64,000 bases of DNA from contig JAIOZF010000006.1 in NCBI GenBank assembly GCA_021740745.1, positions 1-64,000 of the forward strand, given 5' to 3'. Numbering within the stretch: position 1 is the first letter of the stretch; the number at the start of each line of letters is the position of its first letter. The translations under genes and the position numbers were made by a program. The notes beneath the pieces were generated by a model. It saw only the letters and a list, made by a program, of their open reading frames with translations, made no database searches and was not told the DNA's origin. Positions 1 through 64,000 of the stretch are shown here, piece by piece. Source of the DNA: Crocinitomicaceae bacterium. GTDB lineage: Bacteria; Bacteroidota; Bacteroidia; Flavobacteriales_D; Crocinitomicaceae.

Positions 1-339
1 ATCCACTTTTTGCTTTATGAAAGCATTGTCTTCATGGAAAATTTCTCTTCGCTCGCTATGTCCAACCAAAAAATGATTTACACCAATTGATTTAAACTGT
101 GCGATAGAGATTTCACCCGTAAAAGCGCCTTTATCTGCTGGATAACAGTTTTGTGCACCAAAAAAAATGTGATCTGAACTATTTCCAATTAACTGTTGAA
201 TAAATAATGCAGGCGGAAAAACCATTAATTGAACTCCTTCAACAGAATCAACAAGGCTCTTACAGTCATTCAGCAAGTTAAATGCTTGCTCTGAAGAAAG
301 GTTCATTTTCCAATTTCCTGCGACTATCTTTTTTCTCAT
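1..339 (-). CDS. tpiA: Triosephosphate isomerase, N-terminal part (cut by window edge)
   Basis: Interconverts dihydroxyacetone phosphate and glyceraldehyde 3-phosphate in glycolysis and gluconeogenesis. I translated the first 113 codons by hand. The protein begins MRKKIVAGNWKMN, which holds the conserved substrate lysine of the GNWKMN motif. It reaches VGHSERREIF, which holds the electrophilic histidine. The remaining part, including the catalytic glutamate, lies outside the window. The ATG overlaps the TGA of the upstream DoxX gene (ATGA), so the two are translationally coupled. Last visible gene of the DUF1599-DoxX-tpiA operon. Confidence 0.96.
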   Translation of the reverse strand, partial: MRKKIVAGNWKMNLSSEQAFNLLNDCKSLVDSVEGVQLMVFPPALFIQQLIGNSSDHIFFGAQNCYPADKGAFTGEISIAQFKSIGVNHFLVGHSERREIFHEDNAFIKQKVD

Positions 340-2219
340 TTCTTCAAGGTATTTCTTTTAATCCAATCAAATGAAGGTGTAGATCTGTGCGCAAATTTCC
401 CTTTCATAATTCCTTTCTCAATTACAAGTAAAGAAGGGTTCGAGCGAGCAATTGCTTTCAACTCTGTTTCATCATTCAAGAAAACAGGGATATTAAATTT
501 ATGCTTCTTACGGAAAGCGTTGATTTCTTCTTTATTAGCATTAACAATCATAACAAAAGGAATCTTTGCTTTCTTACATTCAGCATAAATAGACTTATAA
601 CGCTCAACTGCACTCCAATTGGCTTCATTCAAGTTCTTAACTGTTAAAACAAAAATTCGATCTGCTTTCACGATGTAATCGCGGATACTTACTTCTGTAA
701 AAGATGGATTCGTCATTTCGATTGTATCCAAGATTTTATAATCTGTTTCCGGGAAATCTTCTGGCGTATATTCTGCTTCAGGAATTTCCATTTCACTATT
801 ATAAGCTAGGTCTAAGATTTTGAATCCACTTATTTTCGACTGAGCGAGCAATTCTTTCACAATCGGTAATTGCATTTCAACCGCACCAATATCTGCAACT
901 GGTAAGAACGGATTGAATTGATCCGTAATGGAAGGAATTCTCGTAGGGATGATTTCCTTTTGTGTCATTTCCAAGTAAACCCAATCCTTATCTTCCCAAA
1001 TTTTAGAATCAACATATTCTTGTGAGGTTGAGTTATACTCAATTTTTTCACCTGTTTTCTTGTTTTTGTATACTAACAAGCTTTCATACTTACCTTCAAT
1101 TCCATCATTCATTTTCTCGATCAAATTGGTGCCTTCAGCGTAAGGACGATAGTCTTTTAATGGCTCATACATTAAAACGTAAGTTGTCATTAGTAAACAA
1201 AGAATTGTTACAACTACACTCACTCCAAAGTAATTACCGAGCACTTTACCACCTGATCGTTTAATCCAAAGGGATCCTAGTAATGCGATTGCTCCAAAAA
1301 GAATTGGGAAATACCAACCAAATACCCATGAAAAGAAAACTATAACCAATCCTGAACCAAGCAAGAATTTCATATTCTGTTTCTTTTCATTTGGTTGAAT
1401 AATCCACTGTGCTATAAAAATCCAAAATGTTAAATAAACAAGGATGATATCTTTCCAAAGCGATTCTTTTGGAGAAAGCGATCTTCCAACTGAACCTTTC
1501 ATCGCATCACCAAAACACCCGCAATCATCCACACACTGAGGTTGTTTTTTTTCTTCTACAACAAGTGTCTTGGCATCTTTGGAAATGATTTTAATTTCCT
1601 TGTTCGTTTTTGCTTCTTCTATTTTAATTGCTGCCAATTGATCGGTCATTTCGAAAGTATCTCTATCAACAAACTTTTTAGAAGAATCACAATTCGCAGT
1701 ATGCCATGTCAAGAATGTAAAAAACAGCATCATCATCATCGTGAGATAGGAAACAAGTTTAATCTTCCCTCCTATGATAATCAGCACACCTAAAACTATT
1801 TCTGCAATGCAAATAACGACACTTAAAAACAAAGCAGATTCGATTAAAAATTCTAACGAAAATCCTGGAGCGCCGAACAATTCTTTAATTCTATATGCTA
1901 AAGCACCATCCTCGAAATATTCTTCAAGTTTATATGAAAACCCAAGTGGATCATTTGCCTTTACTAAACCAGACACAATGAATAATCCACCGACCAAACC
2001 TCTAGCCACATTCGCCATCATTAATCTACCTTGGAAGATGAAAATCCCTGCTGCACTCAATGCAAGAAGTATGTATCCAATAAAATTAAACAACATGTAT
2101 TGTGCTTCAAAATTCTTATGTGAACCAACAGCAACAAATGTTAAACCCGTTAAATTAACGAGAACAAATAGTGCATTAAAGAGGAAAGATCTTCCTTGAA
2201 CTGTAGCTTTTTGTTTCAT
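336..2219 (-). CDS. DoxX-family membrane protein with C-terminal thioredoxin-like region (BT_3928-like)
   Basis: A 627-residue inner-membrane protein. Several hydrophobic segments lie in the first half (about residues 12-32, 42-62, 72-86, 122-150, 155-172), with further ones at about 257-272 and 285-350. A conserved cysteine cluster C229-x3-C233-G-C235-FGD lies between them, as in DoxX/MauE-type proteins linked to redox chemistry. The last 110 residues alternate strand and helix like a thioredoxin fold (hydrophobic strands near 525 and 558, then a conserved NIPVFLND turn) but show no CxxC. The gene sits between DUF1599 and tpiA, an order I recall from other Bacteroidetes, where the family is named after BT_3928. 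The function is unknown; a quinol or disulfide redox role is inference. Confidence 0.85.
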   Translation of the reverse strand: MKQKATVQGRSFLFNALFVLVNLTGLTFVAVGSHKNFEAQYMLFNFIGYILLALSAAGIFIFQGRLMMANVARGLVGGLFIVSGLVKANDPLGFSYKLEEYFEDGALAYRIKELFGAPGFSLEFLIESALFLSVVICIAEIVLGVLIIIGGKIKLVSYLTMMMMLFFTFLTWHTANCDSSKKFVDRDTFEMTDQLAAIKIEEAKTNKEIKIISKDAKTLVVEEKKQPQCVDDCGCFGDAMKGSVGRSLSPKESLWKDIILVYLTFWIFIAQWIIQPNEKKQNMKFLLGSGLVIVFFSWVFGWYFPILFGAIALLGSLWIKRSGGKVLGNYFGVSVVVTILCLLMTTYVLMYEPLKDYRPYAEGTNLIEKMNDGIEGKYESLLVYKNKKTGEKIEYNSTSQEYVDSKIWEDKDWVYLEMTQKEIIPTRIPSITDQFNPFLPVADIGAVEMQLPIVKELLAQSKISGFKILDLAYNSEMEIPEAEYTPEDFPETDYKILDTIEMTNPSFTEVSIRDYIVKADRIFVLTVKNLNEANWSAVERYKSIYAECKKAKIPFVMIVNANKEEINAFRKKHKFNIPVFLNDETELKAIARSNPSLLVIEKGIMKGKFAHRSTPSFDWIKRNTLKK

Positions 2220-2223
2220 AATA

Positions 2224-2775
2224 TTACTTTTTTTTAGGGGTATTTGTTAAATGAATTAAGGCAAAAACGGAGTAATTCAGCATGTCGAAATAATTAGCAT
2301 CGATTCCTTCGCTCATGATTGTTTGACCATCGTTGTCTTCGATTTGCTTGATCCGAAGAATTTTCATTAAGATCAAATCAGTTAATGAACTAACACGCAT
2401 ATCTCGCCAAGCTTCGCCATAATCGTGATTCTTTCGTTCCATCAAAGACTGCGCCTCTGCTGCATAATGATTGTATAATTGCAAGGCCTTTTCTGGATCC
2501 AATTCCAATTCTTTCAAATCTTTTTCCAACAATTGAATTATTGCCATGATGCAATAGTTGACAATTGCTCTAAATTCGTCTTCAACATCCTCTCCTACTT
2601 TATTTTCTCCAGTTTCTTGTATCGTGCGAATTCGTTGTGCTTTTATAAATAATTGATCAGTTAACGAGCTTGGTCGAAGTATTCTCCATGCCGTTCCATA
2701 ATCTTTTGTTTTCTTCAAAAAAATATCTCGGCAAACATTCATTACCTTTGTATATTCTAAACTCGTCTGATTCAT
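2224..2775 (-). CDS. DUF1599 protein with two tandem copies of the domain
   Basis: A 183-residue soluble protein. The DUF1599 motif appears twice. The first copy, about residues 8-85, has KTKDYGTAWRILRPSSLTDQ and RAIVNYCIMAIIQL. The second, about residues 98-178, has KNHDYGEAWRDMRVSSLTD and FDMLNYSVFALIHL. The Y-G-x-A-W-R-x-x-R-x-S-S-L-T-D core is kept in both copies. The domain is associated with nucleotide modification in domain databases, as I recall, but the cellular role here is not established. First gene of the operon running to tpiA; four bases separate it from doxX. Its start codon is only 10 bp from the divergent folP start. Confidence 0.85.
   Translation of the reverse strand: MNQTSLEYTKVMNVCRDIFLKKTKDYGTAWRILRPSSLTDQLFIKAQRIRTIQETGENKVGEDVEDEFRAIVNYCIMAIIQLLEKDLKELELDPEKALQLYNHYAAEAQSLMERKNHDYGEAWRDMRVSSLTDLILMKILRIKQIEDNDGQTIMSEGIDANYFDMLNYSVFALIHLTNTPKKK
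2743..2750 (+). promoter_or_regulatory. Possible -7 element for folP
   Basis: TACCTTTG matches the Bacteroidetes -7 consensus TAnnTTTG and lies 35 bases before the folP ATG, inside the first codons of the divergent DUF1599 gene. No convincing -33 TTTG was found at about 20 bp upstream, so this is a weak call. Confidence 0.35.
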
Positions 2776-2785
2776 TTAATGCACT

Positions 2786-3640
2786 ATGGGATTTTCAAGC
2801 GTTGAAGATACACATTTTCCGATAAATCGCCACCTTCGGCTAAAGGATAAATTATTTGACCTTAGCACACCAAAAGTGATGGGGATAGTCAACTTAACAC
2901 CAGATTCATTCTACCAATCAAGTCGTATATCGGCTGATAAAGAATTACTTAAACAGGTTGAATCCATGCTGAATTACGGTATGGATATTCTTGATTTAGG
3001 AGGGTATTCAAGTCGACCAGGAGCAAAAAATGTTTCGATACAAGAAGAAATTGATCGTGTAAAAGGTCCAATTCAGCAAATTAAAAATGCGTTTCCTTCA
3101 CTTCCATTATCGCTTGACACCTTTCGTTCGGATGTTGCAGAAGTAGGTATTAATGAAGGTATTGAGATAATCAATGATATCAGTGCTGGATTATTAGATG
3201 ACCGAATTTTAGACGTCGTTGCGGCTGCAAAAGTGCCTTATATTGCGATGCATATGCAAGGGAATATGGAGACAGTTCATAACACATTCGAATATGGCGA
3301 ATTGTTCAATGAATTGGTTCGTTATTTTTCGGAGCGCATATCCACACTTCAATCAAAAGGAATACATGATATCATTTTAGATCCGGGGTTTGGATTTAGT
3401 AAAAGTATTGAACAGAACTATCAATTATTAAATCAATTGGATCAATTCCAACTTCTTGAAAAACCAATTTTAGTAGGTTTTTCGCGCAAATCGATGATTT
3501 ACAAAAAATTAAACAAAACTGCGGAAGAATCTTTAAATGGCACAACGGTTTTAAATACCATTGCCTTGTCTAAAGGGGCAAGTATCTTGAGGGTTCATGA
3601 TGTAAAAGAAGCCAAAGAAATTATATCCTTGCTTTTCTAA
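2786..3640 (+). CDS. folP: Dihydropteroate synthase
   Basis: Condenses 7,8-dihydropterin pyrophosphate with p-aminobenzoate in folate synthesis; target of sulfonamides. All family motifs are visible: VMGIVNLTPDSF (residues 31-42), GGYSSRPGA (72-80), the pterin-binding D111 in SLDTF, IND at 129-131, DPGFGFSK (199-206) and GFSRKS (231-236). The length of 284 residues is normal, but the N-terminus carries about 20 extra residues before the usual first strand, so a later start cannot be excluded. It is divergent from DUF1599 with 10 bp between the start codons, so its promoter must lie inside that gene. Confidence 0.96.
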   Translation: MGFSSVEDTHFPINRHLRLKDKLFDLSTPKVMGIVNLTPDSFYQSSRISADKELLKQVESMLNYGMDILDLGGYSSRPGAKNVSIQEEIDRVKGPIQQIKNAFPSLPLSLDTFRSDVAEVGINEGIEIINDISAGLLDDRILDVVAAAKVPYIAMHMQGNMETVHNTFEYGELFNELVRYFSERISTLQSKGIHDIILDPGFGFSKSIEQNYQLLNQLDQFQLLEKPILVGFSRKSMIYKKLNKTAEESLNGTTVLNTIALSKGASILRVHDVKEAKEIISLLF

Positions 3641-3713
3641 CTTTTTTCCAATTGTGACGTACTATTTCTCAATTTGAATTCCTATATTCGATATATATTC
3701 TAGACGATTTATT

Positions 3714-5969
3714 ATGTTAAAAAACTATTTTCTACTGTTAATGTTGAGTTTTATTTCTTTTATGAGTATTTCTCAAACACCAATTTGGACAGAAGCATTT
3801 CAAAACGCATGCGCGAGTGATTGTCCCGGAAATGGTTACGCAGGTCCGAATGGCGCATGGAGTGTTGCTGCTTCTGGAATTAATGGCACTGATGCAAATC
3901 TTTGGTATGTAAGTGGCGCCGAATGCGGAAACGCAGCCGCAGCTTGTGGCTCTGTATGTGGAACTATAGATCCATCACTACATATTAGCGCAAACCCAAG
4001 TGTTATTGGTGATCAAGGTGCTGCTTATTTAGCAGGTGGATTAGGATTTTGGGATCCTGTGACAGATAGCAGAGCTGAATCTCCCGTAATTAATCTTGCT
4101 GGACAAAGCACTATGACATTGACTTTTAATTATATTGAAAACGGTCAAGCTGCTATAGATGACGCTTCCCTTTGGTATTTTGATGGCGCAACATGGACAC
4201 TTTTAAGTGCGCTAGCTAAAACACCTTTAACCTGCAATCCACAGGGTACATGGACAGCCTTTAGTATTGCGATGCCAACTTCCGCTAATAATAATCCAAA
4301 TGTAAAAATTGGGTTTAGATGGGTGAACAACGATGACAATGTCGGAACTGATCCTTCCTTTGCGGTTGATGATATCCAAATTACAATTCCGTCTGTTGGT
4401 GCGCCACCAGTTGCTAATTTCTCAACTCCAACCACAACTATCTGTGAAGGAACATGCATTAATTTCACGAATACTAGTACATTTAGTGCTGGAGCAACCT
4501 TTGCATGGAATTTTGGTGATGGTCAAGTATCAGCCTTACAAGATCCAACTAATATCTGTTATAATAACGCTGGTTCATTTACTGTGACTTTAATCGTTAC
4601 AGATGCGAATGGGACTGACACTGAAACGAAAACGAATTACATCGTAGTAAATGCACCTGTCAGTGCTGGGGCCGATAACACTGGTTCTGTCTGCAACAAT
4701 ACGACATTAAGTTTACCAACTTTATTAAGTGGTGCAAGCGCTGGTGGTGTTTGGGTTGAAACGACAGGGATTTCAAGTGGACAATTTAATGCTGGAACAG
4801 GAGTTTTTAATGCAAATGGTTTAACACCTGGAACTTATACATTTAGTTATTCAGTAACAGGAACAGCTCCTTGTCCAAATGACCAAGCGGTTTTTTCCAT
4901 TACAGTTAATGACTGTTCAGCTGGACCGATTGCGATTATTAATGCGTCAAACTTAACCGTTTGTCAAGGTCAATCTTTATTATTTAACGATGCAAGTACT
5001 GGTTCAAATGTAGATACATGGGTATGGAGTTTTGGTAGTGGCTTACCAGGAACCGCTAATACCGCAGGACCTCACAGTGTGTTTTTTAATGCAGTAGGGA
5101 CATTTAATGTACAATTAACAGTTACGGATGATTTCGGCACGGATGATACGCTTATTTCAATTCAAGTAATACCTTGTAGCACACCAACAGCAGCATTTGC
5201 AATTTCGGATAATGATCCGTGTGCAGGTGATTGTATTACCTACACGAATAATTCAGTTTCTATAGGAACTCCAACTTACGCATGGACCTTTGCTGGAGGA
5301 TCACCTGCTACTTCAACTAGTGCAAATCCTGGACAAATTTGTTATGACACTCCTGGCACATATGCAGTTGATTTAGTTGTGACCAATGCATTTGGATTTG
5401 CGAATTATTCTCAAAACATTACTGTTCTTCCTCCCCCAACAATTGTTACTGGTGGAGATATCGTAATTAATCTGGGTGAAAGTGCAGTCATAACTGCCAC
5501 CGCATCATCAGGAACAATAACATGGGATTGGACACCAAATAATCAAGGAAACATTCTTGATTGTACGATTTCTGACTGTTCACAAGCTACGGTGAATCCA
5601 ACAATTACAACAACCTTCACAGCAACTACAACAACAACCGAAGGATGCACAGTAACAGATAATGTATTAATTGCTGTTAACGTGCCAGTTGGTGGATACG
5701 CAATTGGAGTTCCAACTTCATTTTCACCAAATGAAGATTCAAAGAATGACGTATTGTTAGTAAACGGAATAGGAATTACGACAATGTTCTTTAAAGTTTA
5801 TAATCGCTACGGTCAATTAGTTTTTGAATCAGACGACCAAAGTATTGGTTGGGATGGAAAAGTGAATGGAGAGCCATTGAATCCTGCCACTTTTGCTTGG
5901 ACCTTGGAATACGTGCTTGTTAATGGACAAGGCGGAAAAATGAATGGTAATGTTACACTTTTAAAATAA
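3714..5969 (+). CDS. Secreted PKD-repeat protein with type B (gliding-motility associated) sorting domain
   Basis: A 751-residue exported protein. A Sec signal peptide covers about residues 1-20 (hydrophobic core LLLMLSFISFM, cut after SISQ). Residues 21-225 form a Cys-rich N-terminal domain with a jelly-roll look. At least three PKD-like repeats follow, with the W-x-FG(D/S)G signatures at about 265 (WNFGDG) and 436 (WSFGSG) and a variant WTFAGG at about 525. The last 90 residues (FSPNEDSKNDV, FKVYNRYGQLVFES, GWDGKVNGE) are a CHU_C/type B C-terminal domain, the signal for type IX secretion and surface attachment. It is followed six bases later by a PorP/SprF protein, the usual partner of type B cargo. 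Probable adhesin; the ligand is unknown. Confidence 0.9.
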   Translation: MLKNYFLLLMLSFISFMSISQTPIWTEAFQNACASDCPGNGYAGPNGAWSVAASGINGTDANLWYVSGAECGNAAAACGSVCGTIDPSLHISANPSVIGDQGAAYLAGGLGFWDPVTDSRAESPVINLAGQSTMTLTFNYIENGQAAIDDASLWYFDGATWTLLSALAKTPLTCNPQGTWTAFSIAMPTSANNNPNVKIGFRWVNNDDNVGTDPSFAVDDIQITIPSVGAPPVANFSTPTTTICEGTCINFTNTSTFSAGATFAWNFGDGQVSALQDPTNICYNNAGSFTVTLIVTDANGTDTETKTNYIVVNAPVSAGADNTGSVCNNTTLSLPTLLSGASAGGVWVETTGISSGQFNAGTGVFNANGLTPGTYTFSYSVTGTAPCPNDQAVFSITVNDCSAGPIAIINASNLTVCQGQSLLFNDASTGSNVDTWVWSFGSGLPGTANTAGPHSVFFNAVGTFNVQLTVTDDFGTDDTLISIQVIPCSTPTAAFAISDNDPCAGDCITYTNNSVSIGTPTYAWTFAGGSPATSTSANPGQICYDTPGTYAVDLVVTNAFGFANYSQNITVLPPPTIVTGGDIVINLGESAVITATASSGTITWDWTPNNQGNILDCTISDCSQATVNPTITTTFTATTTTTEGCTVTDNVLIAVNVPVGGYAIGVPTSFSPNEDSKNDVLLVNGIGITTMFFKVYNRYGQLVFESDDQSIGWDGKVNGEPLNPATFAWTLEYVLVNGQGGKMNGNVTLLK

Positions 5970-5975
5970 ACGATC

Positions 5976-7031
5976 ATGTTAAAAACCGTCATAACCCTAT
6001 CAGTCTTGACCTTAGCTTGGTCTAATTCGATTTTTGCTCAACAAGATAAACACTTTAGTATGTGGATGGAAAATCCAACACTAATAAATCCAGCAACTGC
6101 AGGTGCAATGGATGAGGACATTCGTTTTATGACAAATATGCGTATGCAGTGGTTACCTTTGGATGGTGAGAATTTTAGAACAAATTCCTTCGGTGTAGAT
6201 GCCAAGTTATTCAAAAACAGAAGTGGAAGCCATTTAGGTTTAGGCTTAAATTTTGTAAACGATGCGACAGGAGATTTGCGATTGACATCTAATATTATTT
6301 CTGTTCCAATTAGCTATACCATTGCTGCGGATAAAAACACATTCATATCACTTGGGATTGCTCCGGGATTTTACCAACAAGCAATTAAAAACACAAATTC
6401 CACATGGAATAATCAGTGGGACGGTTCAAGCTATAACCAAACGATATTAAGTGGAGAAAGTTTCTCACCTGATTTAGCAGTGTCTACTTTCGATATTGGT
6501 GCTGGACTTCACGTTAACTATAAATTTGATGCTAGCAATAATATTAACGTTGGTGTATCTGTTAATCACATCACTGCCCCTTTAGTATCATATAGTGCTT
6601 TAGAGAACAAACTTTATCGAAACGCTAATATTTATCTTTCTGGCACTCGATTTTTGGATGATCGCAATTTTGGTTTTTCACCTCAAGTGCTCGTTTCATT
6701 GTTTGGTCCAAGTAGAAATATTTTATTTGGAACCTATTTCGATCATGAGATGTTTGAAAGCTCAAAGAGAACCGATTACGTTCAGCGATCTTTTATTTCC
6801 TATGGCGTATTTATGCGCTATGGAGACGCAATTATTGGATCTTTAGCCTATAAATTCAAAGGTTTTAAGGTTGGGGCTAGCTATGATTTTAATATTTCGA
6901 AATTGAGTAGTGCAACTCGATCTTCTGGAGGATTCGAAATTTTCCTTAAATTCTCTACATTGACAGATCGAAGCTCATATATTCGTGACCGCAAACTATT
7001 CCGATGGAAAAAAGGAACACGAAGATTATAA
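5976..7031 (+). CDS. PorP/SprF-family type IX secretion membrane protein
   Basis: A 351-residue outer-membrane beta-barrel protein with a signal peptide (about 1-22, ending FAQ). The mature start, QDKHFSMWMENPTLINPATAGA, is the family hallmark (Y/F-x-x-N-P-x-x-x-N-P-A-x-A-G). Alternating short strands fill the rest. In gliding bacteria SprF is needed to deliver SprB, and each type B cargo tends to have its own PorP/SprF neighbour. The cargo gene directly upstream fits this, so the pair is probably one dedicated secretion unit. Confidence 0.92.
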   Translation: MLKTVITLSVLTLAWSNSIFAQQDKHFSMWMENPTLINPATAGAMDEDIRFMTNMRMQWLPLDGENFRTNSFGVDAKLFKNRSGSHLGLGLNFVNDATGDLRLTSNIISVPISYTIAADKNTFISLGIAPGFYQQAIKNTNSTWNNQWDGSSYNQTILSGESFSPDLAVSTFDIGAGLHVNYKFDASNNINVGVSVNHITAPLVSYSALENKLYRNANIYLSGTRFLDDRNFGFSPQVLVSLFGPSRNILFGTYFDHEMFESSKRTDYVQRSFISYGVFMRYGDAIIGSLAYKFKGFKVGASYDFNISKLSSATRSSGGFEIFLKFSTLTDRSSYIRDRKLFRWKKGTRRL

Positions 7032-7033
7032 TT

Positions 7034-7975
7034 TTAAAAAGGGTTGTTAGAAAATAACCTTTTTTCTTTCTCAAAAATTGATTTTGCACCTTGAATTCCA
7101 CCAGTGTGAACAAATAAAATGCGTTTGTTTTTAATATCCCTTTGTTCAATTTCTTTAAACAGAGCGAACATTGCTTTTGCCGTATAAACGGGATCTAACG
7201 GTATTTTTGTTTCTTTATAGAATGACTCAATAAAATCCAATAAGTCAGCAGTGTATTTTCCATAACCACCAAAATGATAATTATCTAGCACCTCAATTTT
7301 ACTCAACCAATCTGAGATTGTTTCAGCATCAAATGCAGCATATCCGTAAAGTGTTTTCATTTCAGCCAGTGCGTTAAACCCTTTCAAAACAGGCACCGTC
7401 CACAATGTGCTTTTTTCAGGTAAGCTCATCAATAAGCCTGCTGATGTTGTTGTGGTTCCTTGTGCAACAATCACAAGATCATAATCATTCGTTGTTTCAG
7501 ACAAAATTTCTGAGCAACCAACTATTCCCCAGTAATTCGCTCCTCCTTCTGGCACAATATACATGGAAGGAAACTTCGTTGTTAACTCTTCTTGATACAT
7601 GCGCTCATTTCTAAATGCATAATCCTCACGACTTACAAAATGTAATTCCATTCCATATTGAGCGCAACGTTTAAGTGTATCATTCGAATCTTTCGTCAAC
7701 TCCTCTCCCCTAACAATGCCAATAGATTGAAGGTTCTTCATTTGACATACTGCAGCCGTTGCAACCAAATGGTTTGAAAATGCCCCACCAAAGGTTAAAA
7801 TTCCTTCGAATTTTTGTTGCTCGGCATGCAAAATTGAATACTTCAATTTTCTCCATTTGTTACCTGAAATTTCAGAATGAATTAAATCATCACGCTTCAC
7901 AAAGAACTTAATATTCCTTGCTATTAGATGAGTCAAATGAACTTCTTGGAGAATTGATTGTTGAACTGAAAGCAT
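7034..7975 (-). CDS. PLP-dependent ACC deaminase / D-cysteine desulfhydrase family enzyme
   Basis: A 313-residue cytosolic enzyme of PLP fold type II. The PLP lysine is K40 in HSEISGNKWRKLKY. The phosphate-gripping and Ser/Asn loop follows at FGGAFSNHLVATAA. The C-terminal FVHTGGIQG loop is typical of the D-cysteine desulfhydrase/ACC deaminase group. Which substrate is used cannot be read from sequence; D-cysteine desulfhydrase is at least as likely as ACC deaminase in this phylum. It converges with the PorP/SprF gene (2 bp gap) and is divergent from a DUF5522 gene. Confidence 0.85.
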   Translation of the reverse strand: MLSVQQSILQEVHLTHLIARNIKFFVKRDDLIHSEISGNKWRKLKYSILHAEQQKFEGILTFGGAFSNHLVATAAVCQMKNLQSIGIVRGEELTKDSNDTLKRCAQYGMELHFVSREDYAFRNERMYQEELTTKFPSMYIVPEGGANYWGIVGCSEILSETTNDYDLVIVAQGTTTTSAGLLMSLPEKSTLWTVPVLKGFNALAEMKTLYGYAAFDAETISDWLSKIEVLDNYHFGGYGKYTADLLDFIESFYKETKIPLDPVYTAKAMFALFKEIEQRDIKNKRILFVHTGGIQGAKSIFEKEKRLFSNNPF

Positions 7976-8002
7976 AAGTCATTGCTGTTTAAACTATATA
8001 TA

Positions 8003-8010
8003 TACATTTG
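8003..8010 (+). promoter_or_regulatory. -7 element of the DUF5522 gene, probably leaderless
   Basis: TACATTTG fits TAnnTTTG. Only four bases separate its final G from the ATG at 8015, so transcription should begin at or next to the start codon. This argues against the longer reading from a TTG at 7982, which would lie upstream of the promoter. Confidence 0.5.
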
Positions 8011-8014
8011 CAGA

Positions 8015-8203
8015 ATGAGTGAAGAAAATAAGCAATTTTCAAATCGTCCGAATATTGAATCCCAAGATTATTATCTTACTGAAGATGGATATATAATCTT
8101 TACAGAATCTTATCATTTAAAAAGAGGATATTGCTGTCAAAACTCCTGCAAACACTGTCCTTATGGTTTTAATAAAAAAGCCAAAACAAACAAAAAGGAT
8201 TAG
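8015..8203 (+). CDS. DUF5522 small Cys-rich protein
   Basis: A 62-residue protein. The conserved block is YCCQNSCKHCPYGF near the C-terminus, a CC-x3-C-x2-C arrangement likely to bind zinc or another metal. A Tyr-rich stretch (DYYLTEDGYIIFTESYHLKRGYCC) leads into it. I chose the ATG at 8015 rather than a TTG 33 bases upstream, because the -7 promoter element lies between them and the upstream codons encode low-complexity LYIYI. The end overlaps the 3' end of the convergent acyltransferase gene by four bases. Function unknown. Confidence 0.8.
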   Translation: MSEENKQFSNRPNIESQDYYLTEDGYIIFTESYHLKRGYCCQNSCKHCPYGFNKKAKTNKKD

Positions 8204-8742
8204 TAAACGCCTTTCTCAGGAAATTTTCCTTTGTATTGTGCTAATACACTTTTTATATAATCAATATCTTTCTCAATATCACCAGTAGGTTGAAACAAGC
8301 TGTGAAATCCACCAATTTTCTTCTCGTAATCCATATAGCAGATGTAAATTGGAACATTGGCCTTTTGAGCAATATAATAAAAACCTTTTTTCCAATTGGG
8401 GTTGTAGCTCCGCGTGCCTTCAGGTGTAAAAACCAAATATAATTGCTCGTACTCTTTAAATAGCTTAGACGCATAATCCGTCATGTTGTTATTTTTCTTT
8501 CGATCAACCGGAATCCCACCCATCAACCTTAACAACCAACCAAGTGGTGGAAAAAACAAATCTTTCTTAATTAGAATTTTTGGTTTAACACCGTACATTA
8601 TAAACGCTAATCTACCTAGAAGAAAATCCCAGTTCGAAGTGTGTGGTCCTACCACAATAACACATTTATCAACACCAACTGGAGAATTTTCAGCAATTTT
8701 CCATCCAAACATCCAAAAAATAAAGCGTGCAATTTTTCTCAT
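8200..8742 (-). CDS. 1-acylglycerol-3-phosphate O-acyltransferase-family protein
   Basis: A 180-residue acyltransferase of the PlsC superfamily. The catalytic HX4D motif is H34-TSNW-D39, and the acceptor-binding motif is PEGTRS at 107-112. Both are intact, so it should be active. The protein is short for PlsC and has only an amphipathic N-terminus, not a clear membrane anchor. It resembles short acyltransferases that modify glycerolipids or lysophospholipids. The acceptor is not known. Divergent from the gene at 8786, with both -7 elements in the 43-bp gap. Confidence 0.85.
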   Translation of the reverse strand: MRKIARFIFWMFGWKIAENSPVGVDKCVIVVGPHTSNWDFLLGRLAFIMYGVKPKILIKKDLFFPPLGWLLRLMGGIPVDRKKNNNMTDYASKLFKEYEQLYLVFTPEGTRSYNPNWKKGFYYIAQKANVPIYICYMDYEKKIGGFHSLFQPTGDIEKDIDYIKSVLAQYKGKFPEKGVY

Positions 8743-8746
8743 TTGA

Positions 8747-8754
8747 CAAAGTTA
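8747..8754 (-). promoter_or_regulatory. -7 element of the acyltransferase gene
   Basis: On the minus strand TAACTTTG ends four bases before the ATG at 8742. Transcription should start at the first codon (leaderless). It is back to back with the element at 8774-8781. Confidence 0.5.
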
Positions 8755-8773
8755 GCTATTAAACAATTACTTG

Positions 8774-8781
8774 TACTTTTG
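8774..8781 (+). promoter_or_regulatory. -7 element of the gene at 8786
   Basis: TACTTTTG ends four bases before the ATG at 8786. This supports ATG 8786 over the TTG at 8771, which would lie upstream of the promoter. Confidence 0.5.
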
Positions 8782-8785
8782 TTTT

Positions 8786-10162
8786 ATGCGTTTTAGCCGT
8801 TCCCTGCTCCGTTTTTTATCATTTTCCATTTTATTGATGGCCAGTTGGTTTATATTCCAATTTGCACGCACCATTCTCAGTGAAACACAAAATGGAAACT
8901 TGTCTTTTGTTCCTGCGGATGCAACGTTTGTGATGCGCATTGACGGCAGACAATTGGCAGAGACAGCGCTTTTTTCTATTGTAATGGATTCGAAAGACGA
9001 GGAAATTATTCGCCTAATAGAACGAACTTTTAAAAACAAGGTAACGGATAACAAGGAATTCAAGAATACTGGAATCAATTTTTTATCCGATGTGGTGATT
9101 TTTAAAATGGACTACCAAGAAGGAATAGTAAATGGTGTTTTAGTAAATCTCACTAATCAACGACTATTTGATAAAAATATCACTGCAAGCGATCAAGAAC
9201 AACACGCTTTTTCTTCAACTGAAAATGTTGGACTAATTTTAACGTATTCAGCTAAAAACAAAGAGAAAGTTTCAGCTAAGGGTTTACAAAAATTAGCAGA
9301 TTCCATTCTTCAGAGCAAAACAACTCATAAAGTTCAACAATTAATTGCCAATCGAGAGGAAGGTAAATTTACAGAAGTATTCATTAAAGGAAATTTTCTT
9401 GGCAACGCTCTTAGTTCATCGGAATCATCAATTGTATTTGAACAAAAGGCACAGTCTTTTTTATTACACGGTGATTTATCAATGAATGATCCAGAATCTG
9501 ATTCACATAAATTATCACACCAGTTGGCGGAAAAAGGATTTCACATTACAAGTCGTGTTTTTTCGAAAGAAATATCAGACTCCCTTGGACGTTTATTATC
9601 CTTTATGGATAAACCAATTCCAGAAATTACCGCATTTTCATTAAACTATGAAGGAACAAAAATAATCAATCACACTTCAGGCTTCTTTGTTGTTCCTAAT
9701 ATGGAAATGGTGATTCAATGTGCAAATCCTTTTTCAATTCAATCGTTTTTGAAAGAATCAAGTATATCAGCACAACTCGATTATCAAATAACGGATAACA
9801 CGGTTCAATTTCAAGATGAAGTTCTATACTACAAGCAATTAAGTTCCAATAGTTTTTACATTGGAAGCGCTGAGCAACCTGTATTTAAACAAAGAAGCGA
9901 AAACGAATTATTACATATATCTGGAAAATTAAATCCTTTATTGAACATTCAAGGAGGCGGAATGATGACTGCATTTCTCGAAATGATTCCAATATTTAAG
10001 GCATGTAAGGGAATTTCAAATCACTCAGAGCGCATCCAATTTGATATCGTTGAAAAAGAACGAAACAAGGCTGAAATCAGAGGTGAGTTGCTTTTTAAAA
10101 AGGAATATTCTCCAATGAATGAAATTCTAAAATTCATTCTAATTAGTCAAATGGCTAATTAA
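8786..10162 (+). CDS. Unrecognised membrane-anchored protein
   Basis: A 458-residue protein from the ATG at 8786. One hydrophobic segment (about residues 5-24, LLRFLSFSILLMASWFIFQF) after a basic start suggests an N-terminal anchor or uncleaved signal, with the rest in the periplasm. The body is mixed alpha/beta. Near the N-terminus PADATFVMRIDGRQLAETALF resembles the opening of DUF3352-like periplasmic proteins, but this is only an impression. A strongly helical stretch rich in K, E and Q lies around residues 150-195. No catalytic motif was found. It overlaps the convergent metal-receptor gene by four bases. Confidence 0.7.
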   Translation: MRFSRSLLRFLSFSILLMASWFIFQFARTILSETQNGNLSFVPADATFVMRIDGRQLAETALFSIVMDSKDEEIIRLIERTFKNKVTDNKEFKNTGINFLSDVVIFKMDYQEGIVNGVLVNLTNQRLFDKNITASDQEQHAFSSTENVGLILTYSAKNKEKVSAKGLQKLADSILQSKTTHKVQQLIANREEGKFTEVFIKGNFLGNALSSSESSIVFEQKAQSFLLHGDLSMNDPESDSHKLSHQLAEKGFHITSRVFSKEISDSLGRLLSFMDKPIPEITAFSLNYEGTKIINHTSGFFVVPNMEMVIQCANPFSIQSFLKESSISAQLDYQITDNTVQFQDEVLYYKQLSSNSFYIGSAEQPVFKQRSENELLHISGKLNPLLNIQGGGMMTAFLEMIPIFKACKGISNHSERIQFDIVEKERNKAEIRGELLFKKEYSPMNEILKFILISQMAN

Positions 10163-10938
10163 AGATCCAACTCTTTCAGGAAACTATTGAAGTAAGCTGA
10201 GGCTAATCTCATTCTTGAACCATACCAACTGCACATTTCCCCATTAATTATTCGAATTTTTGATGTTGGAAAACGTTTTTGATAAAGCTTAATGTGTTCT
10301 TCTGTAAAAGGATAGGGCTCAGAACTTAGAAAAATACAATCAGGTTGAATTTCAGTTTCTTTCCATTGAGGATATCTATTTTCCTCACATACATTATGAA
10401 ATCCAATTTTGGAAAGTAGAGAATTAACAAACGTATGCTGTCCGACAATAAAATCTGGATCTTTCCAAATAAAATAAAGAAAGGATCTACTTTTCGATGG
10501 AATATTGATTAATTCAAAATTGTGTTGAATATCTAAAATGAGTTCCTCTGCTGCTTCGTCTTTCCCAATTATTTCTCCAAGCTGCTCAATCATTTTCAAG
10601 GCATCATCGAAGGTGAAAATATCACTCAACCATACGGGAGCAATCGCTTCCAAGGCCAGAATATCTTCCTTTGTATTTTCCTCCTTGTTGCCGATAATTA
10701 AATCTGGACATAATTGTCGAATTGCATCAACATTCAACTGTTTGGTACCTCCTACTCGTTGTTTTTTACGATACCATTCGTCTGGATAAATACAAAATTT
10801 TGTAATTCCAACAACTTCATCTTGTAGGCCTAAATCATATAACAATTCAGTTTGTGAGGGTACTAACGAAACGATCCGACGAGGAATTCCTTCCAGTCGG
10901 ACCGTACGATTCATTTGATCTTTAAAAATTCGTTCCAT
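10159..10938 (-). CDS. Helical-backbone metal-receptor (BtuF/FepB-like) protein without signal peptide
   Basis: A 259-residue protein of the periplasmic-binding-protein family for cobalamin, haem or siderophores. The start RIVSLVPSQTELLYDLGLQDEVVGIT and RVGGTKQLNVDAIRQLCPDLIIG match the first lobe of BtuF-like receptors. There is no signal peptide or lipobox, so it seems cytosolic, and no transporter gene is nearby. Its start codon overlaps the stop of cystathionine beta-synthase (TAATG), so it is coexpressed with that gene. Ligand unknown; a corrinoid or metal-chelate role is inferred from the fold. Confidence 0.8.
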   Translation of the reverse strand: MERIFKDQMNRTVRLEGIPRRIVSLVPSQTELLYDLGLQDEVVGITKFCIYPDEWYRKKQRVGGTKQLNVDAIRQLCPDLIIGNKEENTKEDILALEAIAPVWLSDIFTFDDALKMIEQLGEIIGKDEAAEELILDIQHNFELINIPSKSRSFLYFIWKDPDFIVGQHTFVNSLLSKIGFHNVCEENRYPQWKETEIQPDCIFLSSEPYPFTEEHIKLYQKRFPTSKIRIINGEMCSWYGSRMRLASAYFNSFLKELDL

Positions 10939-12299
10939 TAAGACATTGCGGAAATAATGTCATAACGCGTCACAATATGATATCCACCCGCTGGCATTTC
11001 TACCAATACTGCAGGAGTGGTTTTATTAATTAGTTTACATAAATCATCTAGATGGGTTGCTGCCTTTACAACAGGGAAAGGTGCGCCCATAATGGAAGAA
11101 ATTGGTGCGTCACGTAATTCAGGATCTTCAACCAATAATTGGTAAACGTGGCTATCGTCAATTGAACCAACAAATAATCCATCTTTTAATACTGGAATTT
11201 GTGAAATTCCAAACTTGCGCATTTTTGCGATTGCATGAGAAACCAATTCTTCAGCAAACAAGGTCACTAGCGGACGATCAGAATGCTGAGCAACAAGTTC
11301 ACCTGCAGTTTTGAACTCTTCTTCTAAGAATCCTCTTTCACGCATCCAATCATCGTTGAAGATTTTTCCAACATACCGACTTCCATGATCGTGAAATAAA
11401 ACAACAACCACATCATCATCAGTCAACTGATCTTGCATTTGCAACAATCCTTTGATTGCTGAACCTGCAGAATTACCAACAAAAATACCTTCTTCACGTG
11501 CTAATTTTCGGGTATAAACTGCTGCATCTTTATCGGTTACTTTTTCAAAGTGATCAATAATATCAAAATCGACATTTTTAGGAAGAATATCCTCGCCAAT
11601 TCCTTCGGTGATGTATGGATATATTTCGTTTTCATCAAAGATTCCTGTTTCCTTGTACTTTTTGAAAACAGAACCATACGTGTCAATTCCCCAAATTTTA
11701 ATATTCGGATTCTTTTCTTTTAAGTATTTTCCAACACCTGAAATCGTACCACCCGTTCCAACTCCAACAACGAAATGGGTGATCTTACCGTCGGTTTGTT
11801 CCCAAATTTCAGGACCAGTTGACTCGTAATGAGCTTGACGATTCGAAAGATTATCATATTGATTCACATACCATGAATTCGGTGTTTCTTCAGCTAATCT
11901 TCGCGAAACTGAATAGTAAGATCGCGGGTCAGAAGGTTCAACAGCCGTTGGACAAACCACTACTTCAGCTCCGACAGCGCGAAGAATATCCATTTTCTCC
12001 TTTGATTGTTTGTCGTTTAAAACGCAAATCAATTTATATCCTTTGATGATACACGCCAAAGCAAGTCCCATCCCTGTGTTTCCAGAAGTTCCTTCAATTA
12101 TTATTCCTCCCGGTTTTATAATGCCTGCTTTCTCAGCATCTTCAATCATTTTCACAGCCATTCGATCCTTCACAGAATTTCCTGGATTTGTAGTCTCAAC
12201 TTTCGCTAAAATTGTTCCTTTCAGTCCTTTTGTTACTTTGTTTAATCGCACGATTGGTGTATTCCCAATCGTTTCAAGAATGTTATTGTAGATTTTCAT
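10938..12299 (-). CDS. Cystathionine beta-synthase-like PLP enzyme with two CBS domains
   Basis: A 453-residue protein. Residues 1-320 form the cysteine-synthase fold: PLP lysine K44 in NPGNSVKDR, the GTSGNTG phosphate-substrate loop, and GVGTGGTISG binding the PLP phosphate. Residues about 335-453 hold two CBS modules, one starting RPLVTLFAEELVSHAIAKM. CBS pairs usually bind adenosyl ligands. The layout matches cystathionine beta-synthase, which makes cystathionine from homocysteine and serine, but O-acetylserine sulfhydrylase activity is possible. There is no N-terminal haem domain. Coupled to the downstream metal-receptor-like gene. Confidence 0.9.
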   Translation of the reverse strand: MKIYNNILETIGNTPIVRLNKVTKGLKGTILAKVETTNPGNSVKDRMAVKMIEDAEKAGIIKPGGIIIEGTSGNTGMGLALACIIKGYKLICVLNDKQSKEKMDILRAVGAEVVVCPTAVEPSDPRSYYSVSRRLAEETPNSWYVNQYDNLSNRQAHYESTGPEIWEQTDGKITHFVVGVGTGGTISGVGKYLKEKNPNIKIWGIDTYGSVFKKYKETGIFDENEIYPYITEGIGEDILPKNVDFDIIDHFEKVTDKDAAVYTRKLAREEGIFVGNSAGSAIKGLLQMQDQLTDDDVVVVLFHDHGSRYVGKIFNDDWMRERGFLEEEFKTAGELVAQHSDRPLVTLFAEELVSHAIAKMRKFGISQIPVLKDGLFVGSIDDSHVYQLLVEDPELRDAPISSIMGAPFPVVKAATHLDDLCKLINKTTPAVLVEMPAGGYHIVTRYDIISAMS

Positions 12300-12312
12300 C
12301 TGATTTTTTTTT

Positions 12313-12320
12313 CAAAGATA
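12313..12320 (-). promoter_or_regulatory. -7 element for the cystathionine beta-synthase operon
   Basis: TATCTTTG on the minus strand, 13 bases before the ATG at 12299; perfect match to TAnnTTTG. Confidence 0.5.
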
Positions 12321-12343
12321 CCAAAAGGTTTTAGAATGCCGAC

Positions 12344-12367
12344 TTTCGAGCCAATTGTAGCTCAAAA
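12344..12367 (-). terminator. Weak hairpin downstream of the TerC gene
   Basis: On the minus strand the arms TTTTGAGC and GCTCGAAA pair over eight bases (one G-T) around an eight-base loop. It lies after the TerC stop and before the promoter of the next gene. No clear U-tract follows, so termination is only possible. Confidence 0.25.
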
Positions 12368-12411
12368 TTGTATGCTACTTTTCTGGTTTTATTATCAACT
12401 AAACGTTTTTA

Positions 12412-13359
12412 CTATGCTTTCTTTTTATCCTTATTAATAATCGAAAACACAATCCCCATTGCCAAAATAAAGAGAATAATAGCCAAGGACAAAAGCGCTG
12501 GAATTTCAACGAAATGAACAATAAGCATTTTAACTCCAACAAACATCAAAACAGCAACCAGTGAATATTTCATGTACTCAAACATATCAAGCATATTGGA
12601 AAGGAAGAAATACAAACTTCTTAAGCCAAGAATGGCGAAAATATTGGAGGTAAACACGATAAATGAATCTGTTGTAATTGAAAAAATTGCTGGAATTGAA
12701 TCAACGGCGAAAAGTATATCAGAAAACTCAACTACAACAAGCGCTGCGAGCAATGATGTTGCAACGCGTTTGCCGTTCTCTTTAATTAAGTATTTGCCAT
12801 TTTTAATTTCCCAATTAATAGGGTAAATCTTTGATAGAAACTTGACACCCGCACTGTCTCTAAAATCGTCGTCTTCTTCACTTCCTCTGATCATTTTAAA
12901 CGCGGAGAAAACTAAGATTGCACCGAATACATAGGTTGCCCATTCAAATTGATGAACGAAAGCTGTACCAAGAAGAATCATTACCAAACGGAAGAATACG
13001 GCTCCTAAAATTCCCCAGAAAAGAATCCCGTGCTGATAGATTGGTTCAATTTTGAAAAATCGAAATATCATAGCCATCACAAAGATGTTATCTAAACTTA
13101 GCGATTCTTCAATAACATAACCGGTGTAATAATCAATCATTGCTTTTGAAGGAGCAACATTACCATGATTGATTCCCATGTAGTTGATGTCATAAATCCA
13201 ATAAATAACTCCTCCAAATAAAACAGAAATAGTTACCCAAACAACTGTCCATGCCAATGATTCTTTCATTGTAACAGCTTTGTCTTTTTTATGAAAAACA
13301 CCTAAATCAAGTGCTAAAAGCGAAAAAATCAATACGATAAAAACGACCCAAACCAACAT
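12412..13359 (-). CDS. TerC/Alx-family integral membrane protein
   Basis: A 315-residue polytopic membrane protein from the ATG at 13359. TerC/Alx signatures are present: EESLSLDNIFVMAMIF in the N-terminal half and FSDILFAVDSIPAIFSIT in the C-terminal half, with acidic residues inside membrane helices that suit metal-ion handling. Family members export manganese or act in tellurite resistance and pH response. The reading frame extends upstream to a TTG at 13425, but the -7 element TATCTTTG at 13386-13393 falls inside that extension. No partner ter genes are nearby. Confidence 0.88.
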   Translation of the reverse strand: MLVWVVFIVLIFSLLALDLGVFHKKDKAVTMKESLAWTVVWVTISVLFGGVIYWIYDINYMGINHGNVAPSKAMIDYYTGYVIEESLSLDNIFVMAMIFRFFKIEPIYQHGILFWGILGAVFFRLVMILLGTAFVHQFEWATYVFGAILVFSAFKMIRGSEEDDDFRDSAGVKFLSKIYPINWEIKNGKYLIKENGKRVATSLLAALVVVEFSDILFAVDSIPAIFSITTDSFIVFTSNIFAILGLRSLYFFLSNMLDMFEYMKYSLVAVLMFVGVKMLIVHFVEIPALLSLAIILFILAMGIVFSIINKDKKKA

Positions 13360-13385
13360 GAACACAACCTTATTAGATGAACTAT

Positions 13386-13393
13386 CAAAGATA
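13386..13393 (-). promoter_or_regulatory. -7 element for the TerC gene
   Basis: TATCTTTG on the minus strand, 26 bases before the ATG at 13359. It decides the start codon, because the longer frame would begin upstream of the promoter. Confidence 0.5.
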
Positions 13394-13438
13394 ACGTTTT
13401 GTTTGATGAAATGATTCCATAACAAGTGGATTTCTTTG

Positions 13439-13446
13439 TAAATTTG
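13439..13446 (+). promoter_or_regulatory. -7 element for uvrB
   Basis: TAAATTTG fits TAnnTTTG and ends 17 bases before the uvrB ATG. It is divergent from the TerC promoter 46 bp away. No palindrome resembling a LexA box was noticed in the gap. Confidence 0.45.
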
Positions 13447-13463
13447 TTATCAATTTATAATCA

Positions 13464-15494
13464 ATGGATTTTAAACTTGTTTCCGACTTTCTTCCAACTG
13501 GCGATCAACCAGAAGCTATTAAAGAATTAGTCTCTGGGTTAAATGATGATATCCCTCATCAAACGCTACTTGGTGTTACCGGAAGTGGAAAAACGTTTAC
13601 CATTGCTAACGTTGTCAAAGAAATCAATCGACCTACATTGGTTTTATCGCATAATAAGACATTGGCAGCGCAATTATATGGCGAATTCAAGCAATTCTTT
13701 CCGGAAAATGCTGTAGAATATTTCGTGTCTTATTATGATTATTACCAGCCAGAGGCCTATTTACCCATCACTGACACCTTCATTGAAAAGGATTTACAGA
13801 TTAATGATGAAATTGAAAAACTGCGTTTATCAGCAACTTCTTCACTTCTTTCAGGCCGAAAAGATGTCTTGGTTGTCGCCTCGGTTTCATGTATCTATGG
13901 TATTGGTAATCCAAATGAATTTGCAAACAGCATCATCTATCTAAAAGTTGGTCAAACTGTATCGCGCAATAAATTTCTATACAAACTTGTCGAGAATTTA
14001 TATTCAAGAGCGAATGGTGTTGAATTCAAAAGAGGAATGTTCCGTGTGAAAGGTGATACGGTTGACATTCATTTGGCCTATGCGGACCATGCCTTAAGAA
14101 TTGAATTTTGGGGCGATGAAATTGAGAAAATAAGTGCTATTGATCCCATTTCAAACGCGAAGATTGATAGCTATGAAGAAATAAATGTATATCCCGCAAA
14201 TATCTTCGTTTCCAGTCCTGAAACTTCACGTAAAGCCATCGATCAAATTGGTGAAGACATGGAGTTACAGGTTGAAAACTTCAGAAAAGAAGGGAAAATT
14301 ATTGAATCGAATCGTTTGAAAGAAAGGGTAACGTATGACATGGAAATGATCCGTGAATTAGGTTACTGCTCTGGAATTGAAAATTATTCACGCTATTTTG
14401 ACCAACGTAAATCAGGTGAGAGACCTTTCTGTTTACTTGATTATTTCCCTGATGACTTTTTGATGGTAATTGATGAAAGTCACGTTACGTTGCCACAAAT
14501 TCGCGCAATGTATGGAGGTGATAGAGCGCGAAAGATCAATTTAATTGATTACGGATTCCGTTTGCAAGCTGCAATTGACAATCGACCTTTAAAGTTTGAA
14601 GAATTCGAATCGATTGTTCATCAAACAATTTACGTTTCTGCCACTCCAGCGGATTATGAAATTGAAAAATCTGAAGGGGTCATTGTTGAACAGGTTATTC
14701 GACCGACGGGATTACTCGATCCATTGATTGATGTTCGACCAAGTTTAAACCAAATAGACAATTTAATTGAAGAAATTCACTTAAGAATTGAGAAAGACGA
14801 GCGTGTTTTGGTGACAACCTTAACAAAACGAATGGCGGAAGAATTGCAGAAATACTTGGACAAACTAGGTATTCTTTGTCGATACATCCATTCCGATATT
14901 GATACTATGGAACGTGTAGAGATCCTTCGTCAACTGCGTTTGGGTGATTTTCATGTATTAATCGGTGTTAATCTATTGCGCGAAGGATTAGATTTGCCTG
15001 AAGTTTCATTGGTAGCAATATTAGACGCAGATAAGGAAGGATTCTTACGAAATGAACGTTCTCTCGTTCAAACAGTTGGTCGTGCAGCTCGAAATATCAA
15101 CGGTACCGTTATCATGTATGCCGATAAAATGACCAAGTCAATGCAACGAACCATCGATGAAACGTTGAGAAGAAGAGCGATTCAAATTGCGTACAATGAA
15201 GAGCGCGGCATGGTTCCAACAGCTTTGAACAAATCGAAGGAAAAAATCATGGAATCGACGATTGTAGCTGATGGCGATCAATCAACTCGCAATTTGAAAT
15301 ACGATTATTCTGAACCAATGCCTTTGGCAGCCGATCCAGTTGTACAATACATGACGACAGAGCAATTGGATAAAACAATTCTGTTTACCCGAAAACAAAT
15401 GGAAAAAGCAGCTAAAGATCTTGATTTCATCGAAGCTGCTCGATTACGCGATGAATTGTATGCCTTGGAATTACGTAAAAAAGAAAAGAATTAA
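13464..15494 (+). CDS. uvrB: Excinuclease ABC subunit B
   Basis: Damage-verifying helicase of nucleotide excision repair; binds UvrA, then UvrC. The length of 676 residues is normal. Walker A is GVTGSGKTFT (about 38-47). The beta-hairpin YYDYYQPEAY that inserts into the helix is intact. The DEAD-like motif is DESH in VIDESHVTLPQIRAMYGGD, and motif VI is QTVGRAARN. The C-terminal UVR domain, KQMEKAAKDLDFIEAARLRDEL, contacts UvrC. Transcribed alone from its own promoter. Confidence 0.98.
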   Translation: MDFKLVSDFLPTGDQPEAIKELVSGLNDDIPHQTLLGVTGSGKTFTIANVVKEINRPTLVLSHNKTLAAQLYGEFKQFFPENAVEYFVSYYDYYQPEAYLPITDTFIEKDLQINDEIEKLRLSATSSLLSGRKDVLVVASVSCIYGIGNPNEFANSIIYLKVGQTVSRNKFLYKLVENLYSRANGVEFKRGMFRVKGDTVDIHLAYADHALRIEFWGDEIEKISAIDPISNAKIDSYEEINVYPANIFVSSPETSRKAIDQIGEDMELQVENFRKEGKIIESNRLKERVTYDMEMIRELGYCSGIENYSRYFDQRKSGERPFCLLDYFPDDFLMVIDESHVTLPQIRAMYGGDRARKINLIDYGFRLQAAIDNRPLKFEEFESIVHQTIYVSATPADYEIEKSEGVIVEQVIRPTGLLDPLIDVRPSLNQIDNLIEEIHLRIEKDERVLVTTLTKRMAEELQKYLDKLGILCRYIHSDIDTMERVEILRQLRLGDFHVLIGVNLLREGLDLPEVSLVAILDADKEGFLRNERSLVQTVGRAARNINGTVIMYADKMTKSMQRTIDETLRRRAIQIAYNEERGMVPTALNKSKEKIMESTIVADGDQSTRNLKYDYSEPMPLAADPVVQYMTTEQLDKTILFTRKQMEKAAKDLDFIEAARLRDELYALELRKKEKN

Positions 15495-15559
15495 TCAGGA
15501 AAATTATTGAATCAATTGAATTTTCTATCAACAAATGCTGCAAAAAGATGAATAATTTC

Positions 15560-15578
15560 GGGAATGATAATCATTATC
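15560..15578. promoter_or_regulatory. Fur-box-like palindrome before the RluA-type gene
   Basis: GGGAATGATAATCATTATC matches the E. coli Fur consensus GATAATGATAATCATTATC at 17 of 19 positions. It overlaps the -7 element at 15575-15582, the right place for repression. The same bases can also be read as Met-Ile-Ile-Ile-Ile of a 22-codon frame starting at 15564, so the match may be a coding coincidence. Fur sites in this phylum are not well defined. Confidence 0.4.
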
Positions 15579-15582
15579 TTTG
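15575..15582 (+). promoter_or_regulatory. -7 element for the RluA-type gene
   Basis: TATCTTTG, 42 bases before the chosen ATG at 15625. It overlaps the Fur-like palindrome by four bases. The leader contains a small dyad, TGGTTT-T-AAACCA. Confidence 0.45.
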
Positions 15583-15624
15583 CATGTCTCTTGTTTGGTT
15601 TTAAACCAGCACCTAAAAAGAAAA

Positions 15625-17316
15625 ATGCATAAAACGAACGAAGCATCTCTTTTCATTCCTTTCAATTCTTCTGTTGAAGCAATTGACTTACCGAAGCGCT
15701 TCAATTTCCCATTTAATTACACACCTCATCCAATATGTATTCTTGCTGCAGATGAGTTACAATACCATATTGAAAATGAAGCGGCTTGGAATCATAATTT
15801 TGGTTTAAAAAATGGACAAGAAGGAATAATTATAGGTAAAATGTTTGGAGTTCTTGTCGTAAAGAACAAAGAAGGTAAACTTGGATATTTAGCAGGGTTT
15901 TCAGGAAAACTAGACGGTGTAAATCATCATCCTAAATTTGTTCCTCCAGTTTTTGACATCTTGAAAAATGATGGCTTCTTTCGCATTGGCGAAGCGAAGG
16001 TAAATAAAGTGAATGCGCGACTAGAGGAAATTGAACATGACAGCGATTATTTAGCGTTGCTCGAACTTAAAAAGAAGGAGCAAATTTTATCCAATGAACT
16101 AATAGCGGACCAAAAACTGCGTGTGAAGCGAGGAAAAAACGATCGTAAAGCGCGAAGAGTCGAGGCTAAAAGTCAATTGAATGATCATGATTTTTCGCTG
16201 TTTTTGGAGGAACTTGGTAAGGAAAGCATTGAGGAACATTATGCTTACAAAGATTTGATAAATTATTGGAAGCATCGAATAGGCTTAATTGATGAAAAAC
16301 TAGCACATTTTACAAATGAAATTGAAGCATTAAAAGAAGAGCGAAAAATTCGATCCGCTTCCATTCAACAAGAGATATTTGCACATTATACCTTTCTGAA
16401 TCAGGCTGGTGAAACAAAGGACTTAAATCAAATTTTTAATTCTACAAAGGAGATTTACCCTCCTGCTGGAGCGGGCGAATGTGCAGCACCTAAATTATTG
16501 CAATATGCATTTCAACATGGACTAACGCCCATTTCAATGGCGGAATTTTGGTGGGGAGAATCACCTGCATCTGAAATTAGGAAGCACAAACAATTCTACC
16601 CTGCTTGTCGAAGTAAATGTGAACCAATCTTAGGCCACATGTTGGAAGGAATGGATATGGATGAAAATCCTAGATTACATCCGCAATTCGTAAAGGCAGA
16701 ATTGGATATTATTTTCGAAGATGATTATTTGATGGTCATCAACAAACCTGGCGAAATATTATCCGTTCCTGGCGTGAACATTTCAGATTCAATTTACACG
16801 CGAGTTAAAGAAAATTACCCTGAATTTACAGGGCCGCTTGTAGTGCATCGTCTAGACCAATCGACCACCGGATTATTGTTAATTGCGAAGACGAAAGAAA
16901 TCTACAAAATTTTACAGCGCCAATTCATTAATCGAACTGTCAAAAAACAATATGTTGCTATCCTGGAAGGTGTACTTTTTAGCGATGAAGGAAGTATCAA
17001 TCTGCCTTTACGTGTTGATTTAGATAATCGTCCGCGACAATTGGTTTGCTATGAACATGGAAAAACGGCTTATACCAATTGGAAAGTTGTAGATCGATCA
17101 AACAATAGAACGCGTATTCATTTTTATCCAGTAACAGGAAGAACACATCAGCTAAGGGTGCATGCAGCTCATCCATCAGGATTAAATTCACCAATTGTTG
17201 GTGATGATTTATATGGAAATTCAGCAGAACGCTTGTTTTTACATGCAGAAATATTGGAATTCAAACATCCTGTAAGTCAGGAAGTAATGCAAATAAAAGC
17301 ACCAGCTCCTTTTTAA
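15625..17316 (+). CDS. RluA-family pseudouridine synthase with long N-terminal extension
   Basis: A 563-residue protein. The C-terminal part (about 365-563) is an RluA-type RNA pseudouridine synthase with catalytic D411 in VVHRLDQSTTGLLLIAKT and the later motif GRTHQLRVHAA. The first 365 residues are an extra region. It has a globular start, a charged coiled-coil part (about 130-250), and a conserved-looking block GAGECAAPKLLQYAF ... AEFWWGESP ... YPACRSKCEPILGHML. That block's C286, C328 and C332 could bind a metal. The frame extends to a TTG at 15580, but the promoter element overlaps that codon, so I took the ATG at 15625. The RNA target is unknown. Confidence 0.85.
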   Translation: MHKTNEASLFIPFNSSVEAIDLPKRFNFPFNYTPHPICILAADELQYHIENEAAWNHNFGLKNGQEGIIIGKMFGVLVVKNKEGKLGYLAGFSGKLDGVNHHPKFVPPVFDILKNDGFFRIGEAKVNKVNARLEEIEHDSDYLALLELKKKEQILSNELIADQKLRVKRGKNDRKARRVEAKSQLNDHDFSLFLEELGKESIEEHYAYKDLINYWKHRIGLIDEKLAHFTNEIEALKEERKIRSASIQQEIFAHYTFLNQAGETKDLNQIFNSTKEIYPPAGAGECAAPKLLQYAFQHGLTPISMAEFWWGESPASEIRKHKQFYPACRSKCEPILGHMLEGMDMDENPRLHPQFVKAELDIIFEDDYLMVINKPGEILSVPGVNISDSIYTRVKENYPEFTGPLVVHRLDQSTTGLLLIAKTKEIYKILQRQFINRTVKKQYVAILEGVLFSDEGSINLPLRVDLDNRPRQLVCYEHGKTAYTNWKVVDRSNNRTRIHFYPVTGRTHQLRVHAAHPSGLNSPIVGDDLYGNSAERLFLHAEILEFKHPVSQEVMQIKAPAPF

Positions 17317-17342
17317 TCGGTGTGAATTATTAGAGGAAATAG

Positions 17343-17350
17343 TACTTTTG
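17343..17350 (+). promoter_or_regulatory. -7 element for the DUF3817 gene
   Basis: TACTTTTG fits TAnnTTTG, 20 bases before the ATG at 17371. Confidence 0.4.
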
Positions 17351-17370
17351 ACAAATTAAATCTAGGTAAA

Positions 17371-17664
17371 ATGAATTTAAAAACGCTTATTGGTCAGTTA
17401 AGAATACTTGCCATTATTGAGGGAATCTCCTTCATCTCTTTTGCCTTGACAATGCCCTTAAAATACATTTGGGAGATAAAAGGTCCGAATTATTTCGTTG
17501 GGATGGCACATGGATTTCTTTTTCTCGCCTATGTTATTTGGGTAATGGTCAACCATTATGACCGCAAATGGAATTTCAAAACAACTTTTTTATTGTTGCT
17601 CGCTTCCTTGGTTCCTTTTATGACCTTTTGGGTGGATAAGAAAATCCTCCAACGCATGAAATAA
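17371..17664 (+). CDS. DUF3817 small membrane protein
   Basis: A 97-residue integral membrane protein. Three hydrophobic stretches (about 10-30, 42-62, 70-88) and the motifs RILAIIEGISF near the start, MPLKYIW, and GMAHGFLFLAYV in the second helix fit DUF3817. Function unknown. It converges on the TetR gene with six bases between stops. Confidence 0.8.
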   Translation: MNLKTLIGQLRILAIIEGISFISFALTMPLKYIWEIKGPNYFVGMAHGFLFLAYVIWVMVNHYDRKWNFKTTFLLLLASLVPFMTFWVDKKILQRMK

Positions 17665-17670
17665 GTTTCA

Positions 17671-18342
17671 TTATTTCAATACTTTAAAAAGTAAATCTTC
17701 AAGAAAAATTCCCGTAAATAACTCTCTGTTTTCTTCTTTTGCGTCCGTTAATTTTGGCAAATTCACACTAAAATATTGCTGATGATGTGAAGTTTCAATA
17801 AGGGTTGTACTCAAAGAATGCGGATATTCATATGATGGATTATACGCTGCAATAATCTCAGCTATGGTCGAACAAAGATCTTTATATGGCTTAAAAACCT
17901 GTTCCTTATTGATTTCAGAAACATCTTTCACTAAAAAAGCTTTACTACTTTCTGTAATAACGATCTGATTCAGTAATTTCTTATTGTAATCAAACTGACC
18001 TGAACTTTCTGGTAATTCATGTGTCAGCAAATCAACAACTAGTTTCAATCGTTCTTGTTTATCGGTAATATTCTGAAGTTTGAAAATGACTAAAAACTCC
18101 ATATAACACCAATACCAATTCAGAATGTAAAGAAGTAATCGATGCTTATTTTCAAAATAGCGATAAACTGTTGCTTCTGTACAATTAATTTCTTGAGCTA
18201 GTTTTTTGAAAGTAAACTGCTCAAAGCCCAAATTATGAATCAAATCAATTGCATTTTTTACAATCTGCTTACCGATTTCACTTGTTTCAGGATCTTTTAA
18301 AAAAATCTTATCGTTAACTTTAAAGGAAACTTGAAATTCCAT
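17671..18342 (-). CDS. TetR/AcrR-family repressor of the export operon
   Basis: A 223-residue regulator. The N-terminal helix-turn-helix is clear at about residues 28-65: IVKNAIDLIHNLGFEQFTFKKLAQEINCTEATVYRYFENKHRLL. The C-terminal ligand region is divergent, so the inducer cannot be predicted. The frame extends to a TTG at 18360, which lies inside the -7 element, so I chose the ATG at 18342. It is divergent from the ABC/HlyD/TolC operon. A 27-bp palindrome between the two promoters is the likely operator, so it probably represses both itself and the operon. Confidence 0.88.
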   Translation of the reverse strand: MEFQVSFKVNDKIFLKDPETSEIGKQIVKNAIDLIHNLGFEQFTFKKLAQEINCTEATVYRYFENKHRLLLYILNWYWCYMEFLVIFKLQNITDKQERLKLVVDLLTHELPESSGQFDYNKKLLNQIVITESSKAFLVKDVSEINKEQVFKPYKDLCSTIAEIIAAYNPSYEYPHSLSTTLIETSHHQQYFSVNLPKLTDAKEENRELFTGIFLEDLLFKVLK

Positions 18343-18357
18343 GTTTGAAAATTTATA

Positions 18358-18365
18358 CAAATATA
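18358..18365 (-). promoter_or_regulatory. -7 element for the tetR gene
   Basis: TATATTTG on the minus strand, 15 bases before the ATG at 18342. Confidence 0.45.
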
Positions 18366-18420
18366 TAGCAGATATTTCATGAAAAGAAGTAAATGTATTA
18401 AAAATAAAAATTTAACAATT

Positions 18421-18447
18421 ATTAATGATAGTAATACTATTATTAAT
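18421..18447. promoter_or_regulatory. 27-bp palindromic operator between tetR and the export operon
   Basis: The left half ATTAATgATAGTA and right half TACTATtATTAAT are mirror images around one central base; all 24 arm positions pair except the single g/t position in each arm. It ends 12 bases before the -7 element of the export operon (18460-18467), so it covers the -33 zone. A dyad of this size suits a TetR dimer or a pair of dimers. Confidence 0.7.
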
Positions 18448-18459
18448 GGAGACAATTTG

Positions 18460-18467
18460 TATATTTG
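18460..18467 (+). promoter_or_regulatory. -7 element for the export operon
   Basis: TATATTTG fits TAnnTTTG exactly, 41 bases before the TTG start codon at 18509. Confidence 0.5.
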
Positions 18468-18508
18468 CTCATTAAAACAGCTTTACAGTTAATTTAAAAC
18501 TAACATAA

Positions 18509-20212
18509 TTGAAAAATCAAACACCAAAAACATTAACTAGATTCTGGTCTTTGTTAAAAAAGGACCGTAAAGAAATTCGCAACATTTACATATTCGCCGT
18601 TCTAAGTGGTATATTAAGTTTGGGCCTACCCCTCGGCATTCAAAGTATCATCAACTTCATTCAATTAGGACAATTAAGTGCATCATGGATGGTTCTCGTT
18701 GGACTTGTTGTTCTTGCAATTGGGTTTGCAGGTATACTCAATATTTATCAAATGCGTATAACTGAAAATCTCCAGCAAAAAATCTTTACGCGATCTGCCT
18801 TTGAATTTGCGGATAGACTACCAAAAATCAACATGAGTGAATTATTAGAACGCTATGCTCCAGAATTGACAAATCGTTTTTTTGATACGTTGACCATTCA
18901 AAAAGGCCTCTCAAAGTTATTGCTTGATTTCACTGCTGCTTCGCTACAAGTTGTTTTTGGATTGATTCTCTTGTCAATGTATCACAGCTTTTTTATTATT
19001 CTCGGCGTCTTCTTGGTGGGGCTACTTGTCGTTATCATTCGATATACAGCGAATCGCGGTTTTGTATCAAGTATGGAGGAGTCGAAATCTAAATATAAGA
19101 TTGCAAATTGGTTACTTGAAATCGCACATGCAAGGGTAAGTTTTAAAATGGCTGGTCACAACCGTTTACATGTCAACAAAACAGATAAATACTTAAATGA
19201 ATACCTAAATGCACGTGAAAAACACTTCAAAGTACTTGTTCAACAATATAGTTTTCTAATTGCTTTCAAGGTAATAATTGCATTGACCTTATTGCTTGTT
19301 GGTGGATTACTTGTTTTAAACCAGCAAATGAACATCGGACAATTTGTAGCTTCAGAGATTATCATTTTATTGGTTCTATCATCAGTAGAAAAAATCATTT
19401 TAAGCATTGATATAGTTTATGATGTTATTACCGCTATTGAAAAAGTAGGCGAAGTGACCGATTTAAAACTGGAAACAACAGGCGGAAGACACCCTAATTT
19501 TGAAAACGAAAATGGATTTCGCATTAAGTTGAATAATATCAGTTATCAACCCCATTGCTACATCGCGCCTATTTTAACAAACGTATCAATCAATATACAA
19601 TCCAACGAAATTGTCAGTGTCATTTCCGATTCAAGTGTATCTCCGAACACCTTGTTTTCATTGATTGGCGGATTATACGAAACAGATGAAGGCAGCTTAT
19701 CCGTAAATGATTTACCAATAACAAATATTGATAAAATTTCATTGAGAGACTCCATAGGTACAATCCTTCAGCAGGATAAATTGATACATGCCTCACTTTT
19801 TGAAAACATTTCGTTTGGAAGGGAAAAGGTTTCAATTAATAGTATTATGGCTGTTGCAAAGCAAGTTGGACTTGATCGAGATTTGGAAATTTTTAAATCT
19901 GGTTTTGATACTATGATTAATCCAGAAGGACACTTTATTCCAGAGGAAGTTATTCAAAAAATTCTCCTGGTTAGAGCGATTGTTCACCAACCAAAGTTGT
20001 TGTTAATTGAAAACCCAACCGATCGAATGAAAGAAAAATGTATTCAATCATTCATTGAAATTATACAATCGCTTAAGAATTGTACGATTCTCTTATCCAC
20101 CTCGGATGAGGAGATTTTAAAAAAGTCGAATCGAATTATTTGTATCAAAAATGGACAAATCGATTTTGAAGGTGATTATTCAGCATACATTAATACAAAG
20201 AAATCATGTTAA
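18509..20212 (+). CDS. ABC exporter-like protein with degenerate ATPase domain
   Basis: A 567-residue half-transporter shape: membrane domain about 25-300 with up to six helices, then a nucleotide-binding-like domain about 335-560. The ATPase motifs are lost. The Walker A loop reads SDSSVSPNT (373-381), with the essential lysine replaced by P379. The LSGGQ signature is IPEEVIQK (478-485). Walker B and the catalytic glutamate read LLIEN (498-502) instead of LLLDE. The D-loop is DRMK, and the switch histidine is absent in LLSTSDEE. The Q-loop glutamine (Q421/Q422) remains. The frame is open and full length, so this is not simple decay. It starts with TTG. It overlaps the HlyD-type gene by seven bases. 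Probably a structural or pseudo-ATPase exporter subunit. Confidence 0.85.
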   Translation: MKNQTPKTLTRFWSLLKKDRKEIRNIYIFAVLSGILSLGLPLGIQSIINFIQLGQLSASWMVLVGLVVLAIGFAGILNIYQMRITENLQQKIFTRSAFEFADRLPKINMSELLERYAPELTNRFFDTLTIQKGLSKLLLDFTAASLQVVFGLILLSMYHSFFIILGVFLVGLLVVIIRYTANRGFVSSMEESKSKYKIANWLLEIAHARVSFKMAGHNRLHVNKTDKYLNEYLNAREKHFKVLVQQYSFLIAFKVIIALTLLLVGGLLVLNQQMNIGQFVASEIIILLVLSSVEKIILSIDIVYDVITAIEKVGEVTDLKLETTGGRHPNFENENGFRIKLNNISYQPHCYIAPILTNVSINIQSNEIVSVISDSSVSPNTLFSLIGGLYETDEGSLSVNDLPITNIDKISLRDSIGTILQQDKLIHASLFENISFGREKVSINSIMAVAKQVGLDRDLEIFKSGFDTMINPEGHFIPEEVIQKILLVRAIVHQPKLLLIENPTDRMKEKCIQSFIEIIQSLKNCTILLSTSDEEILKKSNRIICIKNGQIDFEGDYSAYINTKKSC

Positions 20213-21552
20213 ATCTTTCACCTGAAAACGTTAATCAGATTGATCAAAAAGGATTGAAGTCTTTGCACCGCGTAGAGCAAAAAAAGTCTTCTCATAAATT
20301 ACTTAAAGTTATATATGCTTTCTTTATCATCCTTTTTTTGATTTTGTTTCTACCATGGACACAGAATATACGCTCAAAGGGTAGTTTAACCACTTTGCGC
20401 CCCGAACAAAAGCCGCAAACAATCAATACTATAATTCCAGGTCGAATTGAAAAATGGTTTGTAAAAGATGGAGATATTGTAAAAAAGGGTGATACGATTC
20501 TCTTTTTGTCTGAGGTGAAAAATGATTACTTGGATACTAATCTTGTGGGAAGAACACAAAAACAGTTGAAAACAAAAGAATTGTCTGTAGTAAGCTATAC
20601 CGATAAGATACAGTCGCTCGATAATCGAATTGATGCCTTGATAGAATCAGCTGGTTTGAAACTCCAACAAGCAAAAATCAAGTTAACTCAAGCAAATTTA
20701 AAATTGAAGTCTGACAGTATTGAATACCAAACAACTCAAATCAACTTAAAAGTAGCTGAAGATCAGTATGAACGTACTGAGAAACTTTACAAAGATGGTT
20801 TAAAATCAAAAACCGACTTAGAAGCAAGAAAAGTCGCCATGCAACGCGCTGAAGCAAATAAAATTGGTGCACAACAAAAGTTTCTTCAAAGTAAAAACGA
20901 TATTATTGATGCGCGTGTTGAATTAAACTCTATTCAAGCAAAATATAGAGATGAAGTTTCCAAAGCAGAATCGGATAAATTTACGGCTCTTTCCAGCATG
21001 TATGACGCAGAAGTAGATGTTACAAAAATGCAAGGACAATTGGTTAATTACTCCGTTCGAAACGGAATGTATTATATTCTTGCACCACAAGATGGAGTTG
21101 TAACAGCCGTATTATCTGGCGGAATTGGTGAAACTGTTAAAGAAGGTCAAGCCATTGCTACAATAATGCCTAAAAATTATGACTTAGCAATTGAGATGTA
21201 CGTCCGTCCAGTTGATTTACCTCTCGTTCAAAAAGGACAAAAAGTACGTGTTCAATTTGATGGATGGCCTGCAGTTGTTTTCTCCGGTTGGCCAAGCTCA
21301 AGCTTTGGAACCTTTGGAGGTGAAGTTTTCGCTATAGACAACTTCGCAAGTCCAGATGGAACGTTTAGAGTTCTAGTTGCACCCGATAAAAATGACAGAA
21401 AGTGGCCAGAACAATTGAGAGTTGGTGGTGGTTCAAATTCGATGCTTCTACTTAATAATGTTCCACTTGGTTATGAATTCTGGAGGCAAATCAATGGATT
21501 CCCACCCGATTTTTACCAGAAAAAAAATACAGACATTAAAGCCAAAAAATGA
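20206..21552 (+). CDS. HlyD-family periplasmic adaptor (membrane fusion protein)
   Basis: A 448-residue protein. A single membrane helix at about 30-48 (LLKVIYAFFIILFLILFLPW) follows a cytosolic tail. The biotinyl-lipoyl half appears at about 75-100 (GRIEKWFVKDGDIVKKGDTILFLSEVK), then a long coiled-coil hairpin (about 110-265), the second lipoyl half (APQDGVVTAVLSGGIGETVKEGQAI), and a beta-barrel region. It links the inner-membrane transporter to the outer-membrane channel. Its ATG lies inside the last codons of the ABC gene and its end overlaps the TolC gene (ATGA), so the three are made together. Confidence 0.93.
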   Translation: MLNLSPENVNQIDQKGLKSLHRVEQKKSSHKLLKVIYAFFIILFLILFLPWTQNIRSKGSLTTLRPEQKPQTINTIIPGRIEKWFVKDGDIVKKGDTILFLSEVKNDYLDTNLVGRTQKQLKTKELSVVSYTDKIQSLDNRIDALIESAGLKLQQAKIKLTQANLKLKSDSIEYQTTQINLKVAEDQYERTEKLYKDGLKSKTDLEARKVAMQRAEANKIGAQQKFLQSKNDIIDARVELNSIQAKYRDEVSKAESDKFTALSSMYDAEVDVTKMQGQLVNYSVRNGMYYILAPQDGVVTAVLSGGIGETVKEGQAIATIMPKNYDLAIEMYVRPVDLPLVQKGQKVRVQFDGWPAVVFSGWPSSSFGTFGGEVFAIDNFASPDGTFRVLVAPDKNDRKWPEQLRVGGGSNSMLLLNNVPLGYEFWRQINGFPPDFYQKKNTDIKAKK

Positions 21553-22940
21553 GAAACATCACTTTAATCGTTATCGTCTTTTTTCTGAGTCTATTTAACT
21601 TTGCTCAACAAGTTAGATTTGGAGAAGATCGTTTCTACGAATTGATTGTTAACAATCATCCATTGTCAAAACAAGCAAATCTAAAAGTCAATTTTGGAGA
21701 AAATTCTGTCCTTAAAGCAAGAGGTGCATTTGATCCAAAATTGTTTGGATCGCTTGATCAAAAATATTACAACTCTAGCCAATATTATGATTTGTTGAAT
21801 GCTGGATTAAAAGTTCCAACTTGGTTTGGATTAGAATTTAAAACAGGTTTTGAGAACAATCGCGGTGCATATGTAAGTGAGCAAAACAATACACCTCCAA
21901 ACGGTTTGTGGTATGGCGGTGTTTCAATGAATTTAGGACAAGGATTAATTATTGACAACCGGCGAGCTGAGCTTTTCAAAGCAAAAATATATGCTGAAAG
22001 TACATTTTTTGAAAAAGAACTTCAGTTAAATGAATTGATTTTTGAATCCGGATATTCCTATTGGAATTGGTTTTTATCCTATCATAGCGAGCAAACGTTA
22101 ATTGAAGCATATGATTTGGCATTAGAACGATTTAATGCCGTTAAAAGAATTTCCGAATTAGGTGATCGCCCTTCAATTGACACCGTCGAAGCAATCATTC
22201 AATTACAAAATAGAGAATCGTTGCTCCTAGACTTTAAAACAGAGCGACAAGCCACTATGTTTAATTTAAATTCATTCTTGTGGGATGAGAATGCTAATCC
22301 TCTGGAATTAGATAGTCTGACAATACCAATTGATTTAGATAGTATATCGCAACTACCACTTTGGCTCCCAACAGAGGAAGCAATTGATTCTGCCATTCAA
22401 CAGCATCCTTACCTTCAAATTGCAAACTTTAAAATTAAAAGTTTAGAGGTAGATAAGCGCTTGAAAAGAGAAATGCTGAAACCAACGCTTGATTTACAAT
22501 ACAATCTCATTAACGAACCAATTAATAGCAATCCGATTAATGACCTGTCCTTAAATAATTATAAATGGGGAGTAACGTTTGAGATGCCCCTATTCTTGAG
22601 AAAAGAACGTGGAGATTTACAATTGGCTAATTTAAAAATCCAAGATCAACAATTTGAATTGGATAACAAAAAGGCTTATATCGAGTTTAAAATCCGAAGT
22701 TCAATCGTTGAAATGACCAATGCATTGCGACAAGTGGAGATTTATCAAAAAAACGTGAAAGATTCTGAACAGCTGTTAAATGCAGAAAAACAAATGTTCG
22801 AAAATGGTGAAAGTTCATTGTTCTTGATAAATGCGCGTGAGACTTCCTATATCCAATCCAAGTTGAAACTTATTGAATCTTTAGTGAAAAGTCAGCAAAG
22901 CTATTTATCACTCCAATATGCGTTAGCGAATCTAATTTAG
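21549..22940 (+). CDS. TolC-family outer-membrane efflux protein
   Basis: A 463-residue protein with a signal peptide (about 1-19, ending FNFAQ). Two related halves carry long amphipathic helices, as in TolC (for example around 190-235 and 360-455), with NARETSYIQSKLKLIESL near the end. It forms the outer-membrane tunnel of the tripartite exporter with the two genes upstream. Last gene of the operon; 69 bases separate it from the MscS gene. Confidence 0.9.
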   Translation: MRNITLIVIVFFLSLFNFAQQVRFGEDRFYELIVNNHPLSKQANLKVNFGENSVLKARGAFDPKLFGSLDQKYYNSSQYYDLLNAGLKVPTWFGLEFKTGFENNRGAYVSEQNNTPPNGLWYGGVSMNLGQGLIIDNRRAELFKAKIYAESTFFEKELQLNELIFESGYSYWNWFLSYHSEQTLIEAYDLALERFNAVKRISELGDRPSIDTVEAIIQLQNRESLLLDFKTERQATMFNLNSFLWDENANPLELDSLTIPIDLDSISQLPLWLPTEEAIDSAIQQHPYLQIANFKIKSLEVDKRLKREMLKPTLDLQYNLINEPINSNPINDLSLNNYKWGVTFEMPLFLRKERGDLQLANLKIQDQQFELDNKKAYIEFKIRSSIVEMTNALRQVEIYQKNVKDSEQLLNAEKQMFENGESSLFLINARETSYIQSKLKLIESLVKSQQSYLSLQYALANLI

Positions 22941-23009
22941 TCATGAAGATAAACTTGAATTCATTACAAGGTTTTAAGTATTTTAATAAATAAAAATTCT
23001 AGTAATAAC

Positions 23010-23516
23010 ATGGAAAAATATACAATCCAACTTATCGAAAGCGGAATAGTAGTCATAGTTTATATACTACTCTATTTCACTACAAAAACAATCATCAACA
23101 ATGCTTTAAAAAACACGCATCTTCAACGGGCCAGAAGAAAAATGGTTGTAAAAGCGATTCAACTGATTATTACATTATTTGCCGTCATTTTTTTAGCTGG
23201 AATTTGGGGATTGGACCAAAGTGAATTGGCCATATTTGCCAGTTCTATTTTCACTGCGTTAGGAATTGCCTTTTTTGCCAAGTGGTCTCTCCTCTCAAAT
23301 ATTACTTCGAGCATAATTCTCTTTTTCAATCACCCATTAAAAATTGGGGATAAAGTTCGTATTCTAGATAAAGACTGTCCGTTTGAAGGTGAAATTTCCG
23401 ATTTGACTTATTTCTTTGTGCATTTAAAAAATGATGTTGGCGAAGTAATCACTGTTCCTAATTCACTCTTCTTGGAAAAATCAATTACGATAATTGCTAC
23501 TACGGAAAAAAACTAA
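23010..23516 (+). CDS. Short MscS-family mechanosensitive channel
   Basis: A 168-residue membrane protein. Helices at about 8-27, 45-66 and 70-100 are followed by the MscS pore-helix and beta-domain region (LLSNITSSIILFFNHPLKIGDKVRI, VITVPNSLFLEKSI). It stops right after the beta domain and lacks the C-terminal alpha/beta cage of full MscS (about 280 residues), so it is a minimal version. The DUF2490 gene begins five bases after the stop. Confidence 0.85.
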   Translation: MEKYTIQLIESGIVVIVYILLYFTTKTIINNALKNTHLQRARRKMVVKAIQLIITLFAVIFLAGIWGLDQSELAIFASSIFTALGIAFFAKWSLLSNITSSIILFFNHPLKIGDKVRILDKDCPFEGEISDLTYFFVHLKNDVGEVITVPNSLFLEKSITIIATTEKN

Positions 23517-23520
23517 AGGA

Positions 23521-24207
23521 ATGAAAAGATTGATTTTTATTGGCTTCATTTTACTCTTGAACTTAGGAGTAAGAGCTCAGAAAATTGACCTTGGCAGTTG
23601 GAATATGCTCAATATTAAATTCAATTTGAATCCTAAAATCAGTTTTTTTGGTGAAACCCAGCTCCGATCATTAAAATTCTATGACAATTTTCATTATTAC
23701 GAAGTAAAAGGAGGCGTAAATTACAAGCTCAATAGCAACCTGCAATTAACCCTAGCTTGTGGAAGTTATCAAACCTATAGAGAGGGTGGCAATTTTGTTT
23801 TACCCAAGAACAATGATGAATTTAGAATTTGGCCTCAATTACTTTTAATACAACCCATCGGAGCTTTTAAAATTGAACAACGTTACAGGGCTGAGTTGCG
23901 ATTTACAAGCGATGGATATCGAAACCGTTTTAGATATCGGTTAGGACTATCTTACCCATTTGGAAAGAAAAAAAATGATTTTAAACCTTTTCAAGTTTCA
24001 GCAAGTAATGAACTTTTCTTCACAAACAATGAACCCTATTTCGAACGCAACCGAATACAATTCACTTTTCAATTCAAGCCATCCAAAAACACAGCCATCC
24101 AACTTGGATATTTACACCAGTTTGATTACAAAATAAACGACGAAACAGGGCGAGATTTTCTTCAAATTGGATTTTTACTTGAGCTAAACAAAGCATCTAA
24201 ATCATAG
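23521..24207 (+). CDS. DUF2490 outer-membrane beta-barrel-like protein
   Basis: A 228-residue exported protein. The signal peptide covers about 1-19 (LIFIGFILLLNLGVRAQ). The body is a series of short amphipathic strands, with SWNMLNIKFNLNPKISFFGETQLRS at the start and FEQRYR-like EQRYRAELRF in the middle, as in DUF2490. It is probably an outer-membrane barrel of unknown role. A frame from TTG at 23494 adds nine codons that overlap the MscS gene; the ATG at 23521, directly before the signal peptide, is preferred. Confidence 0.8.
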   Translation: MKRLIFIGFILLLNLGVRAQKIDLGSWNMLNIKFNLNPKISFFGETQLRSLKFYDNFHYYEVKGGVNYKLNSNLQLTLACGSYQTYREGGNFVLPKNNDEFRIWPQLLLIQPIGAFKIEQRYRAELRFTSDGYRNRFRYRLGLSYPFGKKKNDFKPFQVSASNELFFTNNEPYFERNRIQFTFQFKPSKNTAIQLGYLHQFDYKINDETGRDFLQIGFLLELNKASKS

Positions 24208-24303
24208 GTTTTTGAGCATCAAACAGCAATAATTACTGTTAAATTAAGTCTGTGCTTCACACTTTCTTTTCAGTCGCTAATTTTATTATCTTCGTCCTCT
24301 ATT

Positions 24304-25023
24304 ATGGATACACGAAAACACGTTGAGGTATGTTTTACTCCTGGAGAGTATGCTTACTACAAAGATGAATTTGAAATTGTTGTTGTTATCGACGTTTTAC
24401 GAGCGACTTCAGCCATTTGCGCTGCATTTCACAATGGAATTGAGGCAATTATACCTGTTCCGACTGTTGAAGAAGCATGGGAATACAAACAAAAAGGATA
24501 TTTAGCCGGTGCGGAAAGAAAAGGTCAGATTGTGGAAGGATTTGATTTTGGCAACTCCCCTTTTTCCTATATCAATGAAGAATTTCGTGGGAAAGAAGTT
24601 GTTTTAACCACTACGAACGGAACAAAATCGCTAGATGTTGCCAAAGACGCTGAAATTGTAGTTGTTGGATCATTTTTAAATCTTGATTATTTATCGAAAT
24701 GGTTAGGTGAGCAAAATAAAAATGTGTTGTGTTTGTGCTCAGGCTGGCAAGATAAATTCAACTTAGAAGATACCATTTGCGCAGGTGCTATTTCAGATTA
24801 CTTGCTTTCAACTGGAAATTTCACTTCCGATGAAGATTCTTCAATTGCTGCAAAATATTTGTATCTTTCGGCTAAGGACAATTTTTTCGGCTATTTAAAG
24901 TCTAGTTCGCATAGAAGACGATTGAAAAATTTAAATTTGAACGAAGACATTAAATACTGTTTAACACCAAATCAAACAAATGTCATTCCAATTCTAAGAA
25001 ATGGGAAACTGGTTAAATTATAA
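24304..25023 (+). CDS. comB: 2-phosphosulfolactate phosphatase
   Basis: Removes phosphate from (R)-2-phospho-3-sulfolactate to give sulfolactate. The 239 residues carry the family pattern: VVVIDVLRATSAICAAFHNG near the start, GAERKGQIVEGFDFGNSPF (about 62-80), VVLTTTNGTKSL, and LCSGWQDKFNLEDTICAGAI. The enzyme before it in the pathway, ComA, is encoded at 51396-52214. Upstream there is a near-match -7 box TATCTTCG (24287-24294). The 3' end overlaps the phospholipase C gene by 23 bases. Confidence 0.9.
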   Translation: MDTRKHVEVCFTPGEYAYYKDEFEIVVVIDVLRATSAICAAFHNGIEAIIPVPTVEEAWEYKQKGYLAGAERKGQIVEGFDFGNSPFSYINEEFRGKEVVLTTTNGTKSLDVAKDAEIVVVGSFLNLDYLSKWLGEQNKNVLCLCSGWQDKFNLEDTICAGAISDYLLSTGNFTSDEDSSIAAKYLYLSAKDNFFGYLKSSSHRRRLKNLNLNEDIKYCLTPNQTNVIPILRNGKLVKL

Positions 25024-26005
25024 ATATCTCTTGGTTTTTACCTTGCCGCTTTTTTTAGCGATGGGTAGCAACAAAGAATCTCAAAAAATTTGGGGTTTCT
25101 TTGGTCATAAACGCATTAATAGAATTGCCGTTTTCACCTTGCCCCAAGAAATGTTTGGCTTTTACAAAGACCACATTGAATATTTAACCGAACATGCAGT
25201 TGATCCCGATAAACGTCGCTATGCGGTCGAAGGAGAAGCACAATGTCATTACATCGATTTAGATCATTACTACAAACCAGGTGAAGATCCTTTTACAATC
25301 ATGCCAAGAAGATGGTATGACGCTGTAGCAAAATTCACAGAAGATACATTGCAAACCTATGGCATTGTTCCTTGGCATATCAATGTGATGAAATTAAAAC
25401 TTCAAAAAGCATTTGAAACGAAGAACGTCGATTTAATCCTAAAATATTCAGCTGATATTGGTCACTATATCGGTGATGCACATGTTCCTTTGCATACGAC
25501 TGAGAATTACAATGGTCAAATGACAGGTCAACGCGGAATTCATGGACTTTGGGAAAGTAGATTGGTAGAGGTAAACGCGGAGGACTACGACTATTTTGTT
25601 GGTAAAGGAAAATATGTTAAGAGCATTGTAGATTTTGCATGGGAGGCCGTTGAAGCGTCACATTTGGCACTCGATTCAGTTCTTCGAATTGAAAAAGAGT
25701 TAACTGCTGAATTTCCATCTGATAAAAAATACAGTTACGAACAACGTGGAAATACAACGATTTCAGTTTACAGTTACGATTTTTCACAAGAATACCACAA
25801 GCGCATGAATGGTATGGTTGAAAGAAGAATGCGCGCTGCAATTATTGCTGTTGGATCAATTTGGTACACAGCATGGGTAGATGCAGGTCAGCCCGATTTG
25901 AGCGCACTTCAAAACGTTCAACCCTCTGCTGAACTATTAGAAGAAATGCGCCAATTGGAGGAACATTTTCACAATGAAAAACACAAGGGGAGAATTTGTG
26001 AGTAA
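25001..26005 (+). CDS. Zinc-dependent phospholipase C / S1-P1 nuclease-fold protein
   Basis: A 334-residue exported protein with a hydrophobic N-terminus (about 8-22). The zinc-binding pattern of this fold is visible: the mature N-terminal W-G-F-F-G-H (about 31-36), CHYIDLDHYY (about 87-96), HYIGDAHVPLHTTENYNGQ (about 158-176), and HGLWESR (about 183-189). These His/Asp residues should bind three zinc ions. The substrate could be phospholipid or nucleic acid. It starts inside comB, so the two are probably cotranscribed. Confidence 0.87.
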   Translation: MGNWLNYKYLLVFTLPLFLAMGSNKESQKIWGFFGHKRINRIAVFTLPQEMFGFYKDHIEYLTEHAVDPDKRRYAVEGEAQCHYIDLDHYYKPGEDPFTIMPRRWYDAVAKFTEDTLQTYGIVPWHINVMKLKLQKAFETKNVDLILKYSADIGHYIGDAHVPLHTTENYNGQMTGQRGIHGLWESRLVEVNAEDYDYFVGKGKYVKSIVDFAWEAVEASHLALDSVLRIEKELTAEFPSDKKYSYEQRGNTTISVYSYDFSQEYHKRMNGMVERRMRAAIIAVGSIWYTAWVDAGQPDLSALQNVQPSAELLEEMRQLEEHFHNEKHKGRICE

Positions 26006-26065
26006 ATTTCAGCTTTAATTGGCGTTTATTTAACAAACCATTCCTCTATTTTTGAAACCTAATAT

Positions 26066-26099
26066 CCTCGATGAATAATTATTAATCATTTTATTGAGG
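26066..26099. repeat. Imperfect dyad before the NatAB-like operon
   Basis: CCTCGATGAA and TTTTATTGAGG can pair over ten bases with two G-T pairs around an AT-rich loop. It lies between the phospholipase gene and the ABC operon. It could be an operator or a weak terminator; no U-tract follows. Confidence 0.3.
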
Positions 26100-26146
26100 C
26101 TTGCTTTTGACAAGGAGCGTATATTTATAAAACCAAATATTAAAGA

Positions 26147-26923
26147 ATGATTGAAGTTTCCAACCTAACAAAAGAGTTCGAATTAACGCGTCAACAGCGT
26201 AAAGAGCTCAATACCACGAATAAAATTGCACTTGCGGTCGACAATATCAGTTTTAAATGTGAACCAGGTCGCGTTTTCTCATTATTGGGTCCAAATGGAG
26301 CAGGTAAAACTACTACCCTGCGAATGCTTTCTACCATCTTTAAACCAACTTCAGGATCTATAAAAATTGCTGGAATTGACGCTGTGAAAAATCCACAAGA
26401 AGCGAGAAGTAAAATTGGTTTTTTAACAGGTTCAACAGGACTATACGCCCGTTTAACGCCCGATGAAGTGATTGATTATTTTGCCGCATTGTACAGCGTT
26501 CCAAAAAATTTATTGGAAGAGCGAAAAGAGCGACTTTTCAATTTATTGGACATGCAAGAATTCAGAGGAAAACGTATTGGGAAATTAAGTACCGGGATGA
26601 AACAAAAAGTTTCGATTTGTAGAACAATGATTCACGATCCAGAAGTTGTTGTTTTTGATGAACCCACAAGTGGATTGGATGTCATCACTGCTGAAAACAT
26701 AATTACACTCATTCGCGATTGCAAAACGCAAGGTAAAACCGTTATTTTCTCAAGTCATATTATGAGTGAAGTAGATTTGTTGTGTGATGATTTAGCCATT
26801 ATACACAAAGGGAAAATGTTGTTTGAAGGTACAATGGATGATTTCCGTTCTAATATGCAAACAGACAATCTAACTTCTGAATTCATCCGAATTATTCACG
26901 CATCTCAAACCGCAGCGATATGA
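26147..26923 (+). CDS. ABC transporter ATP-binding protein (NatA-like)
   Basis: A 258-residue ATPase with all motifs intact: Walker A GPNGAGKTT (about 48-56), signature LSTGMKQK, Walker B VVVFDEPTSGLD, and switch histidine in IFSSHIMSE. It partners the permease encoded four bases upstream of its own stop. NatA-type ATPases drive sodium, peptide or drug export. It contrasts with the degenerate ABC protein at 18509. Confidence 0.92.
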   Translation: MIEVSNLTKEFELTRQQRKELNTTNKIALAVDNISFKCEPGRVFSLLGPNGAGKTTTLRMLSTIFKPTSGSIKIAGIDAVKNPQEARSKIGFLTGSTGLYARLTPDEVIDYFAALYSVPKNLLEERKERLFNLLDMQEFRGKRIGKLSTGMKQKVSICRTMIHDPEVVVFDEPTSGLDVITAENIITLIRDCKTQGKTVIFSSHIMSEVDLLCDDLAIIHKGKMLFEGTMDDFRSNMQTDNLTSEFIRIIHASQTAAI

Positions 26924-28110
26924 TATTTACTATTTTCAAAAAAGAATTAAAAGATACGCTGAGAGATAGACGTACTTTGATGATGATGTTGGTAATACCA
27001 ATTCTGATCTTTCCAATTATCATGAATTTATTTGCTTCTGTGTCGAAAAGTTTTCAGGAAGAAGCAGCCAACAAAAAAATTAAAATTGGAATTGTTGGCA
27101 CAGAAAACAACTTTTTACAACTAGAATTGAACGCAATTCCAAAGGAATTAGGTGAAAAAGAAATCATTCTCTACAAAGACACCCTAAGTTTAATTAGTGA
27201 CTTAAAAAAAGATAGCCTTCAACTTGGTGCGTATGTCTCAAGTGAGTTTAATCAGTTAATGGATTCTATGAATCCTGCCCCTTTGACTTTTTTCTTTAAT
27301 GCAACTGATATGGGGATGCAAGAGCGCGCAGAAGCATACATGGCAGTTATTGACGCAAAGGCAAAATCAAAGCGTTTTGTAAAATTAGGGATTGAGGAAG
27401 CGCGCACTCAACCAATTACTACTGAGTATCGCAACATAGCTTCTGATAAGGAAATGATAGGAAAATTGGCTGGTGGTATTTTACCATACATTTTTATTGC
27501 ATTTGGGTTTATTGGATGCATGTACCCGGCAATTGATTTGTTCACCGGAGAAAAAGAAAGAGGTACCATAGAAACATTACTTACAACTCCTGTTGCTCGT
27601 TGGCAAATTCTATTCGGCAAAATGGGCGTTGTAGTACTTTCTGGTTTAACGGCCGCGACGTGCGCATTATTAGGACTCTTCTTCTCCATCGAATTTATTG
27701 ATTCAGAAGGAAATGCTGAGATTTTGAAAATTGTGCATAGCATCTTGAATCCAACCTTTATTGTTTTATTGTATAGCCTACTAATTCCTCTTACCGTGTT
27801 TTTTGCAGGTTTGATGATTCCCATAGCCGTCAATGCTAAAAGTTTTAAAGAAGCCCAAAGTATTATCACCCCTTTGAACATTGTGATGGTATTGCCTGCA
27901 ATGGTTGGCTTCTTTCCTGGAATAGAATTGAATTTTGTTACGGCATGTATTCCTGTTGTTAATATTGTATTAGCAACAAAAGAGCTTATTGCAGGTTCAT
28001 TGGACATTGGCTTGGTTGCGCTTAGTTTTTCTGTAATGATGAGTTTAGCTGTATTCTCAGTTATTTTTTCATATAAACGATTTGATAATGAGACAAATAT
28101 TATCATTTGA
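26920..28110 (+). CDS. ABC-2 type permease (NatB-like)
   Basis: A 396-residue permease. A first helix at about 20-40 (LMMMLVIPILIFPIIMNLF) follows the KKELKDTLRDRRT start. A large extracellular domain spans about 45-170. Five more helices lie in the C-terminal half (about 185-200, 232-252, 272-296, 316-335, 360-385). The motif FTGEKERGTIETLLTTPV is typical of ABC-2/NatB permeases. It overlaps the ATPase gene (ATGA). The substrate is not known. Confidence 0.9.
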   Translation: MIFTIFKKELKDTLRDRRTLMMMLVIPILIFPIIMNLFASVSKSFQEEAANKKIKIGIVGTENNFLQLELNAIPKELGEKEIILYKDTLSLISDLKKDSLQLGAYVSSEFNQLMDSMNPAPLTFFFNATDMGMQERAEAYMAVIDAKAKSKRFVKLGIEEARTQPITTEYRNIASDKEMIGKLAGGILPYIFIAFGFIGCMYPAIDLFTGEKERGTIETLLTTPVARWQILFGKMGVVVLSGLTAATCALLGLFFSIEFIDSEGNAEILKIVHSILNPTFIVLLYSLLIPLTVFFAGLMIPIAVNAKSFKEAQSIITPLNIVMVLPAMVGFFPGIELNFVTACIPVVNIVLATKELIAGSLDIGLVALSFSVMMSLAVFSVIFSYKRFDNETNIII

Positions 28111-28188
28111 AAATAAAATAACATACAGTTCTAGTGAGAAAAAAACTTACTTTTACACGCATAAATTTTCTTCATTTTAATTACGAAT

Positions 28189-28734
28189 ATGTACGGTTTA
28201 GTAAATAAAGCAATAAAAGATTTGGTGGTAAACAACCATGGGGTTGACAAATGGAATGAAATATGCAAATTATCCGATTTTCCAGAAGAAGATTTTGTAG
28301 GAATGAATTCATATCCCGATAAACTCACTTATGATTTGGTGAAAAATGCTTCACGTGTATTAAAAGCGGATGCTGATAAGATTCTTGAAGCTTTTGGAGA
28401 ATATTGGATTCTGTATACGGCGGATGAAGGCTACGGAGATTTAATGAATATGACAGGTAATTCATTTCCTGAATTTCTTGATAATTTGGATATGCTGCAT
28501 TTTCGAATTAATAACATCATGCCTGATTTAAAAGCGCCACAATTTACAACAAGGAACTCACAGGAAAAATCGATTGAATTAGAATACCGATCTGAACGAA
28601 ATGGTTTTGTACCAATGCTTCATGGTTTGATAAAAGGTTTGGGTAAACGCTTTGATTTGAATGTTTCTACTGAACAGATTCAGGAAAAAAATGAGACTAA
28701 TGATTGCCATGTATTCAAAATAACCTGGGATTAA
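28189..28734 (+). CDS. H-NOX haem nitric-oxide sensor
   Basis: A 181-residue H-NOX protein. The proximal haem ligand is H104 in LDMLHFRIN, and the haem-propionate motif YxSxR is Y133-S135-R137. In other bacteria H-NOX binds NO and controls a partner histidine kinase or cyclic-di-GMP enzyme. The kinase gene starts four bases after this stop codon, so the pair is almost certainly functional together. Whether it also binds oxygen depends on a distal-pocket tyrosine that I cannot place without alignment. Confidence 0.93.
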   Translation: MYGLVNKAIKDLVVNNHGVDKWNEICKLSDFPEEDFVGMNSYPDKLTYDLVKNASRVLKADADKILEAFGEYWILYTADEGYGDLMNMTGNSFPEFLDNLDMLHFRINNIMPDLKAPQFTTRNSQEKSIELEYRSERNGFVPMLHGLIKGLGKRFDLNVSTEQIQEKNETNDCHVFKITWD

Positions 28735-28738
28735 TAGG

Positions 28739-31700
28739 ATGCATAAATTAATGGAAAAGGAAGAAAAGCGCATTGATGTGTTAAAAAGTTATGCAATTTT
28801 GGATTCAGGGCCTGAAGATGAGTTTGATGAAATTACTGCGCTAGCTGCAGAGATTGCTGATGCTCCAATTGCTTTAATTAGCTTCATCGATGAGAAAAGA
28901 CAATGGGTTAAATCTAGTTTTGGAATTGAAATTTCTGAAATCCCAAGAGAAAACTCATTTTGTTCGATTGCTATAAATTCTATTGAGAAACCACTAATTA
29001 TTAACGATGCCCTTAATGATCCACGCATTGTAAATACGCCCTATCAGCTAAATAATGAGTTAGTAGCGTTTTACATTGGAATCCCACTTTTCGACAGTAA
29101 TAAGATTGCGCTTGGTACACTCTCAATTGTTGACTTTAAATCAAGAGAAATTTCCTCGAAGGATTTAAAATCATTGCAAACAATAGCCAAAGGAGTAATG
29201 AGGTTATTAGAATTGAGAAAGGCGAAAGAGAACTCCATTCTCGAGCTAGAAAAAATCAACAAAGCGCTGGATATCAATAATCCATTTTACTTAATTCTCA
29301 ACTCAAATTTTGAAATAAAAGCAATTGGTAAGTCATTTATAAAGGCAAATCCATCAATAGCAATTCAGAAGAAAATAACAGAATTTTTCAACTTAGAATT
29401 TGATATAAATGCGGCAATTGAATCTTCAATTGCAGGAAAAAGTAGAGTATTATTTTTTTCAAGTACAAATAAAGATCAGCGATACAAATGTTCTATAAGC
29501 AATATTAACAATGATATAATTATTACCGCTCAACCTATTTTGAATGAAATATTACCAATAAAAAACTATAATATTACGTTAAACGATTTTTCTCAACACG
29601 ATTCCATTATTGAATATTTGTTTTTACAACAATCTGCTCAAAAATCACTTAATGAGTCACGTTCTTTAATGGATACAGTCACACAAAGGAATAGTGAGCT
29701 TGAAGAACAGAAAAAACAAATAGAACGAAATCAAGAACTTTTGCGAGCGAATTTATTGAATACAGAAAACGCGAAAGAGAAATATAGTAACATTGTTCAT
29801 GCAACGAATGACTTAATTTCAACGATTGACAAGAATGGAACCATACTTTTTGTGAACGATTCATGGCTCAAAAAGATGGGTTATCGTGAAGATGAAGTTG
29901 TAGGCAATTCCATTTTTAAGCATGTGCATCCAGATTCTCAAGAACATTGCGCCGTATTTTTTCAAGACTTAATGTCGACTTCACCTGAACAACTTGAGGT
30001 CAATTATAGCTTGATCAATCGTCATGGCGAAAAAATTGAGATAGAAGGTACAATCATATGTAAATATGAGCAGAATCAGTTTTTTGAGGGTAATTCATTT
30101 TTGACAGATGTGACAGAAATTAATAATCTTAGAAGAATCGAAGAGGAGAAAGCGAAAGAGATACTTAAAAGTAAAGAAAAACTAGAAACAGTAATGGACT
30201 CCTTAAAAGAAACTGTTTGGGGTGTTCGTTTACCAGATTACAAAAGTGAGTTCATAAGTAATTCAGCAATTGATTTATATGGAATCCCACTTGAAAGATG
30301 GATCAATAATCCAAATACGTGGCTCGAAGCAATACATCCAGATGATTTAGAGCGAGTTGAAAGTGAAAGCGCTAGTCTTTTTTCGGATGGTTTTACAGAA
30401 TTAGAATATCGAATAGTAACACCAAAAAATGAAGTAAAATGGATTCAGACGCGAACTAAAATAGTTAAAAATGCGGATGGAATTCCCTATTTAATGACAG
30501 GAATCGCCGCAGATATTACAAAAAGAAAAAAACTTGAACTTGAATTGATTGACTATAAAAAAGGGATTGATTCGGCTGCAATAGTTAGTATCACTGATGA
30601 GAAAGGAATTATTATTTATGCAAATGATAAATTCTGTGAAATATCTAAATATTCCGTTGAAGAATTAATTGGTCAAAATCATAATATTTTAAATTCAGGT
30701 TACCATTCAAAAGAATTTTTTCAAGAAATGTGGCAAACAATTTCTTCGGGTAATATATGGAAAGGAGAAGTGAAAAATAAAGCTAAAGATGGATCCGAAT
30801 ACTATGTAGAATCTTCGATTATTCCATTTATGAAGGAAGGGAAAGCCTACCAATATTTATCAATCCGATATGATTCAACAGAGAAAGTCTTAAATAAACT
30901 AGAGCTAGAGACTCAAAAACAATTTTACGAATTCATTTTAAATAATCTTCCTGCAGATCTTGCTGTATTTAGTCCTGATCACAAGTATTTATTTATTAAT
31001 CCAGCTGGTATAAAAAATAATGAAATACGCAATTTCATGATTGGTAAAGATGACTTTGATTATTGCCAACTGAAGGGAATTGATACCAAATTGGCAGTCG
31101 AGCGCAGAACGAAGTTCAATGAATTGATCAGAGAGAAAAAATTCATTGAGTGGGAGGATGTAAATATTCTTGAAAATGGTGCAAAGCAAAATATCCTTCG
31201 CAAAATAGGCCCTATTTATGACGAATATGGCGATTTAAAGATGGTAATCGGATATGGCATTGAAATTACAGAACGAAAAACAGCAGAAGAGAATGTTATT
31301 AAAGCTAAAAAAGAAGTCGAAGCGATTAACTCAAATCTAAAAAAGTTAGTTTCTGAGGAAACTCAAAAGAATTTGCAATTATCGAAATCATTGACAGAAA
31401 ATGAGAAAATGGCCACTGTTGGTGAATTGGCATCCGGAATAGCACATGATTTAAATACTCCTTTAAGTTCAATTAGAAATGGCTCTGAAGCTGCACATTT
31501 CACTGTCAATTCAATCTTGCAAGAACTTATTTGGAAATGTACACGAGAACAACTCAATTTTGCAATTCAAAGAGCTTCCACTGATATTGAATCATCTATT
31601 TTTACGAGTGGATTAGAGCTTATGCGACTGTCAAAAAACTTCAGTGTTTATTTGTCAGCCAAATTCACAAACTATTCAGAAATCGAAATCAAAGAAATTT

Positions 31701-32356
31701 CATCTGCCTTTGTCAGAGCCAGAATTGAAATAAATGAAGAAGAATTAATTGATCAAATAATGAACGCTTCTAATTCCTTGAATTTCTTGAAACTCATTGA
31801 AAATATACAGACGTATCAATCTTTTGTTCATTCAATAGAAATTTCAGCCAATCGAGCACTAAATGTAGTAAATGATTTAAGGTTAAATATCAAAAATCAA
31901 AACAGTATCAAATCACATGTAAACTTAAAAGAAAATATTTCATCAGTTTTGAATGTTTTTAATTTTGAATTGGAAGAAAAAGTGAAAGTTGATATAAAGA
32001 TTGCTGATTCAATTGTCATATACGGCTATGATATTAAGCTATTCCAATTATGGTCAAATATTATTAAGAATGCCTTAGAAGCGATGGAATCAAATAAGGG
32101 GGAAAAACTTCTGAAAATTAGTGCATCGGAAACAAAAGATACGATTTCTGTGTCAATTAAAAATAATGGTCCAGCGATACCAATTGAGAATCAACATAAA
32201 ATATTTGAAAAATTTTATTCAACTAAAAGAGGACTAAGTAGTTCAGGATTAGGTATGAGTATAGTCAAAAATATTATTACGGATCACGGCGCTAAAATCC
32301 TTCTTGAATCAACTGATTTATTTACTACCTTTACAATAAATTTCAAAAAAGCATGA
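28739..32356 (+). CDS. Hybrid-sensing histidine kinase (GAF, HNOBA-like PAS, PAS x4, HisKA, HATPase) partner of H-NOX
   Basis: A 1205-residue kinase without clear membrane helices. Domains in order: GAF about 15-165; a PAS-like region about 178-280 beginning NPFYLILNSNFEIKAIG, which resembles the HNOBA domain of guanylate cyclases; a coiled coil about 300-345; PAS domains about 345-460, 480-600, 605-715 and 725-850; a linker helix; HisKA with H903 in GIAHDLNTPL; and a HATPase from about 1090 (N-box WSNIIKNALEAM, G-box GLSSSGLGMSI). About 130 residues separate the H-box from the second dimerisation helix, far more than usual. It overlaps the response regulator gene by four bases (ATGA). Confidence 0.9.
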   Translation: MHKLMEKEEKRIDVLKSYAILDSGPEDEFDEITALAAEIADAPIALISFIDEKRQWVKSSFGIEISEIPRENSFCSIAINSIEKPLIINDALNDPRIVNTPYQLNNELVAFYIGIPLFDSNKIALGTLSIVDFKSREISSKDLKSLQTIAKGVMRLLELRKAKENSILELEKINKALDINNPFYLILNSNFEIKAIGKSFIKANPSIAIQKKITEFFNLEFDINAAIESSIAGKSRVLFFSSTNKDQRYKCSISNINNDIIITAQPILNEILPIKNYNITLNDFSQHDSIIEYLFLQQSAQKSLNESRSLMDTVTQRNSELEEQKKQIERNQELLRANLLNTENAKEKYSNIVHATNDLISTIDKNGTILFVNDSWLKKMGYREDEVVGNSIFKHVHPDSQEHCAVFFQDLMSTSPEQLEVNYSLINRHGEKIEIEGTIICKYEQNQFFEGNSFLTDVTEINNLRRIEEEKAKEILKSKEKLETVMDSLKETVWGVRLPDYKSEFISNSAIDLYGIPLERWINNPNTWLEAIHPDDLERVESESASLFSDGFTELEYRIVTPKNEVKWIQTRTKIVKNADGIPYLMTGIAADITKRKKLELELIDYKKGIDSAAIVSITDEKGIIIYANDKFCEISKYSVEELIGQNHNILNSGYHSKEFFQEMWQTISSGNIWKGEVKNKAKDGSEYYVESSIIPFMKEGKAYQYLSIRYDSTEKVLNKLELETQKQFYEFILNNLPADLAVFSPDHKYLFINPAGIKNNEIRNFMIGKDDFDYCQLKGIDTKLAVERRTKFNELIREKKFIEWEDVNILENGAKQNILRKIGPIYDEYGDLKMVIGYGIEITERKTAEENVIKAKKEVEAINSNLKKLVSEETQKNLQLSKSLTENEKMATVGELASGIAHDLNTPLSSIRNGSEAAHFTVNSILQELIWKCTREQLNFAIQRASTDIESSIFTSGLELMRLSKNFSVYLSAKFTNYSEIEIKEISSAFVRARIEINEEELIDQIMNASNSLNFLKLIENIQTYQSFVHSIEISANRALNVVNDLRLNIKNQNSIKSHVNLKENISSVLNVFNFELEEKVKVDIKIADSIVIYGYDIKLFQLWSNIIKNALEAMESNKGEKLLKISASETKDTISVSIKNNGPAIPIENQHKIFEKFYSTKRGLSSSGLGMSIVKNIITDHGAKILLESTDLFTTFTINFKKA

Positions 32357-32772
32357 CGGACGAGTTTAAATATGCTGTAGTTTGTGTAGACGATGACTCT
32401 GCTATTTTACAAATATTAAATTTCCAGTTATCCAAAATAATTAATGACGATACTGTTCTTATTGAGTGTTTTTTAAACCCTCAAATTGCATTAACGGCGA
32501 TTGATGAATTGTTCGAAAGCGGATTAAAATTGATTTTTGTTATTGTTGATTTTCAAATGCCTTATTTAAATGGGGCTGAATTGATACTATCGATAAAAGA
32601 AAAATACCCGCAATTGCCTTGTATTATGCTTTCCGGTCAAGCGAATCAAACACAAGTAGATAATCTTAAAGACAATAATTTGCTAACAGCTTATTTAGAA
32701 AAGCCTTGGACAGAGTCCGATCTGAAAAAAATCATTGATATACAAACACAAGGATATTTAAGTGTTAAATGA
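32353..32772 (+). CDS. Single-domain response regulator
   Basis: A 139-residue receiver with no output domain. The acidic pocket is D13-D14-D15, the phospho-acceptor is D66 in IVDFQMP, the switch serine is S94 in MLSGQ, and the conserved lysine is K117 in LEKPW. It should be phosphorylated by the kinase whose gene overlaps it. With no DNA-binding or enzymatic domain, it must act through protein contacts or a phosphorelay. Last gene of the NO-sensing operon. Confidence 0.93.
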   Translation: MTDEFKYAVVCVDDDSAILQILNFQLSKIINDDTVLIECFLNPQIALTAIDELFESGLKLIFVIVDFQMPYLNGAELILSIKEKYPQLPCIMLSGQANQTQVDNLKDNNLLTAYLEKPWTESDLKKIIDIQTQGYLSVK

Positions 32773-32779
32773 CTTAGTT

Positions 32780-32803
32780 AGCTAGTTTCTACTGAAACTA
32801 GCT
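32780..32803. terminator. Hairpin between the NO-sensing operon and the convergent TPM gene
   Basis: A perfect 10-bp stem, AGCTAGTTTC / GAAACTAGCT, with a four-base loop TACT, starting seven bases after the response-regulator stop. No long T-tract follows on either strand, so it may be a weak terminator or an mRNA-stabilising hairpin. Confidence 0.5.
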
Positions 32804-32867
32804 CAATTAAAACAAGAAACAAAACAGCACTGACTATACTCAGCGTTTTTAGTTAGCATCTTTTACT

Positions 32868-33662
32868 TTACCAACTTCCGCCAGAACCGCCACCACCGAA
32901 ACTTCCGCCTCCAAATCCTCCGAAGCCGCCGCCCGAACTTCCGCCTCCAAAACCGCTTCCTCCTCCTCTACCGCTCATCATTGATCCCCAGAACAGTCCT
33001 TCTCCGATTGACATTCCACCTCTACCTCCGCCGCCGCCTTTTCTACCGAAAATTGCAACGAGAACAAAAATGACAAAAAGAACACCGAATACAATCCAAA
33101 CATTATCTTTCTTGTTTTTCTTCGCGTATTCATCGGAATCATATTCGCCTTTTGCTAAGGCAAGTAAAACATCCAATGACTCCGTAATTCCTAGGTAAAA
33201 TTCTCCATTTTTGAAATTAGGTAACAATTCGTTTTCGACAATTTCGTTGCACGTATAATCAGGAATGGCTCCTTCTAATCCTCTTCCTGTCGCAATAAAC
33301 GTTTTTCGCTCGCCTTTACCACCAGTCGGTTTGATTAATATAATGATTCCATTATCTTCCTTTTCTTGTCCAATCTTCCACTTATCGCCCAGTTTTGCGC
33401 AATATTCCCAAGGTTCATATCCAGCTAAATCATCTACCACAACAACCACAACTTGATTCGAAGTTTGTTCAGCAAAATTCTCCAACTTAGCTTCTAATTC
33501 TCTTGCCTGATCTGCCGATAATAAATCGGAATATTCCGCAGATAAATTATTGTATAACCTCTCTGGCTTGGGAGCATCCGGAATATCATTTTGTGCAAAT
33601 GAACCGAAAACAGATATAAGAAGGATACTTATGAGCGTAAAAACTTGTTTCATCTTTTTCAT
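32868..33662 (-). CDS. TPM-domain protein with Gly-rich tail (YgcG-like)
   Basis: A 264-residue exported membrane protein from the ATG at 33662. It has a signal peptide (ending GSFAQ) and a TPM domain at about residues 40-165 (LSADQARELEAKLENFAEQTSNQVVVVVVDDL). A membrane helix follows at about 187-205 (NVWIVFGVLFVIFVLVAIF), then a tail made almost only of glycine and serine (from about 210), ending SGGSW. The frame extends upstream into the preceding TPM gene; the chosen ATG gives a one-base gap and sits directly before the signal peptide. It belongs to a lemA-TPM-TPM cluster common in bacteria. Confidence 0.88.
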   Translation of the reverse strand: MKKMKQVFTLISILLISVFGSFAQNDIPDAPKPERLYNNLSAEYSDLLSADQARELEAKLENFAEQTSNQVVVVVVDDLAGYEPWEYCAKLGDKWKIGQEKEDNGIIILIKPTGGKGERKTFIATGRGLEGAIPDYTCNEIVENELLPNFKNGEFYLGITESLDVLLALAKGEYDSDEYAKKNKKDNVWIVFGVLFVIFVLVAIFGRKGGGGGRGGMSIGEGLFWGSMMSGRGGGSGFGGGSSGGGFGGFGGGSFGGGGSGGSW

Positions 33663-33663
33663 C

Positions 33664-34104
33664 TTATTCTTCTCCTTCAAATGATACATCATTACTCAAT
33701 TCATTTTCATCATCACTTTGGAAAGGAAATGCCGCCTTTAATTGTTCACCAGCCCGATGAATACCATTTACCAATCCTTCTGTATACAATCCTTGTTTGA
33801 AATGTTGAATCATTTCGTCTCGAATACTATCCCAAAAATCAGCGGCTACAGCGTCATTTATACCCTTATCACCAATGATTGCTAGTTTGTGATCTTCCAT
33901 TGAAACAAAGAAAAGGACACCATTTTTCAACTCCGTTTTATGCATCCCAAGTTTGGCGAACATTTCAATTGCTCGTTCGATAGGATCCTTTTTACACACC
34001 TTATCGATGTGTACACGGATTTCACCAGACGTATTTAACTCTGCTGCTGCGATGGCATCGCGTATAGCTTCTTGCTGAGTTTCTGAAAATTGTTTTCTAA
34101 CCAC
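33664..34104 (-). CDS. TPM-domain protein
   Basis: A 146-residue soluble TPM protein: LNTSGEIRVHIDKVCKKDPIERAIEMFAKLGMHKTELKNGVLFFVSMEDHKLAIIGDKGIN is the domain core. There is no signal peptide or membrane helix. The start is GTG at 34104; no ATG is available before the domain. TPM domains were first noted in thylakoid and other membrane-linked proteins, with phosphatase activity reported for a plant member. Second gene of the lemA cluster. Confidence 0.87.
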   Translation of the reverse strand: MVRKQFSETQQEAIRDAIAAAELNTSGEIRVHIDKVCKKDPIERAIEMFAKLGMHKTELKNGVLFFVSMEDHKLAIIGDKGINDAVAADFWDSIRDEMIQHFKQGLYTEGLVNGIHRAGEQLKAAFPFQSDDENELSNDVSFEGEE

Positions 34105-34118
34105 AATTCTTTTGTATT

Positions 34119-34145
34119 AAAAAAGCGATTCTTTCAAATCGCTTT
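34119..34145 (-). terminator. Intrinsic terminator between lemA and the TPM genes
   Basis: On the minus strand a 9-bp perfect stem (AAAGCGATT / AATCGCTTT) with a six-base loop is followed by six T. It sits between the lemA stop and the GTG of the next gene in the same direction, so it may reduce read-through and give more LemA than TPM proteins. Confidence 0.7.
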
Positions 34146-34155
34146 ATCTTAATGA

Positions 34156-34716
34156 TTACTTGCTAAAATCGACCGTTGGAGCTGTTTCAGATCCTGGTGC
34201 AGCTTTAAACACATCTTTCTTCGGGAATGTTTCTTTGTTCAAGAACATGCTGTTGAAGAATCCACGAATGTGTGAATTATATTCTTTCACTGTTTCGTTA
34301 TAATCTGTTCTAGCTTTGTTGATTCTGTTCTCTGTTCCTTCTAATTGTGCTTGTAACGCACCAAAGTTTTCAGTTGAACGAATTTGCGGATAAGCCTCAA
34401 ATGCCAAATTAATTGCTGTATTGATTTCTTTGCCTAACATTTCGAAATCTTCAGGAGTTTTTGCATTTACAATACCTTCACGAGCATTTGTTACTTTCGT
34501 TAAAATCTCTTTTTCATTTTCAGCAGCACCTTTTACCGTTGCTACAAGTTGAGGAACTAAGTCTGCACGTCGCTGGTAACTCGCACCAACATCACCCCAC
34601 GATTTGTCCACATCCTCTTGCAAAGTTACAGCAGTATTGTAAGATCCTCTGTAAGCAAAAAACAATATAATCGCTAATAAAGCAATGGCACCGATAACAA
34701 TGTATGATCTTTTCAT
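34156..34716 (-). CDS. lemA: LemA-family protein
   Basis: A 186-residue protein. One N-terminal membrane helix (about 5-23, YIVIGAIALLAIILFFAY) precedes a helical domain. Conserved LemA blocks are visible: DKSWGDVGASYQRRADLVPQLVATVKGAA, the NFGALQAQLEGTENRI stretch, and YNETVKEYNSHIRGFFNSMF. LemA is an envelope protein of unknown activity, often beside TPM proteins as here. Confidence 0.94.
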   Translation of the reverse strand: MKRSYIVIGAIALLAIILFFAYRGSYNTAVTLQEDVDKSWGDVGASYQRRADLVPQLVATVKGAAENEKEILTKVTNAREGIVNAKTPEDFEMLGKEINTAINLAFEAYPQIRSTENFGALQAQLEGTENRINKARTDYNETVKEYNSHIRGFFNSMFLNKETFPKKDVFKAAPGSETAPTVDFSK

Positions 34717-34793
34717 CTTTTAAATTAATTTAGTTGATATAAAGATATTTCATTTTCGAATTAGTCCCAACGCTTGTTAACAAAAAATGGGAA

Positions 34794-35483
34794 TTAGCTT
34801 GTTTTCAGGTTATTCATTCCACCGTCAACATTGATTATTTGTCCTGTCATCCAAGATGAATCTTGCGTTATTAAAAACACAATTGCGTTAGCGATTTCAA
34901 TAGGCTCACCCACTTTTTTCATCGGATTTCGATTTTGAGATGCTTCAAATTTCTCGGGAGTATTTAGAAATTTACTTCCTAAATCTGTATTTGTCAAAGA
35001 AGGAGCCACGCAATTCACTCTAATTTTTGGTGCTAATTCTGCCGCTAACGATCGCGTCAAGGCTTCAATTGCTCCCTTTGCCATGGAGATAGATGTGTGA
35101 AAAGGTAAGCCTAGTGTAGCTGCAACAGAACTCAAGTAAACGATTGCTGGATTTTCACTTGCTTTCAGGTTCCCCAAATAGGCTTGTGTAAATTCAACTG
35201 CGCCGAGCGCATTTAACTGATAATCATGAACAAAATCAGCTGAATTGAGTCGATGAAAAGGCTTCAAATTAATGGATCCAGGAAAATAGACGATTCCATC
35301 TATTGTTTGATCAATAACTGGGAAATCATTTTTTGAATACCCTTCCACTTGATAATATTGGTCATAAATTGCTATCTCAGGTTGACGTGATATCCCAATC
35401 ACTGTATTGCCTTTTGCTTGTAACAATTGTGCTGTCGCTTGGGCTATTTGACTTGATGCACCTGCAAATAAATATGTTTTCAT
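34794..35483 (-). CDS. SDR-family protein lacking the catalytic tyrosine
   Basis: A 229-residue Rossmann protein of the short-chain dehydrogenase family. The cofactor loop is degenerate (GASSQIA in place of GxxxGxG). The catalytic serine is kept (YLSS, S118/S119), as is K136 in SMAKGAIEAL, but the residue four before the lysine, normally Tyr, is I132. The C-terminal INVDGGMN is normal. It may therefore not be a classical oxidoreductase. It overlaps the TIGR03643 gene (ATGA). Confidence 0.85.
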   Translation of the reverse strand: MKTYLFAGASSQIAQATAQLLQAKGNTVIGISRQPEIAIYDQYYQVEGYSKNDFPVIDQTIDGIVYFPGSINLKPFHRLNSADFVHDYQLNALGAVEFTQAYLGNLKASENPAIVYLSSVAATLGLPFHTSISMAKGAIEALTRSLAAELAPKIRVNCVAPSLTNTDLGSKFLNTPEKFEASQNRNPMKKVGEPIEIANAIVFLITQDSSWMTGQIINVDGGMNNLKTS

Positions 35484-35851
35484 CTTTTAGATAATTTGTT
35501 TTGAGTGATTGTTCGTTGTTGTTTGCACTTGAAACGCGTGATTTCAGATACTCTTTTTTTTGCGTGTTTTGTTTGACAATTTTCTACGCGTTCGCGCCAC
35601 AATTTATAAGAGCTGAATTTCAATTCCTTTTTCATGAGCTTTTTCACATCCGCTTCTTTCAACCCAAATTGTACGTTGATTGCTTCAAAAGGCGTACGAT
35701 CTTCCCATGCCATTTCAATTATCCGATCTATTTCCTCTTGGTTTAATCCCTTCTCCTCATGATCATCAATTGGTCGAATATAGGCCATTGGAGATGGTAA
35801 ATCGCTATAATGACAATACGTTTCGTCTTGTTTATGTTCTCTCTCAATCAT
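35480..35851 (-). CDS. TIGR03643-family protein
   Basis: A 123-residue protein from the ATG at 35851. The conserved core LNQEEIDRIIEMAWEDRTPFEAINVQFGLKEADVKKLMKKELKFSSYKLWRERV occupies about residues 37-90 and has a helix-turn-helix look. The basic tail (KTHAKKR...) may contact nucleic acid. An internal ATG (MAYIRPI) would give a protein closer to the usual family length. Function unknown. Coupled to the SDR gene downstream. Confidence 0.8.
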   Translation of the reverse strand: MIEREHKQDETYCHYSDLPSPMAYIRPIDDHEEKGLNQEEIDRIIEMAWEDRTPFEAINVQFGLKEADVKKLMKKELKFSSYKLWRERVENCQTKHAKKRVSEITRFKCKQQRTITQNKLSKR

Positions 35852-36068
35852 ACTAAACAAACAACTATCTCATCGACTTTGTTCGAAAAGCGTATTAAAA
35901 TCCACACTGATTACAATCTAAAAAATAGAGATTGAATTTATTTTCTCGGGAATAAATTTGATAAATAGTCACTTGGGATGAACAAGCATTTCGAATAGTT
36001 GTTTAAATGATGTGATTGGACTAAATTAAACGATTGCTTTCCGCGTCAAATCAACTAAAATTATCATC

Positions 36069-36245
36069 ATGTTTGGATTATTTAAAAGAAAAAGTGAATT
36101 GGAAGTTTTGCAGCAGAAATACGAAAAATTGTTAGCAGAAGCTTACAAACTGTCTTCCATTAATCGTTCTGAAAGTGATAAAAAAGTCGGAGAAGCAGAT
36201 GTCATTCTCAAGCAAATAGAATTACTACAAGTAAACGAAAAATAA
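36069..36245 (+). CDS. Lacal_2735-family microprotein (58 residues)
   Basis: Hand-translated. It begins MFGLFKRKSELEVLQQ, continues with the KYEKLLAEAY-L-SSINRSESDKK motif, and ends in a helical Q-I-E-L-L-Q segment. This pattern (MFGLFKKK start, SxxNRSxSDKK centre) is that of the Lacal_2735 family of short Flavobacteria proteins. It is charged and mostly helical, probably a coiled coil. A possible -7 box TAAATTTG lies at 35953-35960. Function unknown. Confidence 0.82.
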   Translation: MFGLFKRKSELEVLQQKYEKLLAEAYKLSSINRSESDKKVGEADVILKQIELLQVNEK

Positions 36246-36423
36246 GATTTACTTTATAGTTGATTGACTTCCCGCTTATTTTAGCGAATTTCAAATTTCA
36301 CACTCCTTTTTAGTGGGACTTAGTTCCTCATATTACTTTGAATTGATCTCAATCTAAGCAAGGTGATTTTCAGTTATAAAATTATTTTTTCAGTCTGAAT
36401 TTCCTTTAAATAAATATCTGATA

Positions 36424-36442
36424 AACGTAAATAGCTTACGTT
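36424..36442. promoter_or_regulatory. Dyad A upstream of dinB (AACGTAA-N5-TTACGTT)
   Basis: Perfect 7-bp arms with a five-base spacer. The same arm-spacer geometry recurs in dyads B and C, though the arm sequence differs. Its centre (36433) is 47 bp from that of dyad B, about twice the B-C distance. Confidence 0.45.
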
Positions 36443-36472
36443 CAACTTCCTTTCTTTTGTCGAAAAATTTTT

Positions 36473-36487
36473 GATTACTTTTTAATC
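36473..36487. promoter_or_regulatory. Dyad B upstream of dinB (GATTA-CTTTT-TAATC)
   Basis: Perfect 5-bp arms around CTTTT. It is part of a 17-bp direct repeat (TTGATTACTTTTTAATC at 36471-36487 and 36494-36510). Confidence 0.6.
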
Positions 36488-36493
36488 TTATTG

Positions 36494-36512
36494 TTGATTA
36501 CTTTTTAATCAA
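36494..36512. promoter_or_regulatory. Dyad C upstream of dinB (TTGATTA-CTTTT-TAATCAA)
   Basis: Perfect 7-bp arms around CTTTT; second copy of the 17-bp direct repeat, 23 bp after the first. It ends 17 bases before the -7 element, so it covers the -33 region, as expected of a repressor site. Confidence 0.6.
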
Positions 36513-36529
36513 ATAAGCAAAAAGTAAGT

Positions 36530-36537
36530 TAACTTTG
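36530..36537 (+). promoter_or_regulatory. -7 element for dinB
   Basis: TAACTTTG fits TAnnTTTG and overlaps a 10-bp palindrome AAGTTAACTT (36526-36535). The leader to the ATG at 36625 is about 85 bases. Confidence 0.5.
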
Positions 36538-36624
36538 TAGGAGAATAAAGATAATTAGACACTATCAATCTTCCGCAAAAATTTTACGATATGCAGCCTT
36601 ACATGAACTTAAAAAACATTCAAT

Positions 36625-37842
36625 ATGGCTGGTTTGCGCTCAATAGTACACATGGACCTCGACACATTTTTTGTGTCGTGCGAACGCTTGCTGGATAGTC
36701 GTCTGGTAGGCAAACCGATTCTCATCGGCGGGACGAGTGACCGTGGTGTAGTGGCTTCTTGCAGTTATGAGGCTAGAAAATTCGGAATTCACTCAGCAAT
36801 GCCGATGAAAATGGCAAAGGAACGTTGTCCAGAAGCCATTATCATCAAAGGGAACACGAGTACTTATACCAATTACTCGAAAATGGTGACCGACATTATT
36901 CGCGAAGCCGCACCTATTTATGAGAAGGCTTCAGTAGATGAATTCTACATGGACTTTTCGGGTATGGATAAGTTTTTCGGAACAATGAAATATGCTTCCG
37001 AATTGCGCCAAAAGATTATTCGCGAAACGGGCTTACCAATTTCCTTTGGCTTGTCGCAAAATAAAACCGTTTCAAAGATTGCAACTGGGGAAGCGAAGCC
37101 AAACAACCAATTGTTGATTGATTATGGTGCAGAAAAACATTTTCTGGGTCCTCTATCCGTACGAAAAATTCCAATGGTGGGATTAAAAACCTATCAAACA
37201 CTTTGCAGTCTGGGCATTCGAAAAATTGAAACAATCCAAGAAATGCCTTACGAAATGATGGAAAGCGCCTTGGGTCAAAATGGAATTGGAATTTGGAAAA
37301 AAGCACAGGGAATTGACAATTCGGCTGTTGAACAATACAACGAACGAAAATCCATTTCAACGGAGCGCACCTTTGATTATGATACGATTGACGTTCTTAA
37401 ATTAAAAGGAATCATGGCTGCTATGGCAGAAAATTTAGCCTTTCAACTTCGTCGTGGCGATAAACTAACCGCTTGTGTCACCGTGAAAATTCGTTATTCT
37501 GATTTTCAAACGCAAACCTTACAAAAACAAATTCCTTACACTGCAGCGGATCATGAGTTAATGCCGATTGTTGCTGAATTGTTTGAGCGTATCTACAATC
37601 GTCGGATGCTTGTTCGTTTGATTGGCGTTCGCTACAGCTCCCTCGTTTCTGGTAATCATCAACTCAATCTTTTTGATGATGGAACACGCTTCACAGAGCT
37701 TTATGGCGCCATGGATAAAATCCGTCAGCGTTTTGGTGACCGCGCCGTAATGCGTGCCATTGGCTTAGATGCTCGAACAATCGGGAGATACAATCCATTT
37801 AGTGGCGAACCACCTCCGTTATTGGCGAATCGGAGAGTTTAA
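36625..37842 (+). CDS. dinB: DNA polymerase IV (Y-family)
   Basis: Error-prone translesion polymerase. The 405 residues have the Y-family palm motifs: D11 in HMDLDTFFVSCE and D105-E106 in KASVDEFYMD. SYEARKFGIHSAMPMKMAKERCP marks the finger region and GLSQNKTVSKIATGEAKP the thumb link. The little-finger domain covers about 240-345. A short motif near the C-terminus, QLNLFDDG, resembles a beta-clamp binding peptide. It is followed, after a four-helix-bundle gene, by a second DnaE, which suggests a joint mutagenic repair system. Confidence 0.95.
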   Translation: MAGLRSIVHMDLDTFFVSCERLLDSRLVGKPILIGGTSDRGVVASCSYEARKFGIHSAMPMKMAKERCPEAIIIKGNTSTYTNYSKMVTDIIREAAPIYEKASVDEFYMDFSGMDKFFGTMKYASELRQKIIRETGLPISFGLSQNKTVSKIATGEAKPNNQLLIDYGAEKHFLGPLSVRKIPMVGLKTYQTLCSLGIRKIETIQEMPYEMMESALGQNGIGIWKKAQGIDNSAVEQYNERKSISTERTFDYDTIDVLKLKGIMAAMAENLAFQLRRGDKLTACVTVKIRYSDFQTQTLQKQIPYTAADHELMPIVAELFERIYNRRMLVRLIGVRYSSLVSGNHQLNLFDDGTRFTELYGAMDKIRQRFGDRAVMRAIGLDARTIGRYNPFSGEPPPLLANRRV

Positions 37843-37876
37843 TATCAAGATTCAAGACCGCTCTGCTGGGAGAATC

Positions 37877-37890
37877 GAGAACCGAGATTT
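37877..37890. repeat. Left inverted repeat flanking the four-helix-bundle gene
   Basis: GAGAACCGAGATTT pairs with the inverted copy at 38376-38389 at 13 of 14 positions. It is part of a short degenerate 7-bp tandem array (AGAATCG, AGAACCG, AGATTTG) just after dinB. Confidence 0.5.
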
Positions 37891-37943
37891 GATTTTAGGA
37901 AATGTCTCGAAATTATAGTAGAAATTAATTAAACAATGAATAT

Positions 37944-38297
37944 ATGCATAACCATAAAAATTTAAAAATTTGGCAACGATCAATGGATTTAGTAGAGCTA
38001 ATTTATCGAGAAACTGTAGATTTTCCAGTTGATGAAAAATACGGACTCACAAGTCAATTAAGACGAGCAGCCTGCAGTATTCCTTCAAATATAGCGGAAG
38101 GAACGAGCCGATCAAGTCAAAAAGAATTTCAACACTTTCTTTCAATTTCACTCGGTTCTACTTTTGAAGTTAGTACACAGATAGAGTTAGCAAAGCGATT
38201 ACTTTTAATCGATATTAAGAAAGCTGACGAAATTCTCCTTGAATTAGACCAGTTAGAAAAAATGATTATTGGTTTCATGAAATCACTCCACCTATGA
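37944..38297 (+). CDS. Four-helix-bundle protein (S23/IVP-like)
   Basis: A 117-residue helical protein. Signature parts are LKIWQRSMDLVELIY at the start, YGLTSQLRRAACSIPSNIAEGTSRSSQKEFQHFLSISLGS in the middle, and a C-terminal helix with LDQLEKMIIGFMKSL. The family was first seen in 23S rRNA intervening sequences and occurs scattered in many genomes; the avd protein of diversity-generating retroelements shares the fold. No reverse transcriptase or variable repeat is present here. It splits the dinB-dnaE pair and is bracketed by inverted repeats, so it looks inserted. Confidence 0.9.
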   Translation: MHNHKNLKIWQRSMDLVELIYRETVDFPVDEKYGLTSQLRRAACSIPSNIAEGTSRSSQKEFQHFLSISLGSTFEVSTQIELAKRLLLIDIKKADEILLELDQLEKMIIGFMKSLHL

Positions 38298-38375
38298 ATT
38301 TCTATAATCAAAAGAGCTGAGTGAGGTATGTTGTGAGCCTTTAGAAATGTGAGATTAATTCAAGTTACCACAAAT

Positions 38376-38389
38376 AAGTCTCGGTTCTC
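38376..38389. repeat. Right inverted repeat flanking the four-helix-bundle gene
   Basis: AAGTCTCGGTTCTC is the inverted copy of 37877-37890 with one mismatch. It lies 79 bp after the stop of the four-helix-bundle gene and 39 bp before dnaE. Confidence 0.5.
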
Positions 38390-38427
38390 ACAACGAAGTG
38401 GTCTAATTTCTATGTTCTTTTTCACAA

Positions 38428-41379
38428 GTGTTTCTCAAAAGTCACTATAGCATAAAATACGGAATTTTATCTCCGGAAGAACTCATTCAATGGGCGAAAG
38501 GGGCAAATTATACGCAAGTCGTTTTGTGCGACATCAATTCTACAACTTCATCGCTTAGTTACGTTTGCGAGGCTCAAAAACTCGGTATGCCCGCAGTAGT
38601 CGGAATCGACATCCGAAATGGAATGGATTGCTGCTATCTTCTCATCGCGAAAAATAATCGCGGATTGCATGAGGCAAATGAATTTCTTTCTACTTATTTA
38701 CATCAACAAAAGCCTTTTCCAATACAAGCGCCTCACTTAGGCAATTGCTATGTTATTTACACGCAAGAAAAGCAACCAAAAAAACTTGCTACCAATGAAT
38801 TTATTGCTGTAACAGCCGCTGAGTTGAATCGTTTGAAAATTCAAAAAAGTAAAATCCCCCTCGGAAAGATGCTTGCTTTCACCTCTATGATTTTCCGCGA
38901 TAAACGCGATTTCAATACGCATCGCTTACTCCGAGCAATTGATCAGAATGTTTTACTTTCCAAACTGCCGAAAGAACAGGAAGCAAAGGAAAATGAAAAA
39001 CTTCTTCCATACGAAGAGCTAAAACAGTCCTTTTCTGATTTTCCTGATTTACTTCAAAACACAGAAAAACTTCTCAAAACTTGTTCTGTTCATTTCGAAT
39101 TTGGAGACGATGCCAAACCTCAAAATGTTGCCACTTACACAGGAAGTAAAGAGGAAGATCTTGAACTATTAAAACAACTCTGTGCAGACGGTTTAGATTA
39201 TCGTTACCCCGTTATTAATGATGAAATAATCGCTCGAATTGAAAAAGAAATTGAAATAATTGCCAAAAAAGATTACCTCTCCTACTTTCTGATTACACAT
39301 GATTTCACTTCCTATGCGCGATCAAAAGGTTATTTCTATGTCGGACGAGGAAGTGGCGCAAATAGTATCGTTGCCTATTTATTGCGGATCACCGATGTTG
39401 ACCCTTTGGAACTTGATTTATACTTTGAGCGCTTCATTAATTTATACCGTAAAAATCCACCCGATTTTGATATTGATTTTTCATGGAAAGATAGAGACGA
39501 TGTCACTCGCTATATATTTCAACGCTATCCAAATGCCGCTTTGCTTTGTACCTATAACACCTTTCAATACAGAGCGACTGTTCGTGAACTTGGGAAGGTA
39601 TTTGGTCTGCCAAAATCAGACATTGACATTCTTAGTCGCGGGAAATTTGACTACAGTAAACTCGATCAACTATCACAACTCGTTTTGAAATATAGTACTT
39701 ACATCAAAGGACTTCCCTCCCATTTAAGTGTTCATGCAGGAGGAATTGTAATCAGTGAAAAGCCCATTTCTTGGTATTCAGCCACTTTTCTACCTCCAAA
39801 AGGCTATGCAACAACTCAATTCTCGATGTTGGAAGCGGAAGATGTTGGTCTGTTTAAATTCGATGTATTGAGTCAACGTGGTTTAGGCAAAATTCACGAT
39901 GCCTTAGAAATTATTGAATACAATCAACCCGATAATCTAGCGCACGATATTCACGACATCGCTTATTTCAAACACGATGAAAAAATCAAAACCTTGCTAA
40001 GATCTGCACGAGCAATGGGATGTTTTTATGTTGAATCGCCTGCAATGCGCATGTTGATGGTGAAATTACAAGTGGATACTTACTTGGGACTTGTTGCAGC
40101 TAGTTCTATTATTCGACCAGGAGTGGCGCAATCTGGAATGATGAGAGAATACATTCTAAGGCACCGCTATCCTGAAAAAAGAAAAGAAGCGCATCCTATC
40201 TTGCAAGAGATTATGCCTGACACATATGGTGTAATGGTCTACCAAGAAGATGTCATTAAAGTTGCGCATCATTTTGCCGATTTATCGCTTGCTGAGGCAG
40301 ATGTTCTAAGACGTGGAATGTCGGGCAAGTTTCGTTCGCGTAGTGAGTTTGATAAGGTAAGAGAAACATTCTTTGGTAATTGTCGAAAAAAAGGCTTTGC
40401 TGATAATCTCATCACCGATATTTGGCGGCAAATTGAAAGTTTTGCTGGATACGCCTTTTCCAAAGGACATTCGGCTTCTTATGCAGTGGAAAGCTACCAA
40501 AGTCTTTACTTGAAAGCCTATTATCCACTTGAATACATGACAGCTACCATCAATAATTTTGGTGGATATTACCGTACCGAAATCTATGTTCACGAAGCCA
40601 GAACATGGGGAGCAACGATTGTGGCACCTTCAATCAATCACGGTTCATATGAATGTGTATTGGATGGAACGACGTTGATTTTAGGATTTATTCTTGTCAA
40701 CGGAATCGAAGGTAAACTCATCATTTCAGTTCTTGAAGAACGGATGAAATATGGAATATTCAAGAACTTCGAAGATTTAATGAAACGTGCTTCTATTCCG
40801 TTGGAACAACTTGTATTAATTATTCGCATTGGTGCCTTGCGCGATTTCCCGGAGAGTCGCAAAGAATTATTGTGGAAGGCTCATTTACACCACAATCGTT
40901 CGAAAAACAAACTACCTGTACCTCAACTATTTGAACAGGAACAAAAAACATTTCACCTACCCCAACTTACAGAACAAACGCTCGAATTAGCCTTTGAACA
41001 AATGGAACTATTAGGATTTCCCTTGTGTAATCCTTTCGATTTATTGAAAAATGAAATTCCTGTACACACAATGGGCAATGAACTTCATCAATTTCTTGGT
41101 CTGCGCATCCACACATATGGTTATTTGGTCGCACTTAAACAATCGAAAACAAGCAAGGGAGATATGATGTTTTTTGGGACCTTTATTGATCGAAATGGAG
41201 ATATCATTGACACCGTTCATTTTCCAGAAGTAGCGCGTAGGTTTCCATTCTACGGAAAAGGAATTTATCAATTAATTGGTATTATTTCAGAAGAATTTGG
41301 CTATTATACCATTGAAATTGGGGAAATGGTGAAACAAGCTTTTATGGAAGATATTCGCTTTAGCGAGGAAGAAATATAA
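38428..41379 (+). CDS. dnaE2: DNA polymerase III alpha subunit, probably the error-prone second copy
   Basis: A 983-residue C-family polymerase. The N-terminal PHP domain (about 1-210) begins MFLKSHYSIKYGILSPEELIQWA, without the usual full set of metal-binding His/Asp. The palm carries GRGSGANSIVAYLL and the catalytic aspartates D346, D348, D350 in PPDFDIDFSW. A helix-hairpin-helix region follows at about 770-800 and an OB-like fold near 890-970. At under 1000 residues it is shorter than a replicative DnaE and lies downstream of dinB, which fits the DnaE2/mutasome type. The start is GTG; an ATG at 38412 is out of frame and ends after 12 codons. Confidence 0.9.
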   Translation: MFLKSHYSIKYGILSPEELIQWAKGANYTQVVLCDINSTTSSLSYVCEAQKLGMPAVVGIDIRNGMDCCYLLIAKNNRGLHEANEFLSTYLHQQKPFPIQAPHLGNCYVIYTQEKQPKKLATNEFIAVTAAELNRLKIQKSKIPLGKMLAFTSMIFRDKRDFNTHRLLRAIDQNVLLSKLPKEQEAKENEKLLPYEELKQSFSDFPDLLQNTEKLLKTCSVHFEFGDDAKPQNVATYTGSKEEDLELLKQLCADGLDYRYPVINDEIIARIEKEIEIIAKKDYLSYFLITHDFTSYARSKGYFYVGRGSGANSIVAYLLRITDVDPLELDLYFERFINLYRKNPPDFDIDFSWKDRDDVTRYIFQRYPNAALLCTYNTFQYRATVRELGKVFGLPKSDIDILSRGKFDYSKLDQLSQLVLKYSTYIKGLPSHLSVHAGGIVISEKPISWYSATFLPPKGYATTQFSMLEAEDVGLFKFDVLSQRGLGKIHDALEIIEYNQPDNLAHDIHDIAYFKHDEKIKTLLRSARAMGCFYVESPAMRMLMVKLQVDTYLGLVAASSIIRPGVAQSGMMREYILRHRYPEKRKEAHPILQEIMPDTYGVMVYQEDVIKVAHHFADLSLAEADVLRRGMSGKFRSRSEFDKVRETFFGNCRKKGFADNLITDIWRQIESFAGYAFSKGHSASYAVESYQSLYLKAYYPLEYMTATINNFGGYYRTEIYVHEARTWGATIVAPSINHGSYECVLDGTTLILGFILVNGIEGKLIISVLEERMKYGIFKNFEDLMKRASIPLEQLVLIIRIGALRDFPESRKELLWKAHLHHNRSKNKLPVPQLFEQEQKTFHLPQLTEQTLELAFEQMELLGFPLCNPFDLLKNEIPVHTMGNELHQFLGLRIHTYGYLVALKQSKTSKGDMMFFGTFIDRNGDIIDTVHFPEVARRFPFYGKGIYQLIGIISEEFGYYTIEIGEMVKQAFMEDIRFSEEEI

Positions 41380-41412
41380 GCGTACAACCTGAAAATGAAT
41401 CCTTATTTGTGA

Positions 41413-43548
41413 CTACATTTTGACTTCAATAAATAACATACAAACGTCATCTACTTGTTCGTTGACTCCCTTCCATTGGTCAAATTGACGATTCATAAAT
41501 TCTGCTTGATTTGAAACAGGAAGTTCTCCTGAACGAAGTATAAATTCTAGCATTGCACCTTTCTTTAATTTCTTCGCTTTCTCACCGCCAATTTGATCCG
41601 CATAACCATCCGAGAACAATACAATTCGATCTCCCTTCAATAGTTTAATCGAAATTTGAGCGAATGCTTGATTAGAATGTGATTTACCAATAGGTCTGCG
41701 CGTTCCACTTAAACACAGAAGAGTAAACATATCTGTTCTACCTTTTTGCTGAATATTGGTATCAAACACATTTTCATCCATAAAAGAATTCTGACGAAGA
41801 ATGTATGCACTATGATTCGCACCCGTAAAATACAACATATTGTTTTCATGGTCAAAATGACAAAAACTAATGTCCATTCCATCATTCAATGTTTCACTTC
41901 CGCGATATAAACTTTCAACAACATGAGCATTTAACGACTCAACCATTTCACCGGTAGTCACGTGCTTCTCTTCACGAATAACTTTCTCCAAGGAATTCAT
42001 ACCGACCAAAGAAACCATTGCGCCAGGCACGCCATGACCTGTACAATCGGCAACACCAAAAATCGATTTATTATAGAGTTGATAGGAAAAGTAAAAATCA
42101 CCACTTACAATATCTTTCGGTGCAAAGAACAACTCAAATTGAAGTGAATCAGAAGAATGTTGGGTAATGTTTGGCAAGGTAGCACGCTGGATGTACGTCG
42201 CATAATTAATACTATCAATAATCTCCTTGTTCTTTTCAGAAAGTTCACCCAAAGCACTTTGCAAAGCGACGTTCGATTTTTCAATTAATTCATTTTTCGA
42301 ATTCAACAAATCATTTGCTTTACGACGTGATTTATTCGCACGCCAAAGTAAACCAATACCAACCAATAAAATGAGTCCAGCAAAAATGGCAAGGGTCAAC
42401 AAATTTCGGTTCTTCTGCGCTTTCATCTCCAAAGAACCATTTTTCACTTCTTCTAACTCCTTCTCAGTTGTCAATTGAAGGATTTCAGCCTCCTTCTTTT
42501 CTGACTCATATATGGCTTCCAATTCTTTCAGTTGAGCAGCTTGCTCTGCAATCTGAAGAGTATCTTCTAACCTACTGTGCAAACGCAAATAAGCATAGGC
42601 ATTTTTATAATCAGAAATAGCAGCATAGGCATCACTCAAGCCAAGGTAACCATTCATCAAAGAGAGTGAATCTCCTAATTCTAATTTTAATTTGTTAGAC
42701 AGTATAAAAAAGTCAATTGCCTTTTCATGTTCCTTTAAATCACTATACGCATTCCCGATATTGTGATAATTAAATGATTCCCAGAGTACATTTCCACTCT
42801 TTTTATTCATTTCAAGTGCTTTAAAGAAATACTCCAGAGCTTTTCTGTGTTTATTTCTTCTGCGTTCAACATTACCAAGATTATTGTAGTTCCCTGCTAT
42901 CAAGCGATTGTTACCTAACTTTTGAGCTAAAACCAAACTCTTTTTATAATACATCTCTGCATCATCCAAGTTCCCTTGATCTTTCATCGCATTACCCAAA
43001 CTAATCGAAGCATTCGCCATACCAAGCGTGTCCTCAATTGAAGTATAAATAGACAAAGACTCTCTTAGGTATTTCTCAGCGGTGTTGTTTTGATCTAACT
43101 TCAAATAAGCAGTCCCAATCGATCGCTTAAAGGATGCCATGTACTCCTGATTGTTGTATTTCTTCGCAATTTTTAGTCCCGAATGATATAGATTAATCGC
43201 TTTTTCAAATTGATTTAAATCAATCTCTATATCTCCAAGTCGAGAAAAAATAAAAGCAGAATAATCGTCCTTCAATTCATTCGCTTTGGACTTTAATTCA
43301 GCAGCCAAAGTATCTGCTTTACCATAAATTCCAAGTGAATCGTAAATATAAAACTTCCAAAATTTCAGTTTCGTCTGCGCATTTGGAGTTTTCTTTAGCT
43401 GAGCAGAGTATAAGATTTCTACCTTTTTTTCAAGGTCAGGCGATTCTAGATTCTTGATTTTATTCGTCAAGTCATTGTATCCAACTTGCGCCGAAATACT
43501 TGACGTTAAAACAATAAAAATCAGCAATATGATACTTCTTGTACTCAT
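41413..43548 (-). CDS. TPR-containing SpoIIE-type protein phosphatase
   Basis: A 711-residue signalling protein. A signal peptide (about 1-20, ending SISAQ) is followed by at least six TPR units (about 70-330). A helical linker, a membrane helix (about 385-403, NLLTLAIFAGLILLVGIGLLW) and a coiled coil follow. The C-terminal PP2C/SpoIIE phosphatase domain (about 460-711) has GDFYFSYQ, VADCTGHGVPGAMVSLVG and, at the end, DDVCMLFIEV as metal-binding motifs. It probably senses something in the periplasm and dephosphorylates a cytosolic protein. I took the ATG at 43548, which sits six bases after the -7 element; the longer TTG frame begins within that element. Confidence 0.9.
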   Translation of the reverse strand: MSTRSIILLIFIVLTSSISAQVGYNDLTNKIKNLESPDLEKKVEILYSAQLKKTPNAQTKLKFWKFYIYDSLGIYGKADTLAAELKSKANELKDDYSAFIFSRLGDIEIDLNQFEKAINLYHSGLKIAKKYNNQEYMASFKRSIGTAYLKLDQNNTAEKYLRESLSIYTSIEDTLGMANASISLGNAMKDQGNLDDAEMYYKKSLVLAQKLGNNRLIAGNYNNLGNVERRRNKHRKALEYFFKALEMNKKSGNVLWESFNYHNIGNAYSDLKEHEKAIDFFILSNKLKLELGDSLSLMNGYLGLSDAYAAISDYKNAYAYLRLHSRLEDTLQIAEQAAQLKELEAIYESEKKEAEILQLTTEKELEEVKNGSLEMKAQKNRNLLTLAIFAGLILLVGIGLLWRANKSRRKANDLLNSKNELIEKSNVALQSALGELSEKNKEIIDSINYATYIQRATLPNITQHSSDSLQFELFFAPKDIVSGDFYFSYQLYNKSIFGVADCTGHGVPGAMVSLVGMNSLEKVIREEKHVTTGEMVESLNAHVVESLYRGSETLNDGMDISFCHFDHENNMLYFTGANHSAYILRQNSFMDENVFDTNIQQKGRTDMFTLLCLSGTRRPIGKSHSNQAFAQISIKLLKGDRIVLFSDGYADQIGGEKAKKLKKGAMLEFILRSGELPVSNQAEFMNRQFDQWKGVNEQVDDVCMLFIEVKM

Positions 43549-43554
43549 GCACAG

Positions 43555-43562
43555 CAAAGGTA
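43555..43562 (-). promoter_or_regulatory. -7 element of the SpoIIE phosphatase gene, probably leaderless
   Basis: TACCTTTG on the minus strand, six bases before the ATG at 43548. Confidence 0.5.
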
Positions 43563-43575
43563 CGATTTTGTTTTA

Positions 43576-46500
43576 TTACAATTTTACAAAAGGTAATTGA
43601 ATCATACGTGAATCTTGCTCAATACGAATGTAGTACATTCCATTTGCGAACTGACTAGCATCAATTGTTTGTAAAACGACAGACTCAATTGCATTTACTG
43701 AAACCGTTTGTACTAGTTGTCCACCCATATTATAGATATATAAATTAGTAGTATTTGAAGGATTATTTTGATTATTAAATACCACATTTATAGAACTACT
43801 GGTTGGATTTGGATAAAGGAAACCTATTTCTCCATCAGGTAAAACTGGACAAGGTGTAAAAGCTCGTCCTGGTGAACCACCCTCGCATCCAACAAACCAG
43901 GAAGTTGAGACGTTTGGATCAGCATAGACAGTATTCATTGAGTATTCCAAGGTATAATCCTCAAAAGTAGGCTGTGACGGCCATGGCGCTTGATTACTGT
44001 ATAAAACACTCGTCAATAAAACCCCTTGATTATCGTATAAACGCAGCGCATCTGTACCTGCTAATCCAAAATTAAACGCTCCAGCGACATTCTCTACTGC
44101 ACTGTGTCGTTTGCCAAAATTGAGTAAATCATTACTTAATACCCAATAACCACCAGCTGGAACAACCACTGCTGGTAAAGAAAACACATGGTCATTCTTC
44201 GAATCTTTGAATGTATACGTACTCAAGTTAATTGGAACTGTTGTATTGTTTTTAATTTCAATCCAATCACCGGCATAGAATTCTGGAATCGAATTATTGT
44301 AATTGATTTCTGTAAAAGTAATTGGCTCTAAACATGGTTCATAAGCTTTACCTGGAGAACCACCGATACAGCCGCAGAACCAATCTTCAGGATCTAGCTG
44401 AACCTCATTCATATAACTATTCTCAAGTGTTCTTCCCCAACCATCGGCACATTCAGGAAATGGAGCTTTGTCTCTATAAATTGCATTTAACACCACTTCA
44501 TTGTTTTGATTATACAATAGAATTGAATCATAACTATTACTCCATGGAAAGCCAGTCGCACCAACGAAATTCATTACAGAAGGATATTGTGCTTTAAATA
44601 AATTGGTGTCTTGACAAATTACTAAATATCCATTTGCTGGAATACTGGTTTGGTCTTCAAAAATGAATTTATCATAGAATTTTTTCGATTTAATACTCCA
44701 ATTCGTTAAACTCAATGGTGTCGATCCAAAATTGTGTAACTCAATCCAATTTCCTCCATCAACACTTGTTTCAGGATTATAATGAATTTCAGAAATCGTA
44801 ACAGCTAAAGGTTCCTCTGTCCCAATAAACATTGCTTTAAAAAACTCACTTGTAGAAACATTCAATTCGATGCTTTCATTAAGCAATTCAGCCCCTGGAA
44901 TCAAAGAATTCACTTGCCAACTAGAAAATGTATACCCAGGGTTTGCAACGGCAGTCATTCGAACTGGAACCCCATCAAAATAAACTCCTGTCCATGGTAA
45001 TTCATCCGGAACAATCGTAGAAATTTTAATGTAACCAGCTCCTTCAGGTTGAACATTCAAGGTAACATTTACCTTTTTAACCAAAGAGAATTCATTCACA
45101 ATTTGATTTCGAACAACATCCGATCGCAAAGAAAAGTCATTCAATAATTGATCGTGAATTGCATCATATGTTGCCATCCCACCTGTTATATCTCCTGTCC
45201 ATGTTTGAAAATGTCGCGGTAATTCTGGTAACAACTGATTGTACATACTATCAACAATTGGCGTATATTGATTCGCTGTAAAAACTGTATTCATTAAATC
45301 TGCATATCGATTTACGAAGTAATTTTTGAATTCAGTATTTTCTGCTAACCCGTTGTAAATTTCCCAGAAAGGATTTGGCTGATTATTATTTCTGAAATAG
45401 TCAAAAATGTTAGCATTCACATCTGCCCAACCACCCAAGCCTAATTCCATATCCTGCAAGAAAAACTTCCATTTATTCCCCTTGGTTCGCATACGAGCAA
45501 TTTTCATGTTATTATAAATCCAGTCGTAATTTGCAAACCAGTTCTCAGCAGACAAATAATCGGCAAAATTGTATAAATCAATCTTTTTGTTGCATTGATC
45601 AAAATAGTCAGCACTTGCAGGATCATTTGTAGTTACAAAATCACGCATCGAATAAAAAGAAGAGTCATTTCCTTTGACTGTTCTTAAAATACTTGGACCA
45701 TAGAAATACGAAATAGACAACAAATCGAGACTATCGGGATCATTTCCATAATTTTCTTCGAAATAGCGTTCGTTTGCTTTTTCACGCAATTCATATACAC
45801 CAAAATATTGTCCATTTACAAAAGCAACAACAGGTGAATATGCCTGTGAATTAGCATTTGTCTCTCGCATCATGCGCATAAAAGTCGCATCTTTTTGAGG
45901 ATACTGATTCCAGTAATTACTACCATTTCTCAAGTAAAAAGCATAAAACTTATCGATGAACGCTTTTTCAGGAATAAGCGGATAGTTCACTGGTTCACCT
46001 TCTCCATACAAAGTATTTGCAGGCTCAATCGTTACACTGTGCTGTGGGTTCGAGCGACTTCCACCTGCTCCACCATCGGGTTTTATGGAAGCTCGTGACT
46101 CAAATTGTTTCTGTCCATCAGCATCAAAATATTCGATGATACACGGTTTTCTCCAATCGGTTGTGTAATTATCAAATATGCCTGTTGAACCAACTAAATT
46201 CGACGCATCAGTAGAAATAGAAATAACAGGAAGCGTGAAATCTTCCATGAAAAAATAGGTTTCTGCAGCTATTTGACTAGGCAAAAGCGACGTTGAAGCT
46301 GAAAAACAGATTGTTTTAACCACAGAATTGGTACTCAGTACAAATGGACCTGTATACAATGTTGAGGTTGGAATTGGGTCCTGGCCATCAAGCGTATAGC
46401 GAATAACTCCGCTGGTTGTTGAATTATTCAATATGGAAACACTAATTCCTGACGTGAAAAATCCTCCAGCAGTTTCAATAGTCGGCACAAGTTCATGGGA

Positions 46501-47577
46501 AGAATATGCAATTGAGCTGTTGTTAGTTGCACCGGGCGTTGGAATAGAAAATATTGAATTAGTCGTTGAACCATCTAAAAATTTACCGAAAGACATGTCT
46601 GGTTCCAAATCAGGAATGACCAGCGAATCGATTATTATTCCGCTAGGATCGGACAAATATATTGTTTCACCAGCGGTGGCAATACTGAAATTTGTATTAA
46701 AGAATGAATTGGATGTAACTGGATTAAAATAAGGGTGAACAGTTCCCGAATAATAAATTGTTGATTCATTAAATCCGAATGTTAAGAAGGGAATTAGCGA
46801 TAAATCCGAAGAGGCGGCAGATGCATTATGAACTTCTATTGCTAAAACATTTGTCCCGTTCACCAAAACAGAATTTAAAAGGTTCGTATCTATTTCGTAT
46901 GATTGAACTCCTCCACCTTGATAAATCTCAGCTTCATGATCGGCGGAAAATTCATCCCAATTGGGCGGATATCCAGCCAAGCCAAAACGTGCAACTTCTA
47001 CCCCATTGATATAGGCAACAAAACCGTCATCAAAATCAGCATCAAAAACGGCTGCGACAATTGCATCTTTATTTGCAATATTGAAGGTTTTCCTAACATA
47101 AATGGAATTGGCAGGACCTGAAATTGCAGTTGCATCATCACCATCTCCGTAACCTATTCCCAAGTTACCTTGTAACCAACCAACTTGCAGGTATGAAACA
47201 GTATTCCACTCAAGTGCCAGGTTACTTGCTGGAACATAATAATCCCACGTATCACCTGCATTTACAGCGGTTTCCCAGTGATCAATTATTGAAACATTAC
47301 TTTTTCCAGACGCCAAAACCGTCATGTAACTATTTGCTGCGAAGGTTGACGATGGAAATTGCCATTTAGCTGGAGAAGCTATTTCATCTGTAAGTCCATA
47401 ACCCTGTAAATTGATTGTGCTGCTTGAGCCGTTATAAAGTTCTAACCAATCTGGACTACTTCCATCTGCTTGAACGACTGTTGATCCATTAGAATTTGAA
47501 GCTTCATTTATAAAAATTTGAGCTTGACTAACTGGTAAAATTAAAAGTAAAGTAGAAGTAAGTAAAAATCTTATCAT
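43576..47577 (-). CDS. Type IX-secreted CotH-like protein with lamin-tail domains
   Basis: A 1333-residue exported protein. The signal peptide covers about 1-19 (ending VSQAQ). The first lamin-tail domain is at about 20-110. A carbohydrate-binding-like region at about 125-270 is followed by a chitobiase-type C-terminal module (SGVIRYTLDGQDPIPTSTLYTGPF, about 380-405). A CotH-kinase-like domain lies at about 440-815, with the core FFLQDMELGLGGW. Further lamin-tail domains lie at about 928-1040 and 1090-1210. The end, FLYPNPTSSSINVVF ... LYIYNMGGQLV ... GMYYIRI, is a type A sorting domain. CotH kinases phosphorylate spore-coat protein in Bacillus; the target here is unknown. Confidence 0.92.
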   Translation of the reverse strand: MIRFLLTSTLLLILPVSQAQIFINEASNSNGSTVVQADGSSPDWLELYNGSSSTINLQGYGLTDEIASPAKWQFPSSTFAANSYMTVLASGKSNVSIIDHWETAVNAGDTWDYYVPASNLALEWNTVSYLQVGWLQGNLGIGYGDGDDATAISGPANSIYVRKTFNIANKDAIVAAVFDADFDDGFVAYINGVEVARFGLAGYPPNWDEFSADHEAEIYQGGGVQSYEIDTNLLNSVLVNGTNVLAIEVHNASAASSDLSLIPFLTFGFNESTIYYSGTVHPYFNPVTSNSFFNTNFSIATAGETIYLSDPSGIIIDSLVIPDLEPDMSFGKFLDGSTTNSIFSIPTPGATNNSSIAYSSHELVPTIETAGGFFTSGISVSILNNSTTSGVIRYTLDGQDPIPTSTLYTGPFVLSTNSVVKTICFSASTSLLPSQIAAETYFFMEDFTLPVISISTDASNLVGSTGIFDNYTTDWRKPCIIEYFDADGQKQFESRASIKPDGGAGGSRSNPQHSVTIEPANTLYGEGEPVNYPLIPEKAFIDKFYAFYLRNGSNYWNQYPQKDATFMRMMRETNANSQAYSPVVAFVNGQYFGVYELREKANERYFEENYGNDPDSLDLLSISYFYGPSILRTVKGNDSSFYSMRDFVTTNDPASADYFDQCNKKIDLYNFADYLSAENWFANYDWIYNNMKIARMRTKGNKWKFFLQDMELGLGGWADVNANIFDYFRNNNQPNPFWEIYNGLAENTEFKNYFVNRYADLMNTVFTANQYTPIVDSMYNQLLPELPRHFQTWTGDITGGMATYDAIHDQLLNDFSLRSDVVRNQIVNEFSLVKKVNVTLNVQPEGAGYIKISTIVPDELPWTGVYFDGVPVRMTAVANPGYTFSSWQVNSLIPGAELLNESIELNVSTSEFFKAMFIGTEEPLAVTISEIHYNPETSVDGGNWIELHNFGSTPLSLTNWSIKSKKFYDKFIFEDQTSIPANGYLVICQDTNLFKAQYPSVMNFVGATGFPWSNSYDSILLYNQNNEVVLNAIYRDKAPFPECADGWGRTLENSYMNEVQLDPEDWFCGCIGGSPGKAYEPCLEPITFTEINYNNSIPEFYAGDWIEIKNNTTVPINLSTYTFKDSKNDHVFSLPAVVVPAGGYWVLSNDLLNFGKRHSAVENVAGAFNFGLAGTDALRLYDNQGVLLTSVLYSNQAPWPSQPTFEDYTLEYSMNTVYADPNVSTSWFVGCEGGSPGRAFTPCPVLPDGEIGFLYPNPTSSSINVVFNNQNNPSNTTNLYIYNMGGQLVQTVSVNAIESVVLQTIDASQFANGMYYIRIEQDSRMIQLPFVKL

Positions 47578-47728
47578 ATGTAGAAATGATTACATAATAA
47601 CCAATGAATAAATATCAAATAACTGCAAGTTTAAGCTCTAAATTAGATAATTATTCGTTTTATTGAAAATTAAGTTTATTTATTCAAGGAATCCTAGATT
47701 GATTGTACTATAGAAATTTAAAAACAAC

Positions 47729-47736
47729 TATATTTG
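47729..47736 (+). promoter_or_regulatory. Possible -7 element upstream of tRNA-Leu
   Basis: TATATTTG fits TAnnTTTG but lies 83 bases before the mature tRNA, so it would require 5' processing of a long leader. No closer match was found. Confidence 0.3.
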
Positions 47737-47819
47737 GCCGCACAATTTCAGATGTGTCTAGTTAAAGAAGTTAACCGGATCCTACAAGCTGAAAAGCACT
47801 TTTTTAGTTCATGAAAAAT

Positions 47820-47901
47820 GCGCACGTGGTGAAATTGGTAGACATGCCATCTTGAGGGGGTGGTGCCAACAGGTGTGCTGGTTCGAATCCAGTCGTGCGC
47901 A
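47820..47901 (+). tRNA. tRNA-Leu (anticodon GAG)
   Basis: An 82-nt cloverleaf. The acceptor stem GCGCACG pairs with CGTGCGC (47894-47900), with discriminator A at 47901. The D-arm contains AAATTGGTAGAC. The anticodon stem CCATC / GGTGG encloses the loop TTGAGGG, so the anticodon is GAG, reading CUC and CUU. A long variable arm (about TGCCAACAGGTG) marks a class II tRNA. The T-loop is GGTTCGAATCC. CCA is not encoded. Confidence 0.95.
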
Positions 47902-47902
47902 C

Positions 47903-47946
47903 AAAAAGAAAAAGCGGATTGCGATAGCATTTCGCTTTTTCTTTTT
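47903..47946. terminator. Long perfect hairpin after tRNA-Leu
   Basis: Arms AAAAAGAAAAAGCG (47903-47916) and CGCTTTTTCTTTTT (47933-47946) pair over 14 bases with a 16-base loop. It begins one base after the tRNA and ends in a T-rich arm, a good terminator for the tRNA transcript. Confidence 0.7.
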
Positions 47947-48176
47947 CCCTTCACACGCTTCCTCCAACTCACACTTTTATTTTATGCTTTTTCTTTTTGC
48001 AGTATTGAGAGTGTAGAACTGAGTATGAAAAAAATCCAACTTCGATAAATGGATTGGCAATGAGTTGTTTTAAGAGCAGAGAAAGAAAATGCGCAAAACG
48101 AAACAATTTTCTATTCACTGACTTTTTATTGAACGTTTGGAGCTCCTATGAAATGAAAAAAAATCAGTTGTAACCA

Positions 48177-48208
48177 TTTGACTTTCTGATTGTATTTGAC
48201 TACATTTA
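48177..48208 (+). promoter_or_regulatory. Promoter of the 48227 operon (-33 TTTG, -7 TACATTTA)
   Basis: TTTG at 48177-48180 and TACATTTA (seven of eight bases of TAnnTTTG) at 48201-48208 are 20 bp apart, the usual spacing. The start codon follows 18 bases later. Confidence 0.45.
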
Positions 48209-48226
48209 ACCCTTAAAATAGATATT

Positions 48227-48538
48227 ATGGCTGATTTTAATTTTTTGGATAGCAAGATAGTTACGGATACTATTAACAAAAGTATTACACTGAATTTTAA
48301 CACCTTGAGCGGAACATTCACCTTAACTTCTGCTTCTACTTCAACAATTGGAACTGCAAAGGGAATTTCTCTTAAGGTTGATTACAGAAGTCTTAGTGGA
48401 GCTCCGTCTTCAATTGGGGTTGATTTAAAGACTCTTTCGTTGCCCGCTGGAACGTATTCTTATATAGAAATTGAAATTACTGGAACATCTAAATCACCAA
48501 ATCCTAAATTTGTAATGAAAGAACCCATTAAATTGTAA
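48227..48538 (+). CDS. Unrecognised 103-residue beta-rich protein
   Basis: No family recognised. The protein has no signal peptide or membrane helix and is rich in T, S, I and K. Alternating short hydrophobic strands (SITLNFNTLSGTFTLTSAS, SYIEIEITG) suggest a beta-sandwich of the kind seen in small surface or phage-like proteins. Its stop overlaps the start of the sensor kinase (TAATG), and it has its own promoter, so it is probably made together with the kinase. It might modulate the kinase, which is inference. Confidence 0.75.
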   Translation: MADFNFLDSKIVTDTINKSITLNFNTLSGTFTLTSASTSTIGTAKGISLKVDYRSLSGAPSSIGVDLKTLSLPAGTYSYIEIEITGTSKSPNPKFVMKEPIKL

Positions 48539-50418
48539 TGTTCAATTATAAAATAAATTTAGTAGTGCCACTTTTTGTGGCATTTGTTTTATCTTTTAAA
48601 ACAGTCGCTCAAAAAGAATGTCTTTCTATTGAAAAAAAAATGGAACTCGTTTTTGAAACAGATTTGAGCAAATATGATGTTTTATTTGACGAATTTGTTA
48701 AATGCCAAGAAAGCAATCGAATCGATAAGTTTCATAGTAGATCAGCATATCATGAAGCTCGAGCATTCTTAAAAAATGGTGAAATTGACAAAGCTGACAA
48801 ATTAATCAATGCATCACTAAAAATTCAAAAAGATTCAAGGACCTTAATTGATTTAAAACTTTTGAAGTCTGCCTCTTTTATGCTGAAAGGTCAATTAGAC
48901 AGTTCTTTAAAAATTTCCAATGAAGTAATTCATTTTAAAACTTGTTCATCCATTCAGCTGGCAAAGGCATATCAATACAATGCGAATTGCCACAGTAAGC
49001 TGGGGAATAGGCAGTACCAATTGAACTCCCTGAGAAGTGGCTTGTCTTTCGCACAAAAAACAAATGATTCGGTTATTAAGTCTCACTTCAACAACAGTTT
49101 AGGGGCGTATTTTATTTTAGGATCAACTAAAACACAAGACCAATGGAAAGCATTGAACTACTGCAAAAAAGCAATTACCCTTTGTCCTAAAAGAGATAGC
49201 AGTTTAACAGTGACCTATTTGATTAATCTGGGAAATGTATATTCTACATTGAAACTCAATGACAAATCACTTTCAGTCTTGCGTCAAGTTTTAAATGACT
49301 ATACTAATCATTTGAATACAGAGCAGTATTTTGATGTGGCTATGAATATTGGTAGCACGTATTTAATTAAAGAAGATATAGAAAAGGCAGGTTACTTCTA
49401 CCAAAAGGCGTTCGAATTGCTGAATGAACTTCCATCGATTACATCTTCAGACATCAGTATTTACTTCAATTTAAGTGAATTGGAATACATGAAAGGCAAC
49501 ACCAAAAAAAGCCTTGATTATTTGAAAACCTATGTCACTTTAAACGAAAAATACCTGGCAAAAGAAAATGCCGATAAGATCATTGAAATTCAAGAGCGCT
49601 TTAATGATAAGGTACGTAGGACGCAAATTCTAGAATTAAAGAACAAAAATCAGCAGGCAAAACTAGACAACTATTTTTTACAAATAATTTTATTGGTTTC
49701 ATTAGCGATTTTGACCGTTATTGTATCCCTATATCTCTATTTCCAACATAAAAAAGCGCTTAAAGAGAAAGTTAAGGTTGAAAATGAAATTAATAAGGCT
49801 GCCATCGAAGCAACAGAAAATGAGAAATTGAGATTTTCTAGAGACTTGCACGATTCTTTAGGAGGCTCGCTAACGGTCGTTGGATTACTTGTTAATCAAG
49901 CCAAAGAAAACAATCCAGATCAGTCTGAGAAATTTGAAGAATTGTATCAACTTGTCCAGACTTCAATACATGACCTTCGAAGGATTTGCAGGGATTTGTT
50001 CCCATCTGAAATTCTAATCTCAGGTGTAGTTACCTCGATTGGCTATTATTATGAAAAACTTTCAGCGCTGCACCCTTCAGTGCAGTTCGATTTTACCTCA
50101 GAAAACTTTAAGTTCGAAAAAGGTTTCAGTGTTAATCTTTATCGTATTGTGCAGGAACTGACCAATAATTCCCTAAAATACGCCGAGGCAACAAGAATTG
50201 AAACGAATATGCTGGTAAATGATGGAAGACTTGAATTCGCTTTTTCAGATAATGGAAAAGGAGTTGACCTTAAAACATTGCATAAAGGTTTAGGGTTGCA
50301 CAGCATAGAAGAAAGAGCTGCAGCATACAAGGGAAGCTTCAAGATTGAATCAAAACCAGACGAAGGCTTTGTCTTACTGCTAAGTTTTCCAATTGAAGGC
50401 ATTCTATTAGAGAATTGA
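48538..50418 (+). CDS. TPR sensor histidine kinase of the NarL/UhpB type
   Basis: A 626-residue kinase. A signal peptide or first anchor covers about 1-24. Periplasmic TPR-like helical repeats span about 60-350. A membrane helix lies at about 380-402 (LQIILLVSLAILTVIVSLYLYF). HisKA_3 carries its histidine in FSRDLHDSLGGSL (about 440). A HATPase_c follows at about 530-620 (VQELTNNSLKYAEA, FSDNGKGVDL, GLGLHSIEERA). No response regulator of the LuxR type is adjacent, which is unusual for this kinase class, so its partner must be elsewhere. Confidence 0.9.
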   Translation: MFNYKINLVVPLFVAFVLSFKTVAQKECLSIEKKMELVFETDLSKYDVLFDEFVKCQESNRIDKFHSRSAYHEARAFLKNGEIDKADKLINASLKIQKDSRTLIDLKLLKSASFMLKGQLDSSLKISNEVIHFKTCSSIQLAKAYQYNANCHSKLGNRQYQLNSLRSGLSFAQKTNDSVIKSHFNNSLGAYFILGSTKTQDQWKALNYCKKAITLCPKRDSSLTVTYLINLGNVYSTLKLNDKSLSVLRQVLNDYTNHLNTEQYFDVAMNIGSTYLIKEDIEKAGYFYQKAFELLNELPSITSSDISIYFNLSELEYMKGNTKKSLDYLKTYVTLNEKYLAKENADKIIEIQERFNDKVRRTQILELKNKNQQAKLDNYFLQIILLVSLAILTVIVSLYLYFQHKKALKEKVKVENEINKAAIEATENEKLRFSRDLHDSLGGSLTVVGLLVNQAKENNPDQSEKFEELYQLVQTSIHDLRRICRDLFPSEILISGVVTSIGYYYEKLSALHPSVQFDFTSENFKFEKGFSVNLYRIVQELTNNSLKYAEATRIETNMLVNDGRLEFAFSDNGKGVDLKTLHKGLGLHSIEERAAAYKGSFKIESKPDEGFVLLLSFPIEGILLEN

Positions 50419-50499
50419 TTTTTTAAAGAGATAGGATTTCTTAAAATAAAAAATCAAATTGCCACACTTGAAGTCACGCGAACTGGAAATGAAATCAAT

Positions 50500-51396
50500 T
50501 TAAGCTAACACCTCCCAGGAAATAATCCGACGATCATCGGATGCGGTGGCAAAACTCTCTTCAGTTAAGCAAACAATCGAATTGATTGAATGTGTATGTC
50601 CACCTGATTTAGTATCTAAACGTTGAAGAAAACCAAGCGATTCGCTGTTCCAAATTTTAATTGTTTTATCGCGACTTATGGAAATGAAATTTTTACCATT
50701 GTTAACAGCCATTAAATCATAAATGGCAAAATTATGCGCAGGAATAACAGTCATCAATTTGTTTTCTTGCCAATTCCAACATTTAAGGAGTGCATCTTTA
50801 CCGCCAGATAAAAGTAATTCTGAATGAACTGGATGGAACATAACAGCAGTTGCTCCCCCATTATGCGCTTGAATAAGTTGAATTTCATTGAAGAATTCAG
50901 TTTCAATAATTCGAACAGTTTCATCTTGACAAGCAAGAGCTATTAATTCACCTTTTTCTTGGACAGCTATTCGTCTAATTTTACCACTATCAAGAGGCAA
51001 GTAGAGCAGTAAACCAAAATCTATTGTATTCCAAACAGATAAATTTCCATCGGCATCTGTTACATAAAAATGATGTTTGACTGGATTTTCTTTAATCTCA
51101 AACACCGCTTTTTTGTGCTGTGTATAAAATTTAAGTTCTTGACGGTTTGCAAGATCAAAGATGTGGATTCCACCATCTGCTAAACCTACGACTAGATGTT
51201 TTGCCTCATTTATTAAACAAATCGAATAAACTGCTGCTTCGAAACGAATAGCAAATTTATCTTGTGTTCCATCTTTGATATTCCAACGAGCAACATATTT
51301 GTCTGCGCTGGCTGAATAGATGTATTCACCATCATAAGCTAGAGAATAAATTCCAGCAGAATGTCCTGAGATTTGTTTTTGTTTCCGAAAACGCAT
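50500..51396 (-). CDS. WD40-repeat protein
   Basis: A 298-residue cytosolic protein made of about seven WD40-type repeats. Examples are SGHSAGIYSLAYDGEYIYSASADKYVARWNIKDG at the start and ISRDKTIKIWNSESLG near the end. The repeats fill the whole length, giving one beta-propeller and no other domain. Probably a scaffold. Its ATG overlaps the stop of comA (TAATG), so it is made with ComA and the TPR protein. Confidence 0.9.
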   Translation of the reverse strand: MRFRKQKQISGHSAGIYSLAYDGEYIYSASADKYVARWNIKDGTQDKFAIRFEAAVYSICLINEAKHLVVGLADGGIHIFDLANRQELKFYTQHKKAVFEIKENPVKHHFYVTDADGNLSVWNTIDFGLLLYLPLDSGKIRRIAVQEKGELIALACQDETVRIIETEFFNEIQLIQAHNGGATAVMFHPVHSELLLSGGKDALLKCWNWQENKLMTVIPAHNFAIYDLMAVNNGKNFISISRDKTIKIWNSESLGFLQRLDTKSGGHTHSINSIVCLTEESFATASDDRRIISWEVLA

Positions 51397-52214
51397 TAGT
51401 TTTCTTCTTCTACTTCCTCTTCGTCGTTTACTTGTTTTAAACGCTCTGCATAATCAGGCGGAAGAAAATCAAAGAACGTATCACCTCTCAATCCAAGACG
51501 CAAGCATTCTAGCGGTATCATATCATTTTGACCGATATTTCCCAAGTTTACTTCTGCACCGAATAATTTTATGAACCAAACCTGTTGGTTTTTTTGAGGT
51601 GCTTCCCATAGAATTTTTTCTGGAGCCACCTTAGCAATGATGCGATTGATTAGCATTGTGTGTGCAGTTCCGTTTGGTCTAAAAACCCCTACGTTACCTG
51701 CTTCACGTCCTTCAGCAATAACCTTCCAGCTACCAGCTTCTAGTTCTGTACTCATCATCTTAATCCACTTTGCTGGTGAAATCATAATTCCTGAATCTTT
51801 AGAACCTACTTCTGATAAAATCGTTCTATCCTGAGACATTGATTTGATCAACTCACACTTTTCGTCGTGATTGATAATAATTGAACCATCAGAAATTTCT
51901 GCTAAGTCCAGTTTAAATTTATCGAGCAATTTAATATAATCACCTACTTTTTGACGAGCATAAAACGCTTCAAATAAAGTTCCACCAAAGTAAGGTCGAA
52001 TCCCAGCTTCCCTGTACATATCCAGTTTTCGCTCTAAATCATTGGTCACATAAGCGGTACCAAATCCAAACTTCACTAAATCTGTTAGATGGCCAGATGC
52101 ATCAATAAAGTTTTTCACTTCACCAACACTCAAACCTTTATCCATAAACATGGTTATACCTTTGTCGCGTGGTTTAACACTTCGCTCAGGTATGTATGAT
52201 AATTCAAAATTCAT
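51396..52214 (-). CDS. comA: Phosphosulfolactate synthase
   Basis: Adds sulfite to phosphoenolpyruvate to form (R)-2-phospho-3-sulfolactate. The 272 residues show the ComA pattern: IPERSVKPRDKGITMFMDKGL at the start, LVKFGFGTAYV, ISDGSIII, SEVGSKDSG, VIAEGREAGNVGVF and the late GLRGDT. An acidic tail (EEEVEEEN) is extra. I chose the ATG at 52214 over a TTG at 52223, since MNFELSYIPER is a natural start. It is cotranscribed with a TPR protein and a WD40 protein; the next enzyme, ComB, is encoded at 24304-25023. Confidence 0.92.
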   Translation of the reverse strand: MNFELSYIPERSVKPRDKGITMFMDKGLSVGEVKNFIDASGHLTDLVKFGFGTAYVTNDLERKLDMYREAGIRPYFGGTLFEAFYARQKVGDYIKLLDKFKLDLAEISDGSIIINHDEKCELIKSMSQDRTILSEVGSKDSGIMISPAKWIKMMSTELEAGSWKVIAEGREAGNVGVFRPNGTAHTMLINRIIAKVAPEKILWEAPQKNQQVWFIKLFGAEVNLGNIGQNDMIPLECLRLGLRGDTFFDFLPPDYAERLKQVNDEEEVEEEN

Positions 52215-52219
52215 AGTCG

Positions 52220-53620
52220 TCAATCTTCGGTCAAATGTACAAATTCTTTGACATCTTGTAAGGTAGGATTTAATTCAAATATTTCTTTCGCTTTCTTTTT
52301 GTCATTTGCTGCGCAATTAGCGAATTTAATCAGCGCTTCATCTTTTCTGCCAAGCAACCATAATAGGTTCACTTCGAGTACAAGAGCAATGTCATTATCG
52401 TTAGTTGTTTCCAAGAAATCAACAATATAATTATACGCTTCAGGCAATGATCTTTCAACTAAAAGATCGGTATAATTCGTTAAGCATTCTTCATCTGTTG
52501 GATCCAGCGCCATGGAAAGCAGGTAAAAATCTTCTGCTTGTTTTAAGTCCTTCACTTTTTCATATGCACCCGCCAAAACATGGTATATTCCAGCATTTTC
52601 CGGATCCAATTCAGCCGCTTTATGAATTAAAACCAACGCTTCCTTCGTTCTTCCTTCAAGATCTTCAATAATTCCCAATCCTAACCAGGCATCCGGTAAC
52701 AAAGGCGCTAATTCTAAACTTCTTTTGTAGAAATGTTTCGCTAATTCAAACTCATTCAATTGTTCATGCGCCTCTCCAATGTAACAAAGAGCCATTGGGT
52801 CATCTCCATCGAGCTCCATGCATTTATGGAAATTTTCTATCGCCAACAAGTATTTTTCTTGTGACATATAGGCATTCCCCACATTGAAATAAACAGGGCC
52901 AAATTCTTCGTTGATTAAAATACAATAGTCATACGCCCAAATCGCCTTTTCATAGTTTTCCGATTTTGAATAGGCATTTCCTAGGTTGTACCATGCGGTG
53001 AAAGAATATGGATTTTCATCTATATAATTTGAATAACAATCGATTGCATTCGAATACTCTCCTAATTGGTCATAACAAAACGCAATTTCATAAATTGCTC
53101 CTTCATTATGAGGATTGTATTTCATTGCTTCTTTCAGAATATTGACAGCTGATTTAAAATCATTTGCACTTTCATATTCAATGGCCAAATCCAGGTAAAT
53201 TTCGTCTCTATCTTCAGGCTCTGATACTTTGATTGCTTCCAAAAAGTACTTGATGGCATTTTTGCTATCACGCAACTGACTAAATATAGAAGCCTTGGTC
53301 AATAAAAACTCAGCCGATGGACTTTCCCATTTTTCTATTTGCGCCAAGAGATTTAAGGCTTCTTTCAATTGTCCCATAGCAGAAATAGCTTGAGCCTTTC
53401 TCAAATGAAATAAGGGATTGTAAGAAAACTGTGTAATTGCATGCTCAGCGCAAGCTTTGGCTTTGGTGTATTGGCTGTTTACCAAATAATGATCAACTAA
53501 GGCTTCGAGACGATCACTGTCAAGAAAACCAATTGCATCACCCTTTAAATGTGCTTCGAAACGCTCCAGATCCTCGCTGAGATTTCCTTCGAAGTTTTCT
53601 TCGTCTTCATCGTCAAACAT
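52220..53620 (-). CDS. TPR-repeat protein
   Basis: A 466-residue cytosolic protein. An acidic start (MFDDEDEENFEG) is followed by about ten TPR units from residue 45 to 430, for example FTAWYNLGNAYSKSENYEKAIWAYDYCILI and PDAWLGLGIIEDLEGRTKEALVLIHKAAELDPEN. There is no signal peptide. Probably a protein-interaction scaffold. The comA ATG follows five bases after the stop. First gene of the TPR-comA-WD40 operon. Confidence 0.88.
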   Translation of the reverse strand: MFDDEDEENFEGNLSEDLERFEAHLKGDAIGFLDSDRLEALVDHYLVNSQYTKAKACAEHAITQFSYNPLFHLRKAQAISAMGQLKEALNLLAQIEKWESPSAEFLLTKASIFSQLRDSKNAIKYFLEAIKVSEPEDRDEIYLDLAIEYESANDFKSAVNILKEAMKYNPHNEGAIYEIAFCYDQLGEYSNAIDCYSNYIDENPYSFTAWYNLGNAYSKSENYEKAIWAYDYCILINEEFGPVYFNVGNAYMSQEKYLLAIENFHKCMELDGDDPMALCYIGEAHEQLNEFELAKHFYKRSLELAPLLPDAWLGLGIIEDLEGRTKEALVLIHKAAELDPENAGIYHVLAGAYEKVKDLKQAEDFYLLSMALDPTDEECLTNYTDLLVERSLPEAYNYIVDFLETTNDNDIALVLEVNLLWLLGRKDEALIKFANCAANDKKKAKEIFELNPTLQDVKEFVHLTED

Positions 53621-53699
53621 AACTCAATCTTTACACATGTAAGGTACACTAATTACTTTTGTCTATTTACAATTTTAACAATTGTTTTCAACAACAAAT

Positions 53700-53734
53700 A
53701 AACACCTTGCACTCTTAACGAATACAAGGTGTTT
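53700..53734. terminator. Hairpin terminator after typA
   Basis: A 10-bp perfect stem AAACACCTTG / CAAGGTGTTT with a 15-base loop, followed by T-rich sequence on both strands. It separates typA from the TPR-comA operon on the minus strand. Confidence 0.6.
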
Positions 53735-53758
53735 TATTACATTTTAAAATGTTCTATT

Positions 53759-55555
53759 TTATTTTCCTGAACGCTTACGCTCTGACTCCTTCAATAAAAC
53801 CTTACGGATACGCAAGTTTTCTGGCGTAACTTCAACATATTCATCTCCTTGAATGTATTCTAGACACTCTTCTAAACTAAATATTTTTGCTGGTGCTAAA
53901 CGTACTTTTTCATCTGCACCTGAAGAACGCATGTTTGACATTTTCTTCGTCTTGGTAACATTCACACACAAATCTCCAGCACGAGAATTTTCACCGATTA
54001 CTTGTCCTTCGTAGATATTCTCATTTGGATTAATGAAGAATTTACCTCTATCTTGTAAGTTATTCAAAGAGAAAGGAATGGAAACTCCTTGCTCCAATGA
54101 AATCATCGAACCGTTTTGGCGTCCTGGAATATCACCTTTATATGGTTGGTATTCTAAGAAACGGTGAGTCATAATCGCTTCACCGGCCGTTTGTGTCAAT
54201 AAATAGTTACGTAAACCAATGATTCCACGTGAAGGTATTTGGAATTGAATAACCATTCGTGTTCCTTTTGGCTCCATGTTTGTCATTTCACCTTTACGCT
54301 TCGTAACCGCCTCAACAGCTGTTCCTGAAAATTCTTCAGGTAAATCGATTGTTAACTCTTCAACTGGTTCACATTTTTTACCATCAATTTCTCTGATAAT
54401 TACTTGCGGTTGTCCCACTTGAAGTTCATAACCTTCACGACGCATTGTTTCAATCAAAACCGATAAGTGCAAGACACCACGACCAGAAACGATCCATTTG
54501 TCAGCTTTATCAGTTGCATCGACACGCATTGCTAGGTTTTTCTCTAACTCCTTAGTCAAACGATCTTGAATATGTCTAGAAGTAACTTTTTTACCTTCTT
54601 TTCCGAAGAATGGAGAATCATTGATAGAGAACAACATATTCATTGTTGGCTCATCCAATTGAATCGTATCCAATGGCTGTGGATCTTCAAAGTCACATAC
54701 ACAATCACCAATTTCAAAACCTTCGATTCCAGTGATGGCACAAATGTCACCTGCCTGAACAGATTCCACTTTTTCACGCGCTAATCCTGAGAATACGAAT
54801 ACTTCTTTAATACGGTGTTTTTCTTGTGTTCCATCACGTTTTTGCAAGATAATTTGTTGGTTTTCCTTAACGGTTCCACGACGTAAACAACCGATAGCGA
54901 TTCGTCCAACGTACGTTGAGAAATCCAATGAAGTGATCAACATTTGCGTGTTTCCTTCTTCGATTTTTTTCGGTGGGAAATACGTTAAAATCTCATCTAA
55001 AAGTGGAGCAATTGTGTCGGTAGGCTTTTTCCAATCTGTTGACATCCAACCATTTTTCGCAGAACCATAAATTGTAGCGAAATCCAATTGCTGTTCATTG
55101 GCATCTAATTCAAACATTAAATCAAATACTTTTTCATGAACTTCATCCGGTGTACAGTTTTCTTTGTCCACCTTATTAATCACAAGAAGTGGCTTTAACC
55201 CTAAAGCAAGGGCTTTACCAAGAACAAAACGCGTTTGAGGCATTGGACCTTCAAAAGCATCCACTAACAAACAAACACCATCCGCCATGTTTAAAACACG
55301 TTCAACTTCACCTCCAAAATCGGCGTGACCTGGAGTATCAATAATATTGATTTTTGTTCCTTTATAATAAACCGAAACGTTTTTCGAAACGATGGTAATT
55401 CCACGTTCACGTTCCAAGTCATTATTATCCATGATTAATTCACCAGTTGGACGATCACGTTCATTTAAAACTGCTCCAGCTTCAATCATTTTATCAACCA
55501 AAGTAGTCTTACCGTGGTCAACGTGTGCAATAATTGCAATATTTCTAATTTCCAT
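53759..55555 (-). CDS. typA: Translational GTPase TypA/BipA
   Basis: A ribosome-binding GTPase involved in stress and cold adaptation and 50S assembly. The 598 residues have G1 AHVDHGKTT (10-18), G2 in ERERGITI, G3 DTPGHADFGGEV and G4 NKVD (about 127-130). Domain II and the EF-G-like domains III and V follow, then the BipA-specific C-terminal domain (SMISLEQGVSIPFSLNNLQDRG, NSRAGDLCVNVTKTKKMSNMRSSGADE). Located 25 bases after the DEAD-box helicase gene. Confidence 0.97.
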   Translation of the reverse strand: MEIRNIAIIAHVDHGKTTLVDKMIEAGAVLNERDRPTGELIMDNNDLERERGITIVSKNVSVYYKGTKINIIDTPGHADFGGEVERVLNMADGVCLLVDAFEGPMPQTRFVLGKALALGLKPLLVINKVDKENCTPDEVHEKVFDLMFELDANEQQLDFATIYGSAKNGWMSTDWKKPTDTIAPLLDEILTYFPPKKIEEGNTQMLITSLDFSTYVGRIAIGCLRRGTVKENQQIILQKRDGTQEKHRIKEVFVFSGLAREKVESVQAGDICAITGIEGFEIGDCVCDFEDPQPLDTIQLDEPTMNMLFSINDSPFFGKEGKKVTSRHIQDRLTKELEKNLAMRVDATDKADKWIVSGRGVLHLSVLIETMRREGYELQVGQPQVIIREIDGKKCEPVEELTIDLPEEFSGTAVEAVTKRKGEMTNMEPKGTRMVIQFQIPSRGIIGLRNYLLTQTAGEAIMTHRFLEYQPYKGDIPGRQNGSMISLEQGVSIPFSLNNLQDRGKFFINPNENIYEGQVIGENSRAGDLCVNVTKTKKMSNMRSSGADEKVRLAPAKIFSLEECLEYIQGDEYVEVTPENLRIRKVLLKESERKRSGK

Positions 55556-55580
55556 AAAAACTAAAAGAAAATCGTTTTAA

Positions 55581-57650
55581 TTAAGAATTTTTATTGAATG
55601 GTTTACCAAAAGTTCTTGGTCGGCCACCACCGCTTGAGCTAGATCCTCCTTCACGACGGCTTCCGCCTTCGCTTCGTCCACCTTCTCTGCGACTGCTGCT
55701 TCCATATCCACTTCCACCGTCTCTGCTTCTTCCACCTTCACTTCTGTTTCCACCTTCACTTCGGTTTCCACCTTCGCTTCTGTATCCACCTTCACGACGA
55801 TTTCCAAATCCACCTTCTCTGCTAGAACCGCCTTCACGACTTGATCCACCTTCACGGTTAAAACCACCTTCACGTCGTGCTCCACCATCTCTGCTAGAAC
55901 CACCACCGTCACGTCGTTTAAATCCACCATCTCTTCCTCCACCATCACGGTTTCCAGAGAATTTACCACCGAAAGAACCTCCGTCACGACGACCACCGCC
56001 ACCGCCACTGCGATTTCCACTTGGTTTATTCTTCGTTATTTCGATGTTTACATCATGACCTTCGTAATTCGAGCCATTCACTTTAGCGATGATATTTTCT
56101 GCGTATTCGTTATCCGCTTCAAAGAATGAATAAGAAGTCATTATATCGATACGTCCTACAGATGCAGAATTCAATCCAGTTGCATCACAAATTAAACGCA
56201 ATAAACCACCAGGATTCAATCCATCACGACGACCGATGCTTACAAAGAAACGTGTTTTACCACTTTCAGTTTCATCATCGCGTTCACGTCTTTTACCACG
56301 TTCTTCGCCACGATCATCTGATTTTCCAGCTGCAGCATTCAAATCACCAGCTCTTTCGTAATATTCAATAAAACGATTAAATTCAGTTGATACGAAATGT
56401 TTGATTACTTCTTCTTTTGAAAGATCTTCAAATTTAGCCATGATAGTTGGCATAAATTTCTGAATGTCTTTTTCGCGTACTTCTGCATCAATTACTTTGT
56501 TGATTAATTTCAACAATTGAATCTCACAGATCTCTTCTGCATTTGGAACTGTACCCAATGTAAAAGTTGTACGCATTTGACGCTCAATTGCTCTAATTTT
56601 TCCACTTTCACGTGTATTAATTAAAACAAGCGATTCACCTTTACGTCCCGCACGTGCTGTACGACCACTTCGGTGAGTATAATTTTCAATATCGTCAGGA
56701 AGGTTATAATTGATAACATGTGTAATGTTGTCAATATCCAATCCACGTGCAGCAACATCCGTTGCAACCAATATTTGTAAATCTTTTTTTCTGAATCGAT
56801 CCATTACACGGTCACGTTGTGCTTGAGATAAATCTCCATGCAACGGTTCTGCGTTGTATCCTTCTTTCGCTAATTTCTCAGCAACACTTCCAGTTTCCTG
56901 GCGTGTTCTACAGAAAATAAGACCATAAATTTCCGGATTGAAATCAATCAATCGTTTCACAGCTGCGTAACGATCTCTTTCTTTCACCACATAATAAATG
57001 TGATCGATGTTTTCGTTACTTTGGTTTTTGTGACCGATAGCCACTTCCAATGGTTCATGCATGTATGTCTTTGCAATACGCGCTACTTCAGCAGGCATTG
57101 TTGCAGAGAACAACCATACATTTTTCTTTTCTGGTGTTGTTTCCAATATCGCATCGATATCTTCTTTGAACCCCATGTTTAGCATTTCATCCGCTTCATC
57201 TAATACCACATACTCAACGTCAGCTAAAGAAATAGCTTTTCTGTTGATTAAGTCCATTAAACGTCCTGGTGTTGCTACAATTACAGATGCTCCTCTTTTG
57301 ATGTCGGACATCTGTTTACGAATATCTGTACCCCCATAAACAGCTACGATAGCTATCTTCAGATGTTTAGAGTAAGATTCCAGATCTTTTGCAATTTGCA
57401 AGCAGAGTTCACGCGTTGGGCAGATTACCAAGCCTTGCGGCGTTCTTGCGTGATTTTCAATGTTGTTCACTAATGGTAGACCAAACGCTGCGGTCTTACC
57501 TGTTCCTGTTTGAGCTAAACCAACAAAATCGCTATCCTTACCTAATAGGTGTGGAATGGCTTTTTCTTGGATGGGAGTCGGTGCTTCAAACCCCAGTTCT
57601 TGTAACGACTTCAGCACCTCACTCTTTAGCCCGAGTTCCTCAAATGTCAT
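55581..57650 (-). CDS. DEAD-box RNA helicase with DbpA domain and RGG-like tail
   Basis: A 689-residue helicase. Q-motif FEAPTPIQEKAIP, Walker A AQTGTGKT (about 44-51), PTRELC, DEAD in VLDEADEML, SAT, and HRSGRTARAG are all present. A DbpA-type RNA-binding domain lies at about 465-545 (RFFVSIGRRDGLNPGGLLRLICDATGL). The last 140 residues are a low-complexity tail of (R/S)(E/D)GG and GGG units, which should bind RNA and promote condensates. Probably acts in ribosome assembly and cold adaptation, as CsdA/DeaD does. The tail's base bias makes long false frames in other reading frames. Confidence 0.95.
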   Translation of the reverse strand: MTFEELGLKSEVLKSLQELGFEAPTPIQEKAIPHLLGKDSDFVGLAQTGTGKTAAFGLPLVNNIENHARTPQGLVICPTRELCLQIAKDLESYSKHLKIAIVAVYGGTDIRKQMSDIKRGASVIVATPGRLMDLINRKAISLADVEYVVLDEADEMLNMGFKEDIDAILETTPEKKNVWLFSATMPAEVARIAKTYMHEPLEVAIGHKNQSNENIDHIYYVVKERDRYAAVKRLIDFNPEIYGLIFCRTRQETGSVAEKLAKEGYNAEPLHGDLSQAQRDRVMDRFRKKDLQILVATDVAARGLDIDNITHVINYNLPDDIENYTHRSGRTARAGRKGESLVLINTRESGKIRAIERQMRTTFTLGTVPNAEEICEIQLLKLINKVIDAEVREKDIQKFMPTIMAKFEDLSKEEVIKHFVSTEFNRFIEYYERAGDLNAAAGKSDDRGEERGKRRERDDETESGKTRFFVSIGRRDGLNPGGLLRLICDATGLNSASVGRIDIMTSYSFFEADNEYAENIIAKVNGSNYEGHDVNIEITKNKPSGNRSGGGGGRRDGGSFGGKFSGNRDGGGRDGGFKRRDGGGSSRDGGARREGGFNREGGSSREGGSSREGGFGNRREGGYRSEGGNRSEGGNRSEGGRSRDGGSGYGSSSRREGGRSEGGSRREGGSSSSGGGRPRTFGKPFNKNS

Positions 57651-57672
57651 TCTATGTATTTAAAATTGGCTG

Positions 57673-57680
57673 CAAAGGTA
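57673..57680 (-). promoter_or_regulatory. -7 element for the DEAD-box helicase gene
   Basis: TACCTTTG on the minus strand, 22 bases before the ATG at 57650. Confidence 0.45.
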
Positions 57681-57760
57681 CGTATAAAAAAGTCACTTTC
57701 GACAGAGAGCCTTAAATCAGCCTAATAATAAAGTGTTGATTACAGTTGAATTGTGAAATA

Positions 57761-58165
57761 TTAACCTTTCGATTCTTCACTTGAATCAGGTTTTAAGTCG
57801 GCAGGTTGATCTAATTTCTCAGTCACCTCTTCTGTATCGGAAGGCAAATTGATCGGCATGTGAGACTGACGAGGTGGATCGAATTTAACTGCATTATCTA
57901 AATCACTCACATATTGATCAAGAGGACGCTGAATATCTTGCGCTGTTTCTTGAATTAATCCGGTTAAATTTAAATCCTTTTTCATGTCCATTCCAGACTT
58001 CTTAATTTCACTCTGCAATTCGCTCGACGCATCTTTAATTTGACGAATCGTGCGGCCGAATGTGCGCGCAATTCCAGGAATACTCTTTGAACCAAAGAAT
58101 ATCAAAATAAAAGCGAGAATCAAAAGAACCTCCGAACCAGCAATATCATTCAGAAAAAGAAGCAT
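57761..58165 (-). CDS. tatA: Sec-independent translocase subunit TatA/TatE
   Basis: A 134-residue protein. One membrane helix (about 12-25, VLLILAFILIFFGSKSIPGIAR) carries the FGSKSIPGIAR hinge, which is the FGxxxLP-like TatA motif. An amphipathic helix and a long charged, Pro-rich tail follow. It would form the channel for folded proteins. No tatC is present in the window. The promoter element lies at 58181-58188. Confidence 0.9.
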   Translation of the reverse strand: MLLFLNDIAGSEVLLILAFILIFFGSKSIPGIARTFGRTIRQIKDASSELQSEIKKSGMDMKKDLNLTGLIQETAQDIQRPLDQYVSDLDNAVKFDPPRQSHMPINLPSDTEEVTEKLDQPADLKPDSSEESKG

Positions 58166-58180
58166 TATTTACCTTTTTGA

Positions 58181-58188
58181 CAAAGTTA
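58181..58188 (-). promoter_or_regulatory. -7 element for tatA
   Basis: TAACTTTG on the minus strand, 15 bases before the ATG at 58165. Confidence 0.45.
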
Positions 58189-58222
58189 ACAATAAAATAC
58201 GTCTTCAATTGTATGACTCAGG

Positions 58223-58999
58223 TTATTTAACCGTTTGCAGTTTTTCGACCATTTTAAGCACTGTTCGTCTGGGTAAAATTGGCAACATGAAATTGATTAA
58301 GAATTTCATTTGTCCATCTGTTATAACCACCAATTTCCCTTTCTCCATAGCCGCATAACCTTTCAAGGAGGTTGAAGATGCCGTTGCCGCTCTTTTAAAC
58401 AAGTCACTACTTCCCATTCCTGCAGCTGCTTCGAAACCTGTTTTAACTGGACCTGGACAAAGCGCTGTGACAGTAACCCCATGTCGTCGAACTTCTTGAT
58501 CTAATCCAAAAGAAAAAGAATTTACAAATGCTTTTGTGGCAAAATAAGTTGTTTGAAGCGGTCCAGGTAAAAAACCCGCCGAACTTGATGTGTTTAAAAT
58601 TTTACCACCACCATTTTTAATCATTTCTGGTAATAAACAGTGCGTTAATTCAACCAAAGCAATCATATTTAACTGCATCATCTCCAATTCCTTCTGAAGA
58701 GATCGCTCATGTAAATTCCCATAACCGCCTAATCCAGCGTTATTCATTAAAATATCTACTTTAAGTCCTCTTGATTGAATTTCTTGATAGACTGTGCTCC
58801 CTGCGCCTTGCTTCATCAAATCTGCAACAATAATATGTACCTCAATATTATGCTGACTCTCCAATTCTGATTTCAATTTTTCCAATTCATCTTCCCTTCT
58901 AGCGACAATAATTAAATCCCCTCCTTTTGAAGCGTGAATTCTTGCTAATTCTTTTCCAATTCCACTTGTTGCTCCGGTTATTAATGCTGTATTTTTCAT
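58223..58999 (-). CDS. SDR-family oxidoreductase (DltE/YqjQ-like)
   Basis: A 258-residue short-chain dehydrogenase. Cofactor loop TGATSGIG (8-15), NNAGLGGYG (about 86-94), catalytic serine in NTSSSAGFLPG, and Y-x3-K in TTYFATKAF are all intact, unlike the SDR at 34794. An R after the first strand (VARREDE) favours NADP. Located 17 bases after the TetR gene, so it is probably the target of that repressor. Substrate unknown. Confidence 0.9.
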   Translation of the reverse strand: MKNTALITGATSGIGKELARIHASKGGDLIIVARREDELEKLKSELESQHNIEVHIIVADLMKQGAGSTVYQEIQSRGLKVDILMNNAGLGGYGNLHERSLQKELEMMQLNMIALVELTHCLLPEMIKNGGGKILNTSSSAGFLPGPLQTTYFATKAFVNSFSFGLDQEVRRHGVTVTALCPGPVKTGFEAAAGMGSSDLFKRAATASSTSLKGYAAMEKGKLVVITDGQMKFLINFMLPILPRRTVLKMVEKLQTVK

Positions 59000-59016
59000 A
59001 AACTTCTTCTAAATAG

Positions 59017-59583
59017 TTAAATTTTGTTTTTAGAAATTGCATCCCATGCCATTTCAAATAATCGATTTTTGAATTCTGTATCTTCTTGTGTTTCTTTAAA
59101 TAATCTTAAGTAACGAACTGCTGTTTCAACCATTCCTGACATCGTTTGAAAAACAAGTGTTGAAGGTACTTGTTTGAAAATATCTTCATCAATTCCTTTT
59201 TGTGCTAATTCCAAACTCATTTGAACATAGCCATGGGATTTTTCTAACTCTAGCGAATAATAAGGTGAGTTTTCAAACTGCTGCATGAAGTCAAAATCAT
59301 CTGGATTCTCCAAGTTCCACTCAACCGCCGCTAACCAAAGCGTATAAATACTCTCTTTTAAGGTTGCACCTTTGTAAACTTGACTTGTTGAGTAAACAAA
59401 AAGTCGATCCTTTAAATCTAAATACATCGCATTTATCAATACCTCTTTGGTGGGGAAGTAATGAAACAGTATTCCATTACTCACCCCAGCTTCTTTTGCA
59501 ATTCGTGCAGTAGGTGTTCCATAGAAACCATTCACAGCAAATAAGCGCTTCGCAGTATGCATGAGTAAGGTCCGTTTATCCAT
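59017..59583 (-). CDS. TetR/AcrR-family regulator of the SDR operon
   Basis: A 188-residue regulator with a clear helix-turn-helix (about 8-50): HTAKRLFAVNGFYGTPTARIAKEAGVSNGILFHYFPTKEVLI. The C-terminal domain resembles the TetR_C group found with lipid or fatty-acid regulators, but the ligand is not predictable. A palindrome at 59617-59630 upstream of its own promoter suggests autoregulation together with the SDR gene. Confidence 0.9.
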   Translation of the reverse strand: MDKRTLLMHTAKRLFAVNGFYGTPTARIAKEAGVSNGILFHYFPTKEVLINAMYLDLKDRLFVYSTSQVYKGATLKESIYTLWLAAVEWNLENPDDFDFMQQFENSPYYSLELEKSHGYVQMSLELAQKGIDEDIFKQVPSTLVFQTMSGMVETAVRYLRLFKETQEDTEFKNRLFEMAWDAISKNKI

Positions 59584-59596
59584 TCATTTTTTTCTG

Positions 59597-59604
59597 CAAA
59601 TATA
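59597..59604 (-). promoter_or_regulatory. -7 element for the tetR-SDR operon
   Basis: TATATTTG on the minus strand, 13 bases before the ATG at 59583. Confidence 0.45.
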
Positions 59605-59616
59605 TAAAAACAATCG

Positions 59617-59630
59617 ACTGATTAGTCAGT
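59617..59630. promoter_or_regulatory. TetR operator candidate (ACTGA-TTAG-TCAGT)
   Basis: A 14-bp dyad with perfect 5-bp arms, 12 bp upstream of the -7 element, covering the -33 zone. ACTGAnnnnTCAGT-type dyads are common TetR-family targets. Confidence 0.55.
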
Positions 59631-59682
59631 TTTACCGCGAAAAGTACTTTATTATGAAAATTTCAACAATTAAAAAATTTGA

Positions 59683-60117
59683 TTAGTATCCTGCCTTTTC
59701 TTTCGGATACGCATTGAATGTTCCAGCACCTTTTGATACAATCAAACCTTCTTGATTGTAGATCAGCGCCTCCATAAAAACAATACGACTACCGGCTTTT
59801 AATAAACTTGATTCAGCAATTAACTTATCTCCCAATTTAACAGGGTTTAAAAAAGAAATATTCATGTCTACTGTTGAAACAACTTTATCAAAGTTACAGG
59901 TATGCGATAATGCGCCGACTCCTAGCACTGCATCCATAAGTGCAGCAATTAATCCGCCATGAGCAGCATTTACTGTTGCAAGATGCTTTTCTTGAATTTC
60001 AATTGTATACTTTACGACTCCCGCTGAATGAATAAAAAATTCCATTCCAATCAAGTCACCAAAAGAATTGTTAGCGATATATTTTAAGATGAGTGGATGC
60101 TCATTGAGGTTAGGCAT
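59683..60117 (-). CDS. PaaI-type hotdog-fold thioesterase
   Basis: A 144-residue acyl-CoA thioesterase. The hotdog pattern HGGLIAALMDAVLGVGA (about 65-82) has the conserved catalytic Asp. VSTVDMNISFLNPVKLGDKLIAES gives the central strands. The ATG at 60117 lies within the last codons of the MscS gene, so they are coupled. The frame extends to GTG 60141, but MPNLNEHPLI is the normal start of the family. Confidence 0.87.
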   Translation of the reverse strand: MPNLNEHPLILKYIANNSFGDLIGMEFFIHSAGVVKYTIEIQEKHLATVNAAHGGLIAALMDAVLGVGALSHTCNFDKVVSTVDMNISFLNPVKLGDKLIAESSLLKAGSRIVFMEALIYNQEGLIVSKGAGTFNAYPKEKAGY

Positions 60118-60946
60118 TGTTTTGATTTTTGAGATGAACACTCATTTGTGGGAAAGGGAAATTTAGTCCCAACTGTTTAAATTCGCGGTAAACTTTTTCA
60201 TTCATATCAAAAAATACCTCGTTATAGTTGTCAACGTGGGTCCACACCCTTAGTGTTAAATCAACGGAAGAAGAATTCAACAAGGCCACTCCAATATATG
60301 GTTCGGGATCTTTTTCGATTCTTTCATCTTCTAAAGCAAATTTCATCAATGCTTTTTTAGCAACATCAATATCATCGCCATAAGAAATGCTAATTACCCA
60401 ATCCACTCTCCTAATTTCAGCTTTCGTAAAATTGATAATATTCCCATTTGCGACAGCACCATTGGGAAGGATAATAACTTTATTATCGACCGTATATAAA
60501 TAGGTGTTAAAAATCTGAATTTCTTTCACTATACCTTTTTCACCTTGAGCCATAATTAAATCTTCAACTTTGAACGGTTTCAAGACGAGAATCATTACTC
60601 CTCCAGCAAAATTTGAAAGGGTACCTGAAAATGCCATACCAATTGCTAGACCTGCTGCACCTAGCAATGCAACAAAAGAAGTCATTTCAATTCCTATTTG
60701 AGAAATTGCTGTTATAACCACTAATATTTTCATTACCATGGAAAGGAAACTAGTTAAGAAAGTGACCAATCCTTCATCTGTATTGCTTTTACGAAGAACA
60801 TTTTTAATTCCCTTCGAAAGTATCTTTGCCAACCAAAAACCAGCAAAAAGAATAATTACACACACAAGTAAATTTGTTCCCATTCGAACTAAAAACTGAT
60901 TCACATCAGTATAACTCACTCCAAATAATTCTTTTAACCACTCCAT
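60110..60946 (-). CDS. mscS: MscS-family mechanosensitive channel
   Basis: A 278-residue channel, the normal MscS length. Three helices lie at about 23-46, 62-84 and 88-120. The third is the Gly/Ala-rich pore helix (LLGAAGLAIGMAFSGTLSNFAGG). The beta domain is marked by GIVKEIQIFNTYLYTVDNKVIILPNGAVANGNIINFT. The C-terminal cage ends PFPQMSVHLKN. It releases solutes under osmotic downshock. A second, minimal MscS lies at 23010. Confidence 0.95.
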   Translation of the reverse strand: MEWLKELFGVSYTDVNQFLVRMGTNLLVCVIILFAGFWLAKILSKGIKNVLRKSNTDEGLVTFLTSFLSMVMKILVVITAISQIGIEMTSFVALLGAAGLAIGMAFSGTLSNFAGGVMILVLKPFKVEDLIMAQGEKGIVKEIQIFNTYLYTVDNKVIILPNGAVANGNIINFTKAEIRRVDWVISISYGDDIDVAKKALMKFALEDERIEKDPEPYIGVALLNSSSVDLTLRVWTHVDNYNEVFFDMNEKVYREFKQLGLNFPFPQMSVHLKNQNNA

Positions 60947-61012
60947 TGAAATAATTTTTATACAAATTTAATCATCTGTCAACACTTTTAGTTAACTGAT
61001 TGATTTTCATTT

Positions 61013-61020
61013 TACATTTG
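61013..61020 (+). promoter_or_regulatory. -7 element of the ydcF-like gene, probably leaderless
   Basis: TACATTTG, four bases before the ATG at 61025. Confidence 0.5.
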
Positions 61021-61024
61021 CACT

Positions 61025-61792
61025 ATGTTTTTCCTGCTTTCGAAATTGCTCTTGTTTTTGTTATCGCCTGCTACATGGTTGATGACTTGTTTCCTTGGCG
61101 CTTTATTTTTGAAACGTGAACAATGGAGAAAGAGATTGAAATGGTCTGCATTAGTCATTTTTATTGTTTTTAGTAACAACGTTCTATTTCTAGAATTTTG
61201 CAGACTTTGGGAAGTCCCTGGCAAACGAATGGAACATATGGGAAAATACGATGTAGGTATCGTTCTAACGGGAATGGCTGAGTACAATAATGATTTATCG
61301 GTGTTAAGTGTTCGTCGCGGTGCCGATCGCATTTGGCAAGCGATAACTTTATACAAAAAAGGTAAGATTTCAAAAATATTCATCAGTGGTGACCACGGTT
61401 ATGTGACAGATCGTGGATTGCATGAAGCGAAACAATTCAAAGCGGTACTTGTTGACTGGGGAATTCCTGAAACAGACATTATAACTGAAGACCTTTCGAA
61501 AAACACTTACGAGAATGCCGTTGAAACAAAAAAAATTCTCCAACGATCTTATCCTCATTTGCAAAAACGCTTACTGATTACTTCAGGTTTACACATGAAA
61601 CGAGCAGCAGCATGTTTCGATAAAATTGATTATTCATGTGATACCTACTCTACCGATTTGCACACCGGAAAAAAACGCACTTATTATTGGGATCAATACA
61701 TTGTTCCTGATTTCAGTGTGTTTGTTGATTGGACGAAAATAACAAAAGAATGGTTCGGCTATTTAACATATGATATTGTTGGCTACTTGTGA
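61025..61792 (+). CDS. YdcF/SanA/ElyC-family (DUF218) protein
   Basis: A 255-residue protein. Two N-terminal hydrophobic segments (about 2-27 and 38-56) place the DUF218 domain outside the inner membrane. Domain motifs are VGIVLTGMAEYN, RRGADRIWQAITLYKKGKISKIFISGDHG, TEDLSKNTYENAVETKKIL and LLITSGLHMKRAAACF. Relatives (ElyC, SanA) act in envelope and peptidoglycan homeostasis. It overlaps the AlkB gene (GTGA). Confidence 0.9.
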   Translation: MFFLLSKLLLFLLSPATWLMTCFLGALFLKREQWRKRLKWSALVIFIVFSNNVLFLEFCRLWEVPGKRMEHMGKYDVGIVLTGMAEYNNDLSVLSVRRGADRIWQAITLYKKGKISKIFISGDHGYVTDRGLHEAKQFKAVLVDWGIPETDIITEDLSKNTYENAVETKKILQRSYPHLQKRLLITSGLHMKRAAACFDKIDYSCDTYSTDLHTGKKRTYYWDQYIVPDFSVFVDWTKITKEWFGYLTYDIVGYL

Positions 61793-62361
61793 AAATTTCA
61801 ATTGATAACGGATCACTAGAATATATCCCCGCATTTCTAAGTCTACAAAACTCAGCATTCCTTTTCGATCTTTTATTAGAAGAAACACCTTGGAACCAAG
61901 GCACTATAACTATATTTGGTAAAAAAATAGCAACTCCGCGCCATGAAGCTTTTTACGCAGAACATGGATTGAATTATGCTTACTCTGGACAGCAATTAAC
62001 TGTCCACCCATTTACAAAAGAATTGGAAAGCCTAAAAAACCAACTTGAGCAATTCACAAAACAAAAATTCAATTCTGTACTAATAAATCTCTATCGAAAT
62101 GGAAATGACAGCAATGGTTGGCATGCTGACAATGAAAAGGAATTAGGTATTAATCCATTCATTGCATCCCTATCATTAGGAACAGAGAGACGTTTTGATA
62201 TTCAACACATTAAATCCAAAGAAAAAAAGTCAATTATACTTGAAAATGGGAGTTTGCTCCTAATGGGAGACGAGATGCAGCATTATTGGAAACACCAAAT
62301 TGCTAAAACAAAAAAGGTACATTCACCAAGAATCAATTTAACTTTTAGACTTATAAGGTAA
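61789..62361 (+). CDS. AlkB-family 2-oxoglutarate/Fe(II) dioxygenase
   Basis: A 190-residue DNA/RNA demethylase of the AlkB family. The iron ligands are H112 and D114 (GWHADNE) and H169 (HYWKHQIAK). The 2-oxoglutarate motif RxNxTxR is R181, N183, T185, R187. The nucleotide-recognition lid includes TPRHEAFY. It starts with GTG overlapping the ydcF-like stop. It would repair alkylated bases such as 1-methyladenine. No ada or ogt gene is nearby. Confidence 0.93.
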   Translation: MKISIDNGSLEYIPAFLSLQNSAFLFDLLLEETPWNQGTITIFGKKIATPRHEAFYAEHGLNYAYSGQQLTVHPFTKELESLKNQLEQFTKQKFNSVLINLYRNGNDSNGWHADNEKELGINPFIASLSLGTERRFDIQHIKSKEKKSIILENGSLLLMGDEMQHYWKHQIAKTKKVHSPRINLTFRLIR

Positions 62362-62396
62362 TTGGCTTGAACTTCTTACATTTACACAAAAACAAG

Positions 62397-63662
62397 ATGA
62401 TAACCACTCCTGAAGAAGCCGTAAAATGTATCCAATCTAATGATCACGTTTTTATACATTCAGCAGCTGCAGCACCTCAATCATTGGTGAACGCAATGTC
62501 AAACCGATATCAGGAGTTGAAAAATGTGAGTATCTATTCTCTTCACACAGAAGGAAATGCACCTTATGCGCAAGCAGAAATGGCGGATGCTTTTCATTTG
62601 AAACCTTTTTTTGTTGGTCAAAATATTCGTGAAAACATTCAATCAAATAGAGGTAGTTACATTCCTGTTTTTTTGAGTGAAGTCCCATCCCTATTTCGAT
62701 CTGGAATTATACAATTAGATGTTGCTTTGATTTCAGTTTCACCACCTGATCTGCATGGCTATTGTTCACTCGGAACATCGGTTGACATTTCACTTGCTGC
62801 TGTGCAATCTGCCAAAATAATTATTGCTCAACTAAATGAACATGTTCCTAGAACACATGGAGATGGTTTCTTGCACATATCAAAAATCAACTATGTGATT
62901 GAGGAAAACACCTTTTTACCGGGGATTTACGATCCAACAATCTCAGCTGTTGAATTAGCAATAGGCAAAAACATAGCAGAGCTTGTTGAGGATGGAGCAA
63001 CGCTTCAAATGGGGATTGGATCTATTCCTAATGCAGTGTTGAGTTGTTTGGAAAACCACAAAAATCTTGGAATACATTCTGAAATGTTTTCCGATGGTAT
63101 TCTTCCGCTTGTAGAGAAAGGAATTATAACAGGTTCCAAAAAATCAAAATATAGGAATTCGATTATTGGCTCTTTTGCCGTTGGATCTCAAAAATTGTAT
63201 GATTTTATGCACGATAATCCGATGGTTAAAATGTTGGACTTCGCTTATGTTAATTCCGTCGAAGTGATTCGTAAAAATCAAAAGGTTACCGCTATTAATA
63301 GTGCGATTGAAATTGATTTAACGGGTCAAATTTGCGCAGATTCCATCGGTTCTAAAATATTTTCTGGGGTTGGTGGTCAAATGGATTTTATTCGAGGTGC
63401 ATCGCTCTCTGAAGGAGGAAAACCAATAATTGCACTTCCTTCAACCACCAAACGAGGTGATTCAAAAATAGTTGTTTCACTAAAAAAAGGGGCTGGTGTT
63501 GTAACCACGAGAGCGCACGTTCATTGGGTAGTAACCGAATACGGCGCTGTCAACCTGCACGGAAAATCAATTCATGAAAGAGCAAAATTACTCATAGGAA
63601 TTGCGCACCCAGCACATAGAGAAAGTTTAGAAAAAGAGTTTTATTCGTTAACCAACAATTAA
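62397..63662 (+). CDS. Acetyl-CoA hydrolase/CoA-transferase family protein
   Basis: A 421-residue enzyme of the family that includes 4-hydroxybutyrate and acetate CoA-transferases. The N-terminal half has VALISVSPPDLHGYCSLGTSVD. The catalytic glutamate is in GIHSEMFSDG. FSGVGGQMDFIRGASLSEGGKPIIALPST and VTEYGAVNLHGKSIHERAKLLIGIAHP complete the pattern. The frame extends to a TTG at 62367, but the ATG at 62397 directly before ITTPEEAV is the usual start. Located 35 bases after the AlkB gene, perhaps in the same transcript. Confidence 0.9.
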   Translation: MITTPEEAVKCIQSNDHVFIHSAAAAPQSLVNAMSNRYQELKNVSIYSLHTEGNAPYAQAEMADAFHLKPFFVGQNIRENIQSNRGSYIPVFLSEVPSLFRSGIIQLDVALISVSPPDLHGYCSLGTSVDISLAAVQSAKIIIAQLNEHVPRTHGDGFLHISKINYVIEENTFLPGIYDPTISAVELAIGKNIAELVEDGATLQMGIGSIPNAVLSCLENHKNLGIHSEMFSDGILPLVEKGIITGSKKSKYRNSIIGSFAVGSQKLYDFMHDNPMVKMLDFAYVNSVEVIRKNQKVTAINSAIEIDLTGQICADSIGSKIFSGVGGQMDFIRGASLSEGGKPIIALPSTTKRGDSKIVVSLKKGAGVVTTRAHVHWVVTEYGAVNLHGKSIHERAKLLIGIAHPAHRESLEKEFYSLTNN

Positions 63663-63823
63663 AATATACTTTAATCGAAAAGATTGGAAAGACAAGATAT
63701 TAAACTTTCATTCAGTTGCTATAAATGCATAGGTTCGAACGAACAATTAGATACTGTTTGCGTTACTTGAATAAAATTACAATCGTTCATCCAATTAATT
63801 AAGTTCAAAAATATAGATTAAAT

Positions 63824-63831
63824 TATCTTTG
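63824..63831 (+). promoter_or_regulatory. -7 element of the last gene
   Basis: TATCTTTG, six bases before the ATG at 63838. Confidence 0.5.
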
Positions 63832-63837
63832 TCACCC

Positions 63838-64000
63838 ATGCACGTTAAGATACTATTTTTCTGTTTATTTATTTGTACGATTAATGGATCGGCACAAAAA
63901 GTAATCTCTGCTTTTTCGACCATTGAAAAAATCACAATTGACGGAAATCTGGATGAAAAAGATTGGTCAACTGCGCAAACCATCGAAGATTTTGTTCAAT
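63838..64000 (+). CDS. Exported DUF5916-like protein, N-terminal fragment (cut by window edge)
   Basis: Hand-translated: 54 codons to the window end. A signal peptide (MHVKILFFCLFICTINGSAQ) is followed by ITIDGNLDEKDWSTAQTIEDFVQ. This IDGxLDExxW...FVQ pattern is the start of the CBM9-like domain in DUF5916 proteins, which are large (about 700-900 residues) outer-envelope proteins of Bacteroidetes. The rest lies outside the window. A -7 element precedes it by six bases. Confidence 0.75.
   Translation, partial: MHVKILFFCLFICTINGSAQKVISAFSTIEKITIDGNLDEKDWSTAQTIEDFVQ

Follow-up and report, generated by a model that had tools for sequence, protein, structure and literature searches.

A family of TolC-linked, ABC-type exporters in Bacteroidota, represented in the window (the whole 64,000-nucleotide stretch of DNA analysed here) by a 567-residue protein encoded at 18509-20212 on the forward strand, appears to have been uncoupled from its own ATP hydrolysis, with its transmembrane domain (TMD) acting as a secondary (proton-driven) transporter or as a facilitator. 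Judged from sequence, selection estimates and one monomer model, this reading is assigned a probability of about 0.55. ABC exporters are the textbook case of primary pumps, their nucleotide-binding domain (NBD) hydrolysing ATP to drive the membrane domain. On a broader scale, it is about an even call whether the family constitutes a phylum-wide exporter lineage that passed from primary to secondary or passive transport, separately from SbmA, with all stages still alive: a near-consensus ATPase, a form that only binds ATP, one lacking Walker A (the window protein) and the TMD alone. If true, these stages would form an evolutionary series in which an ABC exporter gives up its coupling to ATP. 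The erosion and subsequent deletion of the ATPase, with retention of TMD, HlyD and TolC, would show that the TMD can work without it, and the natural series would supply matched proteins for asking how it does so.

Operon organization and distribution

The exporter gene is an unbroken frame of 567 codons starting with a TTG directly after an in-frame TAA, a start supported by several homologues that align from residue 1. It overlaps by 7 bp the gene for a 448-residue HlyD-type periplasmic adaptor (20206-21552, forward strand; TIGR01843, 4.6e-26; HlyD_3, 1.2e-11), which in turn overlaps by 4 bp the gene for a 463-residue TolC-type outer-membrane channel (21549-22940, forward strand; OEP, 3.6e-31); the intact, overlapping frames described in an earlier sequence-only reading of this DNA are confirmed. 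The operon brings together the three genes of a type I secretion system, for ABC protein, periplasmic adaptor and outer-membrane duct. A TetR-family regulator lies on the reverse strand (17671-18360; Pfam TetR_N, 5.5e-8), and the intergenic region (18361-18508) contains a 13-bp perfect palindrome, ATAGTAATACTAT, at 18428-18440, possibly a TetR operator. The regulator gene is divergent at the window locus, whereas most relatives, among them those from the window's genus, have it directly upstream of the ABC gene and in the same orientation; it is also divergent or inverted at three other loci (L074, L199 and L200).

Among species genomes scanned, 399 relatives were found, and the best 80 of these 399, which were kept, come mainly from Flavobacteriales, and also from Saprospiraceae, Chitinophagaceae, Cyclobacteriaceae and others. 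In a phylum-wide sample of 296 genomes, a profile search detected the family in 76, and within the genus of the window a clear member is present in most, not all, of 26 genomes (by family profile or protein). The HlyD and TolC genes follow immediately at nearly all loci and a TetR gene adjoins at most, and the TetR-ABC-HlyD-TolC operon recurs across Bacteroidota. A linked partner half-transporter was sought in the flanks of 120 loci; another ABC ATPase occurs at only three and none travels with the operon, in agreement with the sequence-only reading that no active ABC half is adjacent. A search of open-licence papers for a comparable Bacteroidota system returned nothing fitting, and reports published elsewhere may have been missed.

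Further downstream in the window, outside the conserved operon, TolC is followed by a small mechanosensitive-channel-like gene and a gene for a DUF2490 protein (23010-24207). At 26147-28110, 3.2 kb beyond the operon, a canonical ABC ATPase (26147-26923) precedes a permease-like gene (26920-28110). This ATPase was considered as a partner subunit and rejected, as it has a permease-like gene of its own and is not a recurrent neighbour of the family.

Loss of the ATPase motifs

The window protein consists of a TMD (residues 1-318; 18509-19462, forward strand), which is the conserved part and occurs alone in some relatives, and an NBD (residues 326-556; 19484-20176, forward strand). Both are matched weakly, above the Pfam cut-offs, by ABC_membrane (PF00664, 35.1 bits) and ABC_tran (PF00005, 31.3 bits), respectively. 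An AlphaFold2 monomer model (57 relatives in the alignment) has a pLDDT of 80.8 overall and about 82-94 across most of the NBD, and the best solved folds returned by Foldseek are PCAT1 (6v9z), TM287/288 and HlyB (7sgr/8dck). The PF00664 match, the model and the Foldseek matches together indicate a six-helix ABC transmembrane domain, while the PF00005 match and the confident modelling indicate an NBD fold that is predicted to be intact.

The catalytic motifs of this NBD are lost. Alignments to solved ABC proteins place SDSSVSPNT (residues 373-381; 19625-19651), in which P379 replaces the Lys, at Walker A, and LLIEN (498-502; 20000-20014) at Walker B and the catalytic Glu, with E501-N502 on the D-E pair. 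IPEEV (477-481; 19937-19951) aligns at the LSGGQ position of the signature and, in the family alignment, S532 (20102-20104) stands in place of the switch His; all four motifs lie on the forward strand. The absence of the Walker A Lys, signature, catalytic Glu and switch His, as proposed in the sequence-only reading, is therefore upheld, and none of the elements of a working ATP site (Walker A Lys, LSGGQ, Walker B Asp and Glu, switch His) is retained. The Q-loop was also said to be kept; Q421 is indeed present, but it is unconserved in the family and even in the window's own clade. A composite ATP site is formed by Walker A and Walker B of one subunit together with the signature of the other. 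Since the window protein offers neither Walker A nor signature, the ABC mechanism implies that it would complete no consensus site, whether in a homodimer or in a heterodimer.

This loss is shared in graded form by the relatives, of which 171 aligned members were sorted into four motif states, in a sample that leans toward relatives of the window. Basal relatives, most of which are extended at the N terminus, contain GxxGxGK[ST], D-E and His, and their signature can be made out only in part (for example LSTGQ or LPGGL). The main family has neither His nor signature, and its D-E position reads E-D, K-D, E-N and similar; the Walker A Lys is present in 118 of the 152 aligned NBD-bearing ingroup sequences and is also lost in the other 34, the window protein included. 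Ten proteins of the set contain no NBD. The homologue alignment called for by the sequence-only reading shows Walker A Lys, D-E and His together in none of the 152 NBD-bearing relatives outside the basal group, and the motif loss is therefore due neither to chance nor to sequencing error. Read from these alignments, the loss is not special to the window gene, as a large Bacteroidota family descends from an ancestor that already lacked the signature, Glu and His.

A maximum-likelihood tree was restricted to TMD columns, which keeps the trait under study from influencing the topology, and its root was placed at the basal group, taking an active ATPase to be ancestral. In this short search, where rooting and loss counts rest on SH-aLRT supports, the basal group falls to one side (100), the Walker A motif was lost at least twice, in the window clade (100) and in a second group (L161/L210 with L100-L103), and perhaps also in L098, and the NBD was lost once (99). 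The proteins L100-L104, L161 and L210 belong to a separate lineage, found partly in the window's own genus, with NBDs that are even more eroded; in L101 the ABC_tran match of Pfam is gone. The basal and early-branching proteins L150-L159 and L211-L214 carry an N-terminal extension of about 150-260 residues, with no Pfam match in those scanned.

Relatives that consist of the TMD alone

In the ten TMD-only relatives (L146-L149 and L196-L201), the gene ends right after the conserved TDLxL linker, giving open frames of 334-361 residues, and HlyD and TolC come next, with no room for an NBD. Their genomes represent several genera and three families, and one of them is a single 7.0-Mb contig. The cytoplasmic loops of these proteins are full length, and the polar and charged residues E86, R123, K132, K136, E191, H239, E283, K295 and D305 of the TMD are unchanged. 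A relocated family NBD was sought by profile in all ten genomes and none was found, the best matches (166-184 bits) all being full exporters of about 600 residues; the same profile gives 268-304 bits on NBD-bearing sisters, some of which were in the profile and one of which, G074:C11 (298 bits), was outside it. The profile is weaker on strongly diverged NBDs, scoring 191.6 bits on the window NBD against 176.1 for the best generic exporter of the same genome, and a generic or strongly diverged NBD may act in trans in the TMD-only genomes.

Two further candidates were left uncounted: L202 (G505), which runs off the end of its contig, and L203 (G644), whose NBD is in another frame. In L203, at 3406-4925 of a draft genome, the TMD and NBD lie in different frames, reflecting a frameshift or an assembly error.

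Selection on the two domains

Within the genus of the window, mean identity is 75% for the TMD and 45% for the NBD, compared to 72/75% and 86/86% (TMD/NBD) for two canonical exporter families from the same genomes. From close pairs with unsaturated synonymous change, omega was estimated at 0.021 (TMD) and 0.125 (NBD) for Walker-A-less pairs (n=8), and at 0.040 and 0.114 for Walker-A-keeping pairs (n=55), with 0.029/0.045 and 0.015/0.014 for the canonical controls. The median NBD/TMD dN ratio is 4.37, compared to 1.35 and 1.03 for the controls. The NBD remnant is still under selection, far less than the TMD. The view of the window protein as an ABC protein of pseudo-ATPase character that selection has maintained, within an HlyD- and TolC-containing export operon, is borne out by these data. 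The further statement that the locus reflects selection rather than decay, for which a dN/dS estimate had been suggested, holds for the frame as a whole and for the purifying selection on the NBD, but has to be tempered by the far stronger constraint on the TMD, an NBD dN about four times that of the TMD, and the deletion of the NBD in a sister clade.

Within the NBD, conservation is comparatively high in the stretches once occupied by Walker A and Walker B. In the window clade the former Walker A is not drifting freely, because it carries a new conserved text, S-D-S-S-[LV]-[ST]-x-N; this pattern suggests that the stretch probably has a structural or regulatory role. The possibility that the remnant is best conserved at its docking face (Q-loop to ENI region), which would have pointed to a pure structural cap, was not supported, as 35% of same-sized NBD segments are as conserved.

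Proposed mechanism and alternatives

In the proposed mechanism, the operon, under TetR control, would encode an exporter with three parts, namely the inner-membrane protein, the HlyD adaptor and the TolC duct. Its ancestor would be an HlyB/PCAT-type ABC exporter, and transport in its lineage would have become uncoupled from ATP hydrolysis. The NBD would be a leftover, still folded domain that does not hydrolyse ATP and, in the window clade, probably does not bind it, and would persist as a cap over the TMD with a structural or regulatory role. Transport would be carried out by TMD, adaptor and duct, most likely as a proton-driven secondary transporter or as a gated facilitator, the substrate in the latter version running down its own gradient in the presumed direction of export. 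The window protein and the TMD-only relatives are most simply accounted for together if transport no longer needs hydrolysis by the family protein. Of the two options offered by the sequence-only reading, we favour as the best reading that the exporter draws on something other than ATP hydrolysis of its own, while pairing with another ABC subunit in a heterodimer is disfavoured by the scarcity of flanking ABC ATPases and by the lack of a consensus site completable with any partner.

The data favour neither proton drive nor facilitated flow over the other. A proton relay gained along with ATPase loss was considered and rejected, as the basal group already has acidic residues at the positions of E86, E283 and E294; the presence of conserved TMD acids in this probably active group, as read from the alignment, counts against proton drive. 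Three observations run against uncoupling more generally: the NBD is still subject to purifying selection in Walker-A-less clades, and hence does something; the full-length cytoplasmic loops of the TMD-only proteins suggest that something still docks; and Walker A is kept in most members, where ATP binding may matter.

The docking loops bear on an alternative in which the system is ATP-driven in trans, with a canonical ABC ATPase or exporter half encoded elsewhere pairing with both the window protein and its TMD-only relatives. The loops expected to touch an NBD persist in proteins that have lost the domain, the window genome encodes other ABC exporters, four of them canonical, and separate encoding of TMD and NBD is known for YddA (PMC13316013). 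Nevertheless, this arrangement is unlikely given the near-absence of linked ABC genes (3 of 120 loci), the failure of the profile search to find a relocated family NBD in the ten TMD-only genomes, and the inability of the window protein, lacking Walker A and signature, to complete either composite site; known exporters with a degenerate site keep one complete site (reviewed in PMC7756269).

The retention of GxxGxGK[ST] in most members (Lys in 118 of 152), despite loss of the Glu, His and signature, is what a non-hydrolysing, ATP-gated exporter would explain, its NBD sensing a nucleotide or ligand and opening or closing the exporter in response, and the conserved replacement loop SDSSxSxN could then reflect a changed ligand or a loss of gating in the window clade. 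As an account of the whole family this is rather improbable, since it is inapplicable to the TMD-only relatives and hardly applicable to a window protein without the P-loop Lys. A true ATPase that has diverged and works with non-consensus residues would fit the predicted NBD fold and the reappearance of D-E or His at the right place in a few clade members, but is very improbable, as close relatives differ freely in the motif letters, which a catalytic site would hold constant, and the domain is dispensable in the sister clade. That the gene is dying, caught before its first frameshift, is scarcely credible: the NBD evolves fast and one draft genome has a split family gene (L203), but the selection estimates (omega about 0.02 for the TMD and 0.125 for the NBD) contradict it, as do intact frames and operon order across the phylum.

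Relation to known transporters

The preferred reading, a TMD uncoupled from hydrolysis by its own NBD, has a precedent in the SbmA/BacA-like peptide transporters (SLiPT), in which an ABC-exporter-type TMD, derived from a full ABC ancestor, works without an NBD. SbmA itself is structurally solved and proton-driven, and probably arose from a YddA-like ABC ancestor (PMC13316013). By contrast, the window family is of a different lineage, and SbmA is an importer without HlyD or TolC. Decayed intermediates survive in the window family, and the window protein retains an NBD remnant that its relatives L146-L149 and L196-L201 lack; proton coupling would apply here by analogy. For the passive-flow route, TAP offers an example, since a mutation in its D-loop turns it into a nucleotide-gated facilitator (PMC7756269).

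The heterodimeric exporters TM287/288, TmrAB and TAP resemble the window protein in having altered catalytic residues in a folded NBD. They contain one degenerate and one complete site and have a known partner, whereas the window protein could complete no site and has no linked partner gene.

The type I secretion exporters and PCATs (HlyB, PCAT1, NHLM_micro_ABC1/2) have in common with the window system the TMD and NBD fold and the presence of HlyD and TolC in one operon. Unlike a type I system, the window system would not be energised by its ABC ATPase, with the motifs lost here and the NBD absent in relatives, and no recognisable protein substrate gene was noted at the window locus. Compared to HlyB and PCAT1, the window protein lacks the ATPase motifs and any match to a C39-type peptidase, and it scores far under the NCBIfam cut-offs for NHLM_micro_ABC1/2 (153.9 bits versus 709.4 for TIGR03797). 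Members of the family pass the Pfam ABC cut-offs and could be miscounted in annotation as ATP-driven type I secretion systems.
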